Origin: Acidilobus saccharovorans 345-15
GTDB lineage: Archaea > Thermoproteota > Thermoprotei_A > Sulfolobales > Acidilobaceae
Length of the DNA stretch: 64,000 nucleotides
Assembly: GCF_000144915.1 (NCBI RefSeq)
Contig: NC_014374.1
Coordinates: 1,178,001 to 1,242,000 of the forward strand
Direction: 5' to 3'
A model generated the notes under the pieces. That model was not told the origin of the DNA. It did no database searches and was given only the letters and a program-made list of their open reading frames with translations. The position numbers and the translations under genes were made by a program. Positions 1 to 64,000 of this stretch are shown piece by piece; positions within the stretch are counted from its first letter, which is position 1; the number at the start of each line of letters is the position of its first letter.

Positions 1-2
1 AG

Positions 3-1046
3 GCCTATGTTGAGTATAAATACGATGGTGAAAGGGGCCAGATACATAAGGATGGTGATAAGATAAAGATATTCTCCAGAAGGCTTGAGGACATAACTCC
101 TATGTACCCTGATATAGCTGATGGCGTGAGGGAGGCCATCAAGGCCAAGAAGGCGATAGTTGAAGGAGAGATAGTAGCCATAGATCCAGACACGGGTGAG
201 CTCAGGCCATTCCAGGAGCTGATGCAGAGGAGAAGAAAGTATGATATAGAGAAGATGATGAAAGAAATACCGACTAGGTTGTTCCTCTTTGACATAATAA
301 TGAAGGACGATGAGGATCTAACTACCAGGCCCCTGCCCTACAGGAGGAAGGTCCTCGAGTCAATACTTGAACCGAACGACCGGGTTGTCATGAGCAATTA
401 CATAGCGAGCTCCGACCCTGACGAGATAATGAACTTCTTCCTTCAGGCAATAGCTGACGGCGCTGAGGGAGTTATGATAAAGGCTATACATGATGAGAGC
501 GTCTACAGGGCGGGCGTGAGAGGCTGGCTTTGGGTTAAGCTGAAGCGCGACTACAGGAGCGAGATGTCGGACACTGTGGACCTAGTCGCTGTTGGAGCCT
601 TCTATGGTAAGGGCAAGCGCGGCGGCAAGCTTGGCACGCTGCTGTTAGCCGCTTATGATCCTAACAATGACGTCTTTAAGACAGTGTGCAAGGTAGGAAG
701 CGGCTTTACCGATGAGGATATAAATAACATGTACGACCTGTTCAAGCCATATATAATAGACCACAGGCATCCCAGGGTAGTGTCAAACCTTGACGCTGAC
801 GTCTGGTTCGAGCCGGTTAAGGTTGCAGAGGTAATAGGCGCTGAGCTCACCCTCTCCCCAGCTCACACGTGCTGTATGGACGCCGTGAGGAAAGGAGCTG
901 GCATCTCAATAAGGTTCCCAAGGTTTATAAGGTGGAGGGACGACAAAGGTCCAGAGGACGCCACGACCGAGCAAGAGCTATTGGAGATGTACAAGAGGCA
1001 GTTGAAGAAAATTGAAGAGAAGCCACAGCCGGAGGGCGAGGCCTAA
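3..1046 (+). CDS. lig: ATP-dependent DNA ligase, 5'-truncated by window edge
   Basis: Seals nicks in duplex DNA during replication and repair through an enzyme-adenylate intermediate. The reading frame is open from base 3, so the N-terminal DNA-binding domain lies outside the window. What is seen begins with motif I ([10 protein letters not shown]); the lysine to be adenylated is codon 18-20. Motif III (RLFLFDIIM), motif IV (EGVMIKA) and motif V (WVKLKRDY) follow, then the C-terminal OB-fold region. About 347 residues are visible of a family length near 600. The 3' end overlaps the RNase P subunit gene by 35 bp, suggesting co-transcription. The archaeal/eukaryal ligase I family assignment is secure. 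Confidence 0.95.
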
Positions 1047-1371
1047 TAGGGCTGAGCTGGTGTTAGAGGATATTATGAGGCTGTCTCAGTTCTCCTTTAG
1101 CGCCGCCCAAGAAGGTGACTTCGATCTATCGTCGAGAGTTAATGAGCTCATAATTAGGATATCCCAGATGACAAGGGTTAGGCTGCCGCCTGAGATAAAG
1201 AGGACCTACTGCAAGAGGTGTAAGGTGTCGCTCATACCGGGCGTGACCCTCTCAGTGAGAGTAAGGTCGCAGGGAAGGCAAAAGTATGTAGTAAGAAGGT
1301 GCCTGGTGTGCGGCTATATACATAGGATGCCCCTGGGCCGCCAGAGCGGCGGCAAGGAGCCTGCGGCCTAA
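1012..1371 (+). CDS. rnp4: Ribonuclease P protein component 4 (Rpp21/Rpr2 family)
   Basis: Protein subunit of archaeal RNase P, which binds the RNase P RNA and helps remove 5' leaders from pre-tRNAs. The 119-residue product has the family's zinc site as two Cys pairs: C67-x2-C70 (YCKRC) and C97-x2-C100 (RCLVCG), after an N-terminal helical region. The start taken is TTG at 1012, inside the ligase gene; no ATG is near and the helical N-terminus (residues 14-55) is needed. The stop codon overlaps that of the convergent SDR gene by 4 bp. Confidence 0.88.
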
Positions 1372-2171
1372 GTCATCCCAACGCCGAGGGACGCCCCTGC
1401 GTCAACTACTATAACTTGGCCCGTGACCCCGCTGGCCTCAGGGCTTGCTAAGAAGGCCACTACGGAGGCCACTTCTTCAGGAGTCACCAGCCTGTGAGGG
1501 GGTATCCTGCTCAGGTATCTGTCTAGGCTTCCGGCCCTCCCGGTTTTCTTGTCCAGCCACTCGAAGTAACTAAGTCCCAGCCTAGTGTTCACAAAGCCTG
1601 GAGCGACTACGTTGACAGTTATGTTATACTTTATGAGCTCTATTGCGAGGGACTTGGCTAACCCTATGAGCCCTGCCTTGGCAGCCGAGTAGGCTGTTAA
1701 AAAGTCCAGGCCATAAATGCCGGCCACGCTTGATATGAAGACGACCCTCCCCCATTCCTTAGATATCATATCTTTCAGGACCTCCCTAGTTATAAGGTAT
1801 GGGCCTGTTAAGTCGTAGTTTATCTGTGCATGCCATGACTCGGGGTTCATGTCAAGGAATTCAGAGGCATACCCTACGCCTGCGTTATTAACCAGGATGT
1901 CTATGCCGCCAAGCTCCCTTCTCGCCTGCTCCACAGCAGATTTTATGTCATCCGGAGAGCCCAGGTTCATCCTTATTGCAATGGAGGGAACGCCCATCTG
2001 CCTAATCTCTTCCAGCGTCTTCTCAGCTTCATCGGCGGCCTTCCTGTAAGTTATAGCCACGCTGGCGCCCATGGAGGCCAGCCTAATAGCTATGGCCTTT
2101 CCTATGCCCCTATCGCCTCCAGTGACAAGGGCTACCTTGCCTTTGAGCTGAGCAGGGCGGTCAGAAGCCAT
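1368..2171 (-). CDS. SDR-family oxidoreductase (FabG-like)
   Basis: Classical short-chain dehydrogenase/reductase, NAD(P)-dependent, interconverting an alcohol and a ketone; the substrate cannot be told from sequence. Visible motifs are the cofactor-binding TGGDRGIG (residues 17-24), NNAG (95-98), the catalytic serine in FISS (147/148), and Y161-x3-K165 (YSAAK). Length 267 is normal. It is most like 3-oxoacyl-ACP reductase/glucose dehydrogenase type SDRs, but archaea lack classical type II fatty acid synthesis, so a FabG role is doubtful. It converges on the RNase P subunit gene. Confidence 0.85.
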   Translation of the reverse strand: MASDRPAQLKGKVALVTGGDRGIGKAIAIRLASMGASVAITYRKAADEAEKTLEEIRQMGVPSIAIRMNLGSPDDIKSAVEQARRELGGIDILVNNAGVGYASEFLDMNPESWHAQINYDLTGPYLITREVLKDMISKEWGRVVFISSVAGIYGLDFLTAYSAAKAGLIGLAKSLAIELIKYNITVNVVAPGFVNTRLGLSYFEWLDKKTGRAGSLDRYLSRIPPHRLVTPEEVASVVAFLASPEASGVTGQVIVVDAGASLGVGMT

Positions 2172-2272
2172 GCACTCACCATCCCCCGTTAGGGGTCTGT
2201 TCCCGAGTTCCAGATCATCCCTAATCCAAGGGAGCGCCTTTGAGATTATAAACGCTGCTAGCCCGAGCGCTC

Positions 2273-3106
2273 TCAGTCGGTAAGGAATGTGTTAAGCAGC
2301 GTTAAGGATGCCAGGAGGGCCTCCTCGCTCCTTAAGGTCTCGGTGCCCTGTAAGGGCGCAGCGTTAATCAACAGGTCAAAGGCCTTACGTGAGGTGTACT
2401 GAAGTAGGCCGCTCTTCGGGCCACCTAATACCAAGGCTATGGGTCTTCCTAGGAGCCCTCTGAGGAGCCAGTAGTCGGTAGATCCATACTTGCTAGTGCC
2501 GACCAGAGCCACTCCCTGTTCCTTAAGCTCTTGAAGTTCCGTTAGGAGCTTACCAGAGCGTAAGACCTTGTACCCAGTGTATATATTGCCCCATGAGGAG
2601 GGCTCTAGTTCAAACTGCCTCCCAGACCTCCTTATAACGCGCGCAGTGACTATGTCGTTGACATCGAAGTGGCAGGGCTTTAACAGGCCCTCGCCAGCCT
2701 CTCCCATGTAGACGCTGCACTGAGAGCCCTTCCTTGTAATTATTAAGACGTCTATAAGGTCCCCCTCATTGAGGTCTCTTGGAGGTAAATGGTTGGGGAG
2801 GTTTAACGGCGGCATAATGCCAGCGTACTTAAGCTTTTCGCTTAAGCCAACAACTCGCTTCTTAAGATGCGGCGGAACCACCTGATAATTAAGTAGCTCT
2901 GAGAGCGTCTCCTGATCATCATGTGTTGAGTCCTCATCCAGGAATATTCTGACCTCGTCAACCCTGAATATGGCCAGGGCCCTAGATATTAGCCCGGCCT
3001 TGTAAGTTTTGTCCCTTAGGTCCTGTTCAACGCTAAGCACGCTAGCAGGCAACAAAACTATGAGCTTGTGCTGCCTTCTAGGCGATGGCCACGGGGGACT
3101 TATCAA
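2273..3106 (-). CDS. Putative SPOUT-class RNA methyltransferase (SPOUT1/C9orf114-like)
   Basis: A 277-residue protein resembling the archaeal/eukaryal SPOUT1 (C9orf114, DUF171) family, deep-knot SAM-dependent methyltransferases thought to act on RNA. N-terminal strand and helix typical of the fold (LIVLLPASVLS) are followed by DEVRIFLDED, an inserted OB-like segment around residues 100-170 (NEGDLIDVLIITRKG), and a C-terminal knot region with ALVLGGPKSGLL. The start is TTG at 3106. The RNA target is unknown. No operon partner is evident; the 230 bp upstream on this strand hold no gene. Confidence 0.7.
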   Translation of the reverse strand: MISPPWPSPRRQHKLIVLLPASVLSVEQDLRDKTYKAGLISRALAIFRVDEVRIFLDEDSTHDDQETLSELLNYQVVPPHLKKRVVGLSEKLKYAGIMPPLNLPNHLPPRDLNEGDLIDVLIITRKGSQCSVYMGEAGEGLLKPCHFDVNDIVTARVIRRSGRQFELEPSSWGNIYTGYKVLRSGKLLTELQELKEQGVALVGTSKYGSTDYWLLRGLLGRPIALVLGGPKSGLLQYTSRKAFDLLINAAPLQGTETLRSEEALLASLTLLNTFLTD

Positions 3107-3289
3107 GCTGAACTGCCTTCCTCCTTGCTCTTACCGCCTTTCCTTTCCGAGCCCCTCTGCTCTTTAGTCATGAAGAGGGTCGTCCTCTGCCTTCCTCCCA
3201 TGTGGTTCACCTGCGCAGTATCTCTGAACTTGAGGCTTAAAGCCGTTATTTCAGGGCGTTGCGCCCTCAGCTGCACATGCAAGGATTAC

Positions 3290-3310
3290 GTGAAATCTAA
3301 TTAATTTCAC
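3290..3310. promoter_or_regulatory. Operator-like inverted repeat in methylisocitrate lyase promoter
   Basis: Perfect 7-bp inverted repeat GTGAAAT (3290-3296) and ATTTCAC (3304-3310) around an AT-rich 7-bp centre. The centre with TAATTAAT is the best TATA-box candidate for the gene starting at 3337, so a protein bound here would compete with TBP. A second small hairpin, AGGGCG-TTG-CGCCCT, lies at 3253-3267. The regulatory role is inferred. Confidence 0.4.
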
Positions 3311-3336
3311 AAGCACATAGCTGACGGGCTGGGAAG

Positions 3337-4281
3337 TTGGCATACCTTTACAGGAGAAAAGGCGATGTTCATCCAGCGGTCAGGCTAAGGGAGCTCATGA
3401 AGGGCAGCGGCATAATTATAGTTCCAGGGGTCTTTGATCCAGCATCAGCCCTCCTGGCAGAGAGCGTTGGCTTCAAGGCAATTTACTTATCAGGCGCCGC
3501 ACTAACTGGAAGCCTTGCGATGCCCGACCTCAGCATAATAACCTTCTCTGAGGTCCTTGACGCCACGAGAAGAATAATGGAAGTGGTTGACCTGCCTATG
3601 ATAGTTGACACAGACACGGGCTTCGGTGAGGCGATAAATGTCTACAGGACCGTTAAAGAGCTCGAGGAGGCAGGGGCGGCTGCTGTTCAGATAGAGGACC
3701 AGGTGCTTCCTAAAAAGTGCGGTCACCTCTCTGGTAAACATGTAGTTCCGGCTGACGAGATGGTTAAGAAGATAATGAGCGCCGTCGAGGCCAGACGTAA
3801 TGACATGGTTATAGTTGCCAGGACCGATGCGCGCGAAGTGGAGGGCCTGGACGCTGCCATAGAGAGAGCTCAGATGTATGTGGAGGCCGGGGCGGACGTT
3901 ATATTCCCAGAGGCCCTCCATAATCTAGAGGAGTTTAAGGAGTTCTCACGTAAGGTGAAAGCGCCGCTTTTGGCTAACATGACAGAGTTTGGTAAGACCC
4001 CCTATATAACAGCTAAGGAGTTCGAGGAGGCAGGCTATAAGTTCGTAATTTTCCCAGTGACCACATTTAGGGCAGCCATGAAGGCCATGAAAGACGTCCT
4101 GTTAGAACTTAAGGAGAAGGGCACGCAGAAGTACATACTAGACAAACTAATGACAAGGCAGGAGTTCTATGAGCTCATAGGTTATTATGAGTACGAAAAG
4201 AGGGATTCACAGATAGCAGAAAAGGCTGAAGCTCTGATGAGTGAGCTAAAGCGCAGGACCCAGGGATCGACACAAAAATGA
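3337..4281 (+). CDS. prpB: Methylisocitrate lyase (isocitrate lyase/PEP mutase family)
   Basis: Likely splits 2-methylisocitrate into pyruvate and succinate in the methylcitrate route of propionate breakdown. The 314-residue TIM-barrel protein carries the lyase signature KKCGH with catalytic C128, and the metal-binding DTDTG at 91-95. PEP mutases lack the KKCGH cysteine; true isocitrate lyases are much longer. Start is TTG at 3337. The gene stands alone, with a palindrome over its probable TATA box. No citrate synthase or dehydratase partner lies in this window. An oxaloacetate lyase-type activity is an alternative. Confidence 0.82.
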   Translation: MAYLYRRKGDVHPAVRLRELMKGSGIIIVPGVFDPASALLAESVGFKAIYLSGAALTGSLAMPDLSIITFSEVLDATRRIMEVVDLPMIVDTDTGFGEAINVYRTVKELEEAGAAAVQIEDQVLPKKCGHLSGKHVVPADEMVKKIMSAVEARRNDMVIVARTDAREVEGLDAAIERAQMYVEAGADVIFPEALHNLEEFKEFSRKVKAPLLANMTEFGKTPYITAKEFEEAGYKFVIFPVTTFRAAMKAMKDVLLELKEKGTQKYILDKLMTRQEFYELIGYYEYEKRDSQIAEKAEALMSELKRRTQGSTQK

Positions 4282-4374
4282 GGTTCTATTTATCTCGATT
4301 CATCATATGATCAGTTTTTGGTAAATTCTTGGAAACACAATTAATAGTAAGGAAAGTAACAATTAGTATACCCG

Positions 4375-4462
4375 TGGTGCGGGGGGTGGGCTTCGAACCC
4401 ACGCAGGCCTACGCCATCGGGCCCTCAGCCCGACCCCTTTGACCAGGCTCGGGCACCCCCGC
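4375..4462 (-). tRNA. tRNA-Leu(GAG)
   Basis: Type II tRNA read on the minus strand. The acceptor GCGGGGG pairs perfectly with CCCCCGC, the D arm is GCCCGAGCCTGG, the anticodon stem TCGGG/CCCGA encloses loop CTGAGGG (anticodon GAG), there is a long variable arm, and the T loop is TTCGAAG. CCA is genome-encoded (4375-4377). No intron. A TATA-like CTTAAATA lies about 30 bp upstream, near 4490-4498. Confidence 0.95.
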
Positions 4463-4537
4463 ACCAATGTTCTCTGGCGTACGGAAGGCTATTTAAGTAG
4501 TTTGCTTATTTTAACTTCTCAGGGAAACAAGTAAAGC

Positions 4538-4936
4538 GTGGTAAGCATGGAAAGGGAGAAGACGAATGACGGTTTCAATAAGGCAATAAACAGGCTTCTG
4601 GTAAACATAACCGTTAGAACTCTTTGGATATACGTGTTGGCAACCTTAAAGGAGAGCCCCACGTATCCATACCAGCTAAAGAAGATAATAAGAGAGAAGT
4701 TTTCATTTAACCCACCCACGGTAACTCTCTACACGGTCGTCTACAAGTTAGAGAGGGATGGTTTGATAGAGAAGACTCCAGACGGCATGTATAAGATAAC
4801 TGGCGACGGTCTAAAGGCCCTTAGCGAGGCATCTAAACTACTCATGGAGATAGCTCAAAAGATAAGCAGCGTGGAGAGCCCTGCCATTGTAGAGAGGACT
4901 ACGGAAAGCTCCGAGGAAATTAGAAGGCCTCAGTGA
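4538..4936 (+). CDS. PadR-like winged-helix transcriptional regulator
   Basis: A 132-residue DNA-binding protein. Residues 25-100 form a winged helix of PadR type: the first helix (TLWIYVLATLKESPTYPYQLKKII), a recognition-helix region with TVTLYTVVYKLERDGLIE, and the wing (KTPDGMYKITGDG). A C-terminal helix (LSEASKLLMEIAQKIS) probably dimerises. Start is GTG at 4538 or ATG at 4547. It is divergent from tRNA-Leu(GAG) and has no adjacent target gene, so its ligand and regulon are unknown. Confidence 0.72.
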   Translation: MVSMEREKTNDGFNKAINRLLVNITVRTLWIYVLATLKESPTYPYQLKKIIREKFSFNPPTVTLYTVVYKLERDGLIEKTPDGMYKITGDGLKALSEASKLLMEIAQKISSVESPAIVERTTESSEEIRRPQ

Positions 4937-5023
4937 GATCGGTGCTCCTCATACCGAGCAGTCAGTGCAGGTCAGCCTAATCATCGGCCCAGTTATTTAA
5001 GGCTAGGAGCGCTAAAAAGTCCA

Positions 5024-5284
5024 TTGGTGCAAACTGGTCTGGGACCTGACATGGAGCAGGGTAACTTGAAGGAGGTCACGGTAGAGTTTTCGGGCTCCAG
5101 GTTCAGGGCATTTATAGATACCAGCTCAGGCCTCCTGGTGTGCCCCATCTGCAGGAGGACCAGAGTAACATCGCCAGAAGACCTAGTAGCTCACATACTA
5201 GCTCATGCGATGAAGAGCCTCGATAAGAGGAGGGAGCCTCCCCAGAGGGCCCACGTTACTTCTGAGAGCTCTTCTGAGGAGTGA
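5024..5284 (+). CDS. Small C2H2-type zinc-finger-like protein
   Basis: An 86-residue protein of unknown function. Its only clear feature is one C2H2-like site: CPIC (residues 41-44) and H-x3-H (HILAH, 57-61) with a short spacer, typical of small archaeal zinc fingers. The N-terminal half looks like a beta strand pair (VTVEFSGSRFRAFID), the C-terminus is charged. The start is TTG 5024 or GTG 5027; the TATA-like TTATTTAA near 4992-4999 lies about 28 bp upstream, which fits a leaderless transcript. It precedes dph2 by about 70 bp. Confidence 0.6.
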   Translation: MVQTGLGPDMEQGNLKEVTVEFSGSRFRAFIDTSSGLLVCPICRRTRVTSPEDLVAHILAHAMKSLDKRREPPQRAHVTSESSSEE

Positions 5285-5355
5285 CAAGGCCTTTATGAAG
5301 CTTTGGAGACATTTACCTTCAAATTAAACTTCCCTCTGCAGCAGCGACGTGTAGC

Positions 5356-6408
5356 GTGAAAACAGTGAAGCTGAAGTGCCGAGAGATACCATACGTGTTA
5401 GAGCTGCCTGACGACCTAGATAAAGGGCTAGCTGGTGCCACCGCCATGCTTCAGCTGCCTGACGGTTTAAAGCAGTACTCCAGAGAAATAGCTGACTGCC
5501 TCTCCGATGCTATAAAGGCCAGGATCCTCATACAGGGGGACAGCGTTTTCGGCGCCTGTGATCTACATTATGGAGAGGTCTCATCGCTGGGCTATGTGGA
5601 CGCAATACTTCACGTGGGCCACACGCCATATCCTGATTATCTAGGCGATAGGGTTAATGTGAACCCTAAGGGCAGAGTTAGAGTGTTCTTCATAGCTGCA
5701 AGGTATGTAGGGCTCCCGAGCGAGCAGGCCATGGAGTCCCTGCTAAGTTTATTGAGGGCTAGGTCACTTAGAAGGATAGCGGTTGCTACTACAACCCAGT
5801 ATCTGTACGCTTACAAATTTGCCGTGAACTACCTCAGAGAAAGGGGTCTTGAGGTTGTTACATTTCGTGGCCCAGCCAGCTACTACGAAGAGGGCCAAGT
5901 TATAGGTTGTGACTACAGCTTTGTCCCAAGAGGAGTGGAGGGTTATGTAATCATAAGTGGGGGCGAGTTTCACGCTTTAGGCCTTTACTTGGCAACCTTT
6001 AGGCCTGTGATGCAGTTGGACGTGTATAAGGACAAGGCTTATGATATGACTGGGGCTGGGGAAAAACTTTACGCCTCGAGGCTTTTCAAAGTGTCCATGG
6101 CGATGAATTCGAGCAGGTGGGGGATAATAGTGGGTACTAAGACAGGCCAGCATAGACCTTGGGTGGTCTCAGCGTTGGAGGCCATGCTATCCAGGCGCGG
6201 TCTGCATTATAAGGAGCTTTATGTTGGTATGCTAACTCCTCAAATCCTTGCGAACTTCGACAGCGACTGGTATCAGGCCTTTGTTATAACTAGTTGCCCC
6301 AGGCTTCCAATAGATGACTTTAACGAGTACCCTAAACCTGTGCTGACCCCAGGTGAAGCCTTTATGGCAATAGAGGGGAAGCTGAGTCCTTACAGGTTTC
6401 CATGGTGA
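5356..6408 (+). CDS. dph2: 2-(3-amino-3-carboxypropyl)histidine synthase (diphthamide synthesis)
   Basis: First enzyme of diphthamide formation on translation elongation factor aEF2; a [4Fe-4S] enzyme that cleaves SAM to transfer a 3-amino-3-carboxypropyl group to a histidine. The 350-residue protein has the three cluster cysteines, one per repeated domain: C68 (FGACDLHYG), C185 (IGCDYS) and C314 (TSCPRLPIDD). The length fits archaeal Dph2. GTG start at 5356. No other diphthamide genes are nearby. Confidence 0.92.
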   Translation: MKTVKLKCREIPYVLELPDDLDKGLAGATAMLQLPDGLKQYSREIADCLSDAIKARILIQGDSVFGACDLHYGEVSSLGYVDAILHVGHTPYPDYLGDRVNVNPKGRVRVFFIAARYVGLPSEQAMESLLSLLRARSLRRIAVATTTQYLYAYKFAVNYLRERGLEVVTFRGPASYYEEGQVIGCDYSFVPRGVEGYVIISGGEFHALGLYLATFRPVMQLDVYKDKAYDMTGAGEKLYASRLFKVSMAMNSSRWGIIVGTKTGQHRPWVVSALEAMLSRRGLHYKELYVGMLTPQILANFDSDWYQAFVITSCPRLPIDDFNEYPKPVLTPGEAFMAIEGKLSPYRFPW

Positions 6409-6525
6409 TAAGAGGCCTAACCGTTAGAGCACGATAACTAGACCCCATTAGACTTAGCCCTGATTTAGAAGCGGGAACGCATGTATTCTTAACTTCGAGT
6501 CGTATTTAAGGAACAAGGGCGCTGG

Positions 6526-7158
6526 CTGCCAGCGCAGCTAAGCAGACTTAAGGTAGTGCTTGAGAAGTATGTGCCAAAAATAGAGTTCCCCTCGGTCAAA
6601 TTGGAGCAGTATACAACGCCTGCAGAGCTAGTGCTCGCTATGTTAAAGGTCCCCCTGTTTAGGGGTCTTATTGATGGCGCTACGGTGGCTGATCTTGGCT
6701 CAGGCACTTGCAGGATAGCTATAGCATCCCTTCTTTTAGGGGCGAGAAGGGCCATAGCCGTTGACTACGATTATAGGTTCGGCAGCATCTGTAAGCTTTC
6801 GGCAGAGAAATTAGGTGTCAGCGAAGGGTTGGCTTTCATATCTGCATGGATAACGGAGCGCTCCGGCCCCCTCAGGCAGGGCCTTATAGACATCGTGATA
6901 ATGAACCCACCCTTCGGGGTATGGAGAAAGGGGGCCGACAGGGAATTCCTTGAGTATGCCATGAGCCTTAATGCTAGGGAGATAGTGGCCCTCGTGAAAT
7001 CAGGAAACCTCGAGTTTCACGCCAGGTTAGCTAAGGCTAGAGGGTACTCATTCAACTTTTTAGGTACTCACGAGTTCCCTATACCTGCGGCTATGCCGCA
7101 CCACAGAAGCAGAATAAGGAGAATAAAGGTGGACCTGGTTGAGCTCTCAAGGAGTTAG
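6526..7158 (+). CDS. METTL5-like rRNA adenine N6-methyltransferase
   Basis: SAM-dependent methyltransferase with ADLGSGTCRIAIASLLLGA (SAM-binding motif I) and the adenine-N6 catalytic motif IV NPPFG, plus the family's LEQYTTP ahead of motif I. METTL5 modifies small-subunit rRNA in eukaryotes; an archaeal rRNA target is inferred. The first canonical start is GTG 6556, but the same open frame upstream encodes LPAQLSRLKVVLEKY, which matches the family's N-terminus. The frame is closed at 6490 and has no ATG, GTG or TTG before 6556. I therefore place the start at CTG 6526, about 25 bp after TATA-like GTATTTAAG (6502-6510). It overlaps csl4 by 20 bp. Confidence 0.8.
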   Translation: MPAQLSRLKVVLEKYVPKIEFPSVKLEQYTTPAELVLAMLKVPLFRGLIDGATVADLGSGTCRIAIASLLLGARRAIAVDYDYRFGSICKLSAEKLGVSEGLAFISAWITERSGPLRQGLIDIVIMNPPFGVWRKGADREFLEYAMSLNAREIVALVKSGNLEFHARLAKARGYSFNFLGTHEFPIPAAMPHHRSRIRRIKVDLVELSRS

Positions 7159-7768
7159 CTACGTGGTCCCAGGCGACGTGGTTGCCGTTGAAGAGGAGTA
7201 CTCCGAGGGCCAGAATGTGTACGTTGATTACGACACAGGCGTTCTCAGAGTGGCATCAGTAGGAAAGCTTAAGCTTGATAACATTAACAAGGTAGCCGAG
7301 GTCATACCTGCAAGGAGGCTCAAGAGCCCAAAGAAAGGGGCCACAGTCCTTGGCTTGGTGACACAGGTAAGGGAGAACCTGGCCTTCGTTGATATCTACG
7401 GCGAGGTTGCACTTGAACCTAGGCCAGGCCGCTTCATAGAGTATTCTGGCGTTCTAGACGGTGTTATAACTCCAGACAGCGTAGGCGCTGACAGGGTAGA
7501 TGATGTTATGAACTTTGTAAGGCCTAATGACATCATATTGGCGAGAGTAATGAGCACTATAAGTCCCTACCTACTTAGCTTAAAAGGCCCCCAGCTCGGC
7601 GTAATTTATGCCCTATGTTCAAGGTGTGGCGAAGTTCTAACCTTAGAAGGTGGTAGCCTCAAGTGCCCGGCCTGCGGAAACGTGGAGAATAGGAAGCTCT
7701 CAACCTTCGCCGGCTCAAAGCTAATAAGGCTTGACATAAGGCGGTTAATTCTCAGGAGGTTCCAGTAG
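7139..7768 (+). CDS. csl4: Exosome RNA-binding cap protein Csl4
   Basis: Cap subunit of the archaeal exosome, which recruits DnaG and binds RNA for 3'-5' decay. 209 residues: an N-terminal Csl4 domain (YVVPGDVVAVEEEY), a central S1 fold (about 66-150, KKGATVLGLVTQVRENLAFVD) and a C-terminal zinc ribbon with CSRCG and CPACG. It overlaps the methyltransferase by 20 bp and the next gene by 1 bp, so the genes are probably one transcript with rpo11. Confidence 0.93.
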   Translation: MSSQGVSYVVPGDVVAVEEEYSEGQNVYVDYDTGVLRVASVGKLKLDNINKVAEVIPARRLKSPKKGATVLGLVTQVRENLAFVDIYGEVALEPRPGRFIEYSGVLDGVITPDSVGADRVDDVMNFVRPNDIILARVMSTISPYLLSLKGPQLGVIYALCSRCGEVLTLEGGSLKCPACGNVENRKLSTFAGSKLIRLDIRRLILRRFQ

Positions 7769-8379
7769 TGGCCTCCGGGCAGAGGATCATAATTAAGTTG
7801 CCGCGTAACACCGCTGATATTGAGGCCTTACTGGAGAAGATAAGCGAGAAGGCGTCGGCCAGCATAATTTCAACCGAGATCAGGAACAATAGACTTGTAA
7901 TTGAAATACAGGGCTCCGTAAGGGCCTCCAAGGATATTAAGAGGACGGTTCACGATATATTAAGGGATCAAACATCTAGGAGCTTTAGGTCTGTAATCAC
8001 GGAAGACAGAATTAGAGATATGGGGTATAAGGGGCCCATGGATGTGCTTTCCTTTACACTAAAGAAGATGGGGTTTGACACTGAGTGGGAACCTCCGGTG
8101 CTCAGAAGCAATGCACAGGTAAGTGTCATAAGACAGGTGGCTCAGAAACTTTCTGATGCGCTGAAACTGGTAAGCGGCCTCAATCTCAGCGAGTCCGCCA
8201 GGAAAGCTGTGATGGCCGTGCTAGCCCTTTCTGGGGCCTCAACAGATGTGGAAAGGGTTATTTCTGTAGGTTTATCAAAGGGCGTCCTGGCCAGGGATAG
8301 AAATAATAAAATACTCTCGGTAACTGAGTGGAGGGAAGCGGCTGACCTGATAAGGGGGTCGTTAGGAGTTGACGGATGA
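7768..8379 (+). CDS. Conserved archaeal protein (DUF2067-like)
   Basis: A 203-residue protein between csl4 and rpo11. Recalled family resemblance is to DUF2067, found in this gene context in Crenarchaeota; this is from memory and has not been checked by search. The N-terminal 70 residues look like an alpha-beta fold (RIIIKLPRNTADIEALLEKI), the C-terminal half is mostly helical. No catalytic motif, cysteine pair or membrane segment is visible. Starting 1 bp inside csl4 and ending 11 bp inside rpo11 suggests translational coupling and a role in RNA metabolism or transcription. The function is unknown. Confidence 0.65.
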   Translation: MASGQRIIIKLPRNTADIEALLEKISEKASASIISTEIRNNRLVIEIQGSVRASKDIKRTVHDILRDQTSRSFRSVITEDRIRDMGYKGPMDVLSFTLKKMGFDTEWEPPVLRSNAQVSVIRQVAQKLSDALKLVSGLNLSESARKAVMAVLALSGASTDVERVISVGLSKGVLARDRNNKILSVTEWREAADLIRGSLGVDG

Positions 8380-8674
8380 CCTTAAGATCTACAGATCGGG
8401 CAACAGCTACGTAATAGAGATAGAAAACGAAGATCATACTTTGGGCAACTTGCTCTCCTCTACTTTGGCTGGAGTTAAGGGGGTAGTAGATGCGTACTAC
8501 GAGTTGGAGCACCCCCTGTTCAGGAGAATCAAGGTCTACGTAAGGTTAGAGGACGGTTATGACATAAAGGAGGTTTTGAGGGAGGCATTAAACAGGATAA
8601 AGGATATGAACGAAGCCTTTAGGAAGGAGTTCATCGAGCAGGCGAAGTCCCTGGGCGTAGAGGACCTCTCTTGA
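8369..8674 (+). CDS. rpo11: DNA-directed RNA polymerase subunit Rpo11 (L)
   Basis: Small RNA polymerase assembly subunit that pairs with Rpo3 (Rpb3/Rpb11, bacterial alpha-like). 101 residues with the family signature EIENEDHTLGNLL near residues 17-29 followed by the dimerisation helices (DMNEAFRKEFIEQAKSL). It overlaps its upstream neighbour by 11 bp and the downstream Cys-rich gene by 4 bp. Confidence 0.95.
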   Translation: MTDDLKIYRSGNSYVIEIENEDHTLGNLLSSTLAGVKGVVDAYYELEHPLFRRIKVYVRLEDGYDIKEVLREALNRIKDMNEAFRKEFIEQAKSLGVEDLS

Positions 8675-8964
8675 AGCGTGAGGCCAGAGTTCTAGTGAGC
8701 AAATGCCGTGGGCAGTTATGTGTCGGTATAGTGGTCAGGCTAAACTCAGTAGACGGTTTAGCTATCTCATTTGAGAGCTGTGAGGGGCTCTGCAGGAGGC
8801 TTGGCCATAAGGGGTTCCTCGATGAGATAAGGTATTACATTGGTGATTGTAACTGTGGCTTAGCGTTAATGCCAGGCCCTCAGGAGAAGCTTGGCTGGGC
8901 AATTGCCTTTGCAGAAGATATAGTCAACTCCTTAGCTAGGGCGAGGGACCTTCTAGGCGAATAA
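8671..8964 (+). CDS. Cysteine-rich orphan protein in rpo11 operon
   Basis: A 97-residue protein I do not recognise. It has six cysteines: C12 and C17 (KCRGQLC), C37 and C41 (CEGLC), C60 and C62 (DCNCG). They could bind a metal or form disulfides. The N-terminal half looks like beta strands and the last 30 residues one helix (AIAFAEDIVNSLARARDLL). The 4-bp overlap with rpo11 indicates coupled translation and supports a real gene. A structural zinc protein linked to transcription is possible but unproven. Confidence 0.6.
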   Translation: MKREARVLVSKCRGQLCVGIVVRLNSVDGLAISFESCEGLCRRLGHKGFLDEIRYYIGDCNCGLALMPGPQEKLGWAIAFAEDIVNSLARARDLLGE

Positions 8965-8970
8965 TTTAAA
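8962..8970 (+). promoter_or_regulatory. TATA box for tRNA-Leu(UAA)
   Basis: TAATTTAAA sits about 30 bp before the first base of the tRNA, the usual archaeal TATA distance allowing a short 5' leader. It overlaps the stop codon of the preceding gene. Confidence 0.5.
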
Positions 8971-8998
8971 GGGAGCCAAAATATTTTGTAAGCCTGGT

Positions 8999-9083
8999 GC
9001 GGGGGTGCCCGAGCCTGGCCAAAGGGGACGGGCCTAAGACCCGTTGGCGTAGGCCTGCGTGGGTTCGAAGCCCACCCCCCGCA
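8999..9083 (+). tRNA. tRNA-Leu(UAA)
   Basis: Type II tRNA with acceptor GCGGGGG/CCCCCGC, anticodon stem ACGGG/CCCGT and loop CCTAAGA (anticodon TAA), long variable arm and T loop TTCGAAG. After discriminator A the genome reads CCG, so the full CCA is not encoded. It differs from tRNA-Leu(CAA) at 42585-42669 by only two bases. No intron. Confidence 0.95.
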
Positions 9084-9091
9084 CCGCCCTA

Positions 9092-11052
9092 TTAAGGATA
9101 AATGGCTTTGCCGCTTTCTGGTAGGGTCCTATATCCTGGAAGCGCCCTACTCAAGGCCTCTGAGAACTCAGGACTCTTTAGGGTCTCTAGAAACGCCCTC
9201 ACGCTTGGCTTATTAATTCTGTCTTTCCTTACCACGAAGTCATATATCTCCTCACCCACAGGTATGAAGTCAAGGTTAAACATTCTCGCCACGGCCTCAA
9301 GTGAGAGGCCTACGTCAGCCCTTCCCTGTACTATAGCTGTTGCGACGGCCGTGTGGGTCTTGACCTCGTAGGTTACCCATTTATCGCCTTCTCTGGCCTC
9401 TCGCCCTTGAGCAGAGGCCTGAGCTTCATGTCAAGAAGTACCCTCGTGCCTGAGCCCTTGTTCCTGTTCACTATGACTACGTCAGGCCTCAGGAGGTCCT
9501 CAAAGCCCTTGATGTTCTTTGGGTTACCCTTCTTCACCAGGAGACCTATCCTCCTGGCATAACCTCTGTATATGTAAACTTCGTTCTCGAGGCCCATTAT
9601 CTTAGGCATGTGCACGTTATACTGCATGGTGTTCTCATCAAGTATGTGGGTTCCGGCTATGTCTGCATCCCCTCTCTTGATCGCTATCCACCCACCCATG
9701 GAGCCAACGCTTATTACTCTGGAGCTCTTTGTCAGGCCGGCAACCCTAAGAACTACCTCAATGCCAGGGCAGTTGCTGCCTATTATGTTAAGCTCAGGTA
9801 TCCTGAGGCTGGGCGAGAACAGATTGACTGTTACCTCCTCATTTTCATCGAAGTACTCCCTGTTCTCCTCTGCTGCGATGAAGCCGTCGGAGAGGCCTAT
9901 ACCTGCGACTGATCCAGAGCCTGTCATCAGCGGGTAAGCGGAGAGGCTGCCGTCGACGTTTTGCACCAGCTGGACAGGTATCAGCTCCATGAAGCCCCTC
10001 CCGGCTGGGAACCTGAAAGGTAACCTGGCCTTAACCTTAGGCAGCTCAACGTTAGGCTCTAGGCCCCTCATAATCATTATAACAGGGGCGACTATGGTAT
10101 ACATGTTCATCATGGCTGACAGTGGGAACCCAGGAAGGCCAAAGAGTATCTTACGGTCCTTCACAGCTATAGCTGTGGGCTTCCCCGGCCTGGCCTTAAG
10201 GCCATGTACTATCAGCTCCGCGCCTAGGTCCCTAAACACCTTATATATCATGTCGCCGTAGCCTGCTGAGGTGCTCCCCGTCGTGATAACAATGTCAGAC
10301 TTTTCAAGGGCGTCAGCTATGGCGGACTTCATCGCGTCATAGCTGTCTGGCAGTATGCCTTTGAACGTGGCCTCCGCTCCCAGCTCGTTAAGCATGGAAG
10401 TTATAACGTATCCATCCACGTCATAAAGTTTGGCCGTGGCCAACAGCTCCCCGGGCGGAACTAGCTCCACGCCAGTTGAGAACACGGTGACCTTAGGGGG
10501 CCTATACACTTTGACTCTGCTTATCCCTAGGCCCGCCAGGACCGCTATCTCCCTTGAAGTTATTAAGGTGCCAGCTCTGAGGACATAGTCACCAGCCGAG
10601 ATGTCCGACCCGGCCTGGTTTATGTTCTCGCCAGGGGCCGTTGGCCTGTAGACTGTTAGCGTGTCACCCTTTCTAACTACGTACTCCTCCATAACAACGG
10701 AGTCCGCTCCTCTAGGTATCATGGCCCCTGTCGCTATCTCAACAGCCTCGCCAGGACCTACATGGCTCTCTGGAACAGAGCCTATGGACGCCTTGCCTAC
10801 TATTTTAAGCTGAACAGGCGTCACGTCGCTCGCGCCGGCCACATCGAAGCTCCTTATAGCGTAGCCGTCCACCATAGAGCGGTCAAAGGGCGGGTAGTCT
10901 ATGGGGGCCCGTATATCCTCAGCTAAAACCTTGTTGAGCGACTCTAGCAGGGGAACCTCAATAACTCCAAGAGGTCTTATGCCTCCTAGTTTCTCTTCGA
11001 GCAGCTTGAGGGCCTCGTTTACAGAGACCAGCTTATGAAACACTAGCGCCAA
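9092..11052 (-). pseudogene. moeA: MoeA with C-terminal PBP-like domain, frameshifted
   Basis: Molybdopterin molybdotransferase homologue that would insert Mo or W into the pterin cofactor. The first frame (11052-9373, 559 residues) holds the MoeA domains (PPFDRSMVDGYA near 60; ITTGSTSAGYGD) and, from about residue 415, a substrate-binding-protein-like domain found on many archaeal MoeA (GSMGGWIAIKRGDADIAGTH). It stops at TAA 9373-9375 after EKAING. The missing end (YEVKTHTAVATAIVQGRADV to the stop at 9092) continues in another frame. One extra base near the GGG at 9376-9378 would restore it. Either a real mutation that truncates the last domain or a sequence error; the MoeA part is intact. 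Last gene of the hem operon. Confidence 0.8.
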
Positions 11053-11055
11053 GGT

Positions 11056-11757
11056 TCACCTGCACCCGAGCGCTTTCAGTAGCTCTCCAATGGCATTAAA
11101 CGTATACCGGGACGGGACAAGAAGCCTGGCCTCAGGGCACATGGAGCTAACAGCCGAGGCCGCCTTAGGTCCCATCGCTATAACTATGGCATCGCCCAGG
11201 TAAGGTCTTACATGATTACATGAAATTCTGGCTATCTCGGCAGAGGACACTATTATTAGGTCAAAGCGAGAGGCCAGCTCATTTATGTCTATGTCTGCTG
11301 GAACCTCACGATATACATCAACCCTGTTTACCTCAATCCCCGCCTCCCTAAGCTTTTCCTCAAGCTCGTGGTCCCCGGCCTCGGACCTTAGGCTCAGGAC
11401 CCTCCTGCAGTGGGACAACTTAATGAGCTCAGCAAGTCCGCCGCTGCTGTAGGTCTCAGGGTACGGGGCATCTATGCCAAAAGCTTCCCTGACGGACGCC
11501 GCCGTGGAAGCGCCAACTGCGAACGCCCTGACATTAGGCGGCCAGGAGCTCATAAATTGCCTTAGAAACCTCGGGGACCTTGGGCTCAGGAAGGCAACAC
11601 AATCATAATCACCTCTGACTACATATTCAGCTGCAGCCCTCAGGGCCTCGGGAAGAGGCAATATCTCAACAGACTTTATCCACTTGATGCAGCTGAAGCC
11701 GCTCAGCGCTGTTGGGAGCTCTGGCCCCAAGTAGAGTACTCTGCACCTCTTCTCCAA
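11056..11757 (-). CDS. hemD: Uroporphyrinogen-III synthase
   Basis: Cyclises hydroxymethylbilane to uroporphyrinogen III with inversion of ring D. This is a poorly conserved family; the 233-residue length, the two alternating Rossmann-like domains (CVAFLSPRSPRFL near 58; LIIVSSAEIARI near 167) and position between cobA and moeA in a hem operon support the call. TTG start at 11757 lies 55 bp inside cobA, an unusually long overlap that suggests translational coupling. Confidence 0.85.
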   Translation of the reverse strand: MEKRCRVLYLGPELPTALSGFSCIKWIKSVEILPLPEALRAAAEYVVRGDYDCVAFLSPRSPRFLRQFMSSWPPNVRAFAVGASTAASVREAFGIDAPYPETYSSGGLAELIKLSHCRRVLSLRSEAGDHELEEKLREAGIEVNRVDVYREVPADIDINELASRFDLIIVSSAEIARISCNHVRPYLGDAIVIAMGPKAASAVSSMCPEARLLVPSRYTFNAIGELLKALGCR

Positions 11758-12488
11758 AGTTTTACCCTCTTGTTGACGCCCCTGCCAACATATATGACCG
11801 CCGGATTAATTATTACTCCCCTTCTCCAGGCGTCCAGCAATGAGGACATAGTGCCGGCAACGGTTAGCTGTCTCTCTGTGGTGGCCCACATCACGGCAGC
11901 TGCTGGTTCGTCCCAGCCTCTCACCTTAGCGATTTCGCTGAGTATTAGGTCAAGGTTCTTAACTCCCATAAGTATTACTAGCATGTCTGCGGCCTGCGCT
12001 AGGCTTCTTACCCTCCCCAGGTACTCCTTCATGTCCTTGCCTTCGGCCAGGTGGCCAGTTATCACTGCAAACGACGAGGCAAAGCTCCTGCCGGCCAGAG
12101 GAATGCCTGCATACGCTGAAGCTCCTACAAAGCTTGGTATCCCTGGCACCACCTCGCACTCCACATTATTTGAGAGTAAGAACTCGCACTCCTCCTCGCC
12201 CCTCCCAAAAGTGTAGGGGTCCCCTCCCTTCAGTCTCACTACAAGTTTATCCTCCCTGGCCAGCCTCATTAGGAGCTCGTTTATCTCCTCCTGGCTCATT
12301 TCATGTCTCTGAGGTTCCTTGCCAACATAGATCTTGATTGCCCCAGGTTTTGCATGACTCAGGAGCTCGGTCGGAATTAGCCTGTCATACACTATCACGT
12401 CAGCAGCCTTGATGGTCTCAAGGGCCTTAACAGTGATCAGGGTTGGGTCGCCCGGGCCGGCCCCCACTATCACAACCTTACCACGCAA
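11703..12488 (-). CDS. cobA: Uroporphyrinogen-III C-methyltransferase (SUMT)
   Basis: Adds methyl groups from SAM to uroporphyrinogen III to give precorrin-2, the branch point to siroheme and cobalamin. 261 residues with the tetrapyrrole methylase signatures VGAGPGDPTLIT at the N-terminus, VYDRLIP (34-40), VRLKGGDPYTFGRG (90s) and VVPGIPSFVGASAYAGIP (118-135). No fused CysG or HemD domain. It starts 1 bp after hemC and overlaps hemD. Confidence 0.95.
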   Translation of the reverse strand: MRGKVVIVGAGPGDPTLITVKALETIKAADVIVYDRLIPTELLSHAKPGAIKIYVGKEPQRHEMSQEEINELLMRLAREDKLVVRLKGGDPYTFGRGEEECEFLLSNNVECEVVPGIPSFVGASAYAGIPLAGRSFASSFAVITGHLAEGKDMKEYLGRVRSLAQAADMLVILMGVKNLDLILSEIAKVRGWDEPAAAVMWATTERQLTVAGTMSSLLDAWRRGVIINPAVIYVGRGVNKRVKLWRRGAEYSTWGQSSQQR

Positions 12489-12489
12489 G

Positions 12490-13386
12490 TCATGGCACCT
12501 TCAGGTTCTCGACCAGCTCCCTGGCTATCCTTTCAGGTTCCCCTAGGCTGCCGGAGGCCCGGGCAAAGTTCATAACTTCGCCGTCAGGCGAGGCCGCGGC
12601 CGCTATCATCGCTAGCCTGCCGCCTTCCAGTATGGAGACGGCTCCTATGGGCGTGTGGCACCCAGCACCTATGAGCTCCACGAATTTCCTCTCGGCCATA
12701 GCCATGGCGTAGGTCACCTCGTCCGAGGCCCTGCGTAAAAGATCGAAAAGCGGTGATGAGGAAGGGGCCACGACCGCTATTATCCCCTGGCCTGGCTCGG
12801 GCGGGAACTTGTCGAGGGGCAGCATAACCCTTTTCTGGGGTATGTTGAGCCTCCTCAGGCCTGCCTCGGCCATTAGTAAGTAGTTAACTTCCCCCCTGTT
12901 AAGTTTAGCTATCCGTGTATCTACGTTGCCCCTCACGACCTTCGTAATGACGTTTCTGTTATAATGTCTCAGAAACGCTATTCTCCTCACGCTTGATGTG
13001 CCGACGCTGAGGCCTGAGGGCACGTCCTCCACGCCGGTGACCTCAGGGGATCCTGCGCCTATTACTAAGGAGTCGTTAGGGACCTCCCGGGGAGGCACCA
13101 TTGCTATCTCTAGGTCCTCCTCAAGTTGCGAGGGCAGGTCCTTCATGCTGTGGACCGCTACGTCGGCCTCACCGTTAAGAACCGCCCTGTTGACCTCCTT
13201 CTCAAAGACGCCCTTAACGCCTATGCTAAAAAGGGGCCTATCCTGCATCACGTCGCCCCTGGTCTTAACTATCACCGGCTCATATTCTACTCGTTCTCCG
13301 AGCCTCTGCTCAAGGAACCTCATAGCTATGACTACCTGTTCAAGGCTTAGCTTGCTGCCCCTAGTGGCCACCTTGAGCTTTATCAT
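12490..13386 (-). CDS. hemC: Porphobilinogen deaminase (hydroxymethylbilane synthase)
   Basis: Polymerises four porphobilinogens into hydroxymethylbilane on a covalent dipyrromethane cofactor. 298 residues with TRGSKLSLEQ at the N-terminus, SMKDLP (about 100), SVGTSSVRRIAFL and the cofactor-bearing C243 in GAGCHTPIGA. It overlaps hemL by 4 bp and is followed directly by cobA. Confidence 0.96.
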   Translation of the reverse strand: MIKLKVATRGSKLSLEQVVIAMRFLEQRLGERVEYEPVIVKTRGDVMQDRPLFSIGVKGVFEKEVNRAVLNGEADVAVHSMKDLPSQLEEDLEIAMVPPREVPNDSLVIGAGSPEVTGVEDVPSGLSVGTSSVRRIAFLRHYNRNVITKVVRGNVDTRIAKLNRGEVNYLLMAEAGLRRLNIPQKRVMLPLDKFPPEPGQGIIAVVAPSSSPLFDLLRRASDEVTYAMAMAERKFVELIGAGCHTPIGAVSILEGGRLAMIAAAASPDGEVMNFARASGSLGEPERIARELVENLKVP

Positions 13387-14651
13387 TTCAGTTCACTCGC
13401 TGCCTTCCTGAGGGCCTCCTCCGTGGTCAAAATGACCTCATCATCGTGAACTGCGCTGGTGAACTGGGACTCAAATTGGCTTGGAGGGACAAACACCCCG
13501 TATTTTCTCATAAGTTCATGGAACTTGGCGTACTTTTCGCGGTCGCTTGCCCTGGCATCATCGGGGCTTACAACACTGCGCTGCGTGAAGAACAGTTGGA
13601 ACATGCTCTCTACCCTGTTAACGCTAGCAGCGCCGTTGAAGGCAGCTTCCGCATACTCAGCGATCTCCTTTGCAGCCTTTGAGGCCTTTGAGAGGGCGTC
13701 CGTTGCCTCAATGGTCTCTATTGTTGCTAATCCTGCGCTCATAGTTACTGGGTTAGCGTTGAAGGTGCCGGCGTTGAACACCGGCCCTCTGGGTGACAGG
13801 AGGTCCATAATTTCAGACCTGGCAGTTACAGCGCCTATGGGGAAGCCGCCGCCTATGATCTTGCCTAGCGTCACTATGTCAGCCTTGACACCAAAGTACT
13901 GCTGGGCGCCCCCCATGGAAAGCCTGAACCCGGTAATAACTTCGTCAAATATTAACAACGAGCCATACCTGTCAGCTATCTCCCTGAGACCTCTGAGGAA
14001 CTCCCTATCTGGAGGTATGACGCCCATGTTACCTATTACGGGCTCCACTATGATAGCGGCCAGGTCGTCGCCCGCCGCCTTGGCGGCCCTATCCGCGGAC
14101 TCGAGGTCGTTATACTTGGCCACCACAGTAAGCGCTGCCACCTGAGGGGGCACCCCTCTGCTGTTGGGCACCCCATACTCGCTGGCCGCGCTGCCGGCCT
14201 GAACTAGAACATAATCATGCGCGCCGTGATAGCAGCCGTCAAACTTCATTATCTTGTTCCTTCCAGTGAACCCCCTGGCAAGCCTTATGGCCGTCATTGT
14301 GGCCTCCGTGCCAGAGTTTACAAACCTTACCTTGCCTCCAGGCATCACATAGCTGACGACCTTCTTAGCCAGCTCAAGCTCAACTCTAGTTGGCGTTCCA
14401 TAAAGCCAGCCCCTCTCTATCTGCTCTATGACTCTCCTCTTGACGGCCTCATTTGCATGGCCAAGTATGAGGGGCCCGTATCCCAGAACATAATCTACAA
14501 GCTTCTCGTTGTCCTCGGTAATTATGTAGGGCCCAACGCCCTCCTTGACGAAAAAGGGGTAGGGCCTGACGGCGGCGCGCACTGGGCTATCAACGCCACC
14601 TACGAGGAACTTTGAGGCCTCTTCGTAGAGCTCCTTACTCATCCCCAGCAC
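13383..14651 (-). CDS. hemL: Glutamate-1-semialdehyde 2,1-aminomutase
   Basis: PLP enzyme making 5-aminolevulinate from glutamate-1-semialdehyde in the C5 pathway. 422 residues; the PLP lysine is K264 (TLGKIIGGGFPIGA), preceded by LIFDEVITGFR (PLP-pyridine Asp) and NSGTEATMTAIRLARG. GTG start at 14651 lies 26 bp after TATA-like CTTTAAT (14674-14680), so the operon transcript is probably leaderless. First gene of hemL-hemC-cobA-hemD-moeA. The hemA and hemB genes are not here. Confidence 0.96.
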   Translation of the reverse strand: MLGMSKELYEEASKFLVGGVDSPVRAAVRPYPFFVKEGVGPYIITEDNEKLVDYVLGYGPLILGHANEAVKRRVIEQIERGWLYGTPTRVELELAKKVVSYVMPGGKVRFVNSGTEATMTAIRLARGFTGRNKIMKFDGCYHGAHDYVLVQAGSAASEYGVPNSRGVPPQVAALTVVAKYNDLESADRAAKAAGDDLAAIIVEPVIGNMGVIPPDREFLRGLREIADRYGSLLIFDEVITGFRLSMGGAQQYFGVKADIVTLGKIIGGGFPIGAVTARSEIMDLLSPRGPVFNAGTFNANPVTMSAGLATIETIEATDALSKASKAAKEIAEYAEAAFNGAASVNRVESMFQLFFTQRSVVSPDDARASDREKYAKFHELMRKYGVFVPPSQFESQFTSAVHDDEVILTTEEALRKAASELK

Positions 14652-14831
14652 CCCAGGGAATGCGCTTCTAGGGCTTTAATAGGAGGAACCTAAAAGGCGC
14701 CTTGTATGAAGCCTATTTCAGCCCTTGTAATTGACCATAGCCTTCGTGTTCATGAGGTCTCTAGTGGTATTACAGGCCAGCCTACACCTTGTGGGGAAGT
14801 TAGGTAGTAAATGTAAGAGGGTGCAACCCTT

Positions 14832-15119
14832 ATGTTGAGTCGAACTGACTGGGAGCTCTCGAAGGAGGCCCCGGCGGCCGTCATTGAGGCAGCGATGAGA
14901 ATAGCGGGATCCGATGATTTGCCAAACTTGGTGACTGTGCTCAAATCAATGGCCGACTCGGGGGACTCTTGGGTTTCGAGAGTGGCGGCCGAGCTTTCCA
15001 GTAATGTGCAGGAGCTGAGCGCTCTAGTAAAGGACATGAAGCATGGTCTTAGGCCTAGGGAGGAGCTCGTAAGGGAGGTCCTCGGCAAGGTTAAAGGGGT
15101 CACTAAGCCTAAGATCTGA
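14832..15119 (+). CDS. Small helical orphan protein
   Basis: A 95-residue, almost all-helical protein of unknown function (helices around AAVIEAAMRIA, LPNLVTVLKSMAD, WVSRVAAELSS, VQELSALVKDM). Composition and codon use resemble its neighbours, and its end overlaps the convergent HD-hydrolase gene by 11 bp. Successive short helix pairs could be HEAT-like, but that is a guess. The 180 bp upstream, shared with hemL, hold only the hemL promoter that I can see. Confidence 0.5.
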   Translation: MLSRTDWELSKEAPAAVIEAAMRIAGSDDLPNLVTVLKSMADSGDSWVSRVAAELSSNVQELSALVKDMKHGLRPREELVREVLGKVKGVTKPKI

Positions 15120-16704
15120 TATCTTTAACGCCTTCATTTAACACGTCCTGTAAGATCTTCTTGGCGGTTTCCCTTACGTCTTTAGCTCTTGCCCTGATTA
15201 GGCTTAGATGGTCATCCATGTAGTCGGAGTATGCGTAGAGCAGAAGCACGGGGATGGAGCTCTGATCTACGATAGCTCTTAGGTAGGAAGACTCGCTCCA
15301 GTTGAACATGTTGGAGCCCCTCCGTAGCCTGTCCAAATTTATTATGGAACTGGAAAAGCAGTCTACCATTATATTGGAGTTACCTATGGCCTTCCTAAGG
15401 TCGTCCTGAATGGCAGAAACTCTGTTACTAACGTAGTTTAGTAAGTGGGATAGATTAGAAGGCGACGGCTCTAAACCGCGCTTCCTTAGGATCTCCGTGG
15501 CCAATACCATTACTTCTTCGCTCCTCTTTATTAACGAAAGCGGAAGGAGGTCGCGCCTCTCTAGGAGGCTCAGCGCCCACCGCTTGATCAGCCTCTCCTC
15601 GCCGTGCGCCGCCGTTCTGGCTATAACGTCCAGCTCCGAGTCGTCAAAGTAATAGAGGTCATCAGCTATGGCTTTAGCCAGGGAGCTGGGCTTTATAGCT
15701 TCTCTTAGGTTCCCGCCGTAGGCCTCGGGCAGCTGTATGTGTGACTGGGGTAGCTCCCTTATGAATCTGGAGACTGATTTAGATATAGCTATGACCTTAT
15801 GGTGATAATATACCGAGCGGTACATCTTGTACCTTGCGTCAAAGACGTCCTCGAGAGGTTGAAGGCTCTTTATGTCAAGCGATAGGGACGGCCTTCCATC
15901 GTCGAGTAGCGAGACGCCTATTCCCTCCACCAGCCTGTCCAGGTCTATGTTGCCATATACTATCCCTGTGGCCTGTGCGTCCCTCTGGAGATAGTCGAGC
16001 CTGTCAGCGTCCGCTATTTCATTGGATATGATATCGTGAATAATGTCGTAGGCCTCAGGCCTTATGCCGAGCTCCTCCAGGGGCTCCCTCACAGTAGGCC
16101 CTCCAGGCTTTAGGAGCTCTGCAACGGCGGACAGGTAGACCTCAAGCAAGGGTCCTTCAAATGAGGACGAGAGGCCCTTTAGCTTCGAGAGGAAGGAGAC
16201 TCCATAAGCTTCGTGTACTTTAAGTGTACTGCCTGAGAGCTCGGTTAACTCCTTGAATAGTCCCTGCGAATGCTGATCTTCGATATACTTGGCCATGTAC
16301 TCTATGGCCTCCTCGCTCATGTGGCTATAGGCCAGGTGCCCTACGTCATGAAGTAGACCGCTGAACCTAGCTGTTTGCACGAAGTTGTTAAGATGTTCAT
16401 AGTCGCAATCGTAGAGAACTTCAGAGCAAAGCTTATCGTTACGCGACAGCGAGCCGGCTATCCTCTGGGCCATACGTGAAGCTATATGCATGACCCCCAG
16501 CGAGTGCTCAAGCCTGCTGTGGCGGGCCGATGGGAACACCAGGAACGCCATGCCGAGCTGCTTTATGTTGTGAAGCCTCCTCATGAACGCCGTCTGAAGG
16601 AGCCAGTATTCGGCTTCATTTATCGGTATAAAGCCGTGCACGGAGTCCTGCACTACGCCCTTCTGCTGATATGCGCCTACCAGCTCGCCCTGCATTAACT
16701 GCAC
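15109..16704 (-). CDS. HD-domain phosphohydrolase
   Basis: 531-residue metal-dependent hydrolase of the HD superfamily (COG1078-like; relatives of dGTPase/SAMHD1). The metal site is visible as RHSRLEHSLGV (first H), LLHDVGHLAYSH (HD pair) and EIADADRLDYLQRD (final D). The N-terminal VHGFIPI and DSVHG are typical of the family. The C-terminal 200 residues are helical. A nucleotide triphosphohydrolase activity is likely from family knowledge; the substrate is not known. Start GTG 16704 or ATG 16695. Confidence 0.85.
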   Translation of the reverse strand: MQLMQGELVGAYQQKGVVQDSVHGFIPINEAEYWLLQTAFMRRLHNIKQLGMAFLVFPSARHSRLEHSLGVMHIASRMAQRIAGSLSRNDKLCSEVLYDCDYEHLNNFVQTARFSGLLHDVGHLAYSHMSEEAIEYMAKYIEDQHSQGLFKELTELSGSTLKVHEAYGVSFLSKLKGLSSSFEGPLLEVYLSAVAELLKPGGPTVREPLEELGIRPEAYDIIHDIISNEIADADRLDYLQRDAQATGIVYGNIDLDRLVEGIGVSLLDDGRPSLSLDIKSLQPLEDVFDARYKMYRSVYYHHKVIAISKSVSRFIRELPQSHIQLPEAYGGNLREAIKPSSLAKAIADDLYYFDDSELDVIARTAAHGEERLIKRWALSLLERRDLLPLSLIKRSEEVMVLATEILRKRGLEPSPSNLSHLLNYVSNRVSAIQDDLRKAIGNSNIMVDCFSSSIINLDRLRRGSNMFNWSESSYLRAIVDQSSIPVLLLYAYSDYMDDHLSLIRARAKDVRETAKKILQDVLNEGVKDIRS

Positions 16705-16766
16705 CTAAACGCTCTTCCGCTTGCCGGTACCTTACGGAACCTTAAAATGCATTGCTAAATTCTTAG

Positions 16767-17780
16767 TTAGGAAAGTCCTGCCTTCTCGAGGGCCTCCTTA
16801 TACCTTCCCGTTATTGAGGTGTCGCGCGGGTCCACGCCATTAAACATAGCTAGATAGGTTGAGGTGTAGCCTCCAAGCAGAGAGCCCTGGAGCAGCTGGG
16901 CCAAAACTCCGTTGCCTCTGGGCGTCACTCTAACAACAGTGTCCCTCTGGTCGTTATAGATCTGCCTTAGGAGGTCTTCAAGGACCGCGCATACCCTGCC
17001 ATCACCCTCTATGAGCACAAAGCCCTTCCTCACGTTGTGCAGCAGCTGCCACACAACCATATCATTATGGGCTGACTCAGGGTAGAACTCAGTCTTAGTT
17101 ATAGCCTTAGCGTTCTCGCTGAACTCCTGCCTCCACCTGTGGGCCACTATGTCAAAGAGGCCGCACCCCGCGACTATGTATATGTCCTTGCCGGCGAGGG
17201 CCCTCGCTATGGTTTCGCCCTCACCCCTTGAGGTTGACCTAAGGGCGTCAGCTGCATCCTCAACCTCCTTATCAGCGGCTATCTTAATTCCGGAGGAGTT
17301 GATGATACCTATAGTAGCCCCAGCCAGCATTCCGAGCGCTGTCCTTGGGTAGTAGCCCGGCTCTATAAGCGCGAGCGGGAGCCCGTTCTCTTTAGCCCAT
17401 GATGCCAGCTTGCCGCCGCTTGTTACAGACAGTACTGTGGCCCCTCTGGCCTTAGCTTCCCTTGCGCAGCTCACGGTCTCATAGGTGTTCCCGCTGTAGC
17501 TTATTGCAACAACCAGGTCCTCTGCCGTTACCCAAGAGGGAACGCCCTCGGCCTTGTGAACTATGACTGGGAACCTTAGGGCCTTGGCTGCGGCAAGTGC
17601 CCAGATGTAGTCCCCTGTGACCCCGCTGCCCCCCATGCCGCATAACAACAACGCACGGGGGCTCACCTGAGGCGATTTAATCGTAACTGCGCTGTTGTAT
17701 GACGAGAGGAGCTGAGAAGGCCACGTATCGTAAAGCTTCAACATTTCCTCAGCAGCCGCCTGTGCGCTCAAGCCTTTCAC
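16767..17780 (-). CDS. Bifunctional phosphoglucose/phosphomannose isomerase
   Basis: Interconverts glucose-6-P or mannose-6-P with fructose-6-P, the crenarchaeal replacement for classical PGI. 337 residues with two SIS domains: CGMGGSGVTGDY (47-58), SYSGNTYET (95-103) with the sugar-phosphate serines and threonine, and FYPESAHND with the catalytic Glu/His in the second half. GTG start at 17780 is about 27 bp after TATA-like CAATTAATAAGG, so a leaderless transcript is likely. Confidence 0.92.
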   Translation of the reverse strand: MKGLSAQAAAEEMLKLYDTWPSQLLSSYNSAVTIKSPQVSPRALLLCGMGGSGVTGDYIWALAAAKALRFPVIVHKAEGVPSWVTAEDLVVAISYSGNTYETVSCAREAKARGATVLSVTSGGKLASWAKENGLPLALIEPGYYPRTALGMLAGATIGIINSSGIKIAADKEVEDAADALRSTSRGEGETIARALAGKDIYIVAGCGLFDIVAHRWRQEFSENAKAITKTEFYPESAHNDMVVWQLLHNVRKGFVLIEGDGRVCAVLEDLLRQIYNDQRDTVVRVTPRGNGVLAQLLQGSLLGGYTSTYLAMFNGVDPRDTSITGRYKEALEKAGLS

Positions 17781-17936
17781 GCGAGTAACCTGAGTTCAAA
17801 AACCAATTAATAAGGACTTACAACGTTGCAGAAATAGTAAAAGGCTTGGCCCATTTGTGCCTGAAGCGCAGCACGAATTAATTAAAAGTCCTGTGGGGCC
17901 TTAACGGTAGTCCTTAATCTCTGGGTCAGCGAGCTC

Positions 17937-19025
17937 TTACGTTAGGTCGAACTCTCCATACAGTATCCTCATTTCATCAAGGCTTAGGGCCTCTCCTCTC
18001 TTGGCCTTCTCCTCTATCTCCTTGCGCCTCTCCTCAAGGGCTTTGAGCTCGATGCCGCGCTGCCTTGATACCTTAAGCTCCTTTAACTTCACCATCAGCT
18101 CCCTGTACTTGTTGTAGAGCGCGTCAAGCTCCCCGGACAGGATATCTATGTTCTTGCTCTTCTCATCGATGGTCTGCTTGAGCGAGTTTATCTGCTTGTT
18201 AAGCTCGTCAATCTTAGGCGTTAATGATGCTATCTGGGCCTTGAGGTTCCCCGCCTTCTGCCTGAGCTCATTTATCTTCGTATTGAAGTCATTAAGCTTC
18301 ATCTTGAGCGCCTTAACCTCAGCCTCTATCTCCATTATTGAGATCTCCTCCTGGCGCGCCTTCCTTATCCTCTCTGCAAGCTCCTCAAGTCTTTCAATTT
18401 CCTCTACAAGTCTCCTTTCCTCCTGCGGAGGCAGGACGGAGGTCTGCTGCCTCCACTCGAGTTCCTCTATCCTCTTCTGGACCCTCTTGAGGCTGAGCTT
18501 AGCTACGTTGCCCTCCTTATCAAGCAGCTGTCTGGCCTCCCTAAGCTGCTCTATCTTAGCCTTAAGGTCATTGAGTGTTGAACTCCTGTCCTGGTTAAGT
18601 TTGGCCAGCTGGTCAAGTACTTCCTTACGGTCGGACCTCAGCTTAAGCAGTTGGCTCACAAGCTCCTTCTTTTGCTCAATTAACTTGACCCTCTGGTCAC
18701 GCAGCCCCTTAACCTCATTAATGAGCTGCATTCTGTTGTTTTTGACCTCAATAATCTTATCCCTTATCGCATCTACAAGCTTGTAAAGGTCCTCCTCTTT
18801 CATGTTAGACGTGTCCGTAGTTACCAACTGCCTTATATCTTCAGGGAGGGCCTCTGGCGGCAGAGGCTCGGGAGCTCTCCTAGGCCTCCTGACTTCTTGT
18901 TGACTTCCTGTCTGCTGAGCCTGCGCAGCCTCAGGGGGAGTTTGAGGTTGAGTGTTCTTAGGCTCGTTGCTGTTTGTGTCAACGTTCTGGGCCTTCTCAG
19001 CAGCCAGGCGGTCACTTCCCTCCAA
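17937..19025 (-). CDS. Archaeal coiled-coil protein (COG1340-like)
   Basis: A 362-residue protein with a disordered Q/P/E-rich N-terminus (residues 1-65), then nearly continuous heptad coiled coil from about 75 to 340, with a break around VLPPQEERR near 200 that could allow antiparallel folding. It resembles the COG1340 family of uncharacterised archaeal coiled-coil proteins. No catalytic domain and no membrane segment. It lies 5 bp after the acyl-CoA synthetase gene, probably co-transcribed. The function is unknown. Confidence 0.72.
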   Translation of the reverse strand: MEGSDRLAAEKAQNVDTNSNEPKNTQPQTPPEAAQAQQTGSQQEVRRPRRAPEPLPPEALPEDIRQLVTTDTSNMKEEDLYKLVDAIRDKIIEVKNNRMQLINEVKGLRDQRVKLIEQKKELVSQLLKLRSDRKEVLDQLAKLNQDRSSTLNDLKAKIEQLREARQLLDKEGNVAKLSLKRVQKRIEELEWRQQTSVLPPQEERRLVEEIERLEELAERIRKARQEEISIMEIEAEVKALKMKLNDFNTKINELRQKAGNLKAQIASLTPKIDELNKQINSLKQTIDEKSKNIDILSGELDALYNKYRELMVKLKELKVSRQRGIELKALEERRKEIEEKAKRGEALSLDEMRILYGEFDLT

Positions 19026-19030
19026 GCTTT

Positions 19031-21169
19031 TTATCCACCTCCAACTATTATGCGTGCGTCAACAGCTGTCGCTTGTTCTATGCGTGCCAGAACGGGATTT
19101 ATATCTACCTCTTTTATAGGTAAGTGGTTGTAAAGTAGGATACTTAACCTAGAGATTATCTCTGCCACGCTTTCTAGGTTGGCCCGCTGCATGCCTCTGT
19201 AGCCCTTGAGCAGCGTGTACGCCCTAGTGGTTGAGATCATCTGTAAGGCTTGCTTCAGGCCAACAGGAGCCAGCCTCATGGCAATGTCAGAGACGAGCTC
19301 CACCAGGAGGCCTCCTAAGCCGAAGGTAACTATGGGACCAAACTGGGGGTCGCGCGCACCTCCTACCATAACCTCATATCCATCCCTGACCATTTTCTGA
19401 AGTAGAACTCCCCTGACATCGGCGTGAGGCGCGCGAAGCCTAACGTTGGAAAGTATTGACATGTAGGCAGAGGTCGCCTCATCAACGCTATTTATGTTAA
19501 GCACAACGCCCCCCACGTCGCTCTTGTGGATGATGTCAGGGCTTATGACTTTCATTACAAGGGGAAAGCCAAGCCCCTGCGCGCACGACTTTACATCATC
19601 CTCATCAACGGCAGTGCAATAATCGGCAACAGGGATCCCATAGGCCCTCAGGACCTCCAGCGACTCATCTTCAAGCAGCTTGTTACGGCCCTCCTTGATG
19701 GCGCGGGCTATTATATTATTTACCAGCTCGGCAGCGCTGCTATTAACGGTCGGCATAGTGTCATTACTATTACTTTCAGCCTCGACGCAGAGCCTGCACT
19801 TCCATAGGTCGGACAGGGCCCTGGCAGCGCGGTCAGGGAACTCGAACGTTGGTATCCCCGCGGCCTCGAGCATCTCCGCCAGCTTCTCGCCATAGCTGGC
19901 GCCTATTGTAACTACAGCTAGGGGCAGGTCAGGGTGACGCTTCCTGACGTTTATTATGGTGTCAAAGGTCTTGTTAAGGTCCATGGTTGGCGGCTGTACG
20001 AGAGCCACAAGCAGAAGGGCGTCAGCGTCGTTATTGGAGAGGAGCGTTTCTGCTACAAGTTCTACCTGCTCAGGCCTCGCGTCGCCCGTCAGGTCAAATG
20101 GGTTGCGCAGCGACACCCGCTGAGGGAAGAGGCCCTTGAGCGCATCCAACGTGGCCTGCGATGGCTGAGGTACTTGCAGTCCCCTGGATACCAGGTTATC
20201 GGTGGCTATAACGCCGTGGCCCCCCGAGTTGGTTATAACTGCCACCCTGGGGCTCCTTGGCAGGGCGCCTGAGCTGAGGACCTTCGCAGCGTCGAACATC
20301 TCCTGGAGGTCCTCAACGACTATTGCGTTAGCCTCGCTCATAGCCTCCTTGAAAACGTCGTAGGAGCCCGCTATTGATGCCGTGTGGCTAAGCGTGGCCC
20401 TGGAGCCTTCGGCAGTCCTGCCCCCCTTGAGCACGAGCACTGGCTTCCTGCTGCCGTAGGTTACCTTCCTAATAGCGTCAACCAGCTCCCTGCCTTTTGT
20501 GACCCCTTCCAGATACATTAGTATGACCTTCACGTCAGACGCGCCGGCAAGGTAGTTTAGGCTGTCAATCTCGTCAATATCTACCTTGTTGCCAAAGTTT
20601 ATGGCTTTAGATATACCTACGTTGTTAGCGGCTGCCCAGTCCATGAGAGTTGCCAGCAGAGCCCCGCTCTGACTTATTATTGCTATGGGTCCAGGCCTGG
20701 GTCTCCTCATTCTCTCCTCTGGCAGGAAGAAGGTGTCAACGCCGTTTGCAGAGTTATAGACCCCTATGCAGTTGGGCCCAAGGATTCTCATGGAGTACCT
20801 CTTGGCTATCGAGACTACCTCCTCCTGAAGCCTTATGCCCTCCTCGGTGCCCGTCTCGGCGAAGCCCCCGCTAAATATTATGGCCCCCCTGACGCCCTTC
20901 TTGCCAGCGTCCTCTAGCACTGAAGGCGTCAGTGCAGCGTTAACTGCAACTACAACCAGGTCCACATCTTTATCTATCTCGTTAAGGGAGCGATAGCTCC
21001 TCAGGCCTTCAATATAATCATATTTAGGGTTTACTACGAATAGCTCGCCCTTATATTTGGACTTCAGGTTAGAAAGTATTACTCGGCCCATGTTGTCAGC
21101 TCTCGGCGAGGCGCCTACTATAGCTATGCTCTTTGGCTCGAAGAATACTTTGGCGTCAGCTGTATACAT
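19031..21169 (-). CDS. ADP-forming acyl-CoA (acetyl-CoA) synthetase, fused alpha-beta
   Basis: Converts acyl-CoA, ADP and phosphate to the free acid, CoA and ATP, conserving energy in peptide or sugar fermentation. 712 residues: alpha part (1-460) with CoA-binding SIAIVGASPRADNMGRV, ligase-CoA domain and the phospho-histidine motif TLSHTASIAG; beta part (about 490-712) is ATP-grasp with GFPLVMKVISPDIIHKSDVG carrying the second conserved His. ATG start follows TATA-like GTTTAATAA (21202-21210, minus sense). Related propionyl- or aryl-acyl substrates are possible. Confidence 0.9.
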   Translation of the reverse strand: MYTADAKVFFEPKSIAIVGASPRADNMGRVILSNLKSKYKGELFVVNPKYDYIEGLRSYRSLNEIDKDVDLVVVAVNAALTPSVLEDAGKKGVRGAIIFSGGFAETGTEEGIRLQEEVVSIAKRYSMRILGPNCIGVYNSANGVDTFFLPEERMRRPRPGPIAIISQSGALLATLMDWAAANNVGISKAINFGNKVDIDEIDSLNYLAGASDVKVILMYLEGVTKGRELVDAIRKVTYGSRKPVLVLKGGRTAEGSRATLSHTASIAGSYDVFKEAMSEANAIVVEDLQEMFDAAKVLSSGALPRSPRVAVITNSGGHGVIATDNLVSRGLQVPQPSQATLDALKGLFPQRVSLRNPFDLTGDARPEQVELVAETLLSNNDADALLLVALVQPPTMDLNKTFDTIINVRKRHPDLPLAVVTIGASYGEKLAEMLEAAGIPTFEFPDRAARALSDLWKCRLCVEAESNSNDTMPTVNSSAAELVNNIIARAIKEGRNKLLEDESLEVLRAYGIPVADYCTAVDEDDVKSCAQGLGFPLVMKVISPDIIHKSDVGGVVLNINSVDEATSAYMSILSNVRLRAPHADVRGVLLQKMVRDGYEVMVGGARDPQFGPIVTFGLGGLLVELVSDIAMRLAPVGLKQALQMISTTRAYTLLKGYRGMQRANLESVAEIISRLSILLYNHLPIKEVDINPVLARIEQATAVDARIIVGGG

Positions 21170-21378
21170 TTTACACCATCACTTGCTACCCTGCATATCG
21201 AGTTTAATAAGGCTTAAGATTTGAAGGTCAAGGAAGCCGAGGCCCTACACGTTTAAATAAGAGTCGTGGTGCTAATCACGGGATTCTTTAAAGCAACTTA
21301 TGAGGGGTCGATTGTCTCTCAGGCCCTCGTTAGGAATACATATTAGTCCTGTGGAGTCGATATATCAGGGGCTTATTA

Positions 21379-23589
21379 ATGGTCTCGCAGAGCGTAACGC
21401 TAACTGTGGAGGAAGCCTACAGGAGCGACAGGCCAGGAAGAAAGATCGTGAGGATAAGCGACTCGGCCATGGAGAGGCTCGGCATAGAGACAGGAGACTT
21501 CGTGCTGATAAGGAGCTCTAAGGCAGAGGAGGTCGGCGTGGCGTGGCCGCTCAGGGACGACAGTAACCCTGACATAATAAGGATAGACGGCCACATGAGG
21601 CAAGTCCTTGGGGTTAGCGTGGGTGACAAGGTAGAGGTCATGAGGGCTGACAACGTTAAGCCGGCGCACAGGGTGGAGCTTGCCCCAGTGGGCCAGGCCA
21701 CGGTTCAGACGTTCTTCGGGGCCGTTCCAATAAACATGGTCGTGTCGCCCGAGGATCTGAGGGATGAGCTCATACGTAAGCCCCTCATCAGGGGTGACCT
21801 GGTGCCGCTCTCTGACGAGATACAGTTGGCTGTGGTAAACACTAACCCCTCAGACCCAGTTTACGTAACTGACGATACGGAGATAATCATAAGGAACGAG
21901 CCGGTCAAGCCTTCAGAGTACCCATTGTTGAGCAGGGGCACTAGGGTCACATGGGAGGACATAGGCGACCTTGAGGAGGCGAAGCAGCGCATCAGGGAGA
22001 TAGTGGAGCTCCCCATGAAGCATCCTGAGATATTCCAGAGGCTCGGAATAGAGCCTCCCAAGGGAATACTCCTTTACGGTCCGCCTGGCACCGGCAAGAC
22101 GTTACTTGCTAAGGCGCTAGCTAATGAGATAGGCGCTTACTTCATAGCAATAAATGGACCCGAGATCATGAGCAAGTTCTACGGCGAGAGCGAGGAGAGG
22201 CTGAGGGAGGTATTCAAGGAGGCGCAGGAGAACGCGCCATCAATAATCTTCATTGACGAGATAGATTCCATAGCGCCCAAGAGGGAGGAGGTGACAGGCG
22301 AGGTTGAGAAGCGGGTAGTGGCCCAGCTCCTCACGCTGATGGACGGCATACAGGAGAGAGGAAAGGTGATAGTAATAGGGGCCACCAACAGGCCCGAGGA
22401 CCTGGACCCTGCCCTCAGGAGGCCTGGGAGGTTTGACAGGGAGATAGAGATCAGGCCGCCAGATAAGCAGGGAAGGCTTGAGATACTTCAAGTTCATACG
22501 AGAAACATGCCGCTTGACAGCGATGTAAATCTTGCAGAGATAGCAGACCTCACCAAGGGCTATACCGGCGCCGACTTAGCTGCGTTGGCCAAGGAGGCCG
22601 CTATGGCTGCAGTGAGGGAGTTCATGAGCTCAGGCAAGGTAGACCTGTCAAAGCCTGGGGAGATAAAGAAGGAGATCCTTGAGACACTCAAGGTGAGCAG
22701 GAGGCACTTCCTTGAGGCTATGAAGGTGGTCAGGCCAACGCTCATACGTGAGGTCTTCGTGGAGGTGCCAGAGGTTCACTGGGACGACATAGGTGGCCTC
22801 GACAACGTGAAACAGGAGCTGAGGGAGGTCGTCGAGTGGCCTCTTAAGCACCCAGACGTGTTCCAGAAGATGGGCATTGAGCCTCCCAAGGGGGTCTTGC
22901 TCTTCGGCCCGCCGGGCACCGGGAAGACGATGCTTGCCAAGGCGGTGGCCACCGAGAGCGGGGCCAACTTCATAGCCATAAGGGGGCCCGAGGTGCTGAG
23001 CAAGTGGGTCGGCGAGAGCGAGAAGGCCATAAGGGAGACCTTCAGGAGGGCGAGGGAGGTGGCGCCTGTCGTGGTTTTCTTTGACGAGATAGATTCCATA
23101 GCGCCTGCGAGGGGCTACAGCTTCGACAGCGGGGTCACGGACAGGATAGTGAACCAGCTCTTAACAGAGATGGACGGCATAGTTCCGCTCTCTAACGTGG
23201 TCATACTGGCAGCAACAAACAGGCCCGACATACTGGACCCCGCGCTCCTCAGGCCAGGGAGGTTTGACCGCGTGATCTACGTGCCGCCGCCTGACAGGGA
23301 GTCCCGCAAGCAGATATTCAAGGTGCACCTCAGAAAGGTGCCGCTTGCCAACGACGTCGACATAGACAGGCTCGCCGACCTGACAGAGGGCTACACTGGA
23401 GCAGACATAGCGGCCGTCGTAAGGGAGGCAGTCTTTGCAAAGCTGAGGGAGAAGCTGGAGCCAGGCCCTGTTGAGTGGAAGCACTTCGAGCAGGCGCTCA
23501 AGAGGGTCAAGCCGAGCCTCAGCCGTGAGGACGTCATGAGGTATGAGCAGATGGGCGACAGGCTCAAGAAGATGATAATGTCCGTCTGA
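21379..23589 (+). CDS. cdc48: Cdc48/VAT AAA+ ATPase
   Basis: Hexameric unfoldase that feeds substrates to the proteasome. 736 residues: N-terminal double-psi barrel/CDC48-2 domain (1-190) and two AAA modules, each with Walker A GPPGTGKT (about 233-240 and 510-517), Walker B ([16 protein letters not shown]) and arginine fingers ([20 protein letters not shown]). The C-terminus lacks the HbYX tail that would dock to the proteasome (it ends KKMIMSV). It starts with ATG just after TTATTA. Confidence 0.97.
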
Positions 23590-23599
23590 GGCGATTTAC

Positions 23600-24139
23600 T
23601 TGGATCATGTAGAGGTGGAGGTCAAGCTGAGGGTGCCCTGCAGCCAGCTTGAACTAATAGCCAACAGGGCCATACAGGCGGGCGGCAAGGTGGAGGGACC
23701 CTTAGAGGAAATCGACGTCTATTATCAACATCCCTGTAGGGACCTTAAAGTCTCCGATGAGGCTTTGAGGGTCAGGTACGTTAACGGAAGCCCTCGCTCC
23801 ATAACCTATAAGGGACCTAGGGAGGCAGGCCAGTTCAAGGCAAGGAGGGAGGTTATAGTAGACGTGGGCTCTGACCCCGATGTGCTTCTGAGGCAGCTGG
23901 GCTTTGAACCAGCCATAAGGGTATCTAAGGCCAGGACTTACATAAGGCTAGGTAACGTAGAGCTCACGCTCGACAATGTAGAGGGGCTTGGGTGCTTTGT
24001 TGAGGTGGAGTCGCTAAGAGGTAAAGATGAGGACGTGAGCGCGGCCATCAAGGCACTTGATATACGCGGCGAGGTTGTAAATCGTACATATGCGGAGCTT
24101 GTGGCGGAGCTTTCCTCAGGATCTGTTAGAAGTACTTAG
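23600..24139 (+). CDS. CYTH-domain protein (CyaB/thiamine-triphosphatase-like)
   Basis: A 179-residue CYTH tunnel-fold protein that binds a triphosphate and divalent metals. The defining ExExK is EVEVK at residues 4-8; later charged strands (RVRYVNGSPRSITYKGPR; LTLDNVEGLGCFVEVE) are as expected. Class IV adenylate cyclase, thiamine triphosphatase or inorganic triphosphatase activities all occur in this family. TTG start 10 bp after cdc48; its 3' end overlaps convergent S19e by 14 bp. Confidence 0.85.
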   Translation: MDHVEVEVKLRVPCSQLELIANRAIQAGGKVEGPLEEIDVYYQHPCRDLKVSDEALRVRYVNGSPRSITYKGPREAGQFKARREVIVDVGSDPDVLLRQLGFEPAIRVSKARTYIRLGNVELTLDNVEGLGCFVEVESLRGKDEDVSAAIKALDIRGEVVNRTYAELVAELSSGSVRST

Positions 24140-24596
24140 CTAGCTCAGGCCTTTCCTTTACTATCTCGTTGGCTATTTCCTTGGCGACCTCATCAAGGAG
24201 CGAGCGTCCCTTGGGGCTTAAGACCCTCCCGCGCCCTGTGCTTTTGACCAGGCCTGCCTGCTCCAGCTGCTGCAGTATCCTCCTTATGTTACTTCCCCCT
24301 CCTTCAGCGAAGTGCGCGGGCCTAACGCCGTTGCGCTTCCTGCCACCATATATGACCCTGAAGGCGCCAACTCCTATTGGCTCCTCGGAGAGGTAGAGCT
24401 TCCTCAGTATTGAGGCGGCCCTCGTGTACCACCAGTTTGGATCGTCAGGGGGCCTCTCCCTTGAGACGCCGGTCTTAGCGTAGAGCGTCCACTCTGGCGG
24501 CTTCACCTGCTCAATGTTCTTTAGCCTGGCCGCAAGTCTCTCGATGAACTTGTCAGCCGGCACGTCAGCCACGGTTACCATATCTACTCCCACCAA
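24126..24596 (-). CDS. rps19e: 30S ribosomal protein S19e
   Basis: Archaeal/eukaryal small-subunit ribosomal protein needed for 30S head maturation. 156 residues with PPEWTLYAKTGVSRERPP, WWYTRAASILRKLY and the winged-helix end RRILQQLEQAGLV. Normal length for archaea. Stand-alone gene, convergent with the CYTH gene. Confidence 0.96.
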   Translation of the reverse strand: MVGVDMVTVADVPADKFIERLAARLKNIEQVKPPEWTLYAKTGVSRERPPDDPNWWYTRAASILRKLYLSEEPIGVGAFRVIYGGRKRNGVRPAHFAEGGGSNIRRILQQLEQAGLVKSTGRGRVLSPKGRSLLDEVAKEIANEIVKERPELAKYF

Positions 24597-24626
24597 GCCC
24601 TTATTCGCCTAGGGGATTAAAGCGTT

Positions 24627-25238
24627 TTGGGCGAGCAAGGGTTGATAAAGGGCGCATACTATGAGTTCATAGCGTTTCCATGCGCGGTTGACGCAAGGTA
24701 CTCGATGCCTTTAGGCGTCCTGTGGGGCGATGACAGGACGTTCTCCGTGTACCGCAGCGCCGGCCTCCTTAGGTTCCTTGCAGACAGGGGGACCTTAATG
24801 CTGCTTTCGCCGTCTGACCCCTTGCTCTTCGTAAAAAGCGTCAGCCACTCCTTGGAACACGAGGTTGAGTGGGAACCTGACGGCTGCCCCAGGCTTTCAG
24901 GCCTGGGCGGCATCTACAGGTGCGAGTACCGGAGGCTGAAGGAGTATCCTGAAGAGGTGACCTTCAGTTGCAGCTTAACAGAGGTGGAGAGCCCTCACGT
25001 GCCCTATACTAGAGCTTATGGATGCCTTGTTGAGTTATTAGTCCTGCTAACTAAAGCTAGGGCTGGAGTTGTCGAGAGCTGGTACGTTGACTATGCCAGG
25101 GGGCTCAGGTGGTGCGTTGAGAGGTCGACCAGAGGATTACGGAGCTACGTGGACGCCGCTGACGCAATACTGCGCGAGCTTGAGGGAATTGTTGGCAAGA
25201 GCAGAGGTAGGGGTCAGGGCCTACAGGGAGATAGCTGA
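24627..25238 (+). CDS. DUF447-family protein, putative flavin-binding
   Basis: 203-residue archaeal protein resembling DUF447 (split-barrel, FMN-binding flavoprotein fold in known structures). Visible are the N-terminal YYEFIAFPCAVDARYSMPLG, the VYRSAGLLRFL segment and DPLLFVKS, followed by a helical C-terminus. DUF447 genes are often beside mptE, as here: the next gene starts within this one. A role in pterin or flavin metabolism is inferred only from that pairing. Confidence 0.75.
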   Translation: MGEQGLIKGAYYEFIAFPCAVDARYSMPLGVLWGDDRTFSVYRSAGLLRFLADRGTLMLLSPSDPLLFVKSVSHSLEHEVEWEPDGCPRLSGLGGIYRCEYRRLKEYPEEVTFSCSLTEVESPHVPYTRAYGCLVELLVLLTKARAGVVESWYVDYARGLRWCVERSTRGLRSYVDAADAILRELEGIVGKSRGRGQGLQGDS

Positions 25239-25902
25239 GAGGATGTTAGGATATCCTGAGGTTAACGAGCTCAACAGTGCAATGCATTTTGATGGCTTTA
25301 TTTCATGCGACGAGCTGTGCGCCAAGCTCCTTGAGATCATGAGAAGGGTCTCCGGAAAGGAGGTCTGCGTGGTGGGGCCCCTGGCCTCACCAGATGAAAT
25401 TAGGGGCTGCGACACAATAATGGCGCCCGAGGGCGGCATTATTTCACTGCTCGAGGCGGGCCTCAGGCCCCTTGCGGTCACCACAGACGGAGACTCATCC
25501 CCTCAGGTGCTTTATCAGGCAGTGGAGGTCTCAGACTACGTGTTGTTGCACATACATGGAGACAACCTGAACAGGGCCTCGTCGCTGGCTAAGGAGATTC
25601 CCAGGAGCAAGCTGCTCCTAACGTCGCAGGTCTACACGCCCTACTGCGTGTACCCTTCAGGCGCGTTCACAGATGGTGATAGGGCAATAGCTATATCCAT
25701 GGAGATGGGGGCTAGCGAAGTCAAGGTATTTGGATTTAACTTCGATTTCGTCTCATGTGTTCACAAGGACTACTGCGCTGATACAAAGCTTCAGAAGCTC
25801 AGAGCTGGCAGGGAGGTGCTCCTTAATATAGCGTCAGAGCTTGGGTATGGCGTGAGCATAAAAAATAACTTAATGGTTTTTAGTAGGGTAAACAAAGCCT
25901 AG
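25180..25902 (+). CDS. mptE: 6-hydroxymethyl-7,8-dihydropterin pyrophosphokinase, MptE-type (DUF115)
   Basis: Activates 6-hydroxymethyl-dihydropterin with ATP for synthesis of methanopterin-like or folate-like C1 carriers. Family motifs seen are ICVVGP-like VCVVGPLASPD, PEGGI, AVTTDGD, HIHGDN, SGAFTDGDRA and the closing LQKLRAGREVL. The frame is open back to 25069, but that would overlap DUF447 by 170 bp; I prefer TTG at 25180 (25189, 25192 or ATG 25243 also possible). Coupled to DUF447. Confidence 0.85.
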   Translation: MRELLARAEVGVRAYREIAERMLGYPEVNELNSAMHFDGFISCDELCAKLLEIMRRVSGKEVCVVGPLASPDEIRGCDTIMAPEGGIISLLEAGLRPLAVTTDGDSSPQVLYQAVEVSDYVLLHIHGDNLNRASSLAKEIPRSKLLLTSQVYTPYCVYPSGAFTDGDRAIAISMEMGASEVKVFGFNFDFVSCVHKDYCADTKLQKLRAGREVLLNIASELGYGVSIKNNLMVFSRVNKA

Positions 25903-26032
25903 CCTCAACACTTGAACCTTATAAACTTAAAGTCTAGGCTTCTTGCAGGAGAAGGAAAAGTGCGGGCGCGGAAAGGGGAATATAGAGCGCAGATGGAAAA
26001 AGCCTACCAGACTTAGAACGTGGGGAGAGATC

Positions 26033-27307
26033 ATGTCGGTAAAGAGAACCATGGAAGGCTTTAAGATGCTAGTGAGTGTCGACGAGGCGCTCAGGAGCAT
26101 CCTAGATAATATAAACTTAACACCAGATGTAATAGAGGTAAACATACAGGACGCCTTAGGCCTGCCGGTGGCTGAGGACGTGGTAGCACCGTTGGACGTG
26201 CCGCCCTTTGATAGAAGCGCCGTCGACGGCTATGCTGTGAGGTCATCCGACACCCTCGGGGCTACCCTCCTTAACCCTGTGAGGCTCAGGATTGTGGGCG
26301 AAGTTCAGGCTGGTGATGACCCATCAAGGCTCCCACGGGTTGGCGAGGGCGAGGCCGCAACAATATACACCGGGGCGCCGCTGCCCCCAGGAGCTGATGC
26401 TGTAGTAATGGCCGAGGATGCGTCCAGGGTCGGGGAGTATGTCGAGGTTAAAAGGCAGGTGACTCCATATATGAACGTCTCGAGAAAAGGCGAAGACTTC
26501 ACTAAGGGTAAGATAGTGATTAGAAGGGGCTATAAGGTTCAGCCATGGCATGTAGGCGCCCTGGCCTCGCTGGGCATAAGGAAAATCAAGGTATTCAGAA
26601 GGTTAAAGGTTGCCGTTCTCTCCACTGGCAGCGAGGTAGTGGAGCTGGACGACCCGCGCGCCGGCACCCCGGGAACAATAATAAACAGCACGAAGCCCAT
26701 GCTGATTTCATTGCTTAGGCAGGACGGCTTTGAGCCCATAGATATGGGTACGGTGCCTGACGACGCTGACATGATAAGGTCAAAGATATCCGAGGGGCTG
26801 AGGGTCGCCGACGCCATTATAACTACGGGGGGCACCAGCCTGGGGGCCTACGATCTAGTCCCCGACGTTGTTGCTCGCATGGGCAAGGTGCTTTTTAACG
26901 GCGTCAGGATGAGGCCTGGGAAGCCCACGGGCGCCGGCATAATCAACGGCAAGCCTGTTTTCATGCTCTCAGGGTTCCCAGTGGCGTCTCTTACAGGCTA
27001 CATAACGTTTGTAAGGCCGACTCTGAGGCATATGACAGGCACCCCCGAGGACCCGGTGCCCATAGTAAAGGGCAAGATAACTAGAAGGGTGGCTAACGTG
27101 GCGGGCATAAGGACCTACTTGAGGGTGAGAGTGTACCCCAACGAAAGAGGGGAACTCATGGTTGAGCCCCTAGCGATAACAGCGTCAGGGGTGCTCTCCA
27201 CGCTAACGGACGCTAACGCAATACTAGTACTTAATGAGAACGTGGAAGGCTACGATGCTGGGGATGAGGTCGAGGTCATGCTAATTTCCCCACTTGAAGC
27301 TTACTAA
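26033..27307 (+). CDS. moeA: Molybdopterin molybdotransferase MoeA (second copy)
   Basis: Full MoeA without the C-terminal PBP-like domain: PPFDRSAVDGYAVRSSD, PGADAVVMAEDA, ITTGGTSLGAYD (Mo/W-pterin site), RMRPGKPTGAG and LSGFPVAS. 424 residues from ATG 26033, chosen because GGGGAGA lies 5 bp before it; the frame is open back to TTG 25943 but TATA-like TTATAAAC at 25919-25926 would place the RNA start near 25947. Having two MoeA proteins suits separate Mo and W insertion, by analogy with other archaea. Confidence 0.93.
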   Translation: MSVKRTMEGFKMLVSVDEALRSILDNINLTPDVIEVNIQDALGLPVAEDVVAPLDVPPFDRSAVDGYAVRSSDTLGATLLNPVRLRIVGEVQAGDDPSRLPRVGEGEAATIYTGAPLPPGADAVVMAEDASRVGEYVEVKRQVTPYMNVSRKGEDFTKGKIVIRRGYKVQPWHVGALASLGIRKIKVFRRLKVAVLSTGSEVVELDDPRAGTPGTIINSTKPMLISLLRQDGFEPIDMGTVPDDADMIRSKISEGLRVADAIITTGGTSLGAYDLVPDVVARMGKVLFNGVRMRPGKPTGAGIINGKPVFMLSGFPVASLTGYITFVRPTLRHMTGTPEDPVPIVKGKITRRVANVAGIRTYLRVRVYPNERGELMVEPLAITASGVLSTLTDANAILVLNENVEGYDAGDEVEVMLISPLEAY

Positions 27308-27357
27308 CTGCTAAACTTATTTGTTCTTCAGGTAAACCTCTGAGAGGGCCCTCTGTA

Positions 27358-28134
27358 TTGGTAACTAACATAGAGATTTCAGGCTTCACTGAAGAGGTGC
27401 TAGAGGCCCTGGTAAAGGCTGGAATCTATGGAAGCAAGACAGAAGCCATAAGGGACGCCATAAGAAGGCTCCTAGAAAGCTACGACCTTAAAGAAATATC
27501 TCTTAGGGCATACAAGAACGGGAGCATCAGCTTTCAGCTGGCAGTAGAGATAAGCGGCCTTAGTGTGGATGAACTCACGTGGTACTTTCTCTCAAGGGAC
27601 ACCGCCCCGCTACTTGGGTCTGACGACGCTTCTGAGATTGTATCGGGGGAGGAGCAGCTGAAGTCTAGGGGCTCGATAACCTTCGACCTCTCGTCCCTTT
27701 ATGCGATGCTTGAGCTGAACGCGGTTGACCTCGTGTCGCAGCTGGGCAAGAAACTCTCCATATCGTCTAAGACTATGGAAAGGGCTAAGGCTTTGGTCCT
27801 GAGGCTCTCCAAGGCTAAGGGCGTTGCATACACGTTAAGTAGCTTCGACGTAGTCAGCATAAACAAGTCGCTCATGGAATTCTCCAGGAGGAACGGCATA
27901 TCGCTTCAGGAGGCCCACTCAATTTACATAGCTAAGAAGTTAAATGGCATTTTAGTTAGCGACGATGCTAAGACTAGGCAGGTTTCAAGATCCTATGGGG
28001 TTCCTGCAGTCCCTACGCTCTCTCTTCTGTCCTACGCCAGATCCCAGGGACTTGTAAACAATAATTACTTCAAAGAACTTGTGATGAAGATGGCCACAAT
28101 ACCCTTTATGGTCCCCAAGGACTTCATAGGCTAG
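27358..28134 (+). CDS. RHH-UPF0175-PIN single-chain fusion (antitoxin-toxin-like)
   Basis: 258 residues with three parts. Residues 1-45 form a ribbon-helix-helix DNA-binding domain (strand NIEISGF, then KTEAIRDAIRRLLESY). Residues 46-85 resemble UPF0175 (ISFQLAVEISGLSVDELTWYF). Residues about 105-230 look like a PIN nuclease, with candidate acidic residues D110 (ITFDLSSLY), E185 (SLQEAHSIYIAKKL) and D202/D203 (ILVSDDAK). VapB and VapC are normally separate proteins; here regulator and nuclease share a chain. TTG start. It may be an autoregulated RNase or a PIN-containing transcription regulator; the assignment rests on motif reading. Confidence 0.68.
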   Translation: MVTNIEISGFTEEVLEALVKAGIYGSKTEAIRDAIRRLLESYDLKEISLRAYKNGSISFQLAVEISGLSVDELTWYFLSRDTAPLLGSDDASEIVSGEEQLKSRGSITFDLSSLYAMLELNAVDLVSQLGKKLSISSKTMERAKALVLRLSKAKGVAYTLSSFDVVSINKSLMEFSRRNGISLQEAHSIYIAKKLNGILVSDDAKTRQVSRSYGVPAVPTLSLLSYARSQGLVNNNYFKELVMKMATIPFMVPKDFIG

Positions 28135-28208
28135 TAGATAGCCATGAGACCTACCCCTTTAAGGCTTATTACTGCGATGTTACAGTAAAGAACTAAGGTA
28201 CTTGAGTA

Positions 28209-28787
28209 TTGAGCGCCAAAACCTCCCCAAAGGGCCTAGGTCTCGCACTAGTAATAGCCATAGATAGCAGCGCCAGCATGATGCTCAAAGACGTGAAGCC
28301 TAATCGGCTGGAGGCCGCAAAGAGGAGCGCTATTGTAATAATTAGGAGCGTTGTGGGGAGCGGCATTCCAACGTTGGTTGGCGTGATCTCTTTCTATGGC
28401 AACTCCTTCCCAGTGATGGATCTTACGGACAGCGTAGAAGAGCTCGAGGAGGCGGTCAACTCAATAAAGGTCTCAGGCAAAGCTACAAATCTAAGCATGG
28501 CTGTGAAGGACGCGTTTTACATGTTCAAGGACTCGCCGCCTGGCTACTCAAGGAGGCTCATAGTAATAAGTGACGGCGACTTCAACGAGGGACCTGGACC
28601 CGACGAGGTCCAGTTCCTTGCCAAGTCCAGCGGCATGAGGGTCGACTTTCTAGTGATAGGTAATTCCCAGCACGTTAAGTCCGACCAAATGACTAAGCTT
28701 GCTAACATAACAGGGGGCAAAGTTGTCTACGCCAGGTCCCTCGAGGAGGCAATAAAGAACGCCTACAAGATAGCTATAGGCGAGTGA
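28209..28787 (+). CDS. VWA-domain protein
   Basis: A 192-residue protein that is essentially one von Willebrand factor A domain. The metal-ion-dependent adhesion site is complete: DSSAS (residues 19-23, DxSxS), T in SGKATNLSMA, and D in VISDGD. No signal peptide or membrane helix, so it is intracellular. VWA proteins often pair with MoxR-type AAA ATPases; none is adjacent. TTG start. It follows the PIN fusion by 74 bp with TTTAAGG in between, so it may have its own promoter. Confidence 0.85.
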   Translation: MSAKTSPKGLGLALVIAIDSSASMMLKDVKPNRLEAAKRSAIVIIRSVVGSGIPTLVGVISFYGNSFPVMDLTDSVEELEEAVNSIKVSGKATNLSMAVKDAFYMFKDSPPGYSRRLIVISDGDFNEGPGPDEVQFLAKSSGMRVDFLVIGNSQHVKSDQMTKLANITGGKVVYARSLEEAIKNAYKIAIGE

Positions 28788-28841
28788 GCGACTCCTTAGC
28801 CTTTTAAATCGTCCAGACCCCTTCAAGCCTGGTGCGAAGGC

Positions 28842-29048
28842 ATGGGAGACAGGAGGAACAAGGTAGTCTTCATATTCATGGGAAAGGGCAAGGGCTACCT
28901 CAAGGTCAGGCTCTTTAGGAAGAGAAAGGAGGAGGACCCTGACAGGGTTGTCGTGCTTGGCAAGGTCGAAAAGCCCCTCCCAGGGTACCAGGTAATAAGG
29001 CTTGAGGAACTGGAGGCGGCTGTCAGGGAGAAGCTCGAGAAGGCTTAG
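28842..29048 (+). CDS. Small basic protein (DUF5622-like) ahead of ribosomal operon
   Basis: A 68-residue basic beta-rich protein (VVFIFMGKGKGYLKVRLFRKRK) with a C-terminal helix. It seems to match DUF5622, a crenarchaeal family (from memory, unverified). It lies 60 bp before rpl6 and has TATA-like TTTTAAAT at 28802-28808. Small size, basic charge and position suggest a ribosome-associated protein, but this is inference. Confidence 0.68.
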   Translation: MGDRRNKVVFIFMGKGKGYLKVRLFRKRKEEDPDRVVVLGKVEKPLPGYQVIRLEELEAAVREKLEKA

Positions 29049-29108
29049 AATGCTTAAAAAGCAGATCTCAGCCAAGGGAGCGAGGAGCTGATAGGTAGGT
29101 GCTGAAAG

Positions 29109-29657
29109 TTGCCAAAAGCGCTCTACGTCAAGAGGGAGGTCGAGGTCCCGCAGGGCGTGACGGTGAGGATAGAGGGCCTTAAGGTCACTGTGAAGGGTCC
29201 CAAGGGCGAGGTTCAGAAGGACTTCTCCCATGCCAGAGGGGTAGAACTGAGGCTTGAAAACAACAAGGTTATAGTGGAGGCCAGGCTCGCAGATACTAGA
29301 ACTAAGGCGCTAGTAGGTACTGTGGCCGCGCACATAAAGAACATGATAACCGGAGTTTCCAAGGGCTTCAGGTATAAACTTAAGATAATATCAACTCACT
29401 TCCCTATAACTGTCAAAGTTGAGAAGAGCAGGGTAGTTATAAGCAACTTCCTTGGAGAGAAGGCCCCGCGCTACGCCACAATAATGCCCGGTGTCACAGT
29501 GAAGGTGCAGGGGCAGGACATAATAGTTGAAGGAAGCGATGTGGAGGCGGTGGGCCAGACTGCGGCTAATATCGAGAGAGCAACGCATATAACTGACTTT
29601 GACCGCAGGAAGTTCATGGACGGCATATTCATATACTCAAGGGAGGTGGCCAGCTGA
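29109..29657 (+). CDS. rpl6: 50S ribosomal protein L6
   Basis: uL6, 182 residues with the duplicated L6 fold: VRIEGLKVTVKGPKGEVQ in the first domain and VEGSDVEAVGQTAANIERAT in the second. TTG start; overlaps rpl32e by 1 bp. First ribosomal gene of this partial spc operon; rps8, rps14 and rpl5, its usual upstream genes, are absent. Confidence 0.97.
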   Translation: MPKALYVKREVEVPQGVTVRIEGLKVTVKGPKGEVQKDFSHARGVELRLENNKVIVEARLADTRTKALVGTVAAHIKNMITGVSKGFRYKLKIISTHFPITVKVEKSRVVISNFLGEKAPRYATIMPGVTVKVQGQDIIVEGSDVEAVGQTAANIERATHITDFDRRKFMDGIFIYSREVAS

Positions 29658-30064
29658 TGGCCTCGGAGCAGCCAAAGGTCCCAGAGCAGCTCAAGGAGAG
29701 GAGAAGGGCGCAGGCCCTCATAAGGAGGAAGCTGAGGCTTCACTTTATAAGGTACCTCTCGTGGCGCCTGAAGAGAATAGATGAGTCATGGCGTAAACCG
29801 AAGGGGATAGACAACAAGCTGAGGCTTCAGATGAAGGGTTTTGGAAGGCTTGTTAAGGTGGGCTACGGCTCTAGCTCCGAGATCAGGGGAAGGCACCCCT
29901 CAGGACTTATACCGGCCGTGGTGTCCTCTATAAAGGACATTGAAGGCCTCAGCCCAAGCACTCACATAGTTTATATTTCTGCTAAGGTCGGGCTGAGGAA
30001 GAGGCTCCAGCTGCTTGAGGAGCTCAGGAGGAGGGGCTTCAGGGTAGCTAATGGTGGTGAGTGA
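29657..30064 (+). CDS. rpl32e: 50S ribosomal protein L32e
   Basis: eL32, 135 residues, with RYLSWRLKRIDESWRKPKGIDNK and a C-terminal RKRLQLLEELRRRGFRV. ATG start; shares 4 bp with rpl19e, indicating translational coupling. Confidence 0.96.
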   Translation: MASEQPKVPEQLKERRRAQALIRRKLRLHFIRYLSWRLKRIDESWRKPKGIDNKLRLQMKGFGRLVKVGYGSSSEIRGRHPSGLIPAVVSSIKDIEGLSPSTHIVYISAKVGLRKRLQLLEELRRRGFRVANGGE

Positions 30065-30531
30065 CCGTGGACTACAGGCTTCAGAGGAGGCTGGCGGCTG
30101 AGATACTGGGCGTCGGCGAGAGCCGCATATGGATAAGTCCAAACCCCGAGGACAGGGAGGATATAGAAGGAGCTGTCACAAAGGATGACGTCAGGTCGCT
30201 GATAAGCAGGGGACTTATAAAGGTACTCCCCGCCAAAGGAAACGCCCATAGATGGCTTGAGAGGAAGGGGAAGAGGTCCGAGGGCCACAGAAGGGGCCCT
30301 GGAAAGAGGAAGGGAACTGCGTTCTCGCGCAGGGATCCAGAGACCATGTGGGTCAACAAGGTCCGCAAGATGAGGGCTTACATAAGGTGGCTGAGGGACC
30401 ATGGTATGCTGAGCAGGAAGGACTACAGGACTCTCTACACGCTTATTAAGGGCAACAGGTTTGCAAGCCTCTCAGACCTAAGGAGGTACGCCGAGTCCGC
30501 TGGTATGATTAAGGGAGGTGGGGCTAAGTGA
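30061..30531 (+). CDS. rpl19e: 50S ribosomal protein L19e
   Basis: eL19, 156 residues, with the family start [20 protein letters not shown], the basic linker GRRKG-like [11 protein letters not shown], and the long helical tail. GTG start; 4-bp overlaps on both sides. Confidence 0.97.
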
Positions 30532-31166
30532 AGGGAGGCCCTAATTACAGGGTCCCGCTTAGGAGAAGGAGGGAGGGCAAGACCGACTACTACAAGAGGT
30601 TTGCGCTTCTCAGTTCAAGGAAGCCAAGGATGGTGGTCAGGATATCAAATAAGTACATATGGGTGCAGTTCATTCAGTTTGACCTTAAAGGGGACCGTGT
30701 CATAGCGGCGGCGCATTCAAGGGAGCTAACCAAGCTTTATGGCTGGAAGGGCAGTGGCAAGAGCGAGTGCGCCGCTTACTTGACAGGTTTCCTCGCCGCA
30801 GCAAGGGCCCTGGAGAAGGGCGTTAAGGAGGCCGTGCTGGACATAGGCCTTCACAGGCCAACGCTAGGAGGCAGGGTATTCGCCGCCCTTAAGGGCGCTC
30901 TGGACGCTGGCGTGCATGTGCCGCACAGCGACGAAGTTCTACCCTCAGAGGAGAGAATAAGGTGTGAGCACGTGGCATCATATGCTGCTGAGCTGAGCAA
31001 GAACGACCCAGAGAAGTACAAGAGGCTCTTCTCGGCACAGCTGACCAGGCTGCCACCTGAGGAGATACCGAAGAACTTCGATGAAGTCCTAGAAAATATA
31101 AAGAAGGCCTACAAGACTGTCCTGGAGGCTGCCGGAGGAGCTGAGCAGGCGGTGATGGAGAAGTGA
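30528..31166 (+). CDS. rpl18: 50S ribosomal protein L18
   Basis: uL18 (eukaryal L5-like), binds 5S rRNA. 212 residues: [18 protein letters not shown] at the N-terminus, [12 protein letters not shown], and [20 protein letters not shown]. Archaeal length. 4-bp overlaps with rpl19e and rps5. Confidence 0.97.
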
Positions 31167-31816
31167 GCAAGCAGACGAGTGCGCCAGGCCCGAGCGCTCC
31201 TCAGGCTGAGGAGTGGGTGCCGAAGACTAAGGTGGGCCAGCTGGTCAAGGAGGGCAAAATAGCGTCCATAGACGAGATATTCAGGAGAAACCTGCCCATA
31301 TTGGAGCCGGAGATAGTTGATGTCCTACTGCCAAACCTGCAGACAGAGGTGCTAGACATATCCCACGTCCAGAAGATGACCGACGCTGGAAGGGTCACGA
31401 GGTTCAGGGTGGTAGTTGTAGTAGGCAACAGGGATGGCTACGTTGGTATAGGAAAGGGGAAGGCCAGACAGCTCAGGGAGGCCCTAGACAAGGCTGTCAG
31501 GAATGCCAAGCTTAACATAACGCCGGTTAGGAGAGGCTGTGGCAGCTGGGAGTGCACGTGCGGAGAGCCCCATAGTGTGCCCTTCACTGTAGAGGGCAAG
31601 AGCGGGAGCGTGAAGGTCATACTCAAGCCAGCGCCCAAGGGCACGGGCCTTGTGGCCGGCAACATAGCTAAGGTAGTGCTCTCAATGGCAGGCATCAGGG
31701 ACGTGTGGTCTCAGACGTTCGGCGAGACCAGGACAACGTATAACTTCGCAAGGGCTGTATACATGGCGCTCCGTAACACCTACAAGGTGGTCACCTACCA
31801 GGACTGGACGAGGTGA
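31163..31816 (+). CDS. rps5: 30S ribosomal protein S5
   Basis: uS5, 217 residues with an archaeal N-terminal extension, the double-stranded RNA-binding fold ([20 protein letters not shown]) and the C-terminal half ([20 protein letters not shown]). GTG start overlapping rpl18 by 4 bp. Confidence 0.97.
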
Positions 31817-31822
31817 GCGGAG

Positions 31823-32296
31823 GTGGCCTACCTTATTATAAGGATAAGGGGCGAGCCTGACCAGAGGCCTGAGGTCAGGGCAACGCTTAATGAGCTGAGG
31901 CTGAGGAGGATATTTACGGCTGTAGTTTACCCTGACGACATGCAGGGCATAAAGGAGATGCTGAGGAGGGCCCAGCCAGCTATTACTTGGGGTGAGGTCT
32001 CGCCAGACGTTCTGGCCAGCCTGATAGCAAAGAGGGGCAGGCTGGTGGGGGATAAGCCGATAACTGATGAGTGGGTCAAGGAGCGGCTCAAGCTCAGCGG
32101 CATAAGGGAGCTTGCAGAGAAGGTTACAAACAATGAAATTAAGTACTATAAACTGGATGAGGTGGGAGTTAAGCCCTTCTTCAGGCTTCACCCGCCCAGC
32201 GGCGGCTTTAAGAGGTCAGTTAAGAAGCTGTACCCTGCTGGAGAGCTGGGCTACCGCGGCAAGGAGATAAATGACTTAGTTCTCAGGATGTTCTGA
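31823..32296 (+). CDS. rpl30: 50S ribosomal protein L30
   Basis: uL30, archaeal long form of 157 residues (bacterial form is about 60): IRIRGEPDQRPEVRATLNEL followed by RIFTAVVYPDD and the archaeal extension FFRLHPPSGGFKRSVK. GTG start 6 bp after rps5. TTTTTAAT follows the stop at 32303-32312 and may act as terminator and as TATA box for rpl15. Confidence 0.96.
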   Translation: MAYLIIRIRGEPDQRPEVRATLNELRLRRIFTAVVYPDDMQGIKEMLRRAQPAITWGEVSPDVLASLIAKRGRLVGDKPITDEWVKERLKLSGIRELAEKVTNNEIKYYKLDEVGVKPFFRLHPPSGGFKRSVKKLYPAGELGYRGKEINDLVLRMF

Positions 32297-32348
32297 GCTC
32301 CTAGCTTTTTAATCCCCTTTCCTTAGTGTGGTAGAGGGCTGAGCAAAC

Positions 32349-32849
32349 ATGACCTGGACGATACCAAGGGCCCGTAAGAAGGTGAGGAAGCTAAGGGGAA
32401 GGACCCGCTCAATGGGCTGGGGCCGCATAGGGCAGCACAGGAAGACCGGCAAGAAGGGGGGCAGAGGAGCCGCTGGCATGGGCAAACATAAGAAGAGCTG
32501 GATGCTCAAGTATGCTCCGGACTGGTTTGGCACAAGGGGCTTCAGGAACCCTACAAGCAGAGGCGAGCTCAACACTATAGACTTGGAGGGCCTCGAGAGG
32601 TTGGTGGCCGGCCTAACTGCTAAGGGCCAGGCCAAGACAGAGGATGGGCTTGTAGTTGTCGACCTTAAGGCAATGGGCTACGAGAAGCTGCTCGGAAGGG
32701 GAAAGCTGACAAGCAAGGTCAAGGTAATAGTGCCTATGGCAAGTGAGAAGGCCGTCCAGAAGGTTAAGGAGGCGGGTGGCCTAGTAGTTACAGAGGAGGC
32801 GGGCGAGAGCTCAGAAGGGCAGGGCGGCGAGGAGAATGAGGGCCAGTGA
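32349..32849 (+). CDS. rpl15: 50S ribosomal protein L15
   Basis: uL15, 166 residues with the Gly/Arg-rich N-terminus (KKVRKLRGRTRSMGWGRIG; HRKTGKKGGRGAAGMGKHKK) and a C-terminal fold (VIVPMASEKAVQKVKEAGG). Likely second promoter at 32303-32312. It overlaps a RecA-like ATPase gene by 4 bp where secY would normally follow. Confidence 0.96.
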   Translation: MTWTIPRARKKVRKLRGRTRSMGWGRIGQHRKTGKKGGRGAAGMGKHKKSWMLKYAPDWFGTRGFRNPTSRGELNTIDLEGLERLVAGLTAKGQAKTEDGLVVVDLKAMGYEKLLGRGKLTSKVKVIVPMASEKAVQKVKEAGGLVVTEEAGESSEGQGGEENEGQ

Positions 32850-33445
32850 GCGGCCCCTGCAAGCCCCTCTCGCCTCTTCCCAGGGAGCTTTCTGAGCTTA
32901 TTGATATTGGCAGGTTTGTAGTGGTTTACGGCCCCTTTGGCACTGGAAAAACCAGGTTAGCCTTCGAGGTAGCCAGGCACTTGATGTCAGATGGTCATAA
33001 CGTGAGGCTTCTGGCCACGGAGCCAGGCACCCTGTCCTACGCAAGGAACGTAGTGACGTGCGTGCCCTACATGACAATATTAACGGCTGACCAGCTGGTA
33101 AACGAGGTTGTCAAGGCCGCATCCGAGGGCGTGAAGATAATAGTAGACTCCATAAACTGGCCCTTCAGATCGCTGCAGGGGGACTACCCTCTCAGGCTGC
33201 TCTCTTTCGTCTCGGCAGTACTAAGGCAGGTAGGGGGCTTCGCAGTAGGCCAGATAGCCGATGTGGAGGGCGGCGAGTTCGAGATGTCCCTCGGGAGGTG
33301 GGTCCTGCCGTGGGCTGACGCCATAGCTTACACAGAGAGGATAACATGTAAGAGGGGACCCTGCGTGGCTCTAACCTTTATCAAGCCGTTCATTAACACG
33401 CTCATATTTGAGCTGAAGAAGGAGGGTGTTGAATGGGTGGCCTGA
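32846..33445 (+). CDS. RecA/KaiC-like P-loop ATPase
   Basis: A 199-residue RecA-fold ATPase with Walker A YGPFGTGKTR (around 29-38) and a Walker B-like VKIIVDSINW (near 97-106). It is a minimal core without an N-terminal or DNA-binding domain, resembling RadB or KaiC-like single-domain archaeal proteins. The cysteines in VVTC and ITCKRGPC are scattered. It overlaps rpl15 by 4 bp and carS by 13 bp, so it is translated with them. Cellular role unknown; recombination or signalling are both possible. Confidence 0.75.
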   Translation: MSGPCKPLSPLPRELSELIDIGRFVVVYGPFGTGKTRLAFEVARHLMSDGHNVRLLATEPGTLSYARNVVTCVPYMTILTADQLVNEVVKAASEGVKIIVDSINWPFRSLQGDYPLRLLSFVSAVLRQVGGFAVGQIADVEGGEFEMSLGRWVLPWADAIAYTERITCKRGPCVALTFIKPFINTLIFELKKEGVEWVA

Positions 33446-33936
33446 CATTTTCGCTGCTGCTGTTATTAGAGTATATAGCGCCAGCAATGGTTGCCAACGG
33501 AGCCCCAGTTGTGCTTCATGGGCCGCCACCCATAGACTTTGGAAAGAGGCTACCTGACGGCAGAAGGATTTTTGGCGATGGAAAGACTTGGGGAGGCCTC
33601 CTGGCTGGCATAACTTCCGGCACCTTCGTAGGGGTCATAGAGTGGCCGCTCCTGGGCCCTCAACACATAGCCTATGCCGCGCTGGCCTCAGCAGGCGCCA
33701 TGTGCGGCGACCTCTTTGGCTCATTTATTAAGAGGAGAGCAGGACTTGAAAGGGGGGCCGAAGCCCCAGTCCTCGACCAGCTGGGCTTTTACATCTTCGC
33801 GCTGCTGTTCCTCTACATAGGCGGCGTCACGTTTTCTGTGTATGCCGAGCTTATATGGGCCGTCATAATATACGTGCTCCACCGCGCGACAAACTGGGCC
33901 GCCTATAAGTTGAGGCTTAAGTCGGTTCCCTGGTAG
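33433..33936 (+). CDS. carS: CDP-archaeol synthase
   Basis: CDP-2,3-di-O-geranylgeranyl-sn-glycerol synthase, which activates the unsaturated archaeal ether lipid core with CTP. 167 residues, integral membrane: helices at about 3-22, 50-70, 76-95 and 112-150. The family signature GKRLPDGRRIFGDGKTWGG (35-53) and the downstream GDLFGSFIKRRAGLERGAEA are complete. ATG start inside the ATPase gene. Confidence 0.92.
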   Translation: MGGLTFSLLLLLEYIAPAMVANGAPVVLHGPPPIDFGKRLPDGRRIFGDGKTWGGLLAGITSGTFVGVIEWPLLGPQHIAYAALASAGAMCGDLFGSFIKRRAGLERGAEAPVLDQLGFYIFALLFLYIGGVTFSVYAELIWAVIIYVLHRATNWAAYKLRLKSVPW

Positions 33937-34021
33937 CAGCATTAACTCATGCAGTTGGCGAAATGCCAGGCAACGTTACTTTTGGAATTTTAGATATCAT
34001 GGATCTCATGTTTCAAAAATA

Positions 34022-34030
34022 GAAATATAA
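34022..34030 (+). promoter_or_regulatory. TATA box of FBP aldolase/phosphatase gene
   Basis: GAAATATAA centred near 34027. An RNA start about 26 bp later falls at 34051-34053, exactly on an in-frame ATG, which supports a leaderless transcript from that ATG instead of GTG 34033. Confidence 0.5.
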
Positions 34031-34050
34031 GGGTGACCCGCACCGCATTC

Positions 34051-35214
34051 ATGGGGATTCTAGTGTCGTCTGGCGGAACAAAGACTACCCTGAGCGTGAT
34101 AAAGGCCGACATCGGAAGCATAGCTGGGCATCATAAAGCACATCCAGACACCCTTCTTGCCGCCTCAAGGGTCCTGGCCGAGGGCAAGAAGAAGGGTATA
34201 ATAGCGGACTTTTACGTGACCGCGATAGGCGACGATATTCAGCTCATAATGACGCACTTCAGGGGCGTTAATGATCCTCAGGTTCACGAGCTTGCGTGGA
34301 GCGCATTTAAGGAGGCAACGTCCGTGGCTAAGGACCTGGGCCTATATGCTGCCGGCCAGGACCTGCTAAGCGACACCTTCAGCGGTAACGTCAGGGGGCT
34401 GGGGCCGGGGGTCGCGGAGCTGGAGTTTAACGAGAGGCCTTCAGAGCCCGTAGCTATTTTTATGGCTGACAAGACGGAGCCAAGCGCCTTTAACCTGCCT
34501 CTCTACAAGATCTTTGCTGACCCGTTTAACACCGCAGGGCTTGTAATAGACCCTAAGATGCACAGCGGCTTTGTGTTCACGGTGCTAGACCTTTACGAGG
34601 GCAAGGCGGTTGACCTGTCGACGCCTGAGGAGCTCTACGACCTGTTGGCACTCATAGGCACCACGTCAAGGTACGTCATAAAGTACGTCCATAGGAAAGA
34701 TGGAGAGCCGGCGGCCGTGGTCAGCTCGGAGAGGCTTAACCTAATAGCGGGCAAATATATAGGCAAGGACGACCCAGTTATGATAGTTAGGCTTCAGTCA
34801 GGCTTCCCCGCGCTCGGGGAGGCGCTTGAGGCCTTCTCGTTCCCTCACCTGGTGGCCGGCTGGATGCGCGGCAGCCACTTCGGCCCACTTATGCCAGTTG
34901 GCCTTAAGGATGCTAAGATGACAAGGTTTGACGGGCCTCCAAGGGTACTTGGACTTGGCTTCAATATAAAAGCTGGCAGGCTTGTGGGCCCAACAGACCT
35001 CTTTGATGATGTGGCCTTTGACGAGGTCAGGAGGCAGGCAGCGGAGATCGCAGATTACATGAGAAGGCACGGCCCCTTCATGCCGCACAGGCTAGGTCCT
35101 GAAGAGATGGAATATACAACGCTGCCCGACGTACTAAAGCGCCTTGAGGGCAGGTTCAGGCCGTTTGACCTAGGATATAGGCCCATCGTAAAGCATGAGG
35201 ACCTGCTGGAGTGA
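34051..35214 (+). CDS. fbp: Bifunctional fructose-1,6-bisphosphate aldolase/phosphatase
   Basis: Type V enzyme that condenses triose phosphates and then dephosphorylates FBP, making gluconeogenesis one-way. Signature residues seen are the metal-binding KADIGSIAGHH near the N-terminus, the Tyr/Lys pair of the Schiff-base site in SRYVIKYVHRKDGE, and late GPFMPHRLGPEEMEYTTLP. Start ATG 34051 gives 387 residues; GTG 34033 would add six. It is followed 80 bp later by tpiA, a natural pairing because TIM makes its substrates. Confidence 0.96.
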   Translation: MGILVSSGGTKTTLSVIKADIGSIAGHHKAHPDTLLAASRVLAEGKKKGIIADFYVTAIGDDIQLIMTHFRGVNDPQVHELAWSAFKEATSVAKDLGLYAAGQDLLSDTFSGNVRGLGPGVAELEFNERPSEPVAIFMADKTEPSAFNLPLYKIFADPFNTAGLVIDPKMHSGFVFTVLDLYEGKAVDLSTPEELYDLLALIGTTSRYVIKYVHRKDGEPAAVVSSERLNLIAGKYIGKDDPVMIVRLQSGFPALGEALEAFSFPHLVAGWMRGSHFGPLMPVGLKDAKMTRFDGPPRVLGLGFNIKAGRLVGPTDLFDDVAFDEVRRQAAEIADYMRRHGPFMPHRLGPEEMEYTTLPDVLKRLEGRFRPFDLGYRPIVKHEDLLE

Positions 35215-35294
35215 CGGCCTGACACGCTAACATGACTTGGAAGATCTACATGCCCTTTTTAGGAAGGGAGCCCGCTCCTAACTTGTGACCGGGC

Positions 35295-35972
35295 ATGCCT
35301 AGGCTGGTCTTCGCCGTAAATTTTAAGGCATACGAGACCGCATTTAATGAGAAGTCGCTGGAGATAGCTAGGGAGGCGTCAAAGGCCTCCTCAAGATACG
35401 GCAACGTCCGGGTTATTCTCATAGTGCCTGCTGCGATTGCATCAAAGGTGCTCCAAATTTACGACGACGTCTACATTGAGCATGCAGATCCCGTGGACTA
35501 CGGGGCTTACACGGGCTACCTGCCAGCTAAGGCAGCTAGGCTGCTTGGAGTTAGGGGCATTCTAGTAAATCACAGTGAACACAAGATGATCTACAGGGAC
35601 GTAGCTAAGGTTGTCGAAACGGCGTCCAAGGACGGCATAGAAACTATGGCCTGCGCCGACACGCCTGGCGAGGCCGCTGGGCTGGCTTACTTGAGGCCAA
35701 CCTACATAGCAATTGAGCCGCCAGAGCTCATAGGCACTGGGGTCTCAGTTTCCAAGGCCAGGCCTGAAGTTATCACTGAGGGCGTTAAGGCCGTAAAGGC
35801 AGTGGCCGATATACCTGTGCTGGCCGGCGCTGGGATCACGTATAGGGAGGACGTCGTACGTGCAGTGCAACTCGGCGCCAGCGGCATACTGCTGGCAAGC
35901 GCTGTAATGAAGGCCGCGGATCCGGACAAAGCGCTCAGCGAGTTCGTAGATGCGCTCAGCTCTGTTGCATGA
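35295..35972 (+). CDS. tpiA: Triosephosphate isomerase
   Basis: Interconverts glyceraldehyde-3-P and dihydroxyacetone-P. 225 residues, the short tetrameric archaeal form. The active site is complete: VNFKAYE (Lys), LVNHSEHK (His) and AIEPPELIG (Glu), with phosphate-binding AGAGIT and ASGILLASAVM. Its last 17 bp overlap the convergent HTH gene. Confidence 0.97.
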   Translation: MPRLVFAVNFKAYETAFNEKSLEIAREASKASSRYGNVRVILIVPAAIASKVLQIYDDVYIEHADPVDYGAYTGYLPAKAARLLGVRGILVNHSEHKMIYRDVAKVVETASKDGIETMACADTPGEAAGLAYLRPTYIAIEPPELIGTGVSVSKARPEVITEGVKAVKAVADIPVLAGAGITYREDVVRAVQLGASGILLASAVMKAADPDKALSEFVDALSSVA

Positions 35973-36333
35973 CTGTTTGAGGTCCTTCAACTTCCTTCGC
36001 TTTGGACTCTATCAGCTTCTCGACCTCGTCGAGGCTCTTCCTGCACTCGTCGAGCATCGCAAGTAACTTGTTAACGTTAAGTTTGACCAGCTTTCTCGGC
36101 CTCCCCCTTCCCTCTATCTTGAGCTTGCTGGTGGTCACTATTCCCAGGCCCGTCAGATCGTTGATTACCCTCAGGACGAGCGGGTAGCTGACGTTCAGCT
36201 CTTTTGTAATATCCCTGACGCTTATCTCCTTGCGGTCGAGTAGGACCTCTATTATTTGTGCGGAGACCTCGGGGTCCGGCACTGAGGCGCACTGAATTAA
36301 GGCTTTCAGATACTTTAAGGTTTTACCTTCCAC
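35956..36333 (-). CDS. Winged-helix transcriptional regulator
   Basis: A 125-residue DNA-binding protein. Helix-turn-helix at about 30-65 (EISVRDITKELNVSYPLVLR, then VINDLTGLGIV), a basic wing (KIEGRGRPRKLVKLN) and a C-terminal helix (LDECRKSLDEVEKLIESK) for dimerisation. It resembles ArsR/MarR-type archaeal regulators without a ligand domain. GTG start after ATTAATAAG. It lies just downstream of the acyl-CoA dehydrogenase gene on the same strand and might control it. Confidence 0.72.
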   Translation of the reverse strand: MEGKTLKYLKALIQCASVPDPEVSAQIIEVLLDRKEISVRDITKELNVSYPLVLRVINDLTGLGIVTTSKLKIEGRGRPRKLVKLNVNKLLAMLDECRKSLDEVEKLIESKAKEVEGPQTVMQQS

Positions 36334-36410
36334 TTCTAGTCCCGTGTCGCACTTTTCAAAGGAAACTTATTAATTTTTCTCTTTTAAATATTAAGACTTA
36401 GAACCTGGGT

Positions 36411-37445
36411 TCAGGCCCCTCTGTACTTCTTGACGGCCAGGTCGCCTATGAAGTCATAGAGCACCTCCCTGGCCCCTGCGCCTATGTCAAGCATCCTGGC
36501 GTCCCTCGCGAGCCACTCGAGCCTTGATCCTCTTGAGAAGCCGGTTCCGCCCATTATCTGTATTGCGGTCCACGTCGCCTTTTGCGCAACCTCAGCCCCG
36601 AGCAGCTTTGCCATAGCGGCATCGTATGGATCTAGGCCTCCCTTCTCCGCCTTGTCTATGGCGTCCCTTATAAGGGCGTCGAGGGCCCTTGACCTGATCT
36701 CCAGGTCAGCTAACATCCACCTTACGCCCTGAAACTCCCCCAGTTCCTTGCCGAATATGACCTTTCTCAACGCCTTGGAACCCGCCTCCTCGAGGGCCCC
36801 CTCCTTTATGCCAAGGCCTATCATGCCGTATCCCAGCCTTTCGTAGTTAACGGTCTCGAGCGCCTCCCTAATGCCTTTGCCTGGGGTTCCAATCCTGATG
36901 CCGTGAGAGCTGTTGAACTTGACCCTCGAGACTCCGGCGCCCCTGAACGTGAAGAGGTCCTGGACTTCAACTTCAACTGAGGGGTCCCTTGTGACCATGT
37001 ACAGAGTTGGCCCCTTAGGGCCATTGGCAAGTACCAAGAACCTGTCCGCGTAGGCCGCGTTGCTAGCGAAGACTTTTTCGCCAGTAATAATAGCCTCGTC
37101 GCCCTTCTCCTCGGCAACGGTCTTTAGGTTAGCCTTTATGTCGGTGCCTCCCCCTGGCTCAGTTATGCAGATTGAGTATATGTGGCCCTCCTCCTTAAAC
37201 CTGAGGGCGACGGTTGATGATGACATTATTATGTGTGCCACTGCCGGGCTCCACTTAGAGGCCTCCCTCACGACCTCGTATACGGACCTCATGCCAAGGG
37301 ATACTGCATTGAATGCTCCAGCCGAAGAAAGCCTATCTATGACGTCCTTGTCAACTAAGTTCTTATCGTCTATATCCTTTGCCTTGGTAGGCAGCAGCTC
37401 ATTAAGGACTTTCAGCACTTCCTCCTTTGACGCCATGTCAAACAC
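36411..37445 (-). CDS. Compact acyl-CoA dehydrogenase
   Basis: FAD-dependent alpha,beta-dehydrogenation of an acyl-CoA. 344 residues, short for the family (about 380). ITEPGGGTDIKAN, FTFRGAGVSRVKF and IQIMGGTGFSRGS are the expected FAD/substrate motifs. The stretch usually preceding TEPG is missing about 25-30 residues, and the C-terminal IYEGT catalytic-Glu motif is replaced by DIGAGAREV. A Glu in VNYERLGYG sits where isovaleryl- and long-chain enzymes carry their base, so activity is plausible. Start GTG 37445 or ATG 37436; TATA at 37468-37477 is shared with the divergent rpl10e. Confidence 0.85.
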   Translation of the reverse strand: MFDMASKEEVLKVLNELLPTKAKDIDDKNLVDKDVIDRLSSAGAFNAVSLGMRSVYEVVREASKWSPAVAHIIMSSSTVALRFKEEGHIYSICITEPGGGTDIKANLKTVAEEKGDEAIITGEKVFASNAAYADRFLVLANGPKGPTLYMVTRDPSVEVEVQDLFTFRGAGVSRVKFNSSHGIRIGTPGKGIREALETVNYERLGYGMIGLGIKEGALEEAGSKALRKVIFGKELGEFQGVRWMLADLEIRSRALDALIRDAIDKAEKGGLDPYDAAMAKLLGAEVAQKATWTAIQIMGGTGFSRGSRLEWLARDARMLDIGAGAREVLYDFIGDLAVKKYRGA

Positions 37446-37513
37446 CCATGAGACCAGGCTTCAAACTAATATTTAAAGTCCAACCAAGGAAGCTATCTGG
37501 AGGGCGAAGCACT

Positions 37514-38062
37514 ATGCCCATGAGGCCTGGCCGCTGCTATTCCCATATAACTAGCCAGCCTTATACTAGGAAAGAGTATATACATGGGGCTCCACAGCCA
37601 AAGATCTCGAAGTTCACTGCTGGAAGTCCGGCAGTCCAGGGCAACTACGAGGTGAGGGTTCAGCTTATCTCGCTCGAGAGAGGCCAGATAAGGTCTAACG
37701 CGCTGGAGTCCGCAAGGTTAATGGCCTCTAAGTACCTTTCAACGACCGTAGGGGACCCGAACTATTTCCTCGTGGTGAGGACCTATCCACACCAGGTTAT
37801 AAGGGAGAACAAGATGATGGCTTTTGCGGGCGCCGACAGGCTCCAGGATGGCATGAGACTCTCGTTTGGAACTCCCGTCGGTGTGGCTGCCGTCGTTGAT
37901 ATAGGCGATGCAATAATTGATGTGTTCGGCAGAGCATCAGACCTAGACAAGATAAAGGAAGCTCTCAGGAGGGCAGCCTCTAAGATACCTCATAGGACCC
38001 GCATCGTGATAAGGGAGATTAGAGGCCAGGGGCCTAGCCAGGAACCCTCCAAGGCAGCTTAG
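37514..38062 (+). CDS. rpl10e: 50S ribosomal protein L10e (uL16)
   Basis: Archaeal uL16, 182 residues from ATG 37514. MRPGRCYSHITSQPYTRKEY is the typical start, followed by VQLISLERGQIRSNALESAR and the RTYPHQVIRENKMMAFAGADR loop that reaches the peptidyl-transferase centre. The open frame extends further back to 37427 but the family start is clear. Confidence 0.95.
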   Translation: MPMRPGRCYSHITSQPYTRKEYIHGAPQPKISKFTAGSPAVQGNYEVRVQLISLERGQIRSNALESARLMASKYLSTTVGDPNYFLVVRTYPHQVIRENKMMAFAGADRLQDGMRLSFGTPVGVAAVVDIGDAIIDVFGRASDLDKIKEALRRAASKIPHRTRIVIREIRGQGPSQEPSKAA

Positions 38063-38177
38063 GCCCTAATGGCCAAGTTCTCTTGGTTCATGTAATTATG
38101 GACGTCTTCAATCTCTTTTAACAGCGCAATCACAGCAACACTATTATTAGCACGCCAGCCAGGTTTACCAAAAGTCG

Positions 38178-38564
38178 CTAAGCTGCTACTGAGGGATGCT
38201 GCTGGGTGCCGACAAGGACAAGCTCTGAGCGGCCAGAGTCGCCCAGCGCTGCGTTCTCTATGACAGCCTGAATTATCTCCTCTACGAGCTCCCCATACGA
38301 CTTGAGCGGATCAACCCTTATCTCTTTATCGCCTATCACCACGGTTGGGTCTTCGGTTGTCTGGATAGGCGCGGTTAAATGGCTGTTTATCTCCACGAAG
38401 ACCATAAGTGAGTACTCCCTCCTCAACACCTCAGCGGCATCAAAGGCGGCCTTCACTACCATTTCATCGTCCCACGGCGTCTCATTAACTATCAGGTTGA
38501 GCATTCCAGACACCCGGGTAAGCGGAAATCCTATGCTCCAACCGGAATACTTGTCATAGGGCAT
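38178..38564 (-). CDS. Orphan protein, possible thioredoxin-like fold
   Basis: Unrecognised protein of 128 residues when started at ATG 38564 (MPYDKYSGWS); an upstream in-frame start at 38636 would add a short hydrophobic stretch (VVIFYVLVYFI). The order helix (MVVKAAFDAAEVLRR), strand (SLMVFVEIN), strand-turn-strand (PTVVIGDKEIRVD) and helix (YGELVEEIIQAVIEN) is reminiscent of a thioredoxin fold, but there is no CxxC. Flanked by spacers of 115 and about 245 bp. Confidence 0.45.
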   Translation of the reverse strand: MPYDKYSGWSIGFPLTRVSGMLNLIVNETPWDDEMVVKAAFDAAEVLRREYSLMVFVEINSHLTAPIQTTEDPTVVIGDKEIRVDPLKSYGELVEEIIQAVIENAALGDSGRSELVLVGTQQHPSVAA

Positions 38565-38752
38565 ATTTATTATATTAGGGTTCGTAATCCGGCGCTTCTT
38601 GATGAAGTAAACTAAAACGTAAAATATAACTACCAAGCTAAGCTGATGCTTTAATAGTATGGTATACTTTTAATCAAAACAGCAAAGCCTCATTTGGGGC
38701 TTAAACGTTATCTCAATATTTGTTTCATTGCAACCTACCTGCGCATTGGGAG

Positions 38753-38766
38753 CCACCTAGAGGTGG
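38753..38766. promoter_or_regulatory. 14-bp palindrome upstream of glyA
   Basis: CCACCTAGAGGTGG is a perfect inverted repeat (6-bp arms, AG centre) about 45 bp before the GTG start of glyA. A second one, CTCAC-CT-GTGAG, spans 38800-38811. The TATA-like ATAATAAC (38780-38787) lies between them. Operators or RNA hairpins are both possible. Confidence 0.35.
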
Positions 38767-38810
38767 GATATTGACAGGCATAATAACTCGCGGCGACAGC
38801 TCACCTGTGA

Positions 38811-40121
38811 GTGGGAAGGTTGATAGACAGGGACACCTTTGTCAAGATTTTTGAGTTGACGAACTCTCAAAACGTGTGGAGGCTAAAGGAGACCATAAAC
38901 CTCATAGCAAGCGAGAACGTCATGAGCCCCGCGGCTATGGCCGTTTACATTAATGACTTTATGCACAGGTATGCGGAGGGCAAACCCTTCAAGAGGCACT
39001 ACCAGGGCACCAAGTATATAGACGAGCTTGAGGTCCTTGCTGACAAGCTCATGGGCGAGCTGCTCGACACAGACATGGTTGACTTGAGGCCCATAAGCGG
39101 CACCATAGCTAACGCTGCAGTTTTCAGGGCGCTCGCCGCTCCGGGCGAGCAGGCCGTCATAGCTCCTGTCCAGGCGGGCGCCCACGTGAGCCACACTAAG
39201 TTTGGCACGCTGGGGGCCCTTGGCATCAAGCAGGTGGAGCTGCCCTATGACGAGGAAAGAATGAACGTAGATGTAGACAAGGCCGTTAAAGTAATAGAGC
39301 AGGTGAAGCCCAAGTTCGCCGTCCTGGGAGGAAGCGTCTACCTTTTCCCGCACCCAGTTAAGGAAATAGCGGAAGCCGTGCACTCGGTTGGCGGCAAACT
39401 TGTCTACGATGCAGCGCACGTACTCGGACTTATAGTAGGTAAGGCGTGGGAGAATCCGCTTAAGCACGGCGCTGACGTTATCACAGCGTCGACGCACAAG
39501 ACGTTCCCAGGGCCCCAGGGAGGCGTCATATTCTTCTCGGACGAGGCCACGTACAAGGAGGTTGGGAAGACCATATTCCCATGGTTTGTGAGCAGCCACC
39601 ACCTGCACAGGATACCTGCCACTGCAGTTGTAGCCCTGGAAATGAAGGAGTATGGCCATAACTACGCTGAGCAGATAACTAAGAACGCAAAGAAACTGGC
39701 CGAGGCCCTTGCTGAGAGGGGGTTCACAGTCCTTGGGGAGTCTATGGGTTATACTATGAGCCACCAGGTTCTGGTTGACGTCTCAAAGCAGGGGGGCGGA
39801 GCTAAGGTAGCCGCTGAGCTGGAGCAGGCCAACATAATACTTAACAAGAACCTCCTCCCGCACGACCCGCCCGAGGCCGTAAGGAATCCAAGCGGGCTGA
39901 GGATAGGAGTTCAGGAAATGACTAGGTTTGGCATGAAGGAGCCAGAGATGGAAGTGATAGCGGACTTCATGGAGAGGGTAGCGATCAAAGGCGAGGATCC
40001 AGCTAAGGTAAGGGAAGAGGTTAAGCAGTTCAGGTCGCAGTTCACCAAGGTGCACTATGCCTACACGCTTGATGATCTGCAGGGTATAACTTATGCGGAT
40101 GCTATAAAGCTCTTGGAGTGA
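38811..40121 (+). CDS. glyA: Serine hydroxymethyltransferase
   Basis: PLP enzyme converting serine and a reduced pterin to glycine and methylene-pterin. 436 residues. [10 protein letters not shown] near the N-terminus, [22 protein letters not shown] and the PLP lysine K230 in [12 protein letters not shown]. In Crenarchaeota the C1 acceptor is probably a modified pterin, which fits mptE and the DHPS-like gene elsewhere in the window. GTG start, leaderless if the TATA at 38780-38787 is used. Confidence 0.96.
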
Positions 40122-40332
40122 GCCTCCCGCCTTAAGCTCACGCAGATAATAGTATACAATTTTGTATTAGAATAATATACTGAAGTTAAAGCCTTAGGCA
40201 AGCGTTGATCAAACTCGAGTCTGTTTTAGGCGGCTCTGCAGGTGCTTATGGTAAGAACAGGATCACTTAGCATAATAATTTAAAGTTCAGACCTGTAGCT
40301 GTAAAAAGGCCCCAAGAAGGAAGGGAAATTGC

Positions 40333-41274
40333 ATGCCGCCTCTACTTAAGGTGGAGAACCTGAAGATATACTTCCACATGCCAAGGGGCTATGTAAGAGC
40401 AGTGGATGAAGTGAGCCTTGAGCTGAATGAAGGCGAAATAATAGGCGTGGCGGGGGAGAGCGGCAGCGGCAAGAGCACCCTGGCCCTGGGAATAATGAGG
40501 CTCATAATGCCCCCAGGATTTATAGAAGGAGGTAATGTGTACTTCGAGGGTAACGAGATCCTGCACCTGCCTGAGAAGGTCTTTAACTCGGAGTACAGGT
40601 GGAAGAGGATAGCCATGGTCTTCCAGGGCTCGATGAATGGCTTCACGCCTGTCTATAGGATAAGGGATCAGATCAAGGAGGTTCTGGAGGTTCATGGCTA
40701 TACGGGGGATCCCGACCAGCGGGTCAATGAGCTCATGAAAATGGTGAACCTGGACCCCTCAATAGCCGACAGGTATCCGCACGAGCTCAGCGGAGGGCAG
40801 CGGCAGAGGGCTTTCATAGCTATGGCCCTAGCGCTCAACCCAAAGGTGTTGCTGGCTGACGAGCCTACTACGGCTCTCGACGTTATTACTCAGACCCATA
40901 TAATAAACCTGCTCAAGCAGCTGAAGAAGGAGCTCAACCTTTCAATACTGTTCATAACGCACGACCTGGCGCTTATGTCAATGCTGGCAGACAGAATTTA
41001 CGTGATGTACGCCGGCCGGATAGTTGAGCACGCAAGCACTGAAAACATAGTCAAGAACGCAAAGCACCCATACACTAAGCTCCTTATGGAGTCGGTCCCC
41101 GACCTAAGTAAAGACTACGTCAAGGGCATACCGGGCTCAATGCCAGACCTGGCCAGGCTTCCGCCTGGCTGCAGGTTCAGCACCAGGTGTCCCTTCGTAA
41201 TGGACAGGTGCAGGGCGGAGGAGCCGAAGCTGAGGAGGGTGGGCGAGAATGACGTCGCGTGCTGGCTTTATTGA
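40333..41274 (+). CDS. Oligopeptide/dipeptide ABC transporter ATPase (OppD/DppD-like)
   Basis: ABC ATPase of the peptide/opine family. 313 residues: Walker A GESGSGKS (about 40-47), Q-loop VFQGS, signature LSGGQRQR, Walker B VLLADEPTTALD, H-loop ITHD, and the C-terminal Opp/Dpp cysteine domain (CRFSTRCPFVMDRC). Permease and binding protein genes are not in the window, so the complex is completed elsewhere. TATA-like AATTTAAAG at 40277-40285. Forms an operon with the following ATPase (3-bp gap). Confidence 0.92.
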   Translation: MPPLLKVENLKIYFHMPRGYVRAVDEVSLELNEGEIIGVAGESGSGKSTLALGIMRLIMPPGFIEGGNVYFEGNEILHLPEKVFNSEYRWKRIAMVFQGSMNGFTPVYRIRDQIKEVLEVHGYTGDPDQRVNELMKMVNLDPSIADRYPHELSGGQRQRAFIAMALALNPKVLLADEPTTALDVITQTHIINLLKQLKKELNLSILFITHDLALMSMLADRIYVMYAGRIVEHASTENIVKNAKHPYTKLLMESVPDLSKDYVKGIPGSMPDLARLPPGCRFSTRCPFVMDRCRAEEPKLRRVGENDVACWLY

Positions 41275-41277
41275 GAG

Positions 41278-42261
41278 GTGACGCAGATGGTGTCAAATGA
41301 GATCTTAATAGAGACCCGCAACCTCAAGGTGTACTTCCAGAAGGGGGGCCTCTTCAGCAAGAAGTCCTTTGTTAAGGCTGTAGACGACGTAACTATACAG
41401 ATACGCAAGGGCGAGATACTCGGGCTTGTGGGTGAGAGCGGCAGCGGCAAGACAACCCTCGGCAGGACTACGATAGGACTTCAGGCTCCCACGTCAGGGC
41501 AGGTTATATACTATGATAGTAAGGGGACGCCGCACGAGATAACTCCTAAGAAGATAAATAAGGATATCAGGAGGAAGCTTCAGATGGTTTATCAGGACCC
41601 CTTCTCGTCAATAGACCCCTACATGAAGGTATATGACGCTTTAAGGCAACCCCTTTACTATGCTGGCGTTAAGGATCCGGCCGAGGCCACTGAGATAATT
41701 CATAAGGCTTTTGACGAGGTAGGGCTTCCGTATGATCTCCTGTCGAACTTCGTGTTCCAGCTCAGCGGGGGCCAGAGGCAGAGGGTGGCTATAGCCAGGG
41801 CCCTCATGTTAAATCCTGAGTACCTGGTTGCTGACGAGCCCGTGACCATGTTAGACGCCTCGCTCAAGGGGCTCATAGTTGACGATCTGAGAAAGATAAA
41901 CGCCGAGAGGGGCATATCTATACTGTTCATAACTCACGAGCTCCCAATAGCGAAGGTTATCTCGCACAGGATAGCCATAATGTATCTAGGCAAGATAGTC
42001 GAGATAGGCCCGACCAAGAAGGTGATCGAGAATCCACTTCATCCATATACTCAGGCCCTGCTTCAGGCATATCCAAGACTGGACCCAAGCCTAAGGGATA
42101 AGATGATAAAAGTTAATGTCAGAGAACTAGAGCTGGTAGTGCCTAAGAGCGGCTGCAGGTTCCACCCCAGGTGTCCCTTCGTAATGGACAGGTGCAGGGC
42201 GGAGGAGCCGGCGCTTAAGGAGGTGGAGCCTGGCCACTTTGTAGCGTGTTATCTCTACTAG
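41278..42261 (+). CDS. Oligopeptide/dipeptide ABC transporter ATPase (OppF/DppF-like)
   Basis: Partner ABC ATPase. 327 residues: Walker A GESGSGKT, Q-loop YQDPFSS, signature LSGGQRQR, Walker B YLVADEPVTMLD, H-loop ITHE, C-terminal Opp/Dpp domain CRFHPRCPFVMDRC. Start at 41278 or ATG 41287. Bases 42167-42210 are identical to 41183-41226 in the preceding gene, far above the general similarity of the two. Confidence 0.92.
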   Translation: MTQMVSNEILIETRNLKVYFQKGGLFSKKSFVKAVDDVTIQIRKGEILGLVGESGSGKTTLGRTTIGLQAPTSGQVIYYDSKGTPHEITPKKINKDIRRKLQMVYQDPFSSIDPYMKVYDALRQPLYYAGVKDPAEATEIIHKAFDEVGLPYDLLSNFVFQLSGGQRQRVAIARALMLNPEYLVADEPVTMLDASLKGLIVDDLRKINAERGISILFITHELPIAKVISHRIAIMYLGKIVEIGPTKKVIENPLHPYTQALLQAYPRLDPSLRDKMIKVNVRELELVVPKSGCRFHPRCPFVMDRCRAEEPALKEVEPGHFVACYLY

Positions 42262-42273
42262 ATCGGGGGGCTT

Positions 42274-42534
42274 TTGTTGAGAATCTACTTCAGGTTCCTC
42301 ATCGTTGGGACGATAATGATGGGCCTAACTTATATTCTTACAATAATAGCCATAAGGTATACGAGCCTTCCGTTGGAGGTATTGGCGTTCGCTATAGCCT
42401 TGGCAGGCGCCATGATACTCTTCAGGGGCCTTGCAGAGTTCTTAAGGGACGTGATCAGCGGCGAATACAAGAAAGGGAAGGGCAGCGTCAAGAGGCGCAA
42501 CGGCGAATCCGATGAGGAGCAGGGAGCTGAGTGA
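42274..42534 (+). CDS. Small two-helix membrane protein after ABC ATPases
   Basis: 86 residues: two hydrophobic segments (FLIVGTIMMGLTYILTIIAI, about 8-27; VLAFAIALAGAMILFRGL, about 36-53) and a highly charged cytosolic tail (YKKGKGSVKRRNGESDEE). TTG start 12 bp after the second ATPase, so co-transcribed. It is far too small for an ABC permease. It could be an accessory subunit or unrelated; I do not recognise a family. Confidence 0.62.
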   Translation: MLRIYFRFLIVGTIMMGLTYILTIIAIRYTSLPLEVLAFAIALAGAMILFRGLAEFLRDVISGEYKKGKGSVKRRNGESDEEQGAE

Positions 42535-42581
42535 AAAGATCGCAGCTCCTTTCCTTTCAATGGACCTATAATTAGCGCCTA

Positions 42582-42669
42582 TGGTGCGGGGGGTGGGCTT
42601 CGAACCCACGCAGGCCTACGCCAACGGGTCTTGGGCCCGCCCCCTTTGGCCAGGCTCGGGCACCCCCGC
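42582..42669 (-). tRNA. tRNA-Leu(CAA)
   Basis: Type II tRNA on the minus strand: acceptor GCGGGGG/CCCCCGC, anticodon stem GCGGG/CCCGT, loop CCCAAGA (anticodon CAA), long variable arm, T loop TTCGAAG. CCA is encoded (42582-42584). Two base changes from tRNA-Leu(UAA): the first stem base and the wobble base. TATA-like CTTATTT lies about 27 bp upstream. Confidence 0.95.
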
Positions 42670-42743
42670 ACCATAAGAAGCTGTAAGTGTGAGTGGAAAT
42701 AAGGCCTTACTCTGGACAGAGGCTCGCTAAGCTGGCCCACAGT

Positions 42744-43463
42744 TTAGGCCTCTATCTTAACTACCATAGTTTGTTGTGCGTTGGGGCCCGCGGCTACCGG
42801 GCTTTGGGTGGTCGTCGAAGGCTGAGGCTGTACAGCTTTCTGAACCTCGCCCTCGCTGGCCAGTTGCACTACCTTATCCAGCTTGTCCAACAGGTCCTTG
42901 GCAGCCTTCTTTTCCTCGCTTAGGCTGTCCTGAAGCTTCCTGAGGTGGTTCATGCTCTGCGTGTAGCCTCTCTCGCTTATCTCCCCGCTGAAGTAGGAGA
43001 TCCCTATAGTTGCTATGGCCCTGGCAACTTTGAGGCTTTCGTCATCTATCTCACCTATTCTTGAGTTTACGACCTTCTTGACCTCGTCAGCCTTTAGTTT
43101 GAGCGCCTTTATCTCATCTTCAAGCTTTCTCTTCATGGGCTCTACTACTACAGCTGGAAGGTCGTTCCTGCTACTTATGTTCTCGATGGCCTTTCTCCTC
43201 TTGTAGGCCCTGTCAAGATTCTCTATCACCTGCAGTATCTCAAACTTCCACTCAGGAGTCACCGTTACCTTGTCGTCACTAACCTTAACTCTCTCGCCCT
43301 CTATGACATCAAGTGACAGGTCCTCGGACTTAACTATTATAGACGACACCTTGCCGTCTATGTCGCTCTCCACAGCTATGAGCGTGCCGAGGCTCCTGCC
43401 GAAGTCATCAAACACTTCAGAACCTATGAACTTAGAGATCTCGTCAACCTTAATTGCGGGCAT
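42744..43463 (-). CDS. cdvA: Cell division protein CdvA
   Basis: Crenarchaeal division scaffold that binds membrane/DNA and recruits ESCRT-III. N-terminal PRC-barrel (about 5-70: FIGSEVFDDFGRSLGTLIAV), a central coiled coil (80-190: RKLEDEIKALKLKADEVKK), a Q/P/T-rich linker, and a short C-terminal strand TMVVKIEA placed like the ESCRT-III-binding (E3B) peptide. TATA at 43493-43502 puts the RNA start near 43472, so ATG 43463 is preferred over TTG 43475. Divergent from an ESCRT-III gene. No cdvC here. Confidence 0.82.
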   Translation of the reverse strand: MPAIKVDEISKFIGSEVFDDFGRSLGTLIAVESDIDGKVSSIIVKSEDLSLDVIEGERVKVSDDKVTVTPEWKFEILQVIENLDRAYKRRKAIENISSRNDLPAVVVEPMKRKLEDEIKALKLKADEVKKVVNSRIGEIDDESLKVARAIATIGISYFSGEISERGYTQSMNHLRKLQDSLSEEKKAAKDLLDKLDKVVQLASEGEVQKAVQPQPSTTTQSPVAAGPNAQQTMVVKIEA

Positions 43464-43492
43464 TCGCTGCACCAATGGGTCCTAGCTGGGCC

Positions 43493-43502
43493 GTATATAA
43501 AA
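43493..43502 (-). promoter_or_regulatory. TATA box of cdvA
   Basis: Minus-strand TTTTATATAC with a G/C-rich element before it, about 26 bp upstream of 43472. It lies in the 111-bp divergent spacer; the opposite gene has a weaker TTTAAG near 43535-43540. Confidence 0.5.
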
Positions 43503-43586
43503 CGCGGAAGCCCGCTTAACTTTGGCTGTCCCCCTTTAAGCCTATGTAGTCAAAGGCGCGTCTGGAGCAAATCCCGGTGATAAGAA

Positions 43587-44267
43587 GTGAGCGGGATAGA
43601 GAGCTGGCCCAAGAGGTGGAGCGAGGAGCCGAAGAGGGACACGATAGCTGAGAAGGTTAAGAACTTCATATCTCCACCCCCGCCCCTGAAGAGGCAGATA
43701 ATGATAGCGAGCTACAGGGTAGCCACGCAGATGAACAAGCTGGACTACACTCTCAGCAAGCTGCAGGCTTACGACAGGCAGCTCTTTGAGAAGGTGGTCA
43801 ACAGCCTCACTGAGGGCGACAGGAGCAGGGCTGCCATGTATGCCAACGAGGTCGCAGAGGTAAGGAGAATGACTAAGGTAATAATGACCGTCAGGTACGC
43901 TCTCGAGAAGGTCAAGCTGAGGCTTGACACGACGCTGATAATGGGTGACGTTAACGCCGACCTGGCGCCTGCAATAGTAGCGCTGAAGCAGGTGGCCGGG
44001 TACCTCAGAGGCACCATGCCTGACGTGTTCACCGACCTGATGGACATAGACGAGGAGCTGCAGACAGCAGTAACGCAGTACACAAGCGGAGCTGTGCCAA
44101 TGCTTGACAACGAGTTCGTGACCGAGGAGGCGCAGAAGATACTGAAGGAGGCAAGCATAGTCGCAGAGCAGAGGATGAAGCAGGAGTTCCCAGAGCTGCC
44201 CTCCGTGGAGGGAGCCCCAACCTCTACGGGCCAGCAGGGGAGCGCAACGGCCGGGGCCTCAAAGTGA
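43587..44267 (+). CDS. ESCRT-III-like protein (CdvB1/B2 type)
   Basis: 226-residue archaeal ESCRT-III (Snf7-like) subunit that would polymerise at the division neck. Helices 1-2 form a long hairpin (PPPPLKRQIMIASYRVATQM to LKLRLDT-like VKLRLDTTLIMGD), then helices 3-5 to about 200. The tail ends EFPELPSVEGAP plus a low-complexity stretch; PELP could be a MIM2 motif for the CdvC/Vps4 MIT domain. There is no C-terminal winged helix as in CdvB, so this is the CdvB1/B2 paralogue type. GTG start. Confidence 0.83.
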   Translation: MSGIESWPKRWSEEPKRDTIAEKVKNFISPPPPLKRQIMIASYRVATQMNKLDYTLSKLQAYDRQLFEKVVNSLTEGDRSRAAMYANEVAEVRRMTKVIMTVRYALEKVKLRLDTTLIMGDVNADLAPAIVALKQVAGYLRGTMPDVFTDLMDIDEELQTAVTQYTSGAVPMLDNEFVTEEAQKILKEASIVAEQRMKQEFPELPSVEGAPTSTGQQGSATAGASK

Positions 44268-44405
44268 GGCCCCACCGGCCTCAGTTTCACAAGGTTATTT
44301 TAATTACACCTTAAGTTTGTTAGTTATAGTTCAGTGGTTCAAATTCTTTGCAGGAGTAGCAGATATTAGGTCTTTGGTCGCATCAAATAAAGGGCAGAGC
44401 AAGGA

Positions 44406-45131
44406 TTGAGCAGTGAGGACAATATAATAGAGACGCTCAGGAGGGCCCTGGACCTAACGCTCTACGAGGCAAAGCTTTATGTAGCTCTCCTTCAAGGGGC
44501 CAAGGACCCAAAGGAGGCGAGCGCAATAAGCGGGGTGCCGCTCCCCAGGATATACGACGTTATAAGGGTCCTTGAATCTAAGGGCATGGTTTACCGTGAT
44601 CCAAGCGGCTGGTACAAGGCCATAAGTCCTCAGTCATTGGCCGCAATGAGCATTATAAGGATAGAGGAGGAAATGAGGAGAAGGGTAAAGGACGTAGAGA
44701 GCGCGGTTAAGATGCTGGAGAGGTTTGACAAAAGACTTTCATCTCCCCCAGCAACCGTGGTCAGGGGCCTTCTTAACGTGATAAGCGCTGCCGTTGATTA
44801 CTTCAGAACTTCCTCAGTGGTCTATGTCACTGCAGTCTACGTGCTGGCAAATGGCGACTACCTGGGCAAGCTTGTCAGCTCCCTTGCCGCTTACGTTTCT
44901 GACGTCAGGGTTCTCGCAAGCTTTGTGCCCCAGCTTCCTCAGTCGCCTGGGGTCAAGCTGAAGGGTAACGTGGCCTCGCTATATGTTGACTCAGTGGCCT
45001 CAAAGTCATCACTGATGGTTATAGTTAAGGATCCTGCAAACGATGAACCTATGAGCCTTCTGGTCAACGACCCTGTGCAGGCCAACACTTCATTCAAAGC
45101 CCTCTCAGCTCTCTGGCAAATAGCCCAGTAA
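44406..45131 (+). CDS. TrmB-family transcriptional regulator
   Basis: 241 residues. TrmB winged helix at 5-75 (LDLTLYEAKLYVALLQGAKD, SGVPLPRIYDVIRVLESKGM), a helical linker (IEEEMRRRVKDVESAVKMLE) and a C-terminal domain around 120-240 that may bind an effector. TTG start. It lies 120 bp before reverse gyrase, in the same direction, with a possible separate promoter between. Many TrmB proteins sense sugars, but no sugar genes are adjacent. Confidence 0.82.
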   Translation: MSSEDNIIETLRRALDLTLYEAKLYVALLQGAKDPKEASAISGVPLPRIYDVIRVLESKGMVYRDPSGWYKAISPQSLAAMSIIRIEEEMRRRVKDVESAVKMLERFDKRLSSPPATVVRGLLNVISAAVDYFRTSSVVYVTAVYVLANGDYLGKLVSSLAAYVSDVRVLASFVPQLPQSPGVKLKGNVASLYVDSVASKSSLMVIVKDPANDEPMSLLVNDPVQANTSFKALSALWQIAQ

Positions 45132-45251
45132 GTAGTGATTACTTGACGTATATCATTTAAATCAGCGAGTGGCTGTGCTGGTGGCGTAGCCTGTAAGCCT
45201 TAATACCCTAGCTTGTGAGAAACCTGAATATGGTATAATGGGAGAAAAGCA

Positions 45252-48200
45252 GTGCCTGCGCTGCTGCCAATCTACGAGCGAATGTGTCCTAACTGCGGCA
45301 GGGAGATAACAGCCGACCGACTTGAGAAGGGGCTTCCCTGCGCTGTTTGCCTCCCAAGGGAGCCTAAGAGCGGCGATATACTTGAGATAGGGCTTGAGTT
45401 AGCGAAGGAGGGCAAGTTAAAGGGCTATTCATCGCTATATCTCATGGAGAAGAGCTTTCGCGATTTCTCTAAGTTCTTTGAGGAGAAATACGGTTTCAAG
45501 CTATCCAGCGCGCAGAGGAGTTGGGCCAGGAGGCTCCTCTCAGAGGAAAGCTTCTCCATAGTGGCGCCGACGGGCGTCGGAAAGACTACCCTCCTGATGG
45601 CCTACGCCGCCTTCAAGGTAATGCAGGAGGGCTACAAAGTAATGTATCTTGTCCCCACGGAGAACTTGGTGGCGCAGACGGCCGGAAGGCTCGCATCAAT
45701 GTTAGGGGACAAGGTGGCCTTTTACTATAGCAGCCTTCCGAAGGCCCAAAGGAGCCAAATGCTGGATAAAATAACTAGAGGGGACTATTCCGTTGTAGTC
45801 ATAACTCCAGGTTTCATGGTGAAGAACTTCGACATGCTTAAGAAGCAGTCACCGTTTAACCTAATGATAGTGGACGACGTTGACAGCCTGCTGCGGAACA
45901 GCAAGAATATAGACAGGGCCCTGATACTCATAGGGTTTGACGAGGATTCCATAGCTACGGCATTTAAGATAGTCCAGGAGAAGCTTGAGCTGGTAACTTT
46001 AGAGGCCTCCGGGAGGAGCGAGGAAAGAATTAGGCAGCTCCAGAGCGATATAAGTTCTCTGTCGCTTAAGCTTAGCGAGAAGGTCCTCGAAGGCCCTAAA
46101 GGTCAGCTGGTAATAGCGTCGGCCACTGGAAGGCCCAGGGGAGTGAAGCACCTCATATTTAGGGAGCTGCTAGGCTTTGAAATAGGCGGCGGCACCGACT
46201 ACCTCAGAAACGTTGTGGACACCTTTCTCATAACAGCCTCACCGGTGGACTCGGTAGTAAGCTTAGCTAAGAAACTTGGGAAGGGAGGCCTGATATTTAT
46301 CTCTCAAGCTTATGGGAAAGCTTACGTTAAGGAGCTTATGGACAAGCTCGCAGGAGCTGGGGTCAAGGCCGTTCAGGCTATAAGTAACTCCAGGAGGGCT
46401 GTGGAAAAGCTCTCGTCAGGGGAGGTTGACGTAGCTATAGGCCTCGCGAGCAGGTACGGCGCGCTGGTCAGAGGTATTGACCTGCCCGAGGTTATCCGTT
46501 ACGCGATATTCCTTGGGACGCCTGCAATAAAGGTAGAACTTAAGACGGCCCTTCTCTCGCCTAGAAGGCTTCTCAGGGCCCTAATATTTCTTGAGGAAAA
46601 AGATAGCAGCTTCAAGGAGTATAGGGAAAAGCTGGAGAACCTGCTCAAGAACTTTAATGTTGAGAGCAACATCCTGTCGGCCGCCATTAGGGGTGAAATA
46701 GAGGCCAAGGGGAGGCTCGAGGTGTTGAGGGAGCTTGTCCTAGAAGCCTCAGCCAAGGCTGTTCAGGCGCTCAGCAACATGATTGTCAAAGACGGGCAAG
46801 TTCTGAGGATAGGCACAATGGTGCTCAGGAGGGAGGGCCCATCAATATGGCTTTACTCACCTGACGCGCCGTCGTATTTGCAGGCGAGCGGCAGGACCAG
46901 CAGGCTCTACCATGGGACTATGACCAAGGGGCTCTCTGTCATAGTTGACAATATGAAAGAGCTCGTAGATGCTATGGAGGACAGGCTCAGGTGGATGAGC
47001 CAGGCGACCTTCGTAGAATTCAACAGCGTAAACCTTGAGGATGTGACGCGTGAGATAGAGGCCAGCAGGTCTGAGAAAGGGGAGAGAAAGCAGGTTAACA
47101 TAGTGACCGAGCTCATAGTCGTGGAGTCGCCCACTAAGGCAAAGACCATTGCCAACTTCTGGGGCAGGCCAGCGAAGAGGTCCGAGGGAAGGGTTAGCAT
47201 ATATGAAACCACCGTTGTTGACCAAGAGACGGGAACGGTGCACCTGATAACTATAACGGCGTCGAAGGGCCACATTTATGACCTCGTAATAGAGGGAAGC
47301 GATGAGGTTGGCAACAGCCTCTTCGGGGTCAGGTTTAACAACGCCATACAGCCCGTCTACACTACAATAAAGAGGTGCCTCAGCTGCGGCTATCAGTTTA
47401 CTGAGAACGTTGATAGGTGTCCAAGGTGTGGCTCAACTGCAATAATAGACTCCAAGGGCATCGCTGATACCCTGAGAAAGCTCGCGACGCAGGTCGACAG
47501 GGTAATCATAATGACCGATCCTGACAGGGAGGGGGAGAAGATAGCGTGGGACCTCTACCTTACGATGAGGCCATATAACCAGAACATTTACAGGAGCGCA
47601 TTCCATGAGGTGACGCCGAGGGCCTTTATGGAGGCCCTGAGGCTTCCGGGCTCCATAGACGTAAATCTAGTGAACGCTCAGATGGCGAGGAGGATAGACG
47701 ACAGGTGGATAGGCTTTGTGACAAGCCAGTACCTCTGGCTTAAGATGAACAAGAACTGGCTGGGTGCTGGAAGAGTTCAGACCCCGGTCCTGGGCTGGAT
47801 AATAGACAGGTATAATGAGTACAAGGAGGTCATGGGCTACAAGGTCAGGGGCCTGCTTCCCTCTGGGACCCCAGTTATATTCTACACGAAATCAAGTGAG
47901 GAGGCGGAGGAGGCGTCAAAGCTCAACGTAGCGGTCGCTGTTACCGAGAAAGTGTGGACCGAGGACGTAAATCCAATGCCCCCATACACCACGGACGAGA
48001 TGATATTTGACGCCTCGGCTAAGCTTGGCTACTCCGCAGAGCTTACAATGAAGCTGGCCCAGGACCTCTTCTACTCAGGCCTCATAACGTATCACAGGAC
48101 GGACTCGACAAGGATTTCAGAGGCGGGCATGGCGGTCGCGAAGCAGTACCTCGAATCCCATGGTCTTGCCCAGTACTACAAGCCGAGAAGCTGGGGCGCT

Positions 48201-48899
48201 GGGGGAGCTCACGAGGCCATAAGGCCCACGAGGCCCCTGAACGCTGAGGAGGTCGAGAGGGCAATCCTTGACGGCTCCCTGAGGGTTCCCATGGCGCTCT
48301 CGGGCGCTCATTATAGGCTGTACCAGCTGATATTTGAGAGATTCATGGCAAGCCAGATGGCCCCTGCGACGCTTGAGAAGGCGTCAGTAACGCTGAGGCT
48401 GGGGAACCTTACTCAGTCTATGGAGGTGGTTATAGCAGTGGTAAAGGAGGGCTTCACGGCTATAATGCGTCCAAAGCTTGAGACTTGGGTCCTCAGGGAG
48501 ACCAACAAGGAGTATGAGGTTCCCTTAACTAACGTGGTAATGTTTAAGGGAAGCCTCATTCAGCCTTACAGGAGCGGCGACCTAGTTATGCTGATGAAGA
48601 AGAAGAACATAGGGAGGCCGAGCACGTATGCAAAGGTAATAGAGGCAAACCTAAGACATGGATACGCGGTTGAGACTAAGAAGCTGAAGTTCCTAATACC
48701 AACGCGCCTCGGGATAGAGGTCTACAGGTTGCTCAGCAGCTCACCCTTCAGTGATATGTTGAATGAGGAGGCTTCAAGGAGGCTTGAGGAAAGCTTAGAT
48801 GCCATAGAGTCCGGGTCTCAGGATGCCGGGAGCTTCATAATGAGCGTTAGGGAGGAGCTCTTCAGGAAGCTCAGTGAGGCTAACCTAAGGCTCAGGTGA
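45252..48899 (+). CDS. rgy: Reverse gyrase
   Basis: Introduces positive supercoils with ATP; hallmark of hyperthermophiles. 1215 residues: N-terminal zinc finger (CPNCGREITADRL, second pair CAVC), SF2 helicase-like half with Walker A APTGVGKTT and a DDVD box (VDDVDS), then topoisomerase IA from about 620: Toprim VESPTKAKTIANFWG, zinc finger CLSCGYQF/CPRCG, DPDREGEK, and catalytic Tyr947 in LITYHRTDSTRIS. Complete, no inteins. GTG start with GGGAG before it. The 3' end overlaps panB by 15 bp. Confidence 0.98.
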   Translation: MPALLPIYERMCPNCGREITADRLEKGLPCAVCLPREPKSGDILEIGLELAKEGKLKGYSSLYLMEKSFRDFSKFFEEKYGFKLSSAQRSWARRLLSEESFSIVAPTGVGKTTLLMAYAAFKVMQEGYKVMYLVPTENLVAQTAGRLASMLGDKVAFYYSSLPKAQRSQMLDKITRGDYSVVVITPGFMVKNFDMLKKQSPFNLMIVDDVDSLLRNSKNIDRALILIGFDEDSIATAFKIVQEKLELVTLEASGRSEERIRQLQSDISSLSLKLSEKVLEGPKGQLVIASATGRPRGVKHLIFRELLGFEIGGGTDYLRNVVDTFLITASPVDSVVSLAKKLGKGGLIFISQAYGKAYVKELMDKLAGAGVKAVQAISNSRRAVEKLSSGEVDVAIGLASRYGALVRGIDLPEVIRYAIFLGTPAIKVELKTALLSPRRLLRALIFLEEKDSSFKEYREKLENLLKNFNVESNILSAAIRGEIEAKGRLEVLRELVLEASAKAVQALSNMIVKDGQVLRIGTMVLRREGPSIWLYSPDAPSYLQASGRTSRLYHGTMTKGLSVIVDNMKELVDAMEDRLRWMSQATFVEFNSVNLEDVTREIEASRSEKGERKQVNIVTELIVVESPTKAKTIANFWGRPAKRSEGRVSIYETTVVDQETGTVHLITITASKGHIYDLVIEGSDEVGNSLFGVRFNNAIQPVYTTIKRCLSCGYQFTENVDRCPRCGSTAIIDSKGIADTLRKLATQVDRVIIMTDPDREGEKIAWDLYLTMRPYNQNIYRSAFHEVTPRAFMEALRLPGSIDVNLVNAQMARRIDDRWIGFVTSQYLWLKMNKNWLGAGRVQTPVLGWIIDRYNEYKEVMGYKVRGLLPSGTPVIFYTKSSEEAEEASKLNVAVAVTEKVWTEDVNPMPPYTTDEMIFDASAKLGYSAELTMKLAQDLFYSGLITYHRTDSTRISEAGMAVAKQYLESHGLAQYYKPRSWGAGGAHEAIRPTRPLNAEEVERAILDGSLRVPMALSGAHYRLYQLIFERFMASQMAPATLEKASVTLRLGNLTQSMEVVIAVVKEGFTAIMRPKLETWVLRETNKEYEVPLTNVVMFKGSLIQPYRSGDLVMLMKKKNIGRPSTYAKVIEANLRHGYAVETKKLKFLIPTRLGIEVYRLLSSSPFSDMLNEEASRRLEESLDAIESGSQDAGSFIMSVREELFRKLSEANLRLR

Positions 48900-49748
48900 T
48901 GTAACTCCGCGGAGCATATTTAGCAGCCTTTCATACTCGCCATCCTTCATATGCCAGTACATTTCCTCCTGGGGGAACCTGTTGTTCTCTACGTCGTCCT
49001 TATATGACTTGATGGCAGAGGCTATGATATCCTTAAGGTTCACGTATTTTTTGGCAAACGGCGGTGGCGCATCGGAGAGCCCCAGCACATCATGAATTAC
49101 CAGCACTTGTCCGTCACAGAAGGGGCCTGAGCCTATACATATCGTGGGCACCTTGACCCTCTTAGTGACCTCCGCGGCGACCTCGGACGCCGTGTACTCT
49201 ATTACAATTGAGAACGCGCCGGCCTCTGCTATGGCTTCTGCGTCCTCAATGATTTCCTTGGCCTCCTCCGCGGTCTTGCCCATGAGCCTGTAACCTCCCA
49301 GGAGCTTGTGCTTTTGGGGAGTCAGACCAACATGACCCATGACTGGGATGCCGGCGCGGGTCAAAGCCTTAACTACGTCAGTATACTCCGAGCCTCCTTC
49401 AATCTTGACTGCGTCCGCGCCAACCCTGAGGAACTCGCCGGCGTTTCTTACGGCCTCGTTAACGTTAGCCTCATAACTAAGGAAAGGCATGTCGGCCACC
49501 AGGAGCGACTTAGGCTGAGCCCTCGACACCGCTGCGGTGTGCCTTAACATGTCGTTCATGTCAACCTGTAAGGTTGAGGGGTTACCAAGAACGGTCATCG
49601 AGAGGGAGTCTCCGACCAATATTATATCAACGCCTACCTCGTCGACAATCTTTGCAGTAGGGTAGTCGTAAGCTGTTATCATCACTATAGGCTTCTTGCC
49701 CTTGAGGTTTACAATCTTACGCACGGTGACCTTCTCCCTTTCAGCCAC
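48885..49748 (-). CDS. panB: Ketopantoate hydroxymethyltransferase
   Basis: Makes ketopantoate from 2-oxoisovalerate and a methylene-pterin in CoA synthesis. 287 residues: MITAYDYPTAKIVDEVG, VGDSLSMTVLG (metal-binding Asp), VKIEGG, MGHVGLTPQ and the catalytic Glu in VIEYTASEVA. It overlaps panE by 40 bp, so the two steps are co-expressed. Confidence 0.96.
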   Translation of the reverse strand: MAEREKVTVRKIVNLKGKKPIVMITAYDYPTAKIVDEVGVDIILVGDSLSMTVLGNPSTLQVDMNDMLRHTAAVSRAQPKSLLVADMPFLSYEANVNEAVRNAGEFLRVGADAVKIEGGSEYTDVVKALTRAGIPVMGHVGLTPQKHKLLGGYRLMGKTAEEAKEIIEDAEAIAEAGAFSIVIEYTASEVAAEVTKRVKVPTICIGSGPFCDGQVLVIHDVLGLSDAPPPFAKKYVNLKDIIASAIKSYKDDVENNRFPQEEMYWHMKDGEYERLLNMLRGVTSPEP

Positions 49749-50635
49749 CTCGAGGCCACCTCCACCGCCCTGTACACAGAGAGGTTCGCTACAGCGCGTA
49801 CCTGTAAGCTTACTGAGGCGTTCCAGACAGCCAAGTTAATATACTTAAGTTCCGTCTCCCTGTTGGCGGCCAGGTCCTGAACTGTTGAGCTGCAGTTGTC
49901 AGCGGTCTCCCTGGCAGTCCTGTAGGTAGCCTCGACGGGGTCCTCGGGGAGCTTTATGCCAAGTTGAGACGCCACATTGCCCGTTTCCGCCGCAAGGTCC
50001 GCCGCGAGATCTCTGGCTATCTCATCTTTAATTATCACCTCGTTCTTATCCCAGGACAGCGCTGTGACAGGATTTATGGCGCTGTTGACGGCCAGCTTAA
50101 GCCACCTCTCCGACTGAAAATCCTCAGGGGTCGTAACTATCGCATCAAGGCCGCCGGCTTTCAAAGCCTCGGAGAGGTCCCTCAATAGCGTCTCATCGCA
50201 GCCCCTGCGGCATCCAAGTATTACCTTTCTGCCCCCATTGTACTTGGACCTACACCTGGACACCCTTGTAGCTCCATAATAGACTACGGAGCCTGCGGCC
50301 CTGCTCCCAGCCCTCTCCTCAAGAAGTTCGAGCGGGCCGAGGCCATTATGAGGTGAGACGTAAAGTTTAGCATTAAGTTTGACAGAATCTTCTATGACAC
50401 CATCAGCGTCATATGCCTTGGTGAACAGGATAACAACGTCGTAGGGTCCCTTTGCCGAGCTCCAGCCGCATACCGTCAGACGCCCTTTCCAAAGGCCCTC
50501 AACTTCTACCTCCTCGTCACTGCAGCCTTTCTTGCCTCTATCTATTATCTCAACGCTGGCGCCCCCCTTGACGAGGGCCGCCGCGGCAACAGAGCCTGCG
50601 GCGCCGCATCCGCCAACTATGGCGACCCTGAGCAA
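49709..50635 (-). CDS. panE: 2-dehydropantoate 2-reductase
   Basis: Reduces ketopantoate to pantoate with NADPH. 308 residues: Rossmann start VAIVGGCGAAGSVAAAALV, VVILFTKAYDAD, and the catalytic Lys in ERWLKLAVNSAINPVTAL. Somewhat diverged, with several unusual cysteines (residues about 155-165: ILGCRRGCDE). TTG start. Upstream gene of panE-panB. Phosphopantothenate steps are not here. Confidence 0.9.
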   Translation of the reverse strand: MLRVAIVGGCGAAGSVAAAALVKGGASVEIIDRGKKGCSDEEVEVEGLWKGRLTVCGWSSAKGPYDVVILFTKAYDADGVIEDSVKLNAKLYVSPHNGLGPLELLEERAGSRAAGSVVYYGATRVSRCRSKYNGGRKVILGCRRGCDETLLRDLSEALKAGGLDAIVTTPEDFQSERWLKLAVNSAINPVTALSWDKNEVIIKDEIARDLAADLAAETGNVASQLGIKLPEDPVEATYRTARETADNCSSTVQDLAANRETELKYINLAVWNASVSLQVRAVANLSVYRAVEVASRWLKGRRSPCVRL

Positions 50636-50751
50636 AGCCCCTCTGGCTAGTTCTGCCGCTGAGTCCCTAAAGTGCTATGCTCCCAGGATGCCCCCTGAAG
50701 AAGGTGTAAGGCCAAGGGGCGCAGTTAAGCTAAAAAGCCAGTAAGTCCGTA

Positions 50752-51036
50752 GTGGCTTTGGGAAATACCATGGAGAGCAGGAGCAGAATAAACGTAACCT
50801 CAAGCAGCTCAGCCGAGGACTACGCCCTACAGGCCATACTGGAATTTAACAAGGGGTTTAAACAGGTAGAGCTTTATGCTGACAGCGACGATGCCTGTAA
50901 GCTGGTGGATGTCTACTTAATAATGAAGCAGAGGATGGGCGAGGCCCTCAGGGTCGTTTCCGCAGATGTCGGCTCTTCAAGGCCAAGGGGAAGGAACGCT
51001 GGCTACCTGAGTATAATAATTGAAAGGCTGGCCTAA
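50752..51036 (+). CDS. Alba-like nucleic-acid-binding protein
   Basis: 94 residues with the Alba pattern: a strand (RINVTSSSS), helix (EDYALQAILEFNKG), strand (KQVELYADSDDACKLVDVYL), and C-terminal strands around an R-rich loop (SSRPRGRNAGYLSIIIERL). It diverges from canonical Alba, lacking the GKKP lysine motif, so it may bind RNA or a partner Alba. GTG start at 50752 is leaderless if TTAAGCTAAAAAG upstream acts as TATA. It precedes the aIF5A gene. Confidence 0.7.
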   Translation: MALGNTMESRSRINVTSSSSAEDYALQAILEFNKGFKQVELYADSDDACKLVDVYLIMKQRMGEALRVVSADVGSSRPRGRNAGYLSIIIERLA

Positions 51037-51064
51037 TGAGCGGTAGCTTATGTCGCGGAGGAAC

Positions 51065-51073
51065 ATTTTTAAA
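51065..51073 (+). promoter_or_regulatory. TATA box of aIF5A gene
   Basis: ATTTTTAAAG centred near 51070, giving an expected RNA start near 51096 and a leader of about 15 nt before ATG 51111. Confidence 0.45.
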
Positions 51074-51110
51074 GAGAGAGTGTTAGGTAGGCTTTTGGGT
51101 GTAAGGCAAG

Positions 51111-51521
51111 ATGAGCGTTCAGTTCGCCACGCTAGGCGACCTAAAGAAGGGCAATTACATAGTAATTGATGGGGAGCCCTGCAGGATAGTTGAGATCACA
51201 AAGGCAAAGACTGGGAAGCACGGCAGCGCAAAGGCTCACGTGGTTGCAATAGGCCTGTTCAGCGGCACTAAGAAGACAATGGTCGCACCTACCGACACCC
51301 AGGTCCAGGTTCCAATAATTGAGAAGAGGAACGGGCAGGTCCTCGCTGACCTGGGTGACTCGATCCAGCTTATGGATCTCGAGACCTATGATACTATAGA
51401 GGTGGAGAAGCCCAAGGACGACCCTGAGCTGCTAGAAAGGCTTAAGCCAGGGGCTCAGATAGAATATTGGCTAATAATGGGGAAGCCTAAGATTATGAGA
51501 ACAAGGCCCGAAGAGGGCTGA
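51111..51521 (+). CDS. eif5a: Translation initiation factor aIF5A
   Basis: Binds stalled ribosomes and promotes peptide bond formation; modified to (deoxy)hypusine. 136 residues with the hypusine site K36 in [11 protein letters not shown] and a C-terminal OB fold ([22 protein letters not shown]). Slightly longer C-terminus than eukaryal eIF5A, usual in Archaea. Confidence 0.97.
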
Positions 51522-51690
51522 CGCCCTTAATACGAAAAGTCCTTTCATAACGTCATCGTTAGGCAGTCGCATCTAGTAGTTTTAGCAGCAGAGTCAATAA
51601 AGTTAATTAATGACGTGAATTAGGTTAACTAACGATATTAAGGGGCCGTTCAAAGTAAGATTTAAGGTAAGACGAAACACAGCTATTAAT

Positions 51691-51717
51691 AAAGAAAAGA
51701 AAAGAGGAAAGGGAAAG
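51691..51717 (-). terminator. Pyrimidine-tract terminator of tfb
   Basis: The minus strand has an unbroken 27-nt C/T run beginning at the first base after the tfb stop, ending in TTTTCTTTTCTTT. Pyrimidine/T-rich tracts terminate archaeal RNA polymerase. The rest of the spacer (51522-51690) is AT-rich and I see no gene in it. Confidence 0.55.
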
Positions 51718-52689
51718 TTACTGCGTCTCCCCCTTAAGCTCGTCCCCCACAAGCTCCTTATACCGGTTTCTTACCGTGACCTCAGTGACGCCAGCCACGT
51801 GAGCTATCTCCTTCTGGGTCCTCCTTAGGCCGTTCTTCAGCGCTGCGAGGTAGACAGCCGCCGCGGCTAGGCCGCTTGGATCTTTGCCGGCGGTAACCCC
51901 CTTGTTTCTGGCCTCCCTTAGTATCTTGGCAGCCTCGATGGTTATATAGTCTGGCAAGCCAAGGGCGCTCACTATCCTACTTATGAACAGCTCTGGCTCT
52001 ATGACAGGTATGTCAACGCCCAGGTCCCTCACAAGCAACCTATAGCACCTGGCTACCTCCCTCTTGGTGTCAGCGCTCTTGCTGGGCAGGTTCTTGGCTA
52101 TGTCGTCTATGGTACAAGGTATCTTTAGCTTACGGCAGGCAGCATACAGAGTGGCCGCGACCACGCTCTCTATGCTCCTGCCCCTGGTGAGGCCCTTCTC
52201 GGTGGCGTCCCTGTAGAGCTTAGAGGCCTCCTCCTTAACCCTGTCCGGGAGCTCCATCCTGGTGGCTATCTCGTCGAGTATCTTGAGGGCCTGGTTTATG
52301 TTCTTCTCAATGCCGCTTAGGGTCCTTCCCATCTTAAAGCTACGCTGCAGCCTTAGGTTCTCTATCCTCCTTGAGAGCCCTCTTATCCTCTTGCCACTTC
52401 CCTCGTGGAACCCGCTCAGGTAAACGTCAAGGCCCATGTTTGGCTTGGCAAGGGAGAGCGGGCCTCCGACCCTTGTTCTCCTGGCCCTTTCGTCGGGCGT
52501 ATAGGCCCTCCACTCGGCCTCGTCACCTATAACCTGCTCCTCTATAATCTCGCCAGTGTCAAGGCATATCCTGGCGCCGGTGTTGGGGTCATAAATTATG
52601 TGGTCAGGGGGGCACTTAGAGGACTTCTGAGCAGCTGTCTCGGAGTCCTTTTTAGGCTGTTCAGCGTTAGACACGCCCTGACCCCCCAA
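51718..52689 (-). CDS. tfb: Transcription initiation factor B (TFB)
   Basis: Archaeal TFIIB, which joins TBP and RNA polymerase at promoters. 323 residues: degenerate zinc ribbon (KCPPDHIIYDPNTGARICLD), B-reader (EWRAYTPDERARRTRVGGP), and two cyclin folds with KGLTRGRSIESVVAATLYAA and KGVTAGKDPSGLAAAAVYLA, ending in the HTH VTEVTVRNRYKEL that reads the BRE. TTG start; palindromic TATA GCTTATAAGC at 52721-52730. Confidence 0.97.
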   Translation of the reverse strand: MGGQGVSNAEQPKKDSETAAQKSSKCPPDHIIYDPNTGARICLDTGEIIEEQVIGDEAEWRAYTPDERARRTRVGGPLSLAKPNMGLDVYLSGFHEGSGKRIRGLSRRIENLRLQRSFKMGRTLSGIEKNINQALKILDEIATRMELPDRVKEEASKLYRDATEKGLTRGRSIESVVAATLYAACRKLKIPCTIDDIAKNLPSKSADTKREVARCYRLLVRDLGVDIPVIEPELFISRIVSALGLPDYITIEAAKILREARNKGVTAGKDPSGLAAAAVYLAALKNGLRRTQKEIAHVAGVTEVTVRNRYKELVGDELKGETQ

Positions 52690-52720
52690 ATACTTGCATC
52701 TATTTAGTCAGGAGAGCAAA

Positions 52721-52730
52721 GCTTATAAGC
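52721..52730. promoter_or_regulatory. Palindromic TATA box between tfb and cpGTPase
   Basis: GCTTATAAGC reads the same on both strands. It fits as the tfb TATA (RNA start near 52700, minus). A separate TTTATAA at 52794-52800 serves the plus-strand GTPase, with an expected RNA start near 52823. Confidence 0.45.
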
Positions 52731-52844
52731 TCAGATGCTTGCCGTGATGCCATGGCCTCCAGAGCTGATGTAATGCATAAATAGCAGTAAATGTTTATAA
52801 GCACTTAATCTGCTGCTCGGCGCTACAGTTTAGGGAAGGCCGCA

Positions 52845-53624
52845 GTGCAGCTAGCAGATTGGCGTTCTCTGGCCAGAATAATAAAAAGGTCTGACGGCAT
52901 ACTTGAGGTCCTAGACGCAAGGGACCCCTTGGGCACGCGAAGCCCCAGAGTTGAGGAGATGGCGAGGGCCTTTAATAAGAAGGTCTTGCTAGTGATTAAC
53001 AAGTCTGATCTGATACCTAGGTCTGTGGCTAGGGCATGGTTGGAGTACTTCAGCTCCCACAATGTTAGCGCGGTTTTGATCTCAAGCCTCAAAGGCTATG
53101 GTAAGGGAGTCCTGAAGGCTGAGCTCAAAAAGATGTCCCAGGCCGGCGTCTCGACATTCTGCGTAGTGGGTTACCCCAAGACCGGCAAGTCCAGCTTGAT
53201 AAACATGTTAAAGGGCTACAAAAGCGCGCCCGTGAGCAAGGTGCCAGGAAGCTGGGGGTATACCAAGAGCTACACCATCTACAGGGTTGCCAGTGACATA
53301 TACATCATAGATACCCCGGGCACTATACCTGTCGAGGGGGATGAGCTGGAGTCCGTGATCAGGGGCAAGAGCCCTGAGGAGCTCTACGACCCAGTAAAGC
53401 CTGCGATGTTTTTGCTCGAGAGGGCCATGAAGTATAACCCTAACTCAGTCGTTGAGGCTTATGGAATAGTTGAGAGGGACCCCTACAAGATACTTGAGGA
53501 GCTGGCGGCGAAGAGGATGTGGATATATAAGAGCACCCATGAGCCTAACGTGGAGGAGGCCGCCAGGGCCGTCATAAGGGACTACCACAGGGGCAAGCTC
53601 TGGTTCTTCGTGCCTCCGCCTTAG
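52845..53624 (+). CDS. Circularly permuted GTPase (YlqF/YawG-like)
   Basis: 259 residues with G motifs in permuted order: G4 NKSD (52-55), then G1 GYPKTGKS (109-116), then G3 DTPG (156-159). Such GTPases act in ribosome assembly (YlqF/RbgA, Nog2). No extra N- or C-terminal domain beyond a helical tail. GTG start. Convergent with the AOR gene; their stop codons share 4 bp. Confidence 0.9.
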   Translation: MQLADWRSLARIIKRSDGILEVLDARDPLGTRSPRVEEMARAFNKKVLLVINKSDLIPRSVARAWLEYFSSHNVSAVLISSLKGYGKGVLKAELKKMSQAGVSTFCVVGYPKTGKSSLINMLKGYKSAPVSKVPGSWGYTKSYTIYRVASDIYIIDTPGTIPVEGDELESVIRGKSPEELYDPVKPAMFLLERAMKYNPNSVVEAYGIVERDPYKILEELAAKRMWIYKSTHEPNVEEAARAVIRDYHRGKLWFFVPPP

Positions 53625-55459
53625 CTCAGCTTCACGTACTTCTCAAGCTCTGGTATGACAAAGTCAAGGCCCAGCCTGTGAAGGGTCGCCTTGGTGGGAA
53701 CGCCGTTGTAGTCCCAGCCCCTCAGCTCATAGTAGTAGTTTAACAGCTGGTTATACTTGTCATAGTCCAAGTGCATGCCGCTCAGCGGCCCCTTGGTCAG
53801 GGGCCTCTTAAACCACTTGACGGGCGGCATGTCGTAGTCCCTGCTCCAGCTGCCCTTCTCCCTTATCCAGATGGCCCTTATCAGTGCATACACGCGGTCG
53901 CCTATAGCGTAGAGGTCGTCCCATGTATACTTGACGCCGGTGGAGTAGTAGAGCAGCAGCGGGTAGTGCTCTATGTTAAGCCCTACTTCAACCCACGGCA
54001 GCCTGCAGGTGGTGAAGCTCTCAAAGAGTCCGCCCCTTATCCTCTGCAGCTCTATAACCTTGGCGGCCTTCTCCTTGCTGTACGCAAACCTGTCGTTCTG
54101 GACTTCCCAGCTTATGACCCAGGCGTCCTTGTGATGAGCCCCTATGGGGCTCGTCGCGAAGGCGAGTGCCATGCCCGGGGCCGCGTGGCAATCGTAAGCG
54201 CTCACACCAAGCCCCTTGACGTCCATTGAGAAGTCGCAGCCTCCGACCTTCCTGCACGCGCCAGAGCTGGCCTCAGCGAGTAGGTCTCCCAGGGGCGTCG
54301 ACCTGTTAGCTATCTGGTACGCCACGTCCGCGAGCGTCTTAGCGTCGCCCCACTCAAGCCTCAGCCCGCCGTCGTAGTCCTTTAGGAGCCCTGCCTGGCT
54401 GGCCTCTATGGCCCAGCTCAGGGTAGTTCCGAGGCTCTCCGTGTCATAGCCCATCTGGTCCCCTATCCTGTTGAGGTAAGCAGCGTCCGCCAGGTGATCA
54501 ATGCCCAGGTTGCTCCCCAGAAGCGCTACGTTTTCATAGTCAAGCTCGCTCTTGACTCCGGCCCTGTCAAGCACTACGTTGCCGCACTGCATGTTACAGT
54601 TAGGGCAGCCCCTCTGCTCCACCTTCATGCTCTCCATGGTGTAGCCGTCTATCCCCTTAAAGCCGTCAAAGACCCCCTCATCAAAGTTGTAGGTGGGGAG
54701 CACGCTGGTCTCCTGGGCCCAGTCTATGGTGGCCATTGTGCCCTGGCGCATCCAGAACGGGTATCCAGGCCTGTTCTTTATCTCTATGAGGGCCTTAGTA
54801 GCTTCAGCCATGTACTCCTTGCTGTCATAAAGCTCATACTTCTCGCTTCCCCTCATGACTACAGCCTTGATCTTCTTAGAGCCCATGACGGCGCCTATTC
54901 CCGGCCTTCCGCCGCTCCTGCCCTCCTGGCTTATAATAGTTGCAAATTTCACTAGGCGCTCGCCCGCGGGGCCTATCTCAACGATGCCAGCAAAGCGACC
55001 GTAGCGCTTCCTCAGCCTCTCCTCGGCGGTCCAGGTGTCAAGTCCCCACAGGTCGTCGGCTGGCTCAAAGTTGACCTTAGTGTTCTCTATTTCAACAACA
55101 ACCGGTTTGTCGGAGACCCCGCTGAAGACCACGGCGTCAAGGCCTGCTTTCCTCATCTCGTTAGAGAACGTGGTCCCAACGTTGCCGTCCCCATAGCCTC
55201 CTGTCAGGGGGCTTTTGGCTGCCACCTGAAGCTTGCCCGTGCTGGGCCCCGGAAGGCCCGTGAGGGGCCCTATTGCAAGGATCAGAAGGTTGTCAGGCCC
55301 CAGGGGATCGGCCCCCGGCTTCATGTACTCCCAGAGGATTCTTGCCGCAAGCCCCCTGCCTCCAAGGTACATCAGGGACCATTCGGCAGGATACTCGACG
55401 ACCTTCGACTCCTTCCTTGTTAGGTCAATCCACAGCAGCCTGCCACTCCATCCCTTCAT
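53621..55459 (-). CDS. aor: Aldehyde:ferredoxin oxidoreductase (tungsten type)
   Basis: Oxidises aldehydes to acids with ferredoxin, using a W-bis-pterin and a [4Fe-4S] cluster. 612 residues: N-terminal GWSGRLLWIDLTRKE, pterin-binding GPLTGLPGPSTGKLQVAAKS, cluster cysteines C285, C288, C292 (CPNCNMQC) and C485 (TTCRLPW), and KGLGVSAYDCHAAPGMALAF. Complete. A 12-bp palindrome sits between TATA and the expected RNA start. Needs the pterin cofactor made through MoeA. The aldehyde specificity within the family is not determined. Confidence 0.94.
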   Translation of the reverse strand: MKGWSGRLLWIDLTRKESKVVEYPAEWSLMYLGGRGLAARILWEYMKPGADPLGPDNLLILAIGPLTGLPGPSTGKLQVAAKSPLTGGYGDGNVGTTFSNEMRKAGLDAVVFSGVSDKPVVVEIENTKVNFEPADDLWGLDTWTAEERLRKRYGRFAGIVEIGPAGERLVKFATIISQEGRSGGRPGIGAVMGSKKIKAVVMRGSEKYELYDSKEYMAEATKALIEIKNRPGYPFWMRQGTMATIDWAQETSVLPTYNFDEGVFDGFKGIDGYTMESMKVEQRGCPNCNMQCGNVVLDRAGVKSELDYENVALLGSNLGIDHLADAAYLNRIGDQMGYDTESLGTTLSWAIEASQAGLLKDYDGGLRLEWGDAKTLADVAYQIANRSTPLGDLLAEASSGACRKVGGCDFSMDVKGLGVSAYDCHAAPGMALAFATSPIGAHHKDAWVISWEVQNDRFAYSKEKAAKVIELQRIRGGLFESFTTCRLPWVEVGLNIEHYPLLLYYSTGVKYTWDDLYAIGDRVYALIRAIWIREKGSWSRDYDMPPVKWFKRPLTKGPLSGMHLDYDKYNQLLNYYYELRGWDYNGVPTKATLHRLGLDFVIPELEKYVKLS

Positions 55460-55479
55460 TGAGGGTTACCTCACCTATA

Positions 55480-55500
55480 TTCACATGTGAAAATTAATAT
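55480..55500 (-). promoter_or_regulatory. aor promoter with overlapping palindrome
   Basis: Perfect palindrome TTCACATGTGAA (55480-55491) directly abuts an AT-rich TATA candidate ATATTAATTT (minus sense, about 55491-55500), upstream of ATG 55459. A protein bound there would block initiation. A near-palindrome CTTCAT-TAGCGCT-ATGAAG lies at 55507-55525. Confidence 0.42.
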
Positions 55501-55638
55501 AGTTATCTTCATTAGCGCTATGAAGGTGCTGCAGGTGGTAATAAAGGGGGGAGAAGTCCTATATTAAGTTAAGGGCTACCTAACGTGAGGGTCCTTATGC
55601 ATTAAAATAATAGGCCTGGAGGCCTTTCTCGCACAGAG

Positions 55639-56097
55639 GTGCGGAAAGTGTCGTCCAGGCAAGATATAACAGACTTCCTGCGTAACCTAGATAGATGGGT
55701 AGTTATGCAGCAGAGCATACTTCAGACCTTCAAGGAGAACGAGAAGAGGATATCGCAGGCTGACAGGCTTGAGCTTATAGTCAACACTAGGCTTGCATTC
55801 AGCCACATGATGAGAACTATAAAGGCCTTTGACGACTGGCTCCAGGACCCCTTCATAACTACGAACGCGCCCAGAGACCTCCTTGTTGACGTGTGGGAGA
55901 GAACTGTGAAGATACTTGAGGAGCTCCTGGAGCTTGACATAGAGCACACCTCGAGCATGAGGAACACCCTTGACAACTACTTTAAAATGGGTCAACTGAA
56001 CCCCATACTCACTAGGCTGAGGGAGATAGGATCGACCCTTGGTGGCGAGCAGGAGAGAGGGCGGGGAGAGATAGGGGGCACGACAATATCATTCTAA
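55639..56097 (+). CDS. Conserved crenarchaeal helical protein (DUF2153-like)
   Basis: 152 residues, almost wholly helical (DITDFLRNLDRWVVMQQSIL; LELIVNTRLAFSHMMRTIKA; WERTVKILEELLELDIE) with a polar tail. It resembles DUF2153, a crenarchaeal family of unknown function (recalled, not searched). GTG start at 55639 or 55648, with TATA-like ATTAAAATAA at 55598-55607. It precedes rps25e by 62 bp, but rps25e has its own promoter. Confidence 0.65.
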   Translation: MRKVSSRQDITDFLRNLDRWVVMQQSILQTFKENEKRISQADRLELIVNTRLAFSHMMRTIKAFDDWLQDPFITTNAPRDLLVDVWERTVKILEELLELDIEHTSSMRNTLDNYFKMGQLNPILTRLREIGSTLGGEQERGRGEIGGTTISF

Positions 56098-56116
56098 GGC
56101 CCCTACTCGCTCAACC

Positions 56117-56124
56117 TTTTTAAA
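56117..56124 (+). promoter_or_regulatory. TATA box of rps25e
   Basis: TTTTTAAA centred near 56121 gives an RNA start near 56147; a GGTGAT stretch lies just before GTG 56160. Confidence 0.45.
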
Positions 56125-56159
56125 CCAGCCTAAGTCGCTCATAGGTTGGGTGATGCTAA

Positions 56160-56471
56160 GTGTCAGAGCAGCCAAGGAGACAGGAGCAGGCTAGGAAAGC
56201 CCAGGGAGCCAAGGGTTCAAGGCAGCAGGCCAGGGCCCAGGCAGCGGCGCCCGCTCTTGACGTCACGCCAGAGCTCATAAACAGGGCTAAGAGGGACATA
56301 GCCAAGATGGGCTACGTGACGCCGGCAAAGCTAGCGCCTATGCTTAACGTGAAGCTGTCGGTGGCCAGGAAGATACTTAAGAGGCTAATTGCTGACGGCT
56401 CCGTAGATGTCCGCGCAAAGAACAGGAGAATTATAGTCGCCGTGCCCAAGTCATCCTCTTCATCCTCTTAG
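56160..56471 (+). CDS. rps25e: 30S ribosomal protein S25e
   Basis: eS25, 103 residues: Q/A/R-rich disordered N-terminus, then the winged helix (LINRAKRDIAKMGYVTPAKL, LSVARKILKRLIADGSVDVR) and a short serine tail. GTG start. Its stop overlaps the convergent nrdJ stop by 4 bp. Confidence 0.93.
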   Translation: MSEQPRRQEQARKAQGAKGSRQQARAQAAAPALDVTPELINRAKRDIAKMGYVTPAKLAPMLNVKLSVARKILKRLIADGSVDVRAKNRRIIVAVPKSSSSSS

Positions 56472-58738
56472 AGGTCGCAGGTCGGGCATCCTCCAGCGTA
56501 CTCTTCGCTAACAGCTGAAAGCGCTGAGCCCTCAACATTTATAACGCCAGGCACCATTTTGGCCTTAACCCTTATCCTCAGATTTGGCGGCTCCCTGATG
56601 AGGGCATCGATATTTTGATTTACGCTCATCACCTGGACTCCCTTGCTTTGGTCCCTGAACACTGTTATGCCCTTACACTTAAGCCGCCATGCCTCTATGA
56701 AGACGCCCTTCACATCATCCACGGTGGCGTCCCTTCTCATGTTGACCGTCTTGCTGACAGCGTTGTCAACCCATCTCTGAAAGACCGCCTGCATCCTGAC
56801 GTGCCACCTCCAGTCTATATCAAGCGCCGTGCCGAGAACTGCCTGGACGTCGCTTGGAACCCAGCTCAGTCCCCTGACGGACCCTCCATGCCTTATAACG
56901 TCCTTAATCTTTTCCGCGTTAAGGTTGTTGCTCTCCTGAAGCCAGTCCCTCAGGAACCTGTTAAGCTCAACCCATGAGAAGAGGGAGCTCTGTCTGATGT
57001 ATATGAGTGAGTAAAACGGCTCTATGCTGCTGCTGGCGTCAGCTATTATGCTTATGCTTCCCGTAGGTGCAATTGTAGTCATAGTCGCATTCCTCGTGCC
57101 CTCCATCATCTCAGACCTGACCCTGTCCCAGTCAAGCTTAGGCCTTGAGTTTACTATCGAGTGAACGGCGTCAGAGACCTTGGACTCATCATAAATCTGT
57201 GAGCTGCTGACCTGTGGCTCAAAGTTGAACCTTCCATCCTTGTGTATGCTTCCTGGAAACTCAGGGTAGGGCCCCCTCTCCCTTGAAAGCCTGTTGCTTT
57301 CATCCCTGGCGACGTAGGCTATGAACTCCATAAGCTTATCAGCGAGGTATAGCGCTGAGTCGCTGTCATAGGGTATCTTTAGTTTAGCCAACATGTCGGC
57401 CCAGCCCATAACTCCAAGCCCTATTTTCCTGGTGCGTTTGACCGCCGCCTCTATTTCGGGCCGCGGGTACCAGGACGTCTCTATTACGTCGTCCAGGAAC
57501 CTAACCGCAATTCTTATATCGTGCTCAAGCAGCTCCCAGTCTATGCCCTCATCCTTAACGTAACGTCCGAGGTTAAGTGAGCCTAAGTTACAGGCCTCCC
57601 AGCTCAGTAGCGGGGTCTCCCCGCAGGGGTTTGTAGCCCTTATCCTACCAAGCCTTGGAGTCGGGTTGTGCTGATTTATTGTGTCAAGGAACACCAGGCC
57701 TGGGTCGCCGGTCTCCCACGCGGCCCTCGCAGCCTCTTCAAGCAGGGAGCTGGCCCTAACGGTCCTCCTGGGGCTGCACCTTCTCCAGAGGTCGGGAAGG
57801 TCGCCGCTGAGGAGGCCCACGAGCTGGGGGCACTCATTTGGGTCATAAAGGTTCCACTCGCTGTCGCTCGCGGCTGCCATCATGAAGGCGTCGTGGACTC
57901 CTACGCTTATATTGAAGTTCTCCAGGCCGCCCGACAGCTTTGAGTTTATGAAGTCCTCTAAATCTACATGAACATCGTGAAGTACCCCCATCATGGCAGC
58001 CCTTCTTCTACCTCCTTCCTTGATTACGTCGGCGACCTCGTCAAAGAGCTTCATGAAACTGACGGGCCCGCTGGCGGTGCCCCCAAACGACAAGGGCGAT
58101 CCTCTTCCCCTGAGGGGAGTGAAGTCAAAGCCTGCGCCCGCGCCCGTCTTGAAGACCCAGGCGGCGGTGTTAAGCGCCGAAAAGATGGAGTCCATGTCGT
58201 CTTCCAGGGGTATCACGAAGCACGCCGCCAGTTGATGATACTTAGTTCCAGAGTTCATTATAGTGGGGCTGTTTGGCATGAACCTGCCTGACGACATAAT
58301 TTCGTAGAACTCCTGCCTAGCAGCGTCAAGGGAGCCCCCAAGGCTGAGCTCGGCCTCGGCCACGAAGGATGCTACCCTCTCAAGCGCCTCGTTGGGCGTC
58401 TCAACCACGAAACCTTTGCGCTTGACAAGGTACCTCTCATAAAGTAAGTTCAGGCCAACCCACGTTGCCCAGGACTCTATGCCCTCAAGCTTGCCGGGCG
58501 CCTCCGAGCCCTTCTCCTCATATATCTTGTAAAGGATCAGCCTCCTTGCTGCCTCCTCCCACCTCGGATCCAGAAGGCTCCATGACGCGAAGGTGCTGAG
58601 GGCCTTAGTGAAGAGCTCCTGCGGGCTGCTGGCCTGGAGCCTCAGTAGCTCGAACTCTATTTGAGATGGGTCGAGGCCAGCGTCTCGCGAGGCCTGCTTA
58701 GCCCACGCTATAACCTTAGTTCTTGTCAGCTCTCTCAT
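56468..58738 (-). CDS. nrdJ: Class II (B12-dependent) ribonucleotide reductase
   Basis: Makes deoxyribonucleotides using adenosylcobalamin to start the radical. 756 residues: RFMPNSPTIMNSGT, the substrate cysteine region LAACFVIPLEDDMDSIF, KTGAGAGFDFTPLRGRG, active-site NPCGETPLLSWEACNLGSLN, PTGSISIIADASSSIEPFYS, and the C-terminal redox pair CPTC. No ATP-cone. Complete and without inteins. Its cofactor need links to the cobA/hem operon. Confidence 0.95.
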   Translation of the reverse strand: MRELTRTKVIAWAKQASRDAGLDPSQIEFELLRLQASSPQELFTKALSTFASWSLLDPRWEEAARRLILYKIYEEKGSEAPGKLEGIESWATWVGLNLLYERYLVKRKGFVVETPNEALERVASFVAEAELSLGGSLDAARQEFYEIMSSGRFMPNSPTIMNSGTKYHQLAACFVIPLEDDMDSIFSALNTAAWVFKTGAGAGFDFTPLRGRGSPLSFGGTASGPVSFMKLFDEVADVIKEGGRRRAAMMGVLHDVHVDLEDFINSKLSGGLENFNISVGVHDAFMMAAASDSEWNLYDPNECPQLVGLLSGDLPDLWRRCSPRRTVRASSLLEEAARAAWETGDPGLVFLDTINQHNPTPRLGRIRATNPCGETPLLSWEACNLGSLNLGRYVKDEGIDWELLEHDIRIAVRFLDDVIETSWYPRPEIEAAVKRTRKIGLGVMGWADMLAKLKIPYDSDSALYLADKLMEFIAYVARDESNRLSRERGPYPEFPGSIHKDGRFNFEPQVSSSQIYDESKVSDAVHSIVNSRPKLDWDRVRSEMMEGTRNATMTTIAPTGSISIIADASSSIEPFYSLIYIRQSSLFSWVELNRFLRDWLQESNNLNAEKIKDVIRHGGSVRGLSWVPSDVQAVLGTALDIDWRWHVRMQAVFQRWVDNAVSKTVNMRRDATVDDVKGVFIEAWRLKCKGITVFRDQSKGVQVMSVNQNIDALIREPPNLRIRVKAKMVPGVINVEGSALSAVSEEYAGGCPTCDL

Positions 58739-58877
58739 AGTTACCCTGCTCTATATTGTAGGGGAAAACTAAATAGTTAGCCTCATTAACTCAAATCAAA
58801 AGGTTAAGCTGTGGGATTTCTTACGATAGATACCTAATAAAAGCCGCTGCTCGACAATGTATACATGAGGGAGCCAA

Positions 58878-60161
58878 ATGTACGATTACATAGTGGTGGG
58901 CTCTGGCATAACTGGGCTTGCGACCGCTTACCACATAAAGCTGATGAGCCCTGACTCCTCGGTAATAGTCATTGATAAGGAGGACTCAGTAGGAGCGGGG
59001 GACACCTCTAAGAGCGCGGCGGCCTTCAGGGCGGCGTTCACAAATAAGGTAAACTTAATGTTAGCCAAGGGCAGCATAACGTTCTATGAGAGGGTTCAAA
59101 ACGAGGGCTTTAGCCTAGGAATGCTGAGGGTGGGCTATCTGTTTGCAGTCGACGCTACCTCTGACAGCATAGTAAGGCAGGGGGTCAGGGCGGCGGAGTC
59201 CCTGGGAGTCGACGTTGATGAACTTCAGCCGGAAATACTTAGCAAGACGCTGCTCATGAGGACAGAAGTCAGCGGAAGCGAGGAGTCCAAAATAGTTGGA
59301 GCTGGCGACATAGTCAGGGGGTACCTGTTTAAGTACGCGGGCGTTCTGGACGCTGAGAAGCTGGTAGATTACTACTACAGCAAGCTTAGGTCCATGGGCG
59401 TAGAGTTTCAGCTCGGAGTCCCGGTGAAGGAGTTCGTGGTTTCCCCTGCGAAGCCTCTTGGCATAGAGGGTGAGCCGTTCCCGTGGGAGGAGGCCAGGGT
59501 CAGCGGCGTCAGGCTAGAGGATGGAAGGGTTCTGGAGGCTAAAAGGAAGATCATAGCAGCCATGGGCGTCTGGGCCAACGACCTCCTGAACCCCATAGGA
59601 ATAGACACATACAGCAGACCTAAGAAGCGGCAGATCTTCGTAGTAAAGGCCGACACGCAGGAGCTGAGGTCCATGCTTTACGCGGAGGGCCTTAACAGCG
59701 AGAAGGTGATGCCGTTTACAGTGCTGCCAAAGGGGGCCTACATAAGGCCCAACCCCACGGAGAGCACGTTCTGGATCGGGATGGCTGACGAGCTTGGCAG
59801 GCCCTTCGCCAGGGATGAAAACCCAACGGCCGAAGAGAGGTACTACACTTACGGAATCCTGCCAGTGTTAAGCCTTTACTTCCCCCAGCTTGGCCTTAAG
59901 TACCCCGAGGCCTCCTGGGCTGGGCACTATGACATAAGCTTTGACGGGCTGCCTGTAATATATGAGCCTTACTCAAGCGGCCTGGTGGTGGTGGCGGGGA
60001 CCAGCGGCAGCGGCATAATGAAGGGTGACTCCATAGGCAGGGTGGCGGCGGCCCTCGCACTGGACATGGATGAAGTAGAGCTCGGTGACGGCACCAGCTT
60101 CAAGGTCTCCCTGCTGGGCCTGGAGGGCAGGGGAGCGGAGAGGGAGCTGCTGATACTATGA
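58878..60161 (+). CDS. FAD-dependent oxidoreductase (DAO/sarcosine oxidase-like)
   Basis: 427 residues of the DAO superfamily. FAD-binding VGSGITGLATAYHI at residues 6-19, RAAFTNKVNLMLAKGS, RQIFVVKA-like KKRQIFVVKAD, and the C-terminal AGTSGSGIMKGDSIGR. Family members oxidise N-methyl or amino groups (sarcosine, dimethylglycine, glycine, proline) and may transfer the C1 unit to a pterin. Overlaps the DHPS-like gene by 4 bp, so the two are coupled. Substrate unknown. Confidence 0.85.
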   Translation: MYDYIVVGSGITGLATAYHIKLMSPDSSVIVIDKEDSVGAGDTSKSAAAFRAAFTNKVNLMLAKGSITFYERVQNEGFSLGMLRVGYLFAVDATSDSIVRQGVRAAESLGVDVDELQPEILSKTLLMRTEVSGSEESKIVGAGDIVRGYLFKYAGVLDAEKLVDYYYSKLRSMGVEFQLGVPVKEFVVSPAKPLGIEGEPFPWEEARVSGVRLEDGRVLEAKRKIIAAMGVWANDLLNPIGIDTYSRPKKRQIFVVKADTQELRSMLYAEGLNSEKVMPFTVLPKGAYIRPNPTESTFWIGMADELGRPFARDENPTAEERYYTYGILPVLSLYFPQLGLKYPEASWAGHYDISFDGLPVIYEPYSSGLVVVAGTSGSGIMKGDSIGRVAAALALDMDEVELGDGTSFKVSLLGLEGRGAERELLIL

Positions 60162-61465
60162 GGGTGCTCCTAGTAGTTACAGGTGACGCATCTAAGTTTA
60201 AGGATGTTATAATGAGAAGGGTCCCTCATTACATTAAAGTCGACTTCTTGGAGGTCAGGGACCTCCTTTTCCTAGATCCTGAGGCGCTGAGGGCTACGAT
60301 AATTCAGAGCGCGGGAACGGACTACGATTACATAATAATTCCTGGGAGCTATCCTTGGAGCGCCAGGCTGGTTGGAGCTAATGTATATAAGGGTCCTGAG
60401 GGTCTGGGGCTCCTAGCTCAGATGTTGGAGAAGGGAGACCTTGATCTCAGCAGGGACCTCAGCTTTGAAAAGTATAGGCCTGACCTGGTGAACTCCATGG
60501 CCAGGGAAGCCTTAGAAAGCCTCAGAAATTATGAGCTTATTCCTCTTAGGCCGCCCCCTGTGAGAGTTCTATCAGAGGTAGTGATCAAGGGCTCTGAGAA
60601 CATTGAGGACATAGCGGGCACGGCTAAGACCTTGGCTGCTGATGGAGCCGATGTAATAGTGTTGGCGCCCATTACTGCAAAGGCCGAAGGCATGCTTAAG
60701 GACATCCTGGCGGCGATGAGCGACTTGAAGATCGCGCTAGGCCTTGACGCAAGAGCTGAGATTTTGAGCAGGTTTTCCTCAGATTTTGAAGTGCTTCTGA
60801 GCCTTAGGCCGTGGCAGCTCAGGGACCTTTCATGGGCCAGCGGCAAGTACCTCGTGATAACCGCGAGCAGTAACGATGAAATAAACCTCGCGAGAAGCTA
60901 TGTGGAGCATTTAGTTAGCGAGGGCGTTAGACCAATTTTAGACCCAGTTATAAGGCCCCCTCTGGTGCCAGGCCTCTGGGGCTCGCTCCAGAGGCTTGCT
61001 GCGATCAGGGAACTTAACGCGCCTATAATGATAGGGCTCAGCAATGCAGTAGAACTCATGGATGCCGACACGGCGGGCTCAGCGGCAATGCTGACTTTCA
61101 TCTCTGCAGAACTTGGAGCCTCAGCGCTCCTCGTGGAGGAGGCGAGCTTCAAGGCTAGGGGGCTGACGGCCGAGGCCAGGGCCGCAGCGGATATGGCGTC
61201 GCTCTCGCTCATGTGGCTAAAGCCGCCCAAGGACGTCGGCGTAAGCCTGCTGAGCTCTAAACTTAAACATGGAATAATCAAGGATGAAAATTTTGAGATC
61301 AGGCTTTTGGGTAGGGATAAGATAGAAGTAAAGCTGGGCAGTAAAACCCTTACGCTAAGTTGCAGGGACAGGTGCCCGCCTAAGTCTCTTGGAGCTGCGG
61401 ATCCCTCCCTTATAATAGCAGTGTACAGGGCCTGTCTGCCCTGGTCATCCAGGTGGGACTGTTAA
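60158..61465 (+). CDS. Dihydropteroate synthase-like protein
   Basis: 435 residues resembling archaeal DHPS-related proteins: a Rossmann-like N-terminal region (RVLLVVTGDASKFKDVIMRR), then a TIM-barrel-like pterin-binding part (KTLAADGADVIVLAP; PILDPVIRPPLVPG; APIMIGLSNAVELMDADTAG). Its N in GLSNAVE and the two-domain layout match the archaeal family, which differs from FolP. It may join a pterin to an aminobenzoate-type unit in C1-carrier synthesis. ATG start in the preceding stop. Confidence 0.75.
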   Translation: MRVLLVVTGDASKFKDVIMRRVPHYIKVDFLEVRDLLFLDPEALRATIIQSAGTDYDYIIIPGSYPWSARLVGANVYKGPEGLGLLAQMLEKGDLDLSRDLSFEKYRPDLVNSMAREALESLRNYELIPLRPPPVRVLSEVVIKGSENIEDIAGTAKTLAADGADVIVLAPITAKAEGMLKDILAAMSDLKIALGLDARAEILSRFSSDFEVLLSLRPWQLRDLSWASGKYLVITASSNDEINLARSYVEHLVSEGVRPILDPVIRPPLVPGLWGSLQRLAAIRELNAPIMIGLSNAVELMDADTAGSAAMLTFISAELGASALLVEEASFKARGLTAEARAAADMASLSLMWLKPPKDVGVSLLSSKLKHGIIKDENFEIRLLGRDKIEVKLGSKTLTLSCRDRCPPKSLGAADPSLIIAVYRACLPWSSRWDC

Positions 61466-61501
61466 ACTATAGCTTGAATCTTGGAGGCCACTTGAAGAGC
61501 G

Positions 61502-62314
61502 CTACAGGAGGCCCGCGAGGGCCTCCTTGAGCTTACTTAAGGAGCTCACAGGGTAGGTGGCGACGCTTAGGCACCTTATACATATAGGTGTCAGTGAGGC
61601 GTAGCCTCTCTTGACAACGTCCACGTCGCTTCCTTCTTCCCCTCCAGAGTAAGCTACGCTTAGGTCATCAGTTCTCCAGCCGAGCACGTGGTAGGTGTTC
61701 CCGTCCTCACCGTTGTAGATCTCTATGTTAGCTATGTTGGCTATGGGCGCTATGGTTATCCCTTTGGGCTCTCCCCTGGGGAAGTTAAGGTTTATGATGT
61801 CTACATCCGTGAGCTCATAAATTACGTCTACGAGCCTTGCAACTATATCAGCTGTAATCATAGATGCCGTCCTGAGCCCTCTTAGATCCTTCTCATCCCT
61901 GAGGCCGCGTAGCACTGCATAGCTAGAGGCCACGGCCTTGACGCCTAGCAGGGAAGCCTCGATGGTCGCCCCTATTGTGCCGCTCGTGAAGAAGTCCACA
62001 AGGCCCATGTTAGGGCCAATGTTTATCCCTGAGACAACCATTACTGGCCTTGAGGGCAACAGAGCCTTTATTCCTATGGCCACGGCGTCCGCGGGCCTTC
62101 CATCTATGGCCCACGCCTCCCTAGCTCCTTCAAGTTTGCGTTTCTCGACTTTCACAGTGAAGGAGTTAGATTTACTGGCGCCGCTCACCTGTGAGGCCGG
62201 CGCTACAACATAGACCTCTAGTCCTCTTGAGGCTAGCTCCTCCACCAGGTATCTCAGCCCCGCACTGTCTATGCCATCGTCATTGGTCACTAGCAGGCTC
62301 TGCATTTCTTCCAC
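61502..62314 (-). CDS. surE: 5'/3'-nucleotidase SurE
   Basis: Metal-dependent phosphatase releasing phosphate from nucleoside monophosphates. 270 residues: metal site VTNDDGIDS (8-16), VVAPASQVSGASKSNSFTV, DGRPADAV and VSGINIGPNMG. Normal length. Confidence 0.95.
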   Translation of the reverse strand: MEEMQSLLVTNDDGIDSAGLRYLVEELASRGLEVYVVAPASQVSGASKSNSFTVKVEKRKLEGAREAWAIDGRPADAVAIGIKALLPSRPVMVVSGINIGPNMGLVDFFTSGTIGATIEASLLGVKAVASSYAVLRGLRDEKDLRGLRTASMITADIVARLVDVIYELTDVDIINLNFPRGEPKGITIAPIANIANIEIYNGEDGNTYHVLGWRTDDLSVAYSGGEEGSDVDVVKRGYASLTPICIRCLSVATYPVSSLSKLKEALAGLL

Positions 62315-62394
62315 GCTCCAGGGCTTGCGAAGCGTCAGATGTGTGATGCACGGAAGATAAAAGCGTTAACATTAGGCACTACAACAAGGTTCGG

Positions 62395-62937
62395 CTAGCC
62401 CTCCATGACAGAAAACATGTAATTAAGCTGCCTCTCCACGGAAGCCTTGTTACACTCAGGCTTTGCGTCAAACAGCCTTAGCTCATTCAGCAGCTGGCTC
62501 TTCTCGTTGTCGCTGGTGTACATTTCAACGTAGGCGAATGCAACGCTGTTCTCCTTCTCCTGGTGGCTGAGGAGCCTCTTTACCAGGTCTCCGAGCACGG
62601 CATCAATGAGGCTAACGTCGCCGGTCTCCCAGGCGGCCTTAAGTTTATCTGTGAGCGCCCTGATAGCGTTATGATCCTCCTCTAGCTCAAGCTCCAGCGA
62701 CTTAATATCGTCGCCTAGGGCCCTCAGCTTAGGAAACACGTAAAGCTCTTCCTTTGCGAAGTGGCACGAAATTACGAAGTCCCTGAGAAAGCTAAGCTGC
62801 GATGAGATGAAGTCCTCGTCTAAGCCTATGCCCGACTCCACTCTTGTCCTAGTCCACTCGAGGACCGTCGTGAACCGCTCTATTAGTACGTGTTCTTCCT
62901 GAAGGCCTAAAGTGACGGCCTCCACTCGAAATCCCAT
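62395..62937 (-). CDS. Hemerythrin HHE-domain protein
   Basis: 180-residue four-helix bundle with di-iron ligands in order: QEEHVLIERF, CHFAKEELYVFP, EEDHNAI, and LLSHQEKENSVAF. A cytosolic oxygen, NO or iron sensor/carrier role is possible. The start GFRVEAVTLGLQEEH is usual. Followed by surE 80 bp later on the same strand. Confidence 0.85.
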   Translation of the reverse strand: MGFRVEAVTLGLQEEHVLIERFTTVLEWTRTRVESGIGLDEDFISSQLSFLRDFVISCHFAKEELYVFPKLRALGDDIKSLELELEEDHNAIRALTDKLKAAWETGDVSLIDAVLGDLVKRLLSHQEKENSVAFAYVEMYTSDNEKSQLLNELRLFDAKPECNKASVERQLNYMFSVMEG

Positions 62938-63058
62938 TTAGACGTTACCCGCCTGTGGCGTTTTTAAGTTAGGACCATGGTTAGTAAATCTTAAAAGGCG
63001 AGGTTAGGACTCTAAGCTTTTACTTGTAAACAAGCGAGGCCATCTGTGGAGACCCATA

Positions 63059-63631
63059 TTGAAAGCCACGTTAGTGCTGGCAGACGTTCATTACCCTCAC
63101 ACTGACTTGAAGCTCTTAAGGTGGTCGCTGGAGGAGGAGCACGACTCAGTGGTTCTGCTGGGGGACTCTGTCGACTTAGCAGCGTCTCTGCCAGAGCTCC
63201 TGAGGTTAGTTGGCAACGAGGGGTCTGTACCCGTCACGCTGGTGAGAGGAGATAATGAAGAGGCGCTAGGAATAGGGGGTGTAGACTTCTACTCAGCGCT
63301 CGGAGGAAGAGTGCTCATGGTTCATGGACATCAAGGTAACGTGGCCAATGAGAGCTTTACAAAGTTCGCCGCAAGGCTTGCCGCTAGGGTCAGTAGGAGG
63401 CTCGTCCTGAGCGTTTATGCAATGAGGCTGCACAGGCCCGGGGTTTTTGTTGTCGCTGGGCATGCCCATGCTCTGTGGTACTCACGTGCTTTCAGGGTAG
63501 CTATCGTTGGTTCACTGTCCACTAAGAGCAGTTCGAGGCCATTCAACGAGCAGGGCTATGCGATCTTAAGCGGGGAAAGCCTGACCCTTAAGGTCGACCC
63601 CGACGATCTGGTGGTCTCCATAAAGGTCTGA
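63059..63631 (+). CDS. Metallophosphoesterase (YfcE/MJ0936-like)
   Basis: 190 residues with the calcineurin-like metal ligands in order: ADVHYPH, LLGDSVD, RGDNE, MVHGHQGN and VAGHAHALWYS. Small soluble family members are phosphodiesterases with broad substrates. TTG start at 63059. Confidence 0.87.
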   Translation: MKATLVLADVHYPHTDLKLLRWSLEEEHDSVVLLGDSVDLAASLPELLRLVGNEGSVPVTLVRGDNEEALGIGGVDFYSALGGRVLMVHGHQGNVANESFTKFAARLAARVSRRLVLSVYAMRLHRPGVFVVAGHAHALWYSRAFRVAIVGSLSTKSSSRPFNEQGYAILSGESLTLKVDPDDLVVSIKV

Positions 63632-63673
63632 AGGCGTGGAGAATCGAAAAAGCTAGTGGTGCGCGGTCAAACC

Positions 63674-64000
63674 TTACTCCTGGACTACTATCCTCTTGAC
63701 GAGCTGGCACTTCTTGGCGAGTTGAAGCATGGGTATCCCCTTTGGGACGACTAGCTCATTAACAACCTTAATGGACCTCACCTTTGAATTTATTGTGTCC
63801 CAGTCTACATCGGGCGAGAACACCAGCCTCTTGATGTTTGAGAAAACAACAGGTTTATCAAGAGCCAGTAGGTCGTTCTTGCTTACTGTAAGTTCGTCTA
63901 TGTCACTTATGAGGTCAAAGTCACCAACCACGCTAACCATAGTCTTTATAGCGGCTGACTGGGCGGCCTTAAGTTTCTCGGCTATCCTGGACACCTTAGA
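63674..64000 (-). CDS. Orphan protein, 5' end possibly outside window
   Basis: 106 residues from GTG 63994, but the frame stays open to the window edge, so it may be longer. An N-terminal helix (EKLKAAQSAAIKTMVSVVGD) is followed by alternating strands (ELTVSKNDLLAL, RLVFSPDVD, ELVVPKGIPM, KRIVVQE) like a small repeat-type beta fold. No family recognised. Confidence 0.5.
   Translation of the reverse strand, partial: SKVSRIAEKLKAAQSAAIKTMVSVVGDFDLISDIDELTVSKNDLLALDKPVVFSNIKRLVFSPDVDWDTINSKVRSIKVVNELVVPKGIPMLQLAKKCQLVKRIVVQE

Follow-up and report, generated by a model that had tools for sequence, protein, structure and literature searches.

In the 64,000-nucleotide stretch of DNA from the heat-loving archaeon Acidilobus saccharovorans 345-15 analysed here (the window), a ribbon-helix-helix (RHH) domain, a UPF0175-like segment and a PIN domain are joined in one protein chain. 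The chain is homologous to UPF0175 and DUF3368 proteins, three of the PIN acids are kept and the fourth is lost, and the gene is strictly linked to a VWA-domain gene. We put at about one in two the probability that a fused UPF0175/DUF3368-type module, together with the RHH domain, has been domesticated into a metal-dependent PIN factor that is regulated and acts with a MIDAS-type VWA protein. The features of the locus are collected in Table 1.

Table 1. Features of the fusion locus (positions in the window, except the last row, which gives positions in other genomes)
Feature	Position	Strand	Basis or remark
TATA-like element AAACTTATTT	27313..27322	+	candidate, read by eye
12-bp perfect palindrome AGAGGGCCCTCT, just 5′ of the start codon	27343..27354	.	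weak operator candidate
RHH-UPF0175-PIN fusion gene	27358..28134	+	258 aa, TTG start; ORF reading and homologues
RHH domain, residues 1–43	27358..27486	+	profile matches, alignment; model helices 10–20 and 27–41
UPF0175-like three-helix segment, residues 44–87	27487..27618	+	Pfam, model, hhalign
PIN domain with DUF3368-like C-terminal tail, residues 105–258	27670..28131	+	Pfam, model, Foldseek, hhalign
PIN acid I, D110	27685..27687	+	alignments
PIN motif-II glutamate position, here R142 (lost)	27781..27783	+	hhalign and joint alignment
PIN acid III, E185	27910..27912	+	alignments
PIN acid IV, D202-D203 (D203 invariant)	27961..27966	+	alignments
VWA-domain gene, 192 aa, MIDAS DxSxS (D19, S21, S23) and D122	28209..28787	+	conserved partner
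Palindrome GGAATCCC-N4-GGGATTCC	L103 (G044:C22:24593-24612), L104 (G054:C79:43782-43801)		within a 26-bp perfect palindrome in G044

Domain architecture and active-site residues

The initial annotation had placed the fusion in a single frame of 258 residues, and had proposed a survey of relatives for the same arrangement. Homologues without internal stops, spanning both the RHH and the PIN parts, were found in 31–32 of 60 relatives. The frame, on the plus strand and opening with TTG, is therefore a real conserved gene with the limits first given to it, and the one-chain architecture recurs. The family extends over tens of Thermoproteota genomes at 25–73% identity, with one copy per genome, and in all homologues found the antitoxin and PIN toxin parts lie in a single ORF rather than in two adjacent genes. 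The AlphaFold2 model of the fusion has a mean pLDDT of 92.8 and a pTM of 0.86, and contains no low-confidence linker. No viral carriage of the fusion was found, the single viral contig that matched doing so in the RHH part only. Matches from Woesearchaeota and Pseudomonadota (L060–L064) were left out because they covered the RHH domain only. A contig binned to Methanoperedenaceae (L058) breaks off within a homologue, matching at 38% over 102 residues, which could be spread beyond Thermoproteota or a binning error.

Profile and fold matches back the three-domain reading of the chain, and the toxin-antitoxin ancestry that goes with it. At the N terminus, RHH_1 scored 17.7 bits on the window protein alone, which is below threshold, and matched 16 of 30 family members (best 9.7e-5); the VapB, ParD and RHH_8 models also gave matches in the family. 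The ParD model TIGR02606 was matched at 1.2e-5, and comparison of the family profile with solved structures returned ParD antitoxins at 5e-5, bearing out the RHH domain that had been predicted there. Within the domain L18, G22, Y24, E29, R32 and R36 are invariant and E6 is nearly so: among 44 sequences with a letter at residue 6, in the RHH strand, 41 have Glu and three have Asp. The ungapped register with ParD and CdrS would have this residue face the DNA, and an acidic side chain on that presumed DNA-facing side counts against ordinary DNA binding. The earlier suggestion of an RNase targeted to DNA is weak because a near-invariant acid occupies this predicted DNA-facing position.

The middle segment gave a weak, sub-threshold match to Pfam UPF0175 in six of 30 members (best 0.0034), and the window protein alone gave no UPF0175 match in Pfam. 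When residues 47–87 were aligned with free-standing UPF0175 proteins by hhalign, an E-value of 4.8e-6 was obtained, with 35% identity over 40 columns. The UPF0175 assignment is borne out by these two comparisons.

For the C-terminal region, PF20698 matched residues 109–211 with 47 bits (cut-off 27.8), and hhalign aligned residues 104–258, including the C-terminal tail, with free DUF3368 PINs at an E-value of 1.6e-14; there was no direct match to PF11848 (DUF3368). Structure prediction had been proposed as a check on the PIN fold. The model is confident, and Foldseek matched it to the archaeal VapC/PIN structures PAE2754, Pyrococcus VapC4 and SSO1118, with TM scores (target) of up to about 0.7, in agreement with the PIN domain first proposed.

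Weak matches outside the fusion family were to separate PIN genes of 151–178 aa. A UPF0175-type gene lies directly 5′ of each of these free PINs, clearly so in L080–L082 and L100–L102 and in divergent form in L083; in L084 the C-terminal region of a longer protein upstream of the PIN is of UPF0175 type. COG2886/UPF0175 is among the PIN-associated antitoxins listed by Makarova et al. (PMC2701414). Because the nearest free PINs follow UPF0175-type genes, the fusion is best read, from these sequence comparisons, as a UPF0175/DUF3368 pair in a single chain with an RHH domain in addition.

The active-site positions were compared in the 30-member alignment and in one combining 45 fused sequences (some of them near-duplicates, two cut off) with seven free PINs. 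The former shows no variation at D110, E185 or D203. In the latter, E185 and D203 were found in 43 of 43 sequences where the position is present, residue 110 is Asp in 39 and Glu in four, and residue 202 is mostly Asp, so that the acids singled out in the initial annotation are conserved, with rare Glu for D110. From the PIN fold, D110, E185 and D203 would be expected to meet in one pocket. Of the four PIN acids conserved in VapBC toxins, the fused proteins thus keep three. The motif-II glutamate is present in all seven free PINs (E44 of L080) as against four of 44 fused sequences, and hhalign places the two sets in the same register.

From the general order of PIN motifs, we take E43 of VapC1 from NTHi (H. 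influenzae) to be the motif-II glutamate. The toxicity of VapC1 is abolished in the E43A mutant (PMC4229260), and since the fused PIN has lost the residue needed there, it is unlikely to be a VapC toxin of the classical kind. Slightly more than one helical turn past motif II, at column 147, 20 fused sequences have Glu, which may stand in for the motif-II glutamate in those sequences; Acidilobus has Val at this column and so is not among them.

Linkage to the VWA gene and local sequence elements

The VWA gene lies directly 3′ of the fusion, on the same strand, at every locus for which flanking sequence was available, from Acidilobaceae to Marsarchaeota G1/G2. In a survey of 398 genomes of the phylum, the full-length fusion was found in 17 genomes (E-values up to 4e-34), and these are also the ones with the VWA orthologue (up to 4e-40), which adjoins it in all of them; the next VWA proteins (4e-30 and weaker, in frames of 316–450 aa) were encoded elsewhere in the genome. 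Both genes are present in 32 of the 60 relatives, and a 33rd, G035, has the VWA gene at a contig end beside a cut-off fusion fragment. No genome with either gene alone was seen in the 398 phylum genomes or the 60 relatives. Distance matrices were correlated with r = 0.84 for fusion and VWA, 0.43 for fusion and ribosomal protein S5 and 0.31 for VWA and S5, and the fusion–VWA correlation was 0.82 after S5 distances were removed; the genomes behind these counts and distances are phylogenetically non-independent, and linked genes share a history. The linkage shows that fusion and VWA gene are a co-inherited unit, which is not proof of contact. The initial annotation had noted a VWA-domain gene after the fusion, correctly, and had stated that no separate partner gene lies beside it. 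That statement is refuted, as the VWA gene is a conserved partner in 17/17 and 33/33 genomes. Within one genus, G053 has both genes and G210, at 99% completeness, lacks both at the thresholds applied, a contrast that is a joint gain or loss inside the genus.

The VWA protein has the MIDAS pattern DxSxS...T/S...D, with S23 invariant and D19, S21 and D122 each conserved in at least 90% of sequences. Its model (pLDDT 92.2) resembles BatB, TFIIH Ssl1/p44 and Rpn10. At about half of the loci the two ORFs overlap, at six of them by exactly four bases, figures that may be overstated since starts were taken as the longest possible; in many lineages the genes are probably translationally coupled. The gap between the fusion and the VWA gene is 74 bp in Acidilobus, where the latter may have a promoter of its own.

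In many genomes of Acidilobaceae and of f9 the VWA gene is followed by a third, of about 170 aa (cluster C3: L044:6427-6954, L096:421-927 and equivalents). These genes are diverged VWA homologues (E-values of 1e-5 to 1e-14) that lack DxSxS in the examples read, and the L044 copy had no match in Pfam. Two VWA genes surround the fusion at L039:2752-4834, L042:3888-5016 and L098:2302-3343, either in the order VWA-fusion-VWA or with the second VWA gene convergent with the first.

Other neighbours of the unit differ between genera. In many genomes it adjoins genes for very large proteins of secreted type (L044:957-4922, L079:10702-14670), one of which has a subtilase domain. A link to the S-layer was considered and rejected: secreted-type or S8 peptidase neighbours occur in many Acidilobaceae and are absent in Acidilobus or Caldisphaera-type genomes. 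No recurrent MoxR/AAA+ neighbour was found in the loci compared, and in the window's genome the MoxR-like matches sit away from the unit.

The palindrome AGAGGGCCCTCT upstream of the fusion is the sole copy in the window and had p = 0.05 in mononucleotide shuffles. It was rejected as a conserved operator in Acidilobus, as the nearest species do not have it. The palindrome GGAATCCC-N4-GGGATTCC lies just upstream of the fusion in G044 and G054, which represent two genera of the same family (one is a Pyrodictiaceae MAG), and has no second exact copy in either genome, so that autoregulation is plausible in this lineage, judged from the site. A wider regulon was rejected, looser matches being fewer than in the reversed control. 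Operator-like palindromes upstream of the fusion in other lineages were weak or absent, and none was conserved outside that family.

Proposed mechanism and alternative readings

In the mechanism that we propose, a UPF0175 antitoxin and DUF3368-type PIN toxin gene pair would have become one chain with an N-terminal RHH domain. In Thermoproteota this chain would then have been domesticated and paired with a single-domain VWA protein, the two forming one unit. The RHH domain would dimerise the chain and, in some lineages, would probably also repress its own operon by binding DNA. We infer that the UPF0175 segment packs on or beside the PIN active site and restrains the PIN domain in cis, and that the PIN domain, keeping the three-acid metal site (D110, E185 and D203), binds or cuts a substrate that is presumably RNA. 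The VWA protein, made alongside, would use its MIDAS site to contact the chain, and might thereby either stabilise the restrained state or release the PIN domain. That the VWA protein directly gates a single-chain RHH-UPF0175-PIN ribonuclease through MIDAS, in an undescribed archaeal two-protein system with a three-acid site and no ATPase, is a tentative suggestion which we think more probably wrong than right.

Of the three interpretations offered in the initial annotation, the best fit is that of a domesticated toxin serving as a regulator, because the fusion is single copy, has no viral carriage beyond the RHH match, is co-inherited with the VWA gene and has lost the motif-II glutamate. The domain reading is supported, and the claim that there is no partner falls. 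A self-inhibited nuclease is possible, given UPF0175 in cis and three acids of four. Several observations weigh against our reading. Co-travelling genes would share a tree even if their products never met, and the spacing in Acidilobus would allow separate expression of the VWA gene. The acidic E6 counts against ordinary DNA binding, no operator-like palindrome is conserved outside one family, and loss of the motif-II glutamate may mean that there is no catalysis whatever.

If the unit were instead an active single-chain toxin-antitoxin of the EzeT kind, UPF0175 would act in cis to inhibit a PIN RNase that is itself active, and stress would free the toxin by proteolysis or VWA remodelling. Such modules exist (EzeT, PMC4826407), both parts of a known toxin-antitoxin pair are present in one chain, and the three metal acids are invariant in the 30-member alignment; even so, we consider this unlikely, because the motif-II glutamate required in VapC1 (PMC4229260) is lost in about 40 of 44 fused sequences and because a single-copy, VWA-coupled gene matched in viral contigs by its RHH part only is unlike mobile toxin-antitoxin modules. 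The same loss would suit a non-catalytic regulator, in which the PIN domain is an RNA- or metal-binding remnant, the RHH domain regulates its own operon and perhaps neighbouring surface-protein genes, and the VWA protein is a co-regulator. The promoter palindrome, unique in two genera from a single family, and the large secreted-type or S8-protease genes adjoining the unit in many Acidilobaceae point the same way. However, the invariance of three acids in a family whose members are as little as 25% identical goes beyond what a dead remnant would need, the palindrome is absent elsewhere, E6 lies in the RHH strand, and Acidilobus has no surface-gene neighbours, so that we doubt this reading too. 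A chaperone or conflict system of the MoxR-VWA type, with the fused PIN as effector, is improbable: an intact-MIDAS VWA protein does stand beside a PIN protein, ternary systems with PIN effectors have been described (PMC7159879), and MoxR-like ATPases are encoded elsewhere in these genomes, but the loci compared have no recurrent MoxR/AAA+ neighbour, and the described systems have large multi-domain VWA proteins and come mostly from multicellular bacteria. That the two genes are chance neighbours held together merely by stable gene order is very improbable. Linked genes can co-segregate without contact, but here every other neighbour changes between genera and neither gene is found alone in any sampled genome.

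On the preferred reading, a domesticated PIN factor with a VWA partner, the fusion would be a clear example of a toxin-antitoxin module that has become a fixed cellular component: fused, single copy, altered in its active site and provided with a partner of its own. Through the strict linkage a specific partner is singled out that can be put to the test, and the altered motif II allows one to ask whether a PIN domain works with three acids. The unit could also show VWA control of archaeal nucleases without a MoxR ATPase.

Relation to known systems

No description of the RHH-UPF0175-PIN/VWA pair was found in a partial literature search, and the family may already be present in protein-cluster databases without comment. 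Like UPF0175 (PF03683, COG2886)/DUF3368-PIN (PF11848) pairs, the fusion has a UPF0175-like segment followed by a PIN domain with a DUF3368-like tail; it differs from them in being one chain, in the extra RHH domain, in the loss of the motif-II glutamate, in being single copy and in its fixed VWA partner. With VapBC it shares RHH and PIN domains and the fold match to PAE2754 and Pyrococcus VapC4, but it is fused, keeps three of four acids, has no separate antitoxin and has a VWA gene alongside. Its PIN domain scores above the Pfam cut-off for PIN-TPR-GreABC (PF20698), whereas the chain has no TPR or GreA/B-C domain; no paper on a TPR-GreAB-C-PIN system was found in the literature. EzeT and other single-chain toxin-antitoxins, already known, likewise carry antitoxin and toxin parts in one polypeptide, but EzeT itself has a zeta-kinase toxin, and neither an RHH domain nor a VWA partner is described for it (PMC4826407). 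VWA-effector systems with MoxR, including some with PIN effectors, have also been described (PMC7159879). The MoxR-VWA ternary conflict systems resemble the present unit in tying a MIDAS VWA protein to a PIN-bearing component; the fusion unit differs in having neither MoxR nor a third core protein, and its VWA protein consists of one domain, about 190 aa long.
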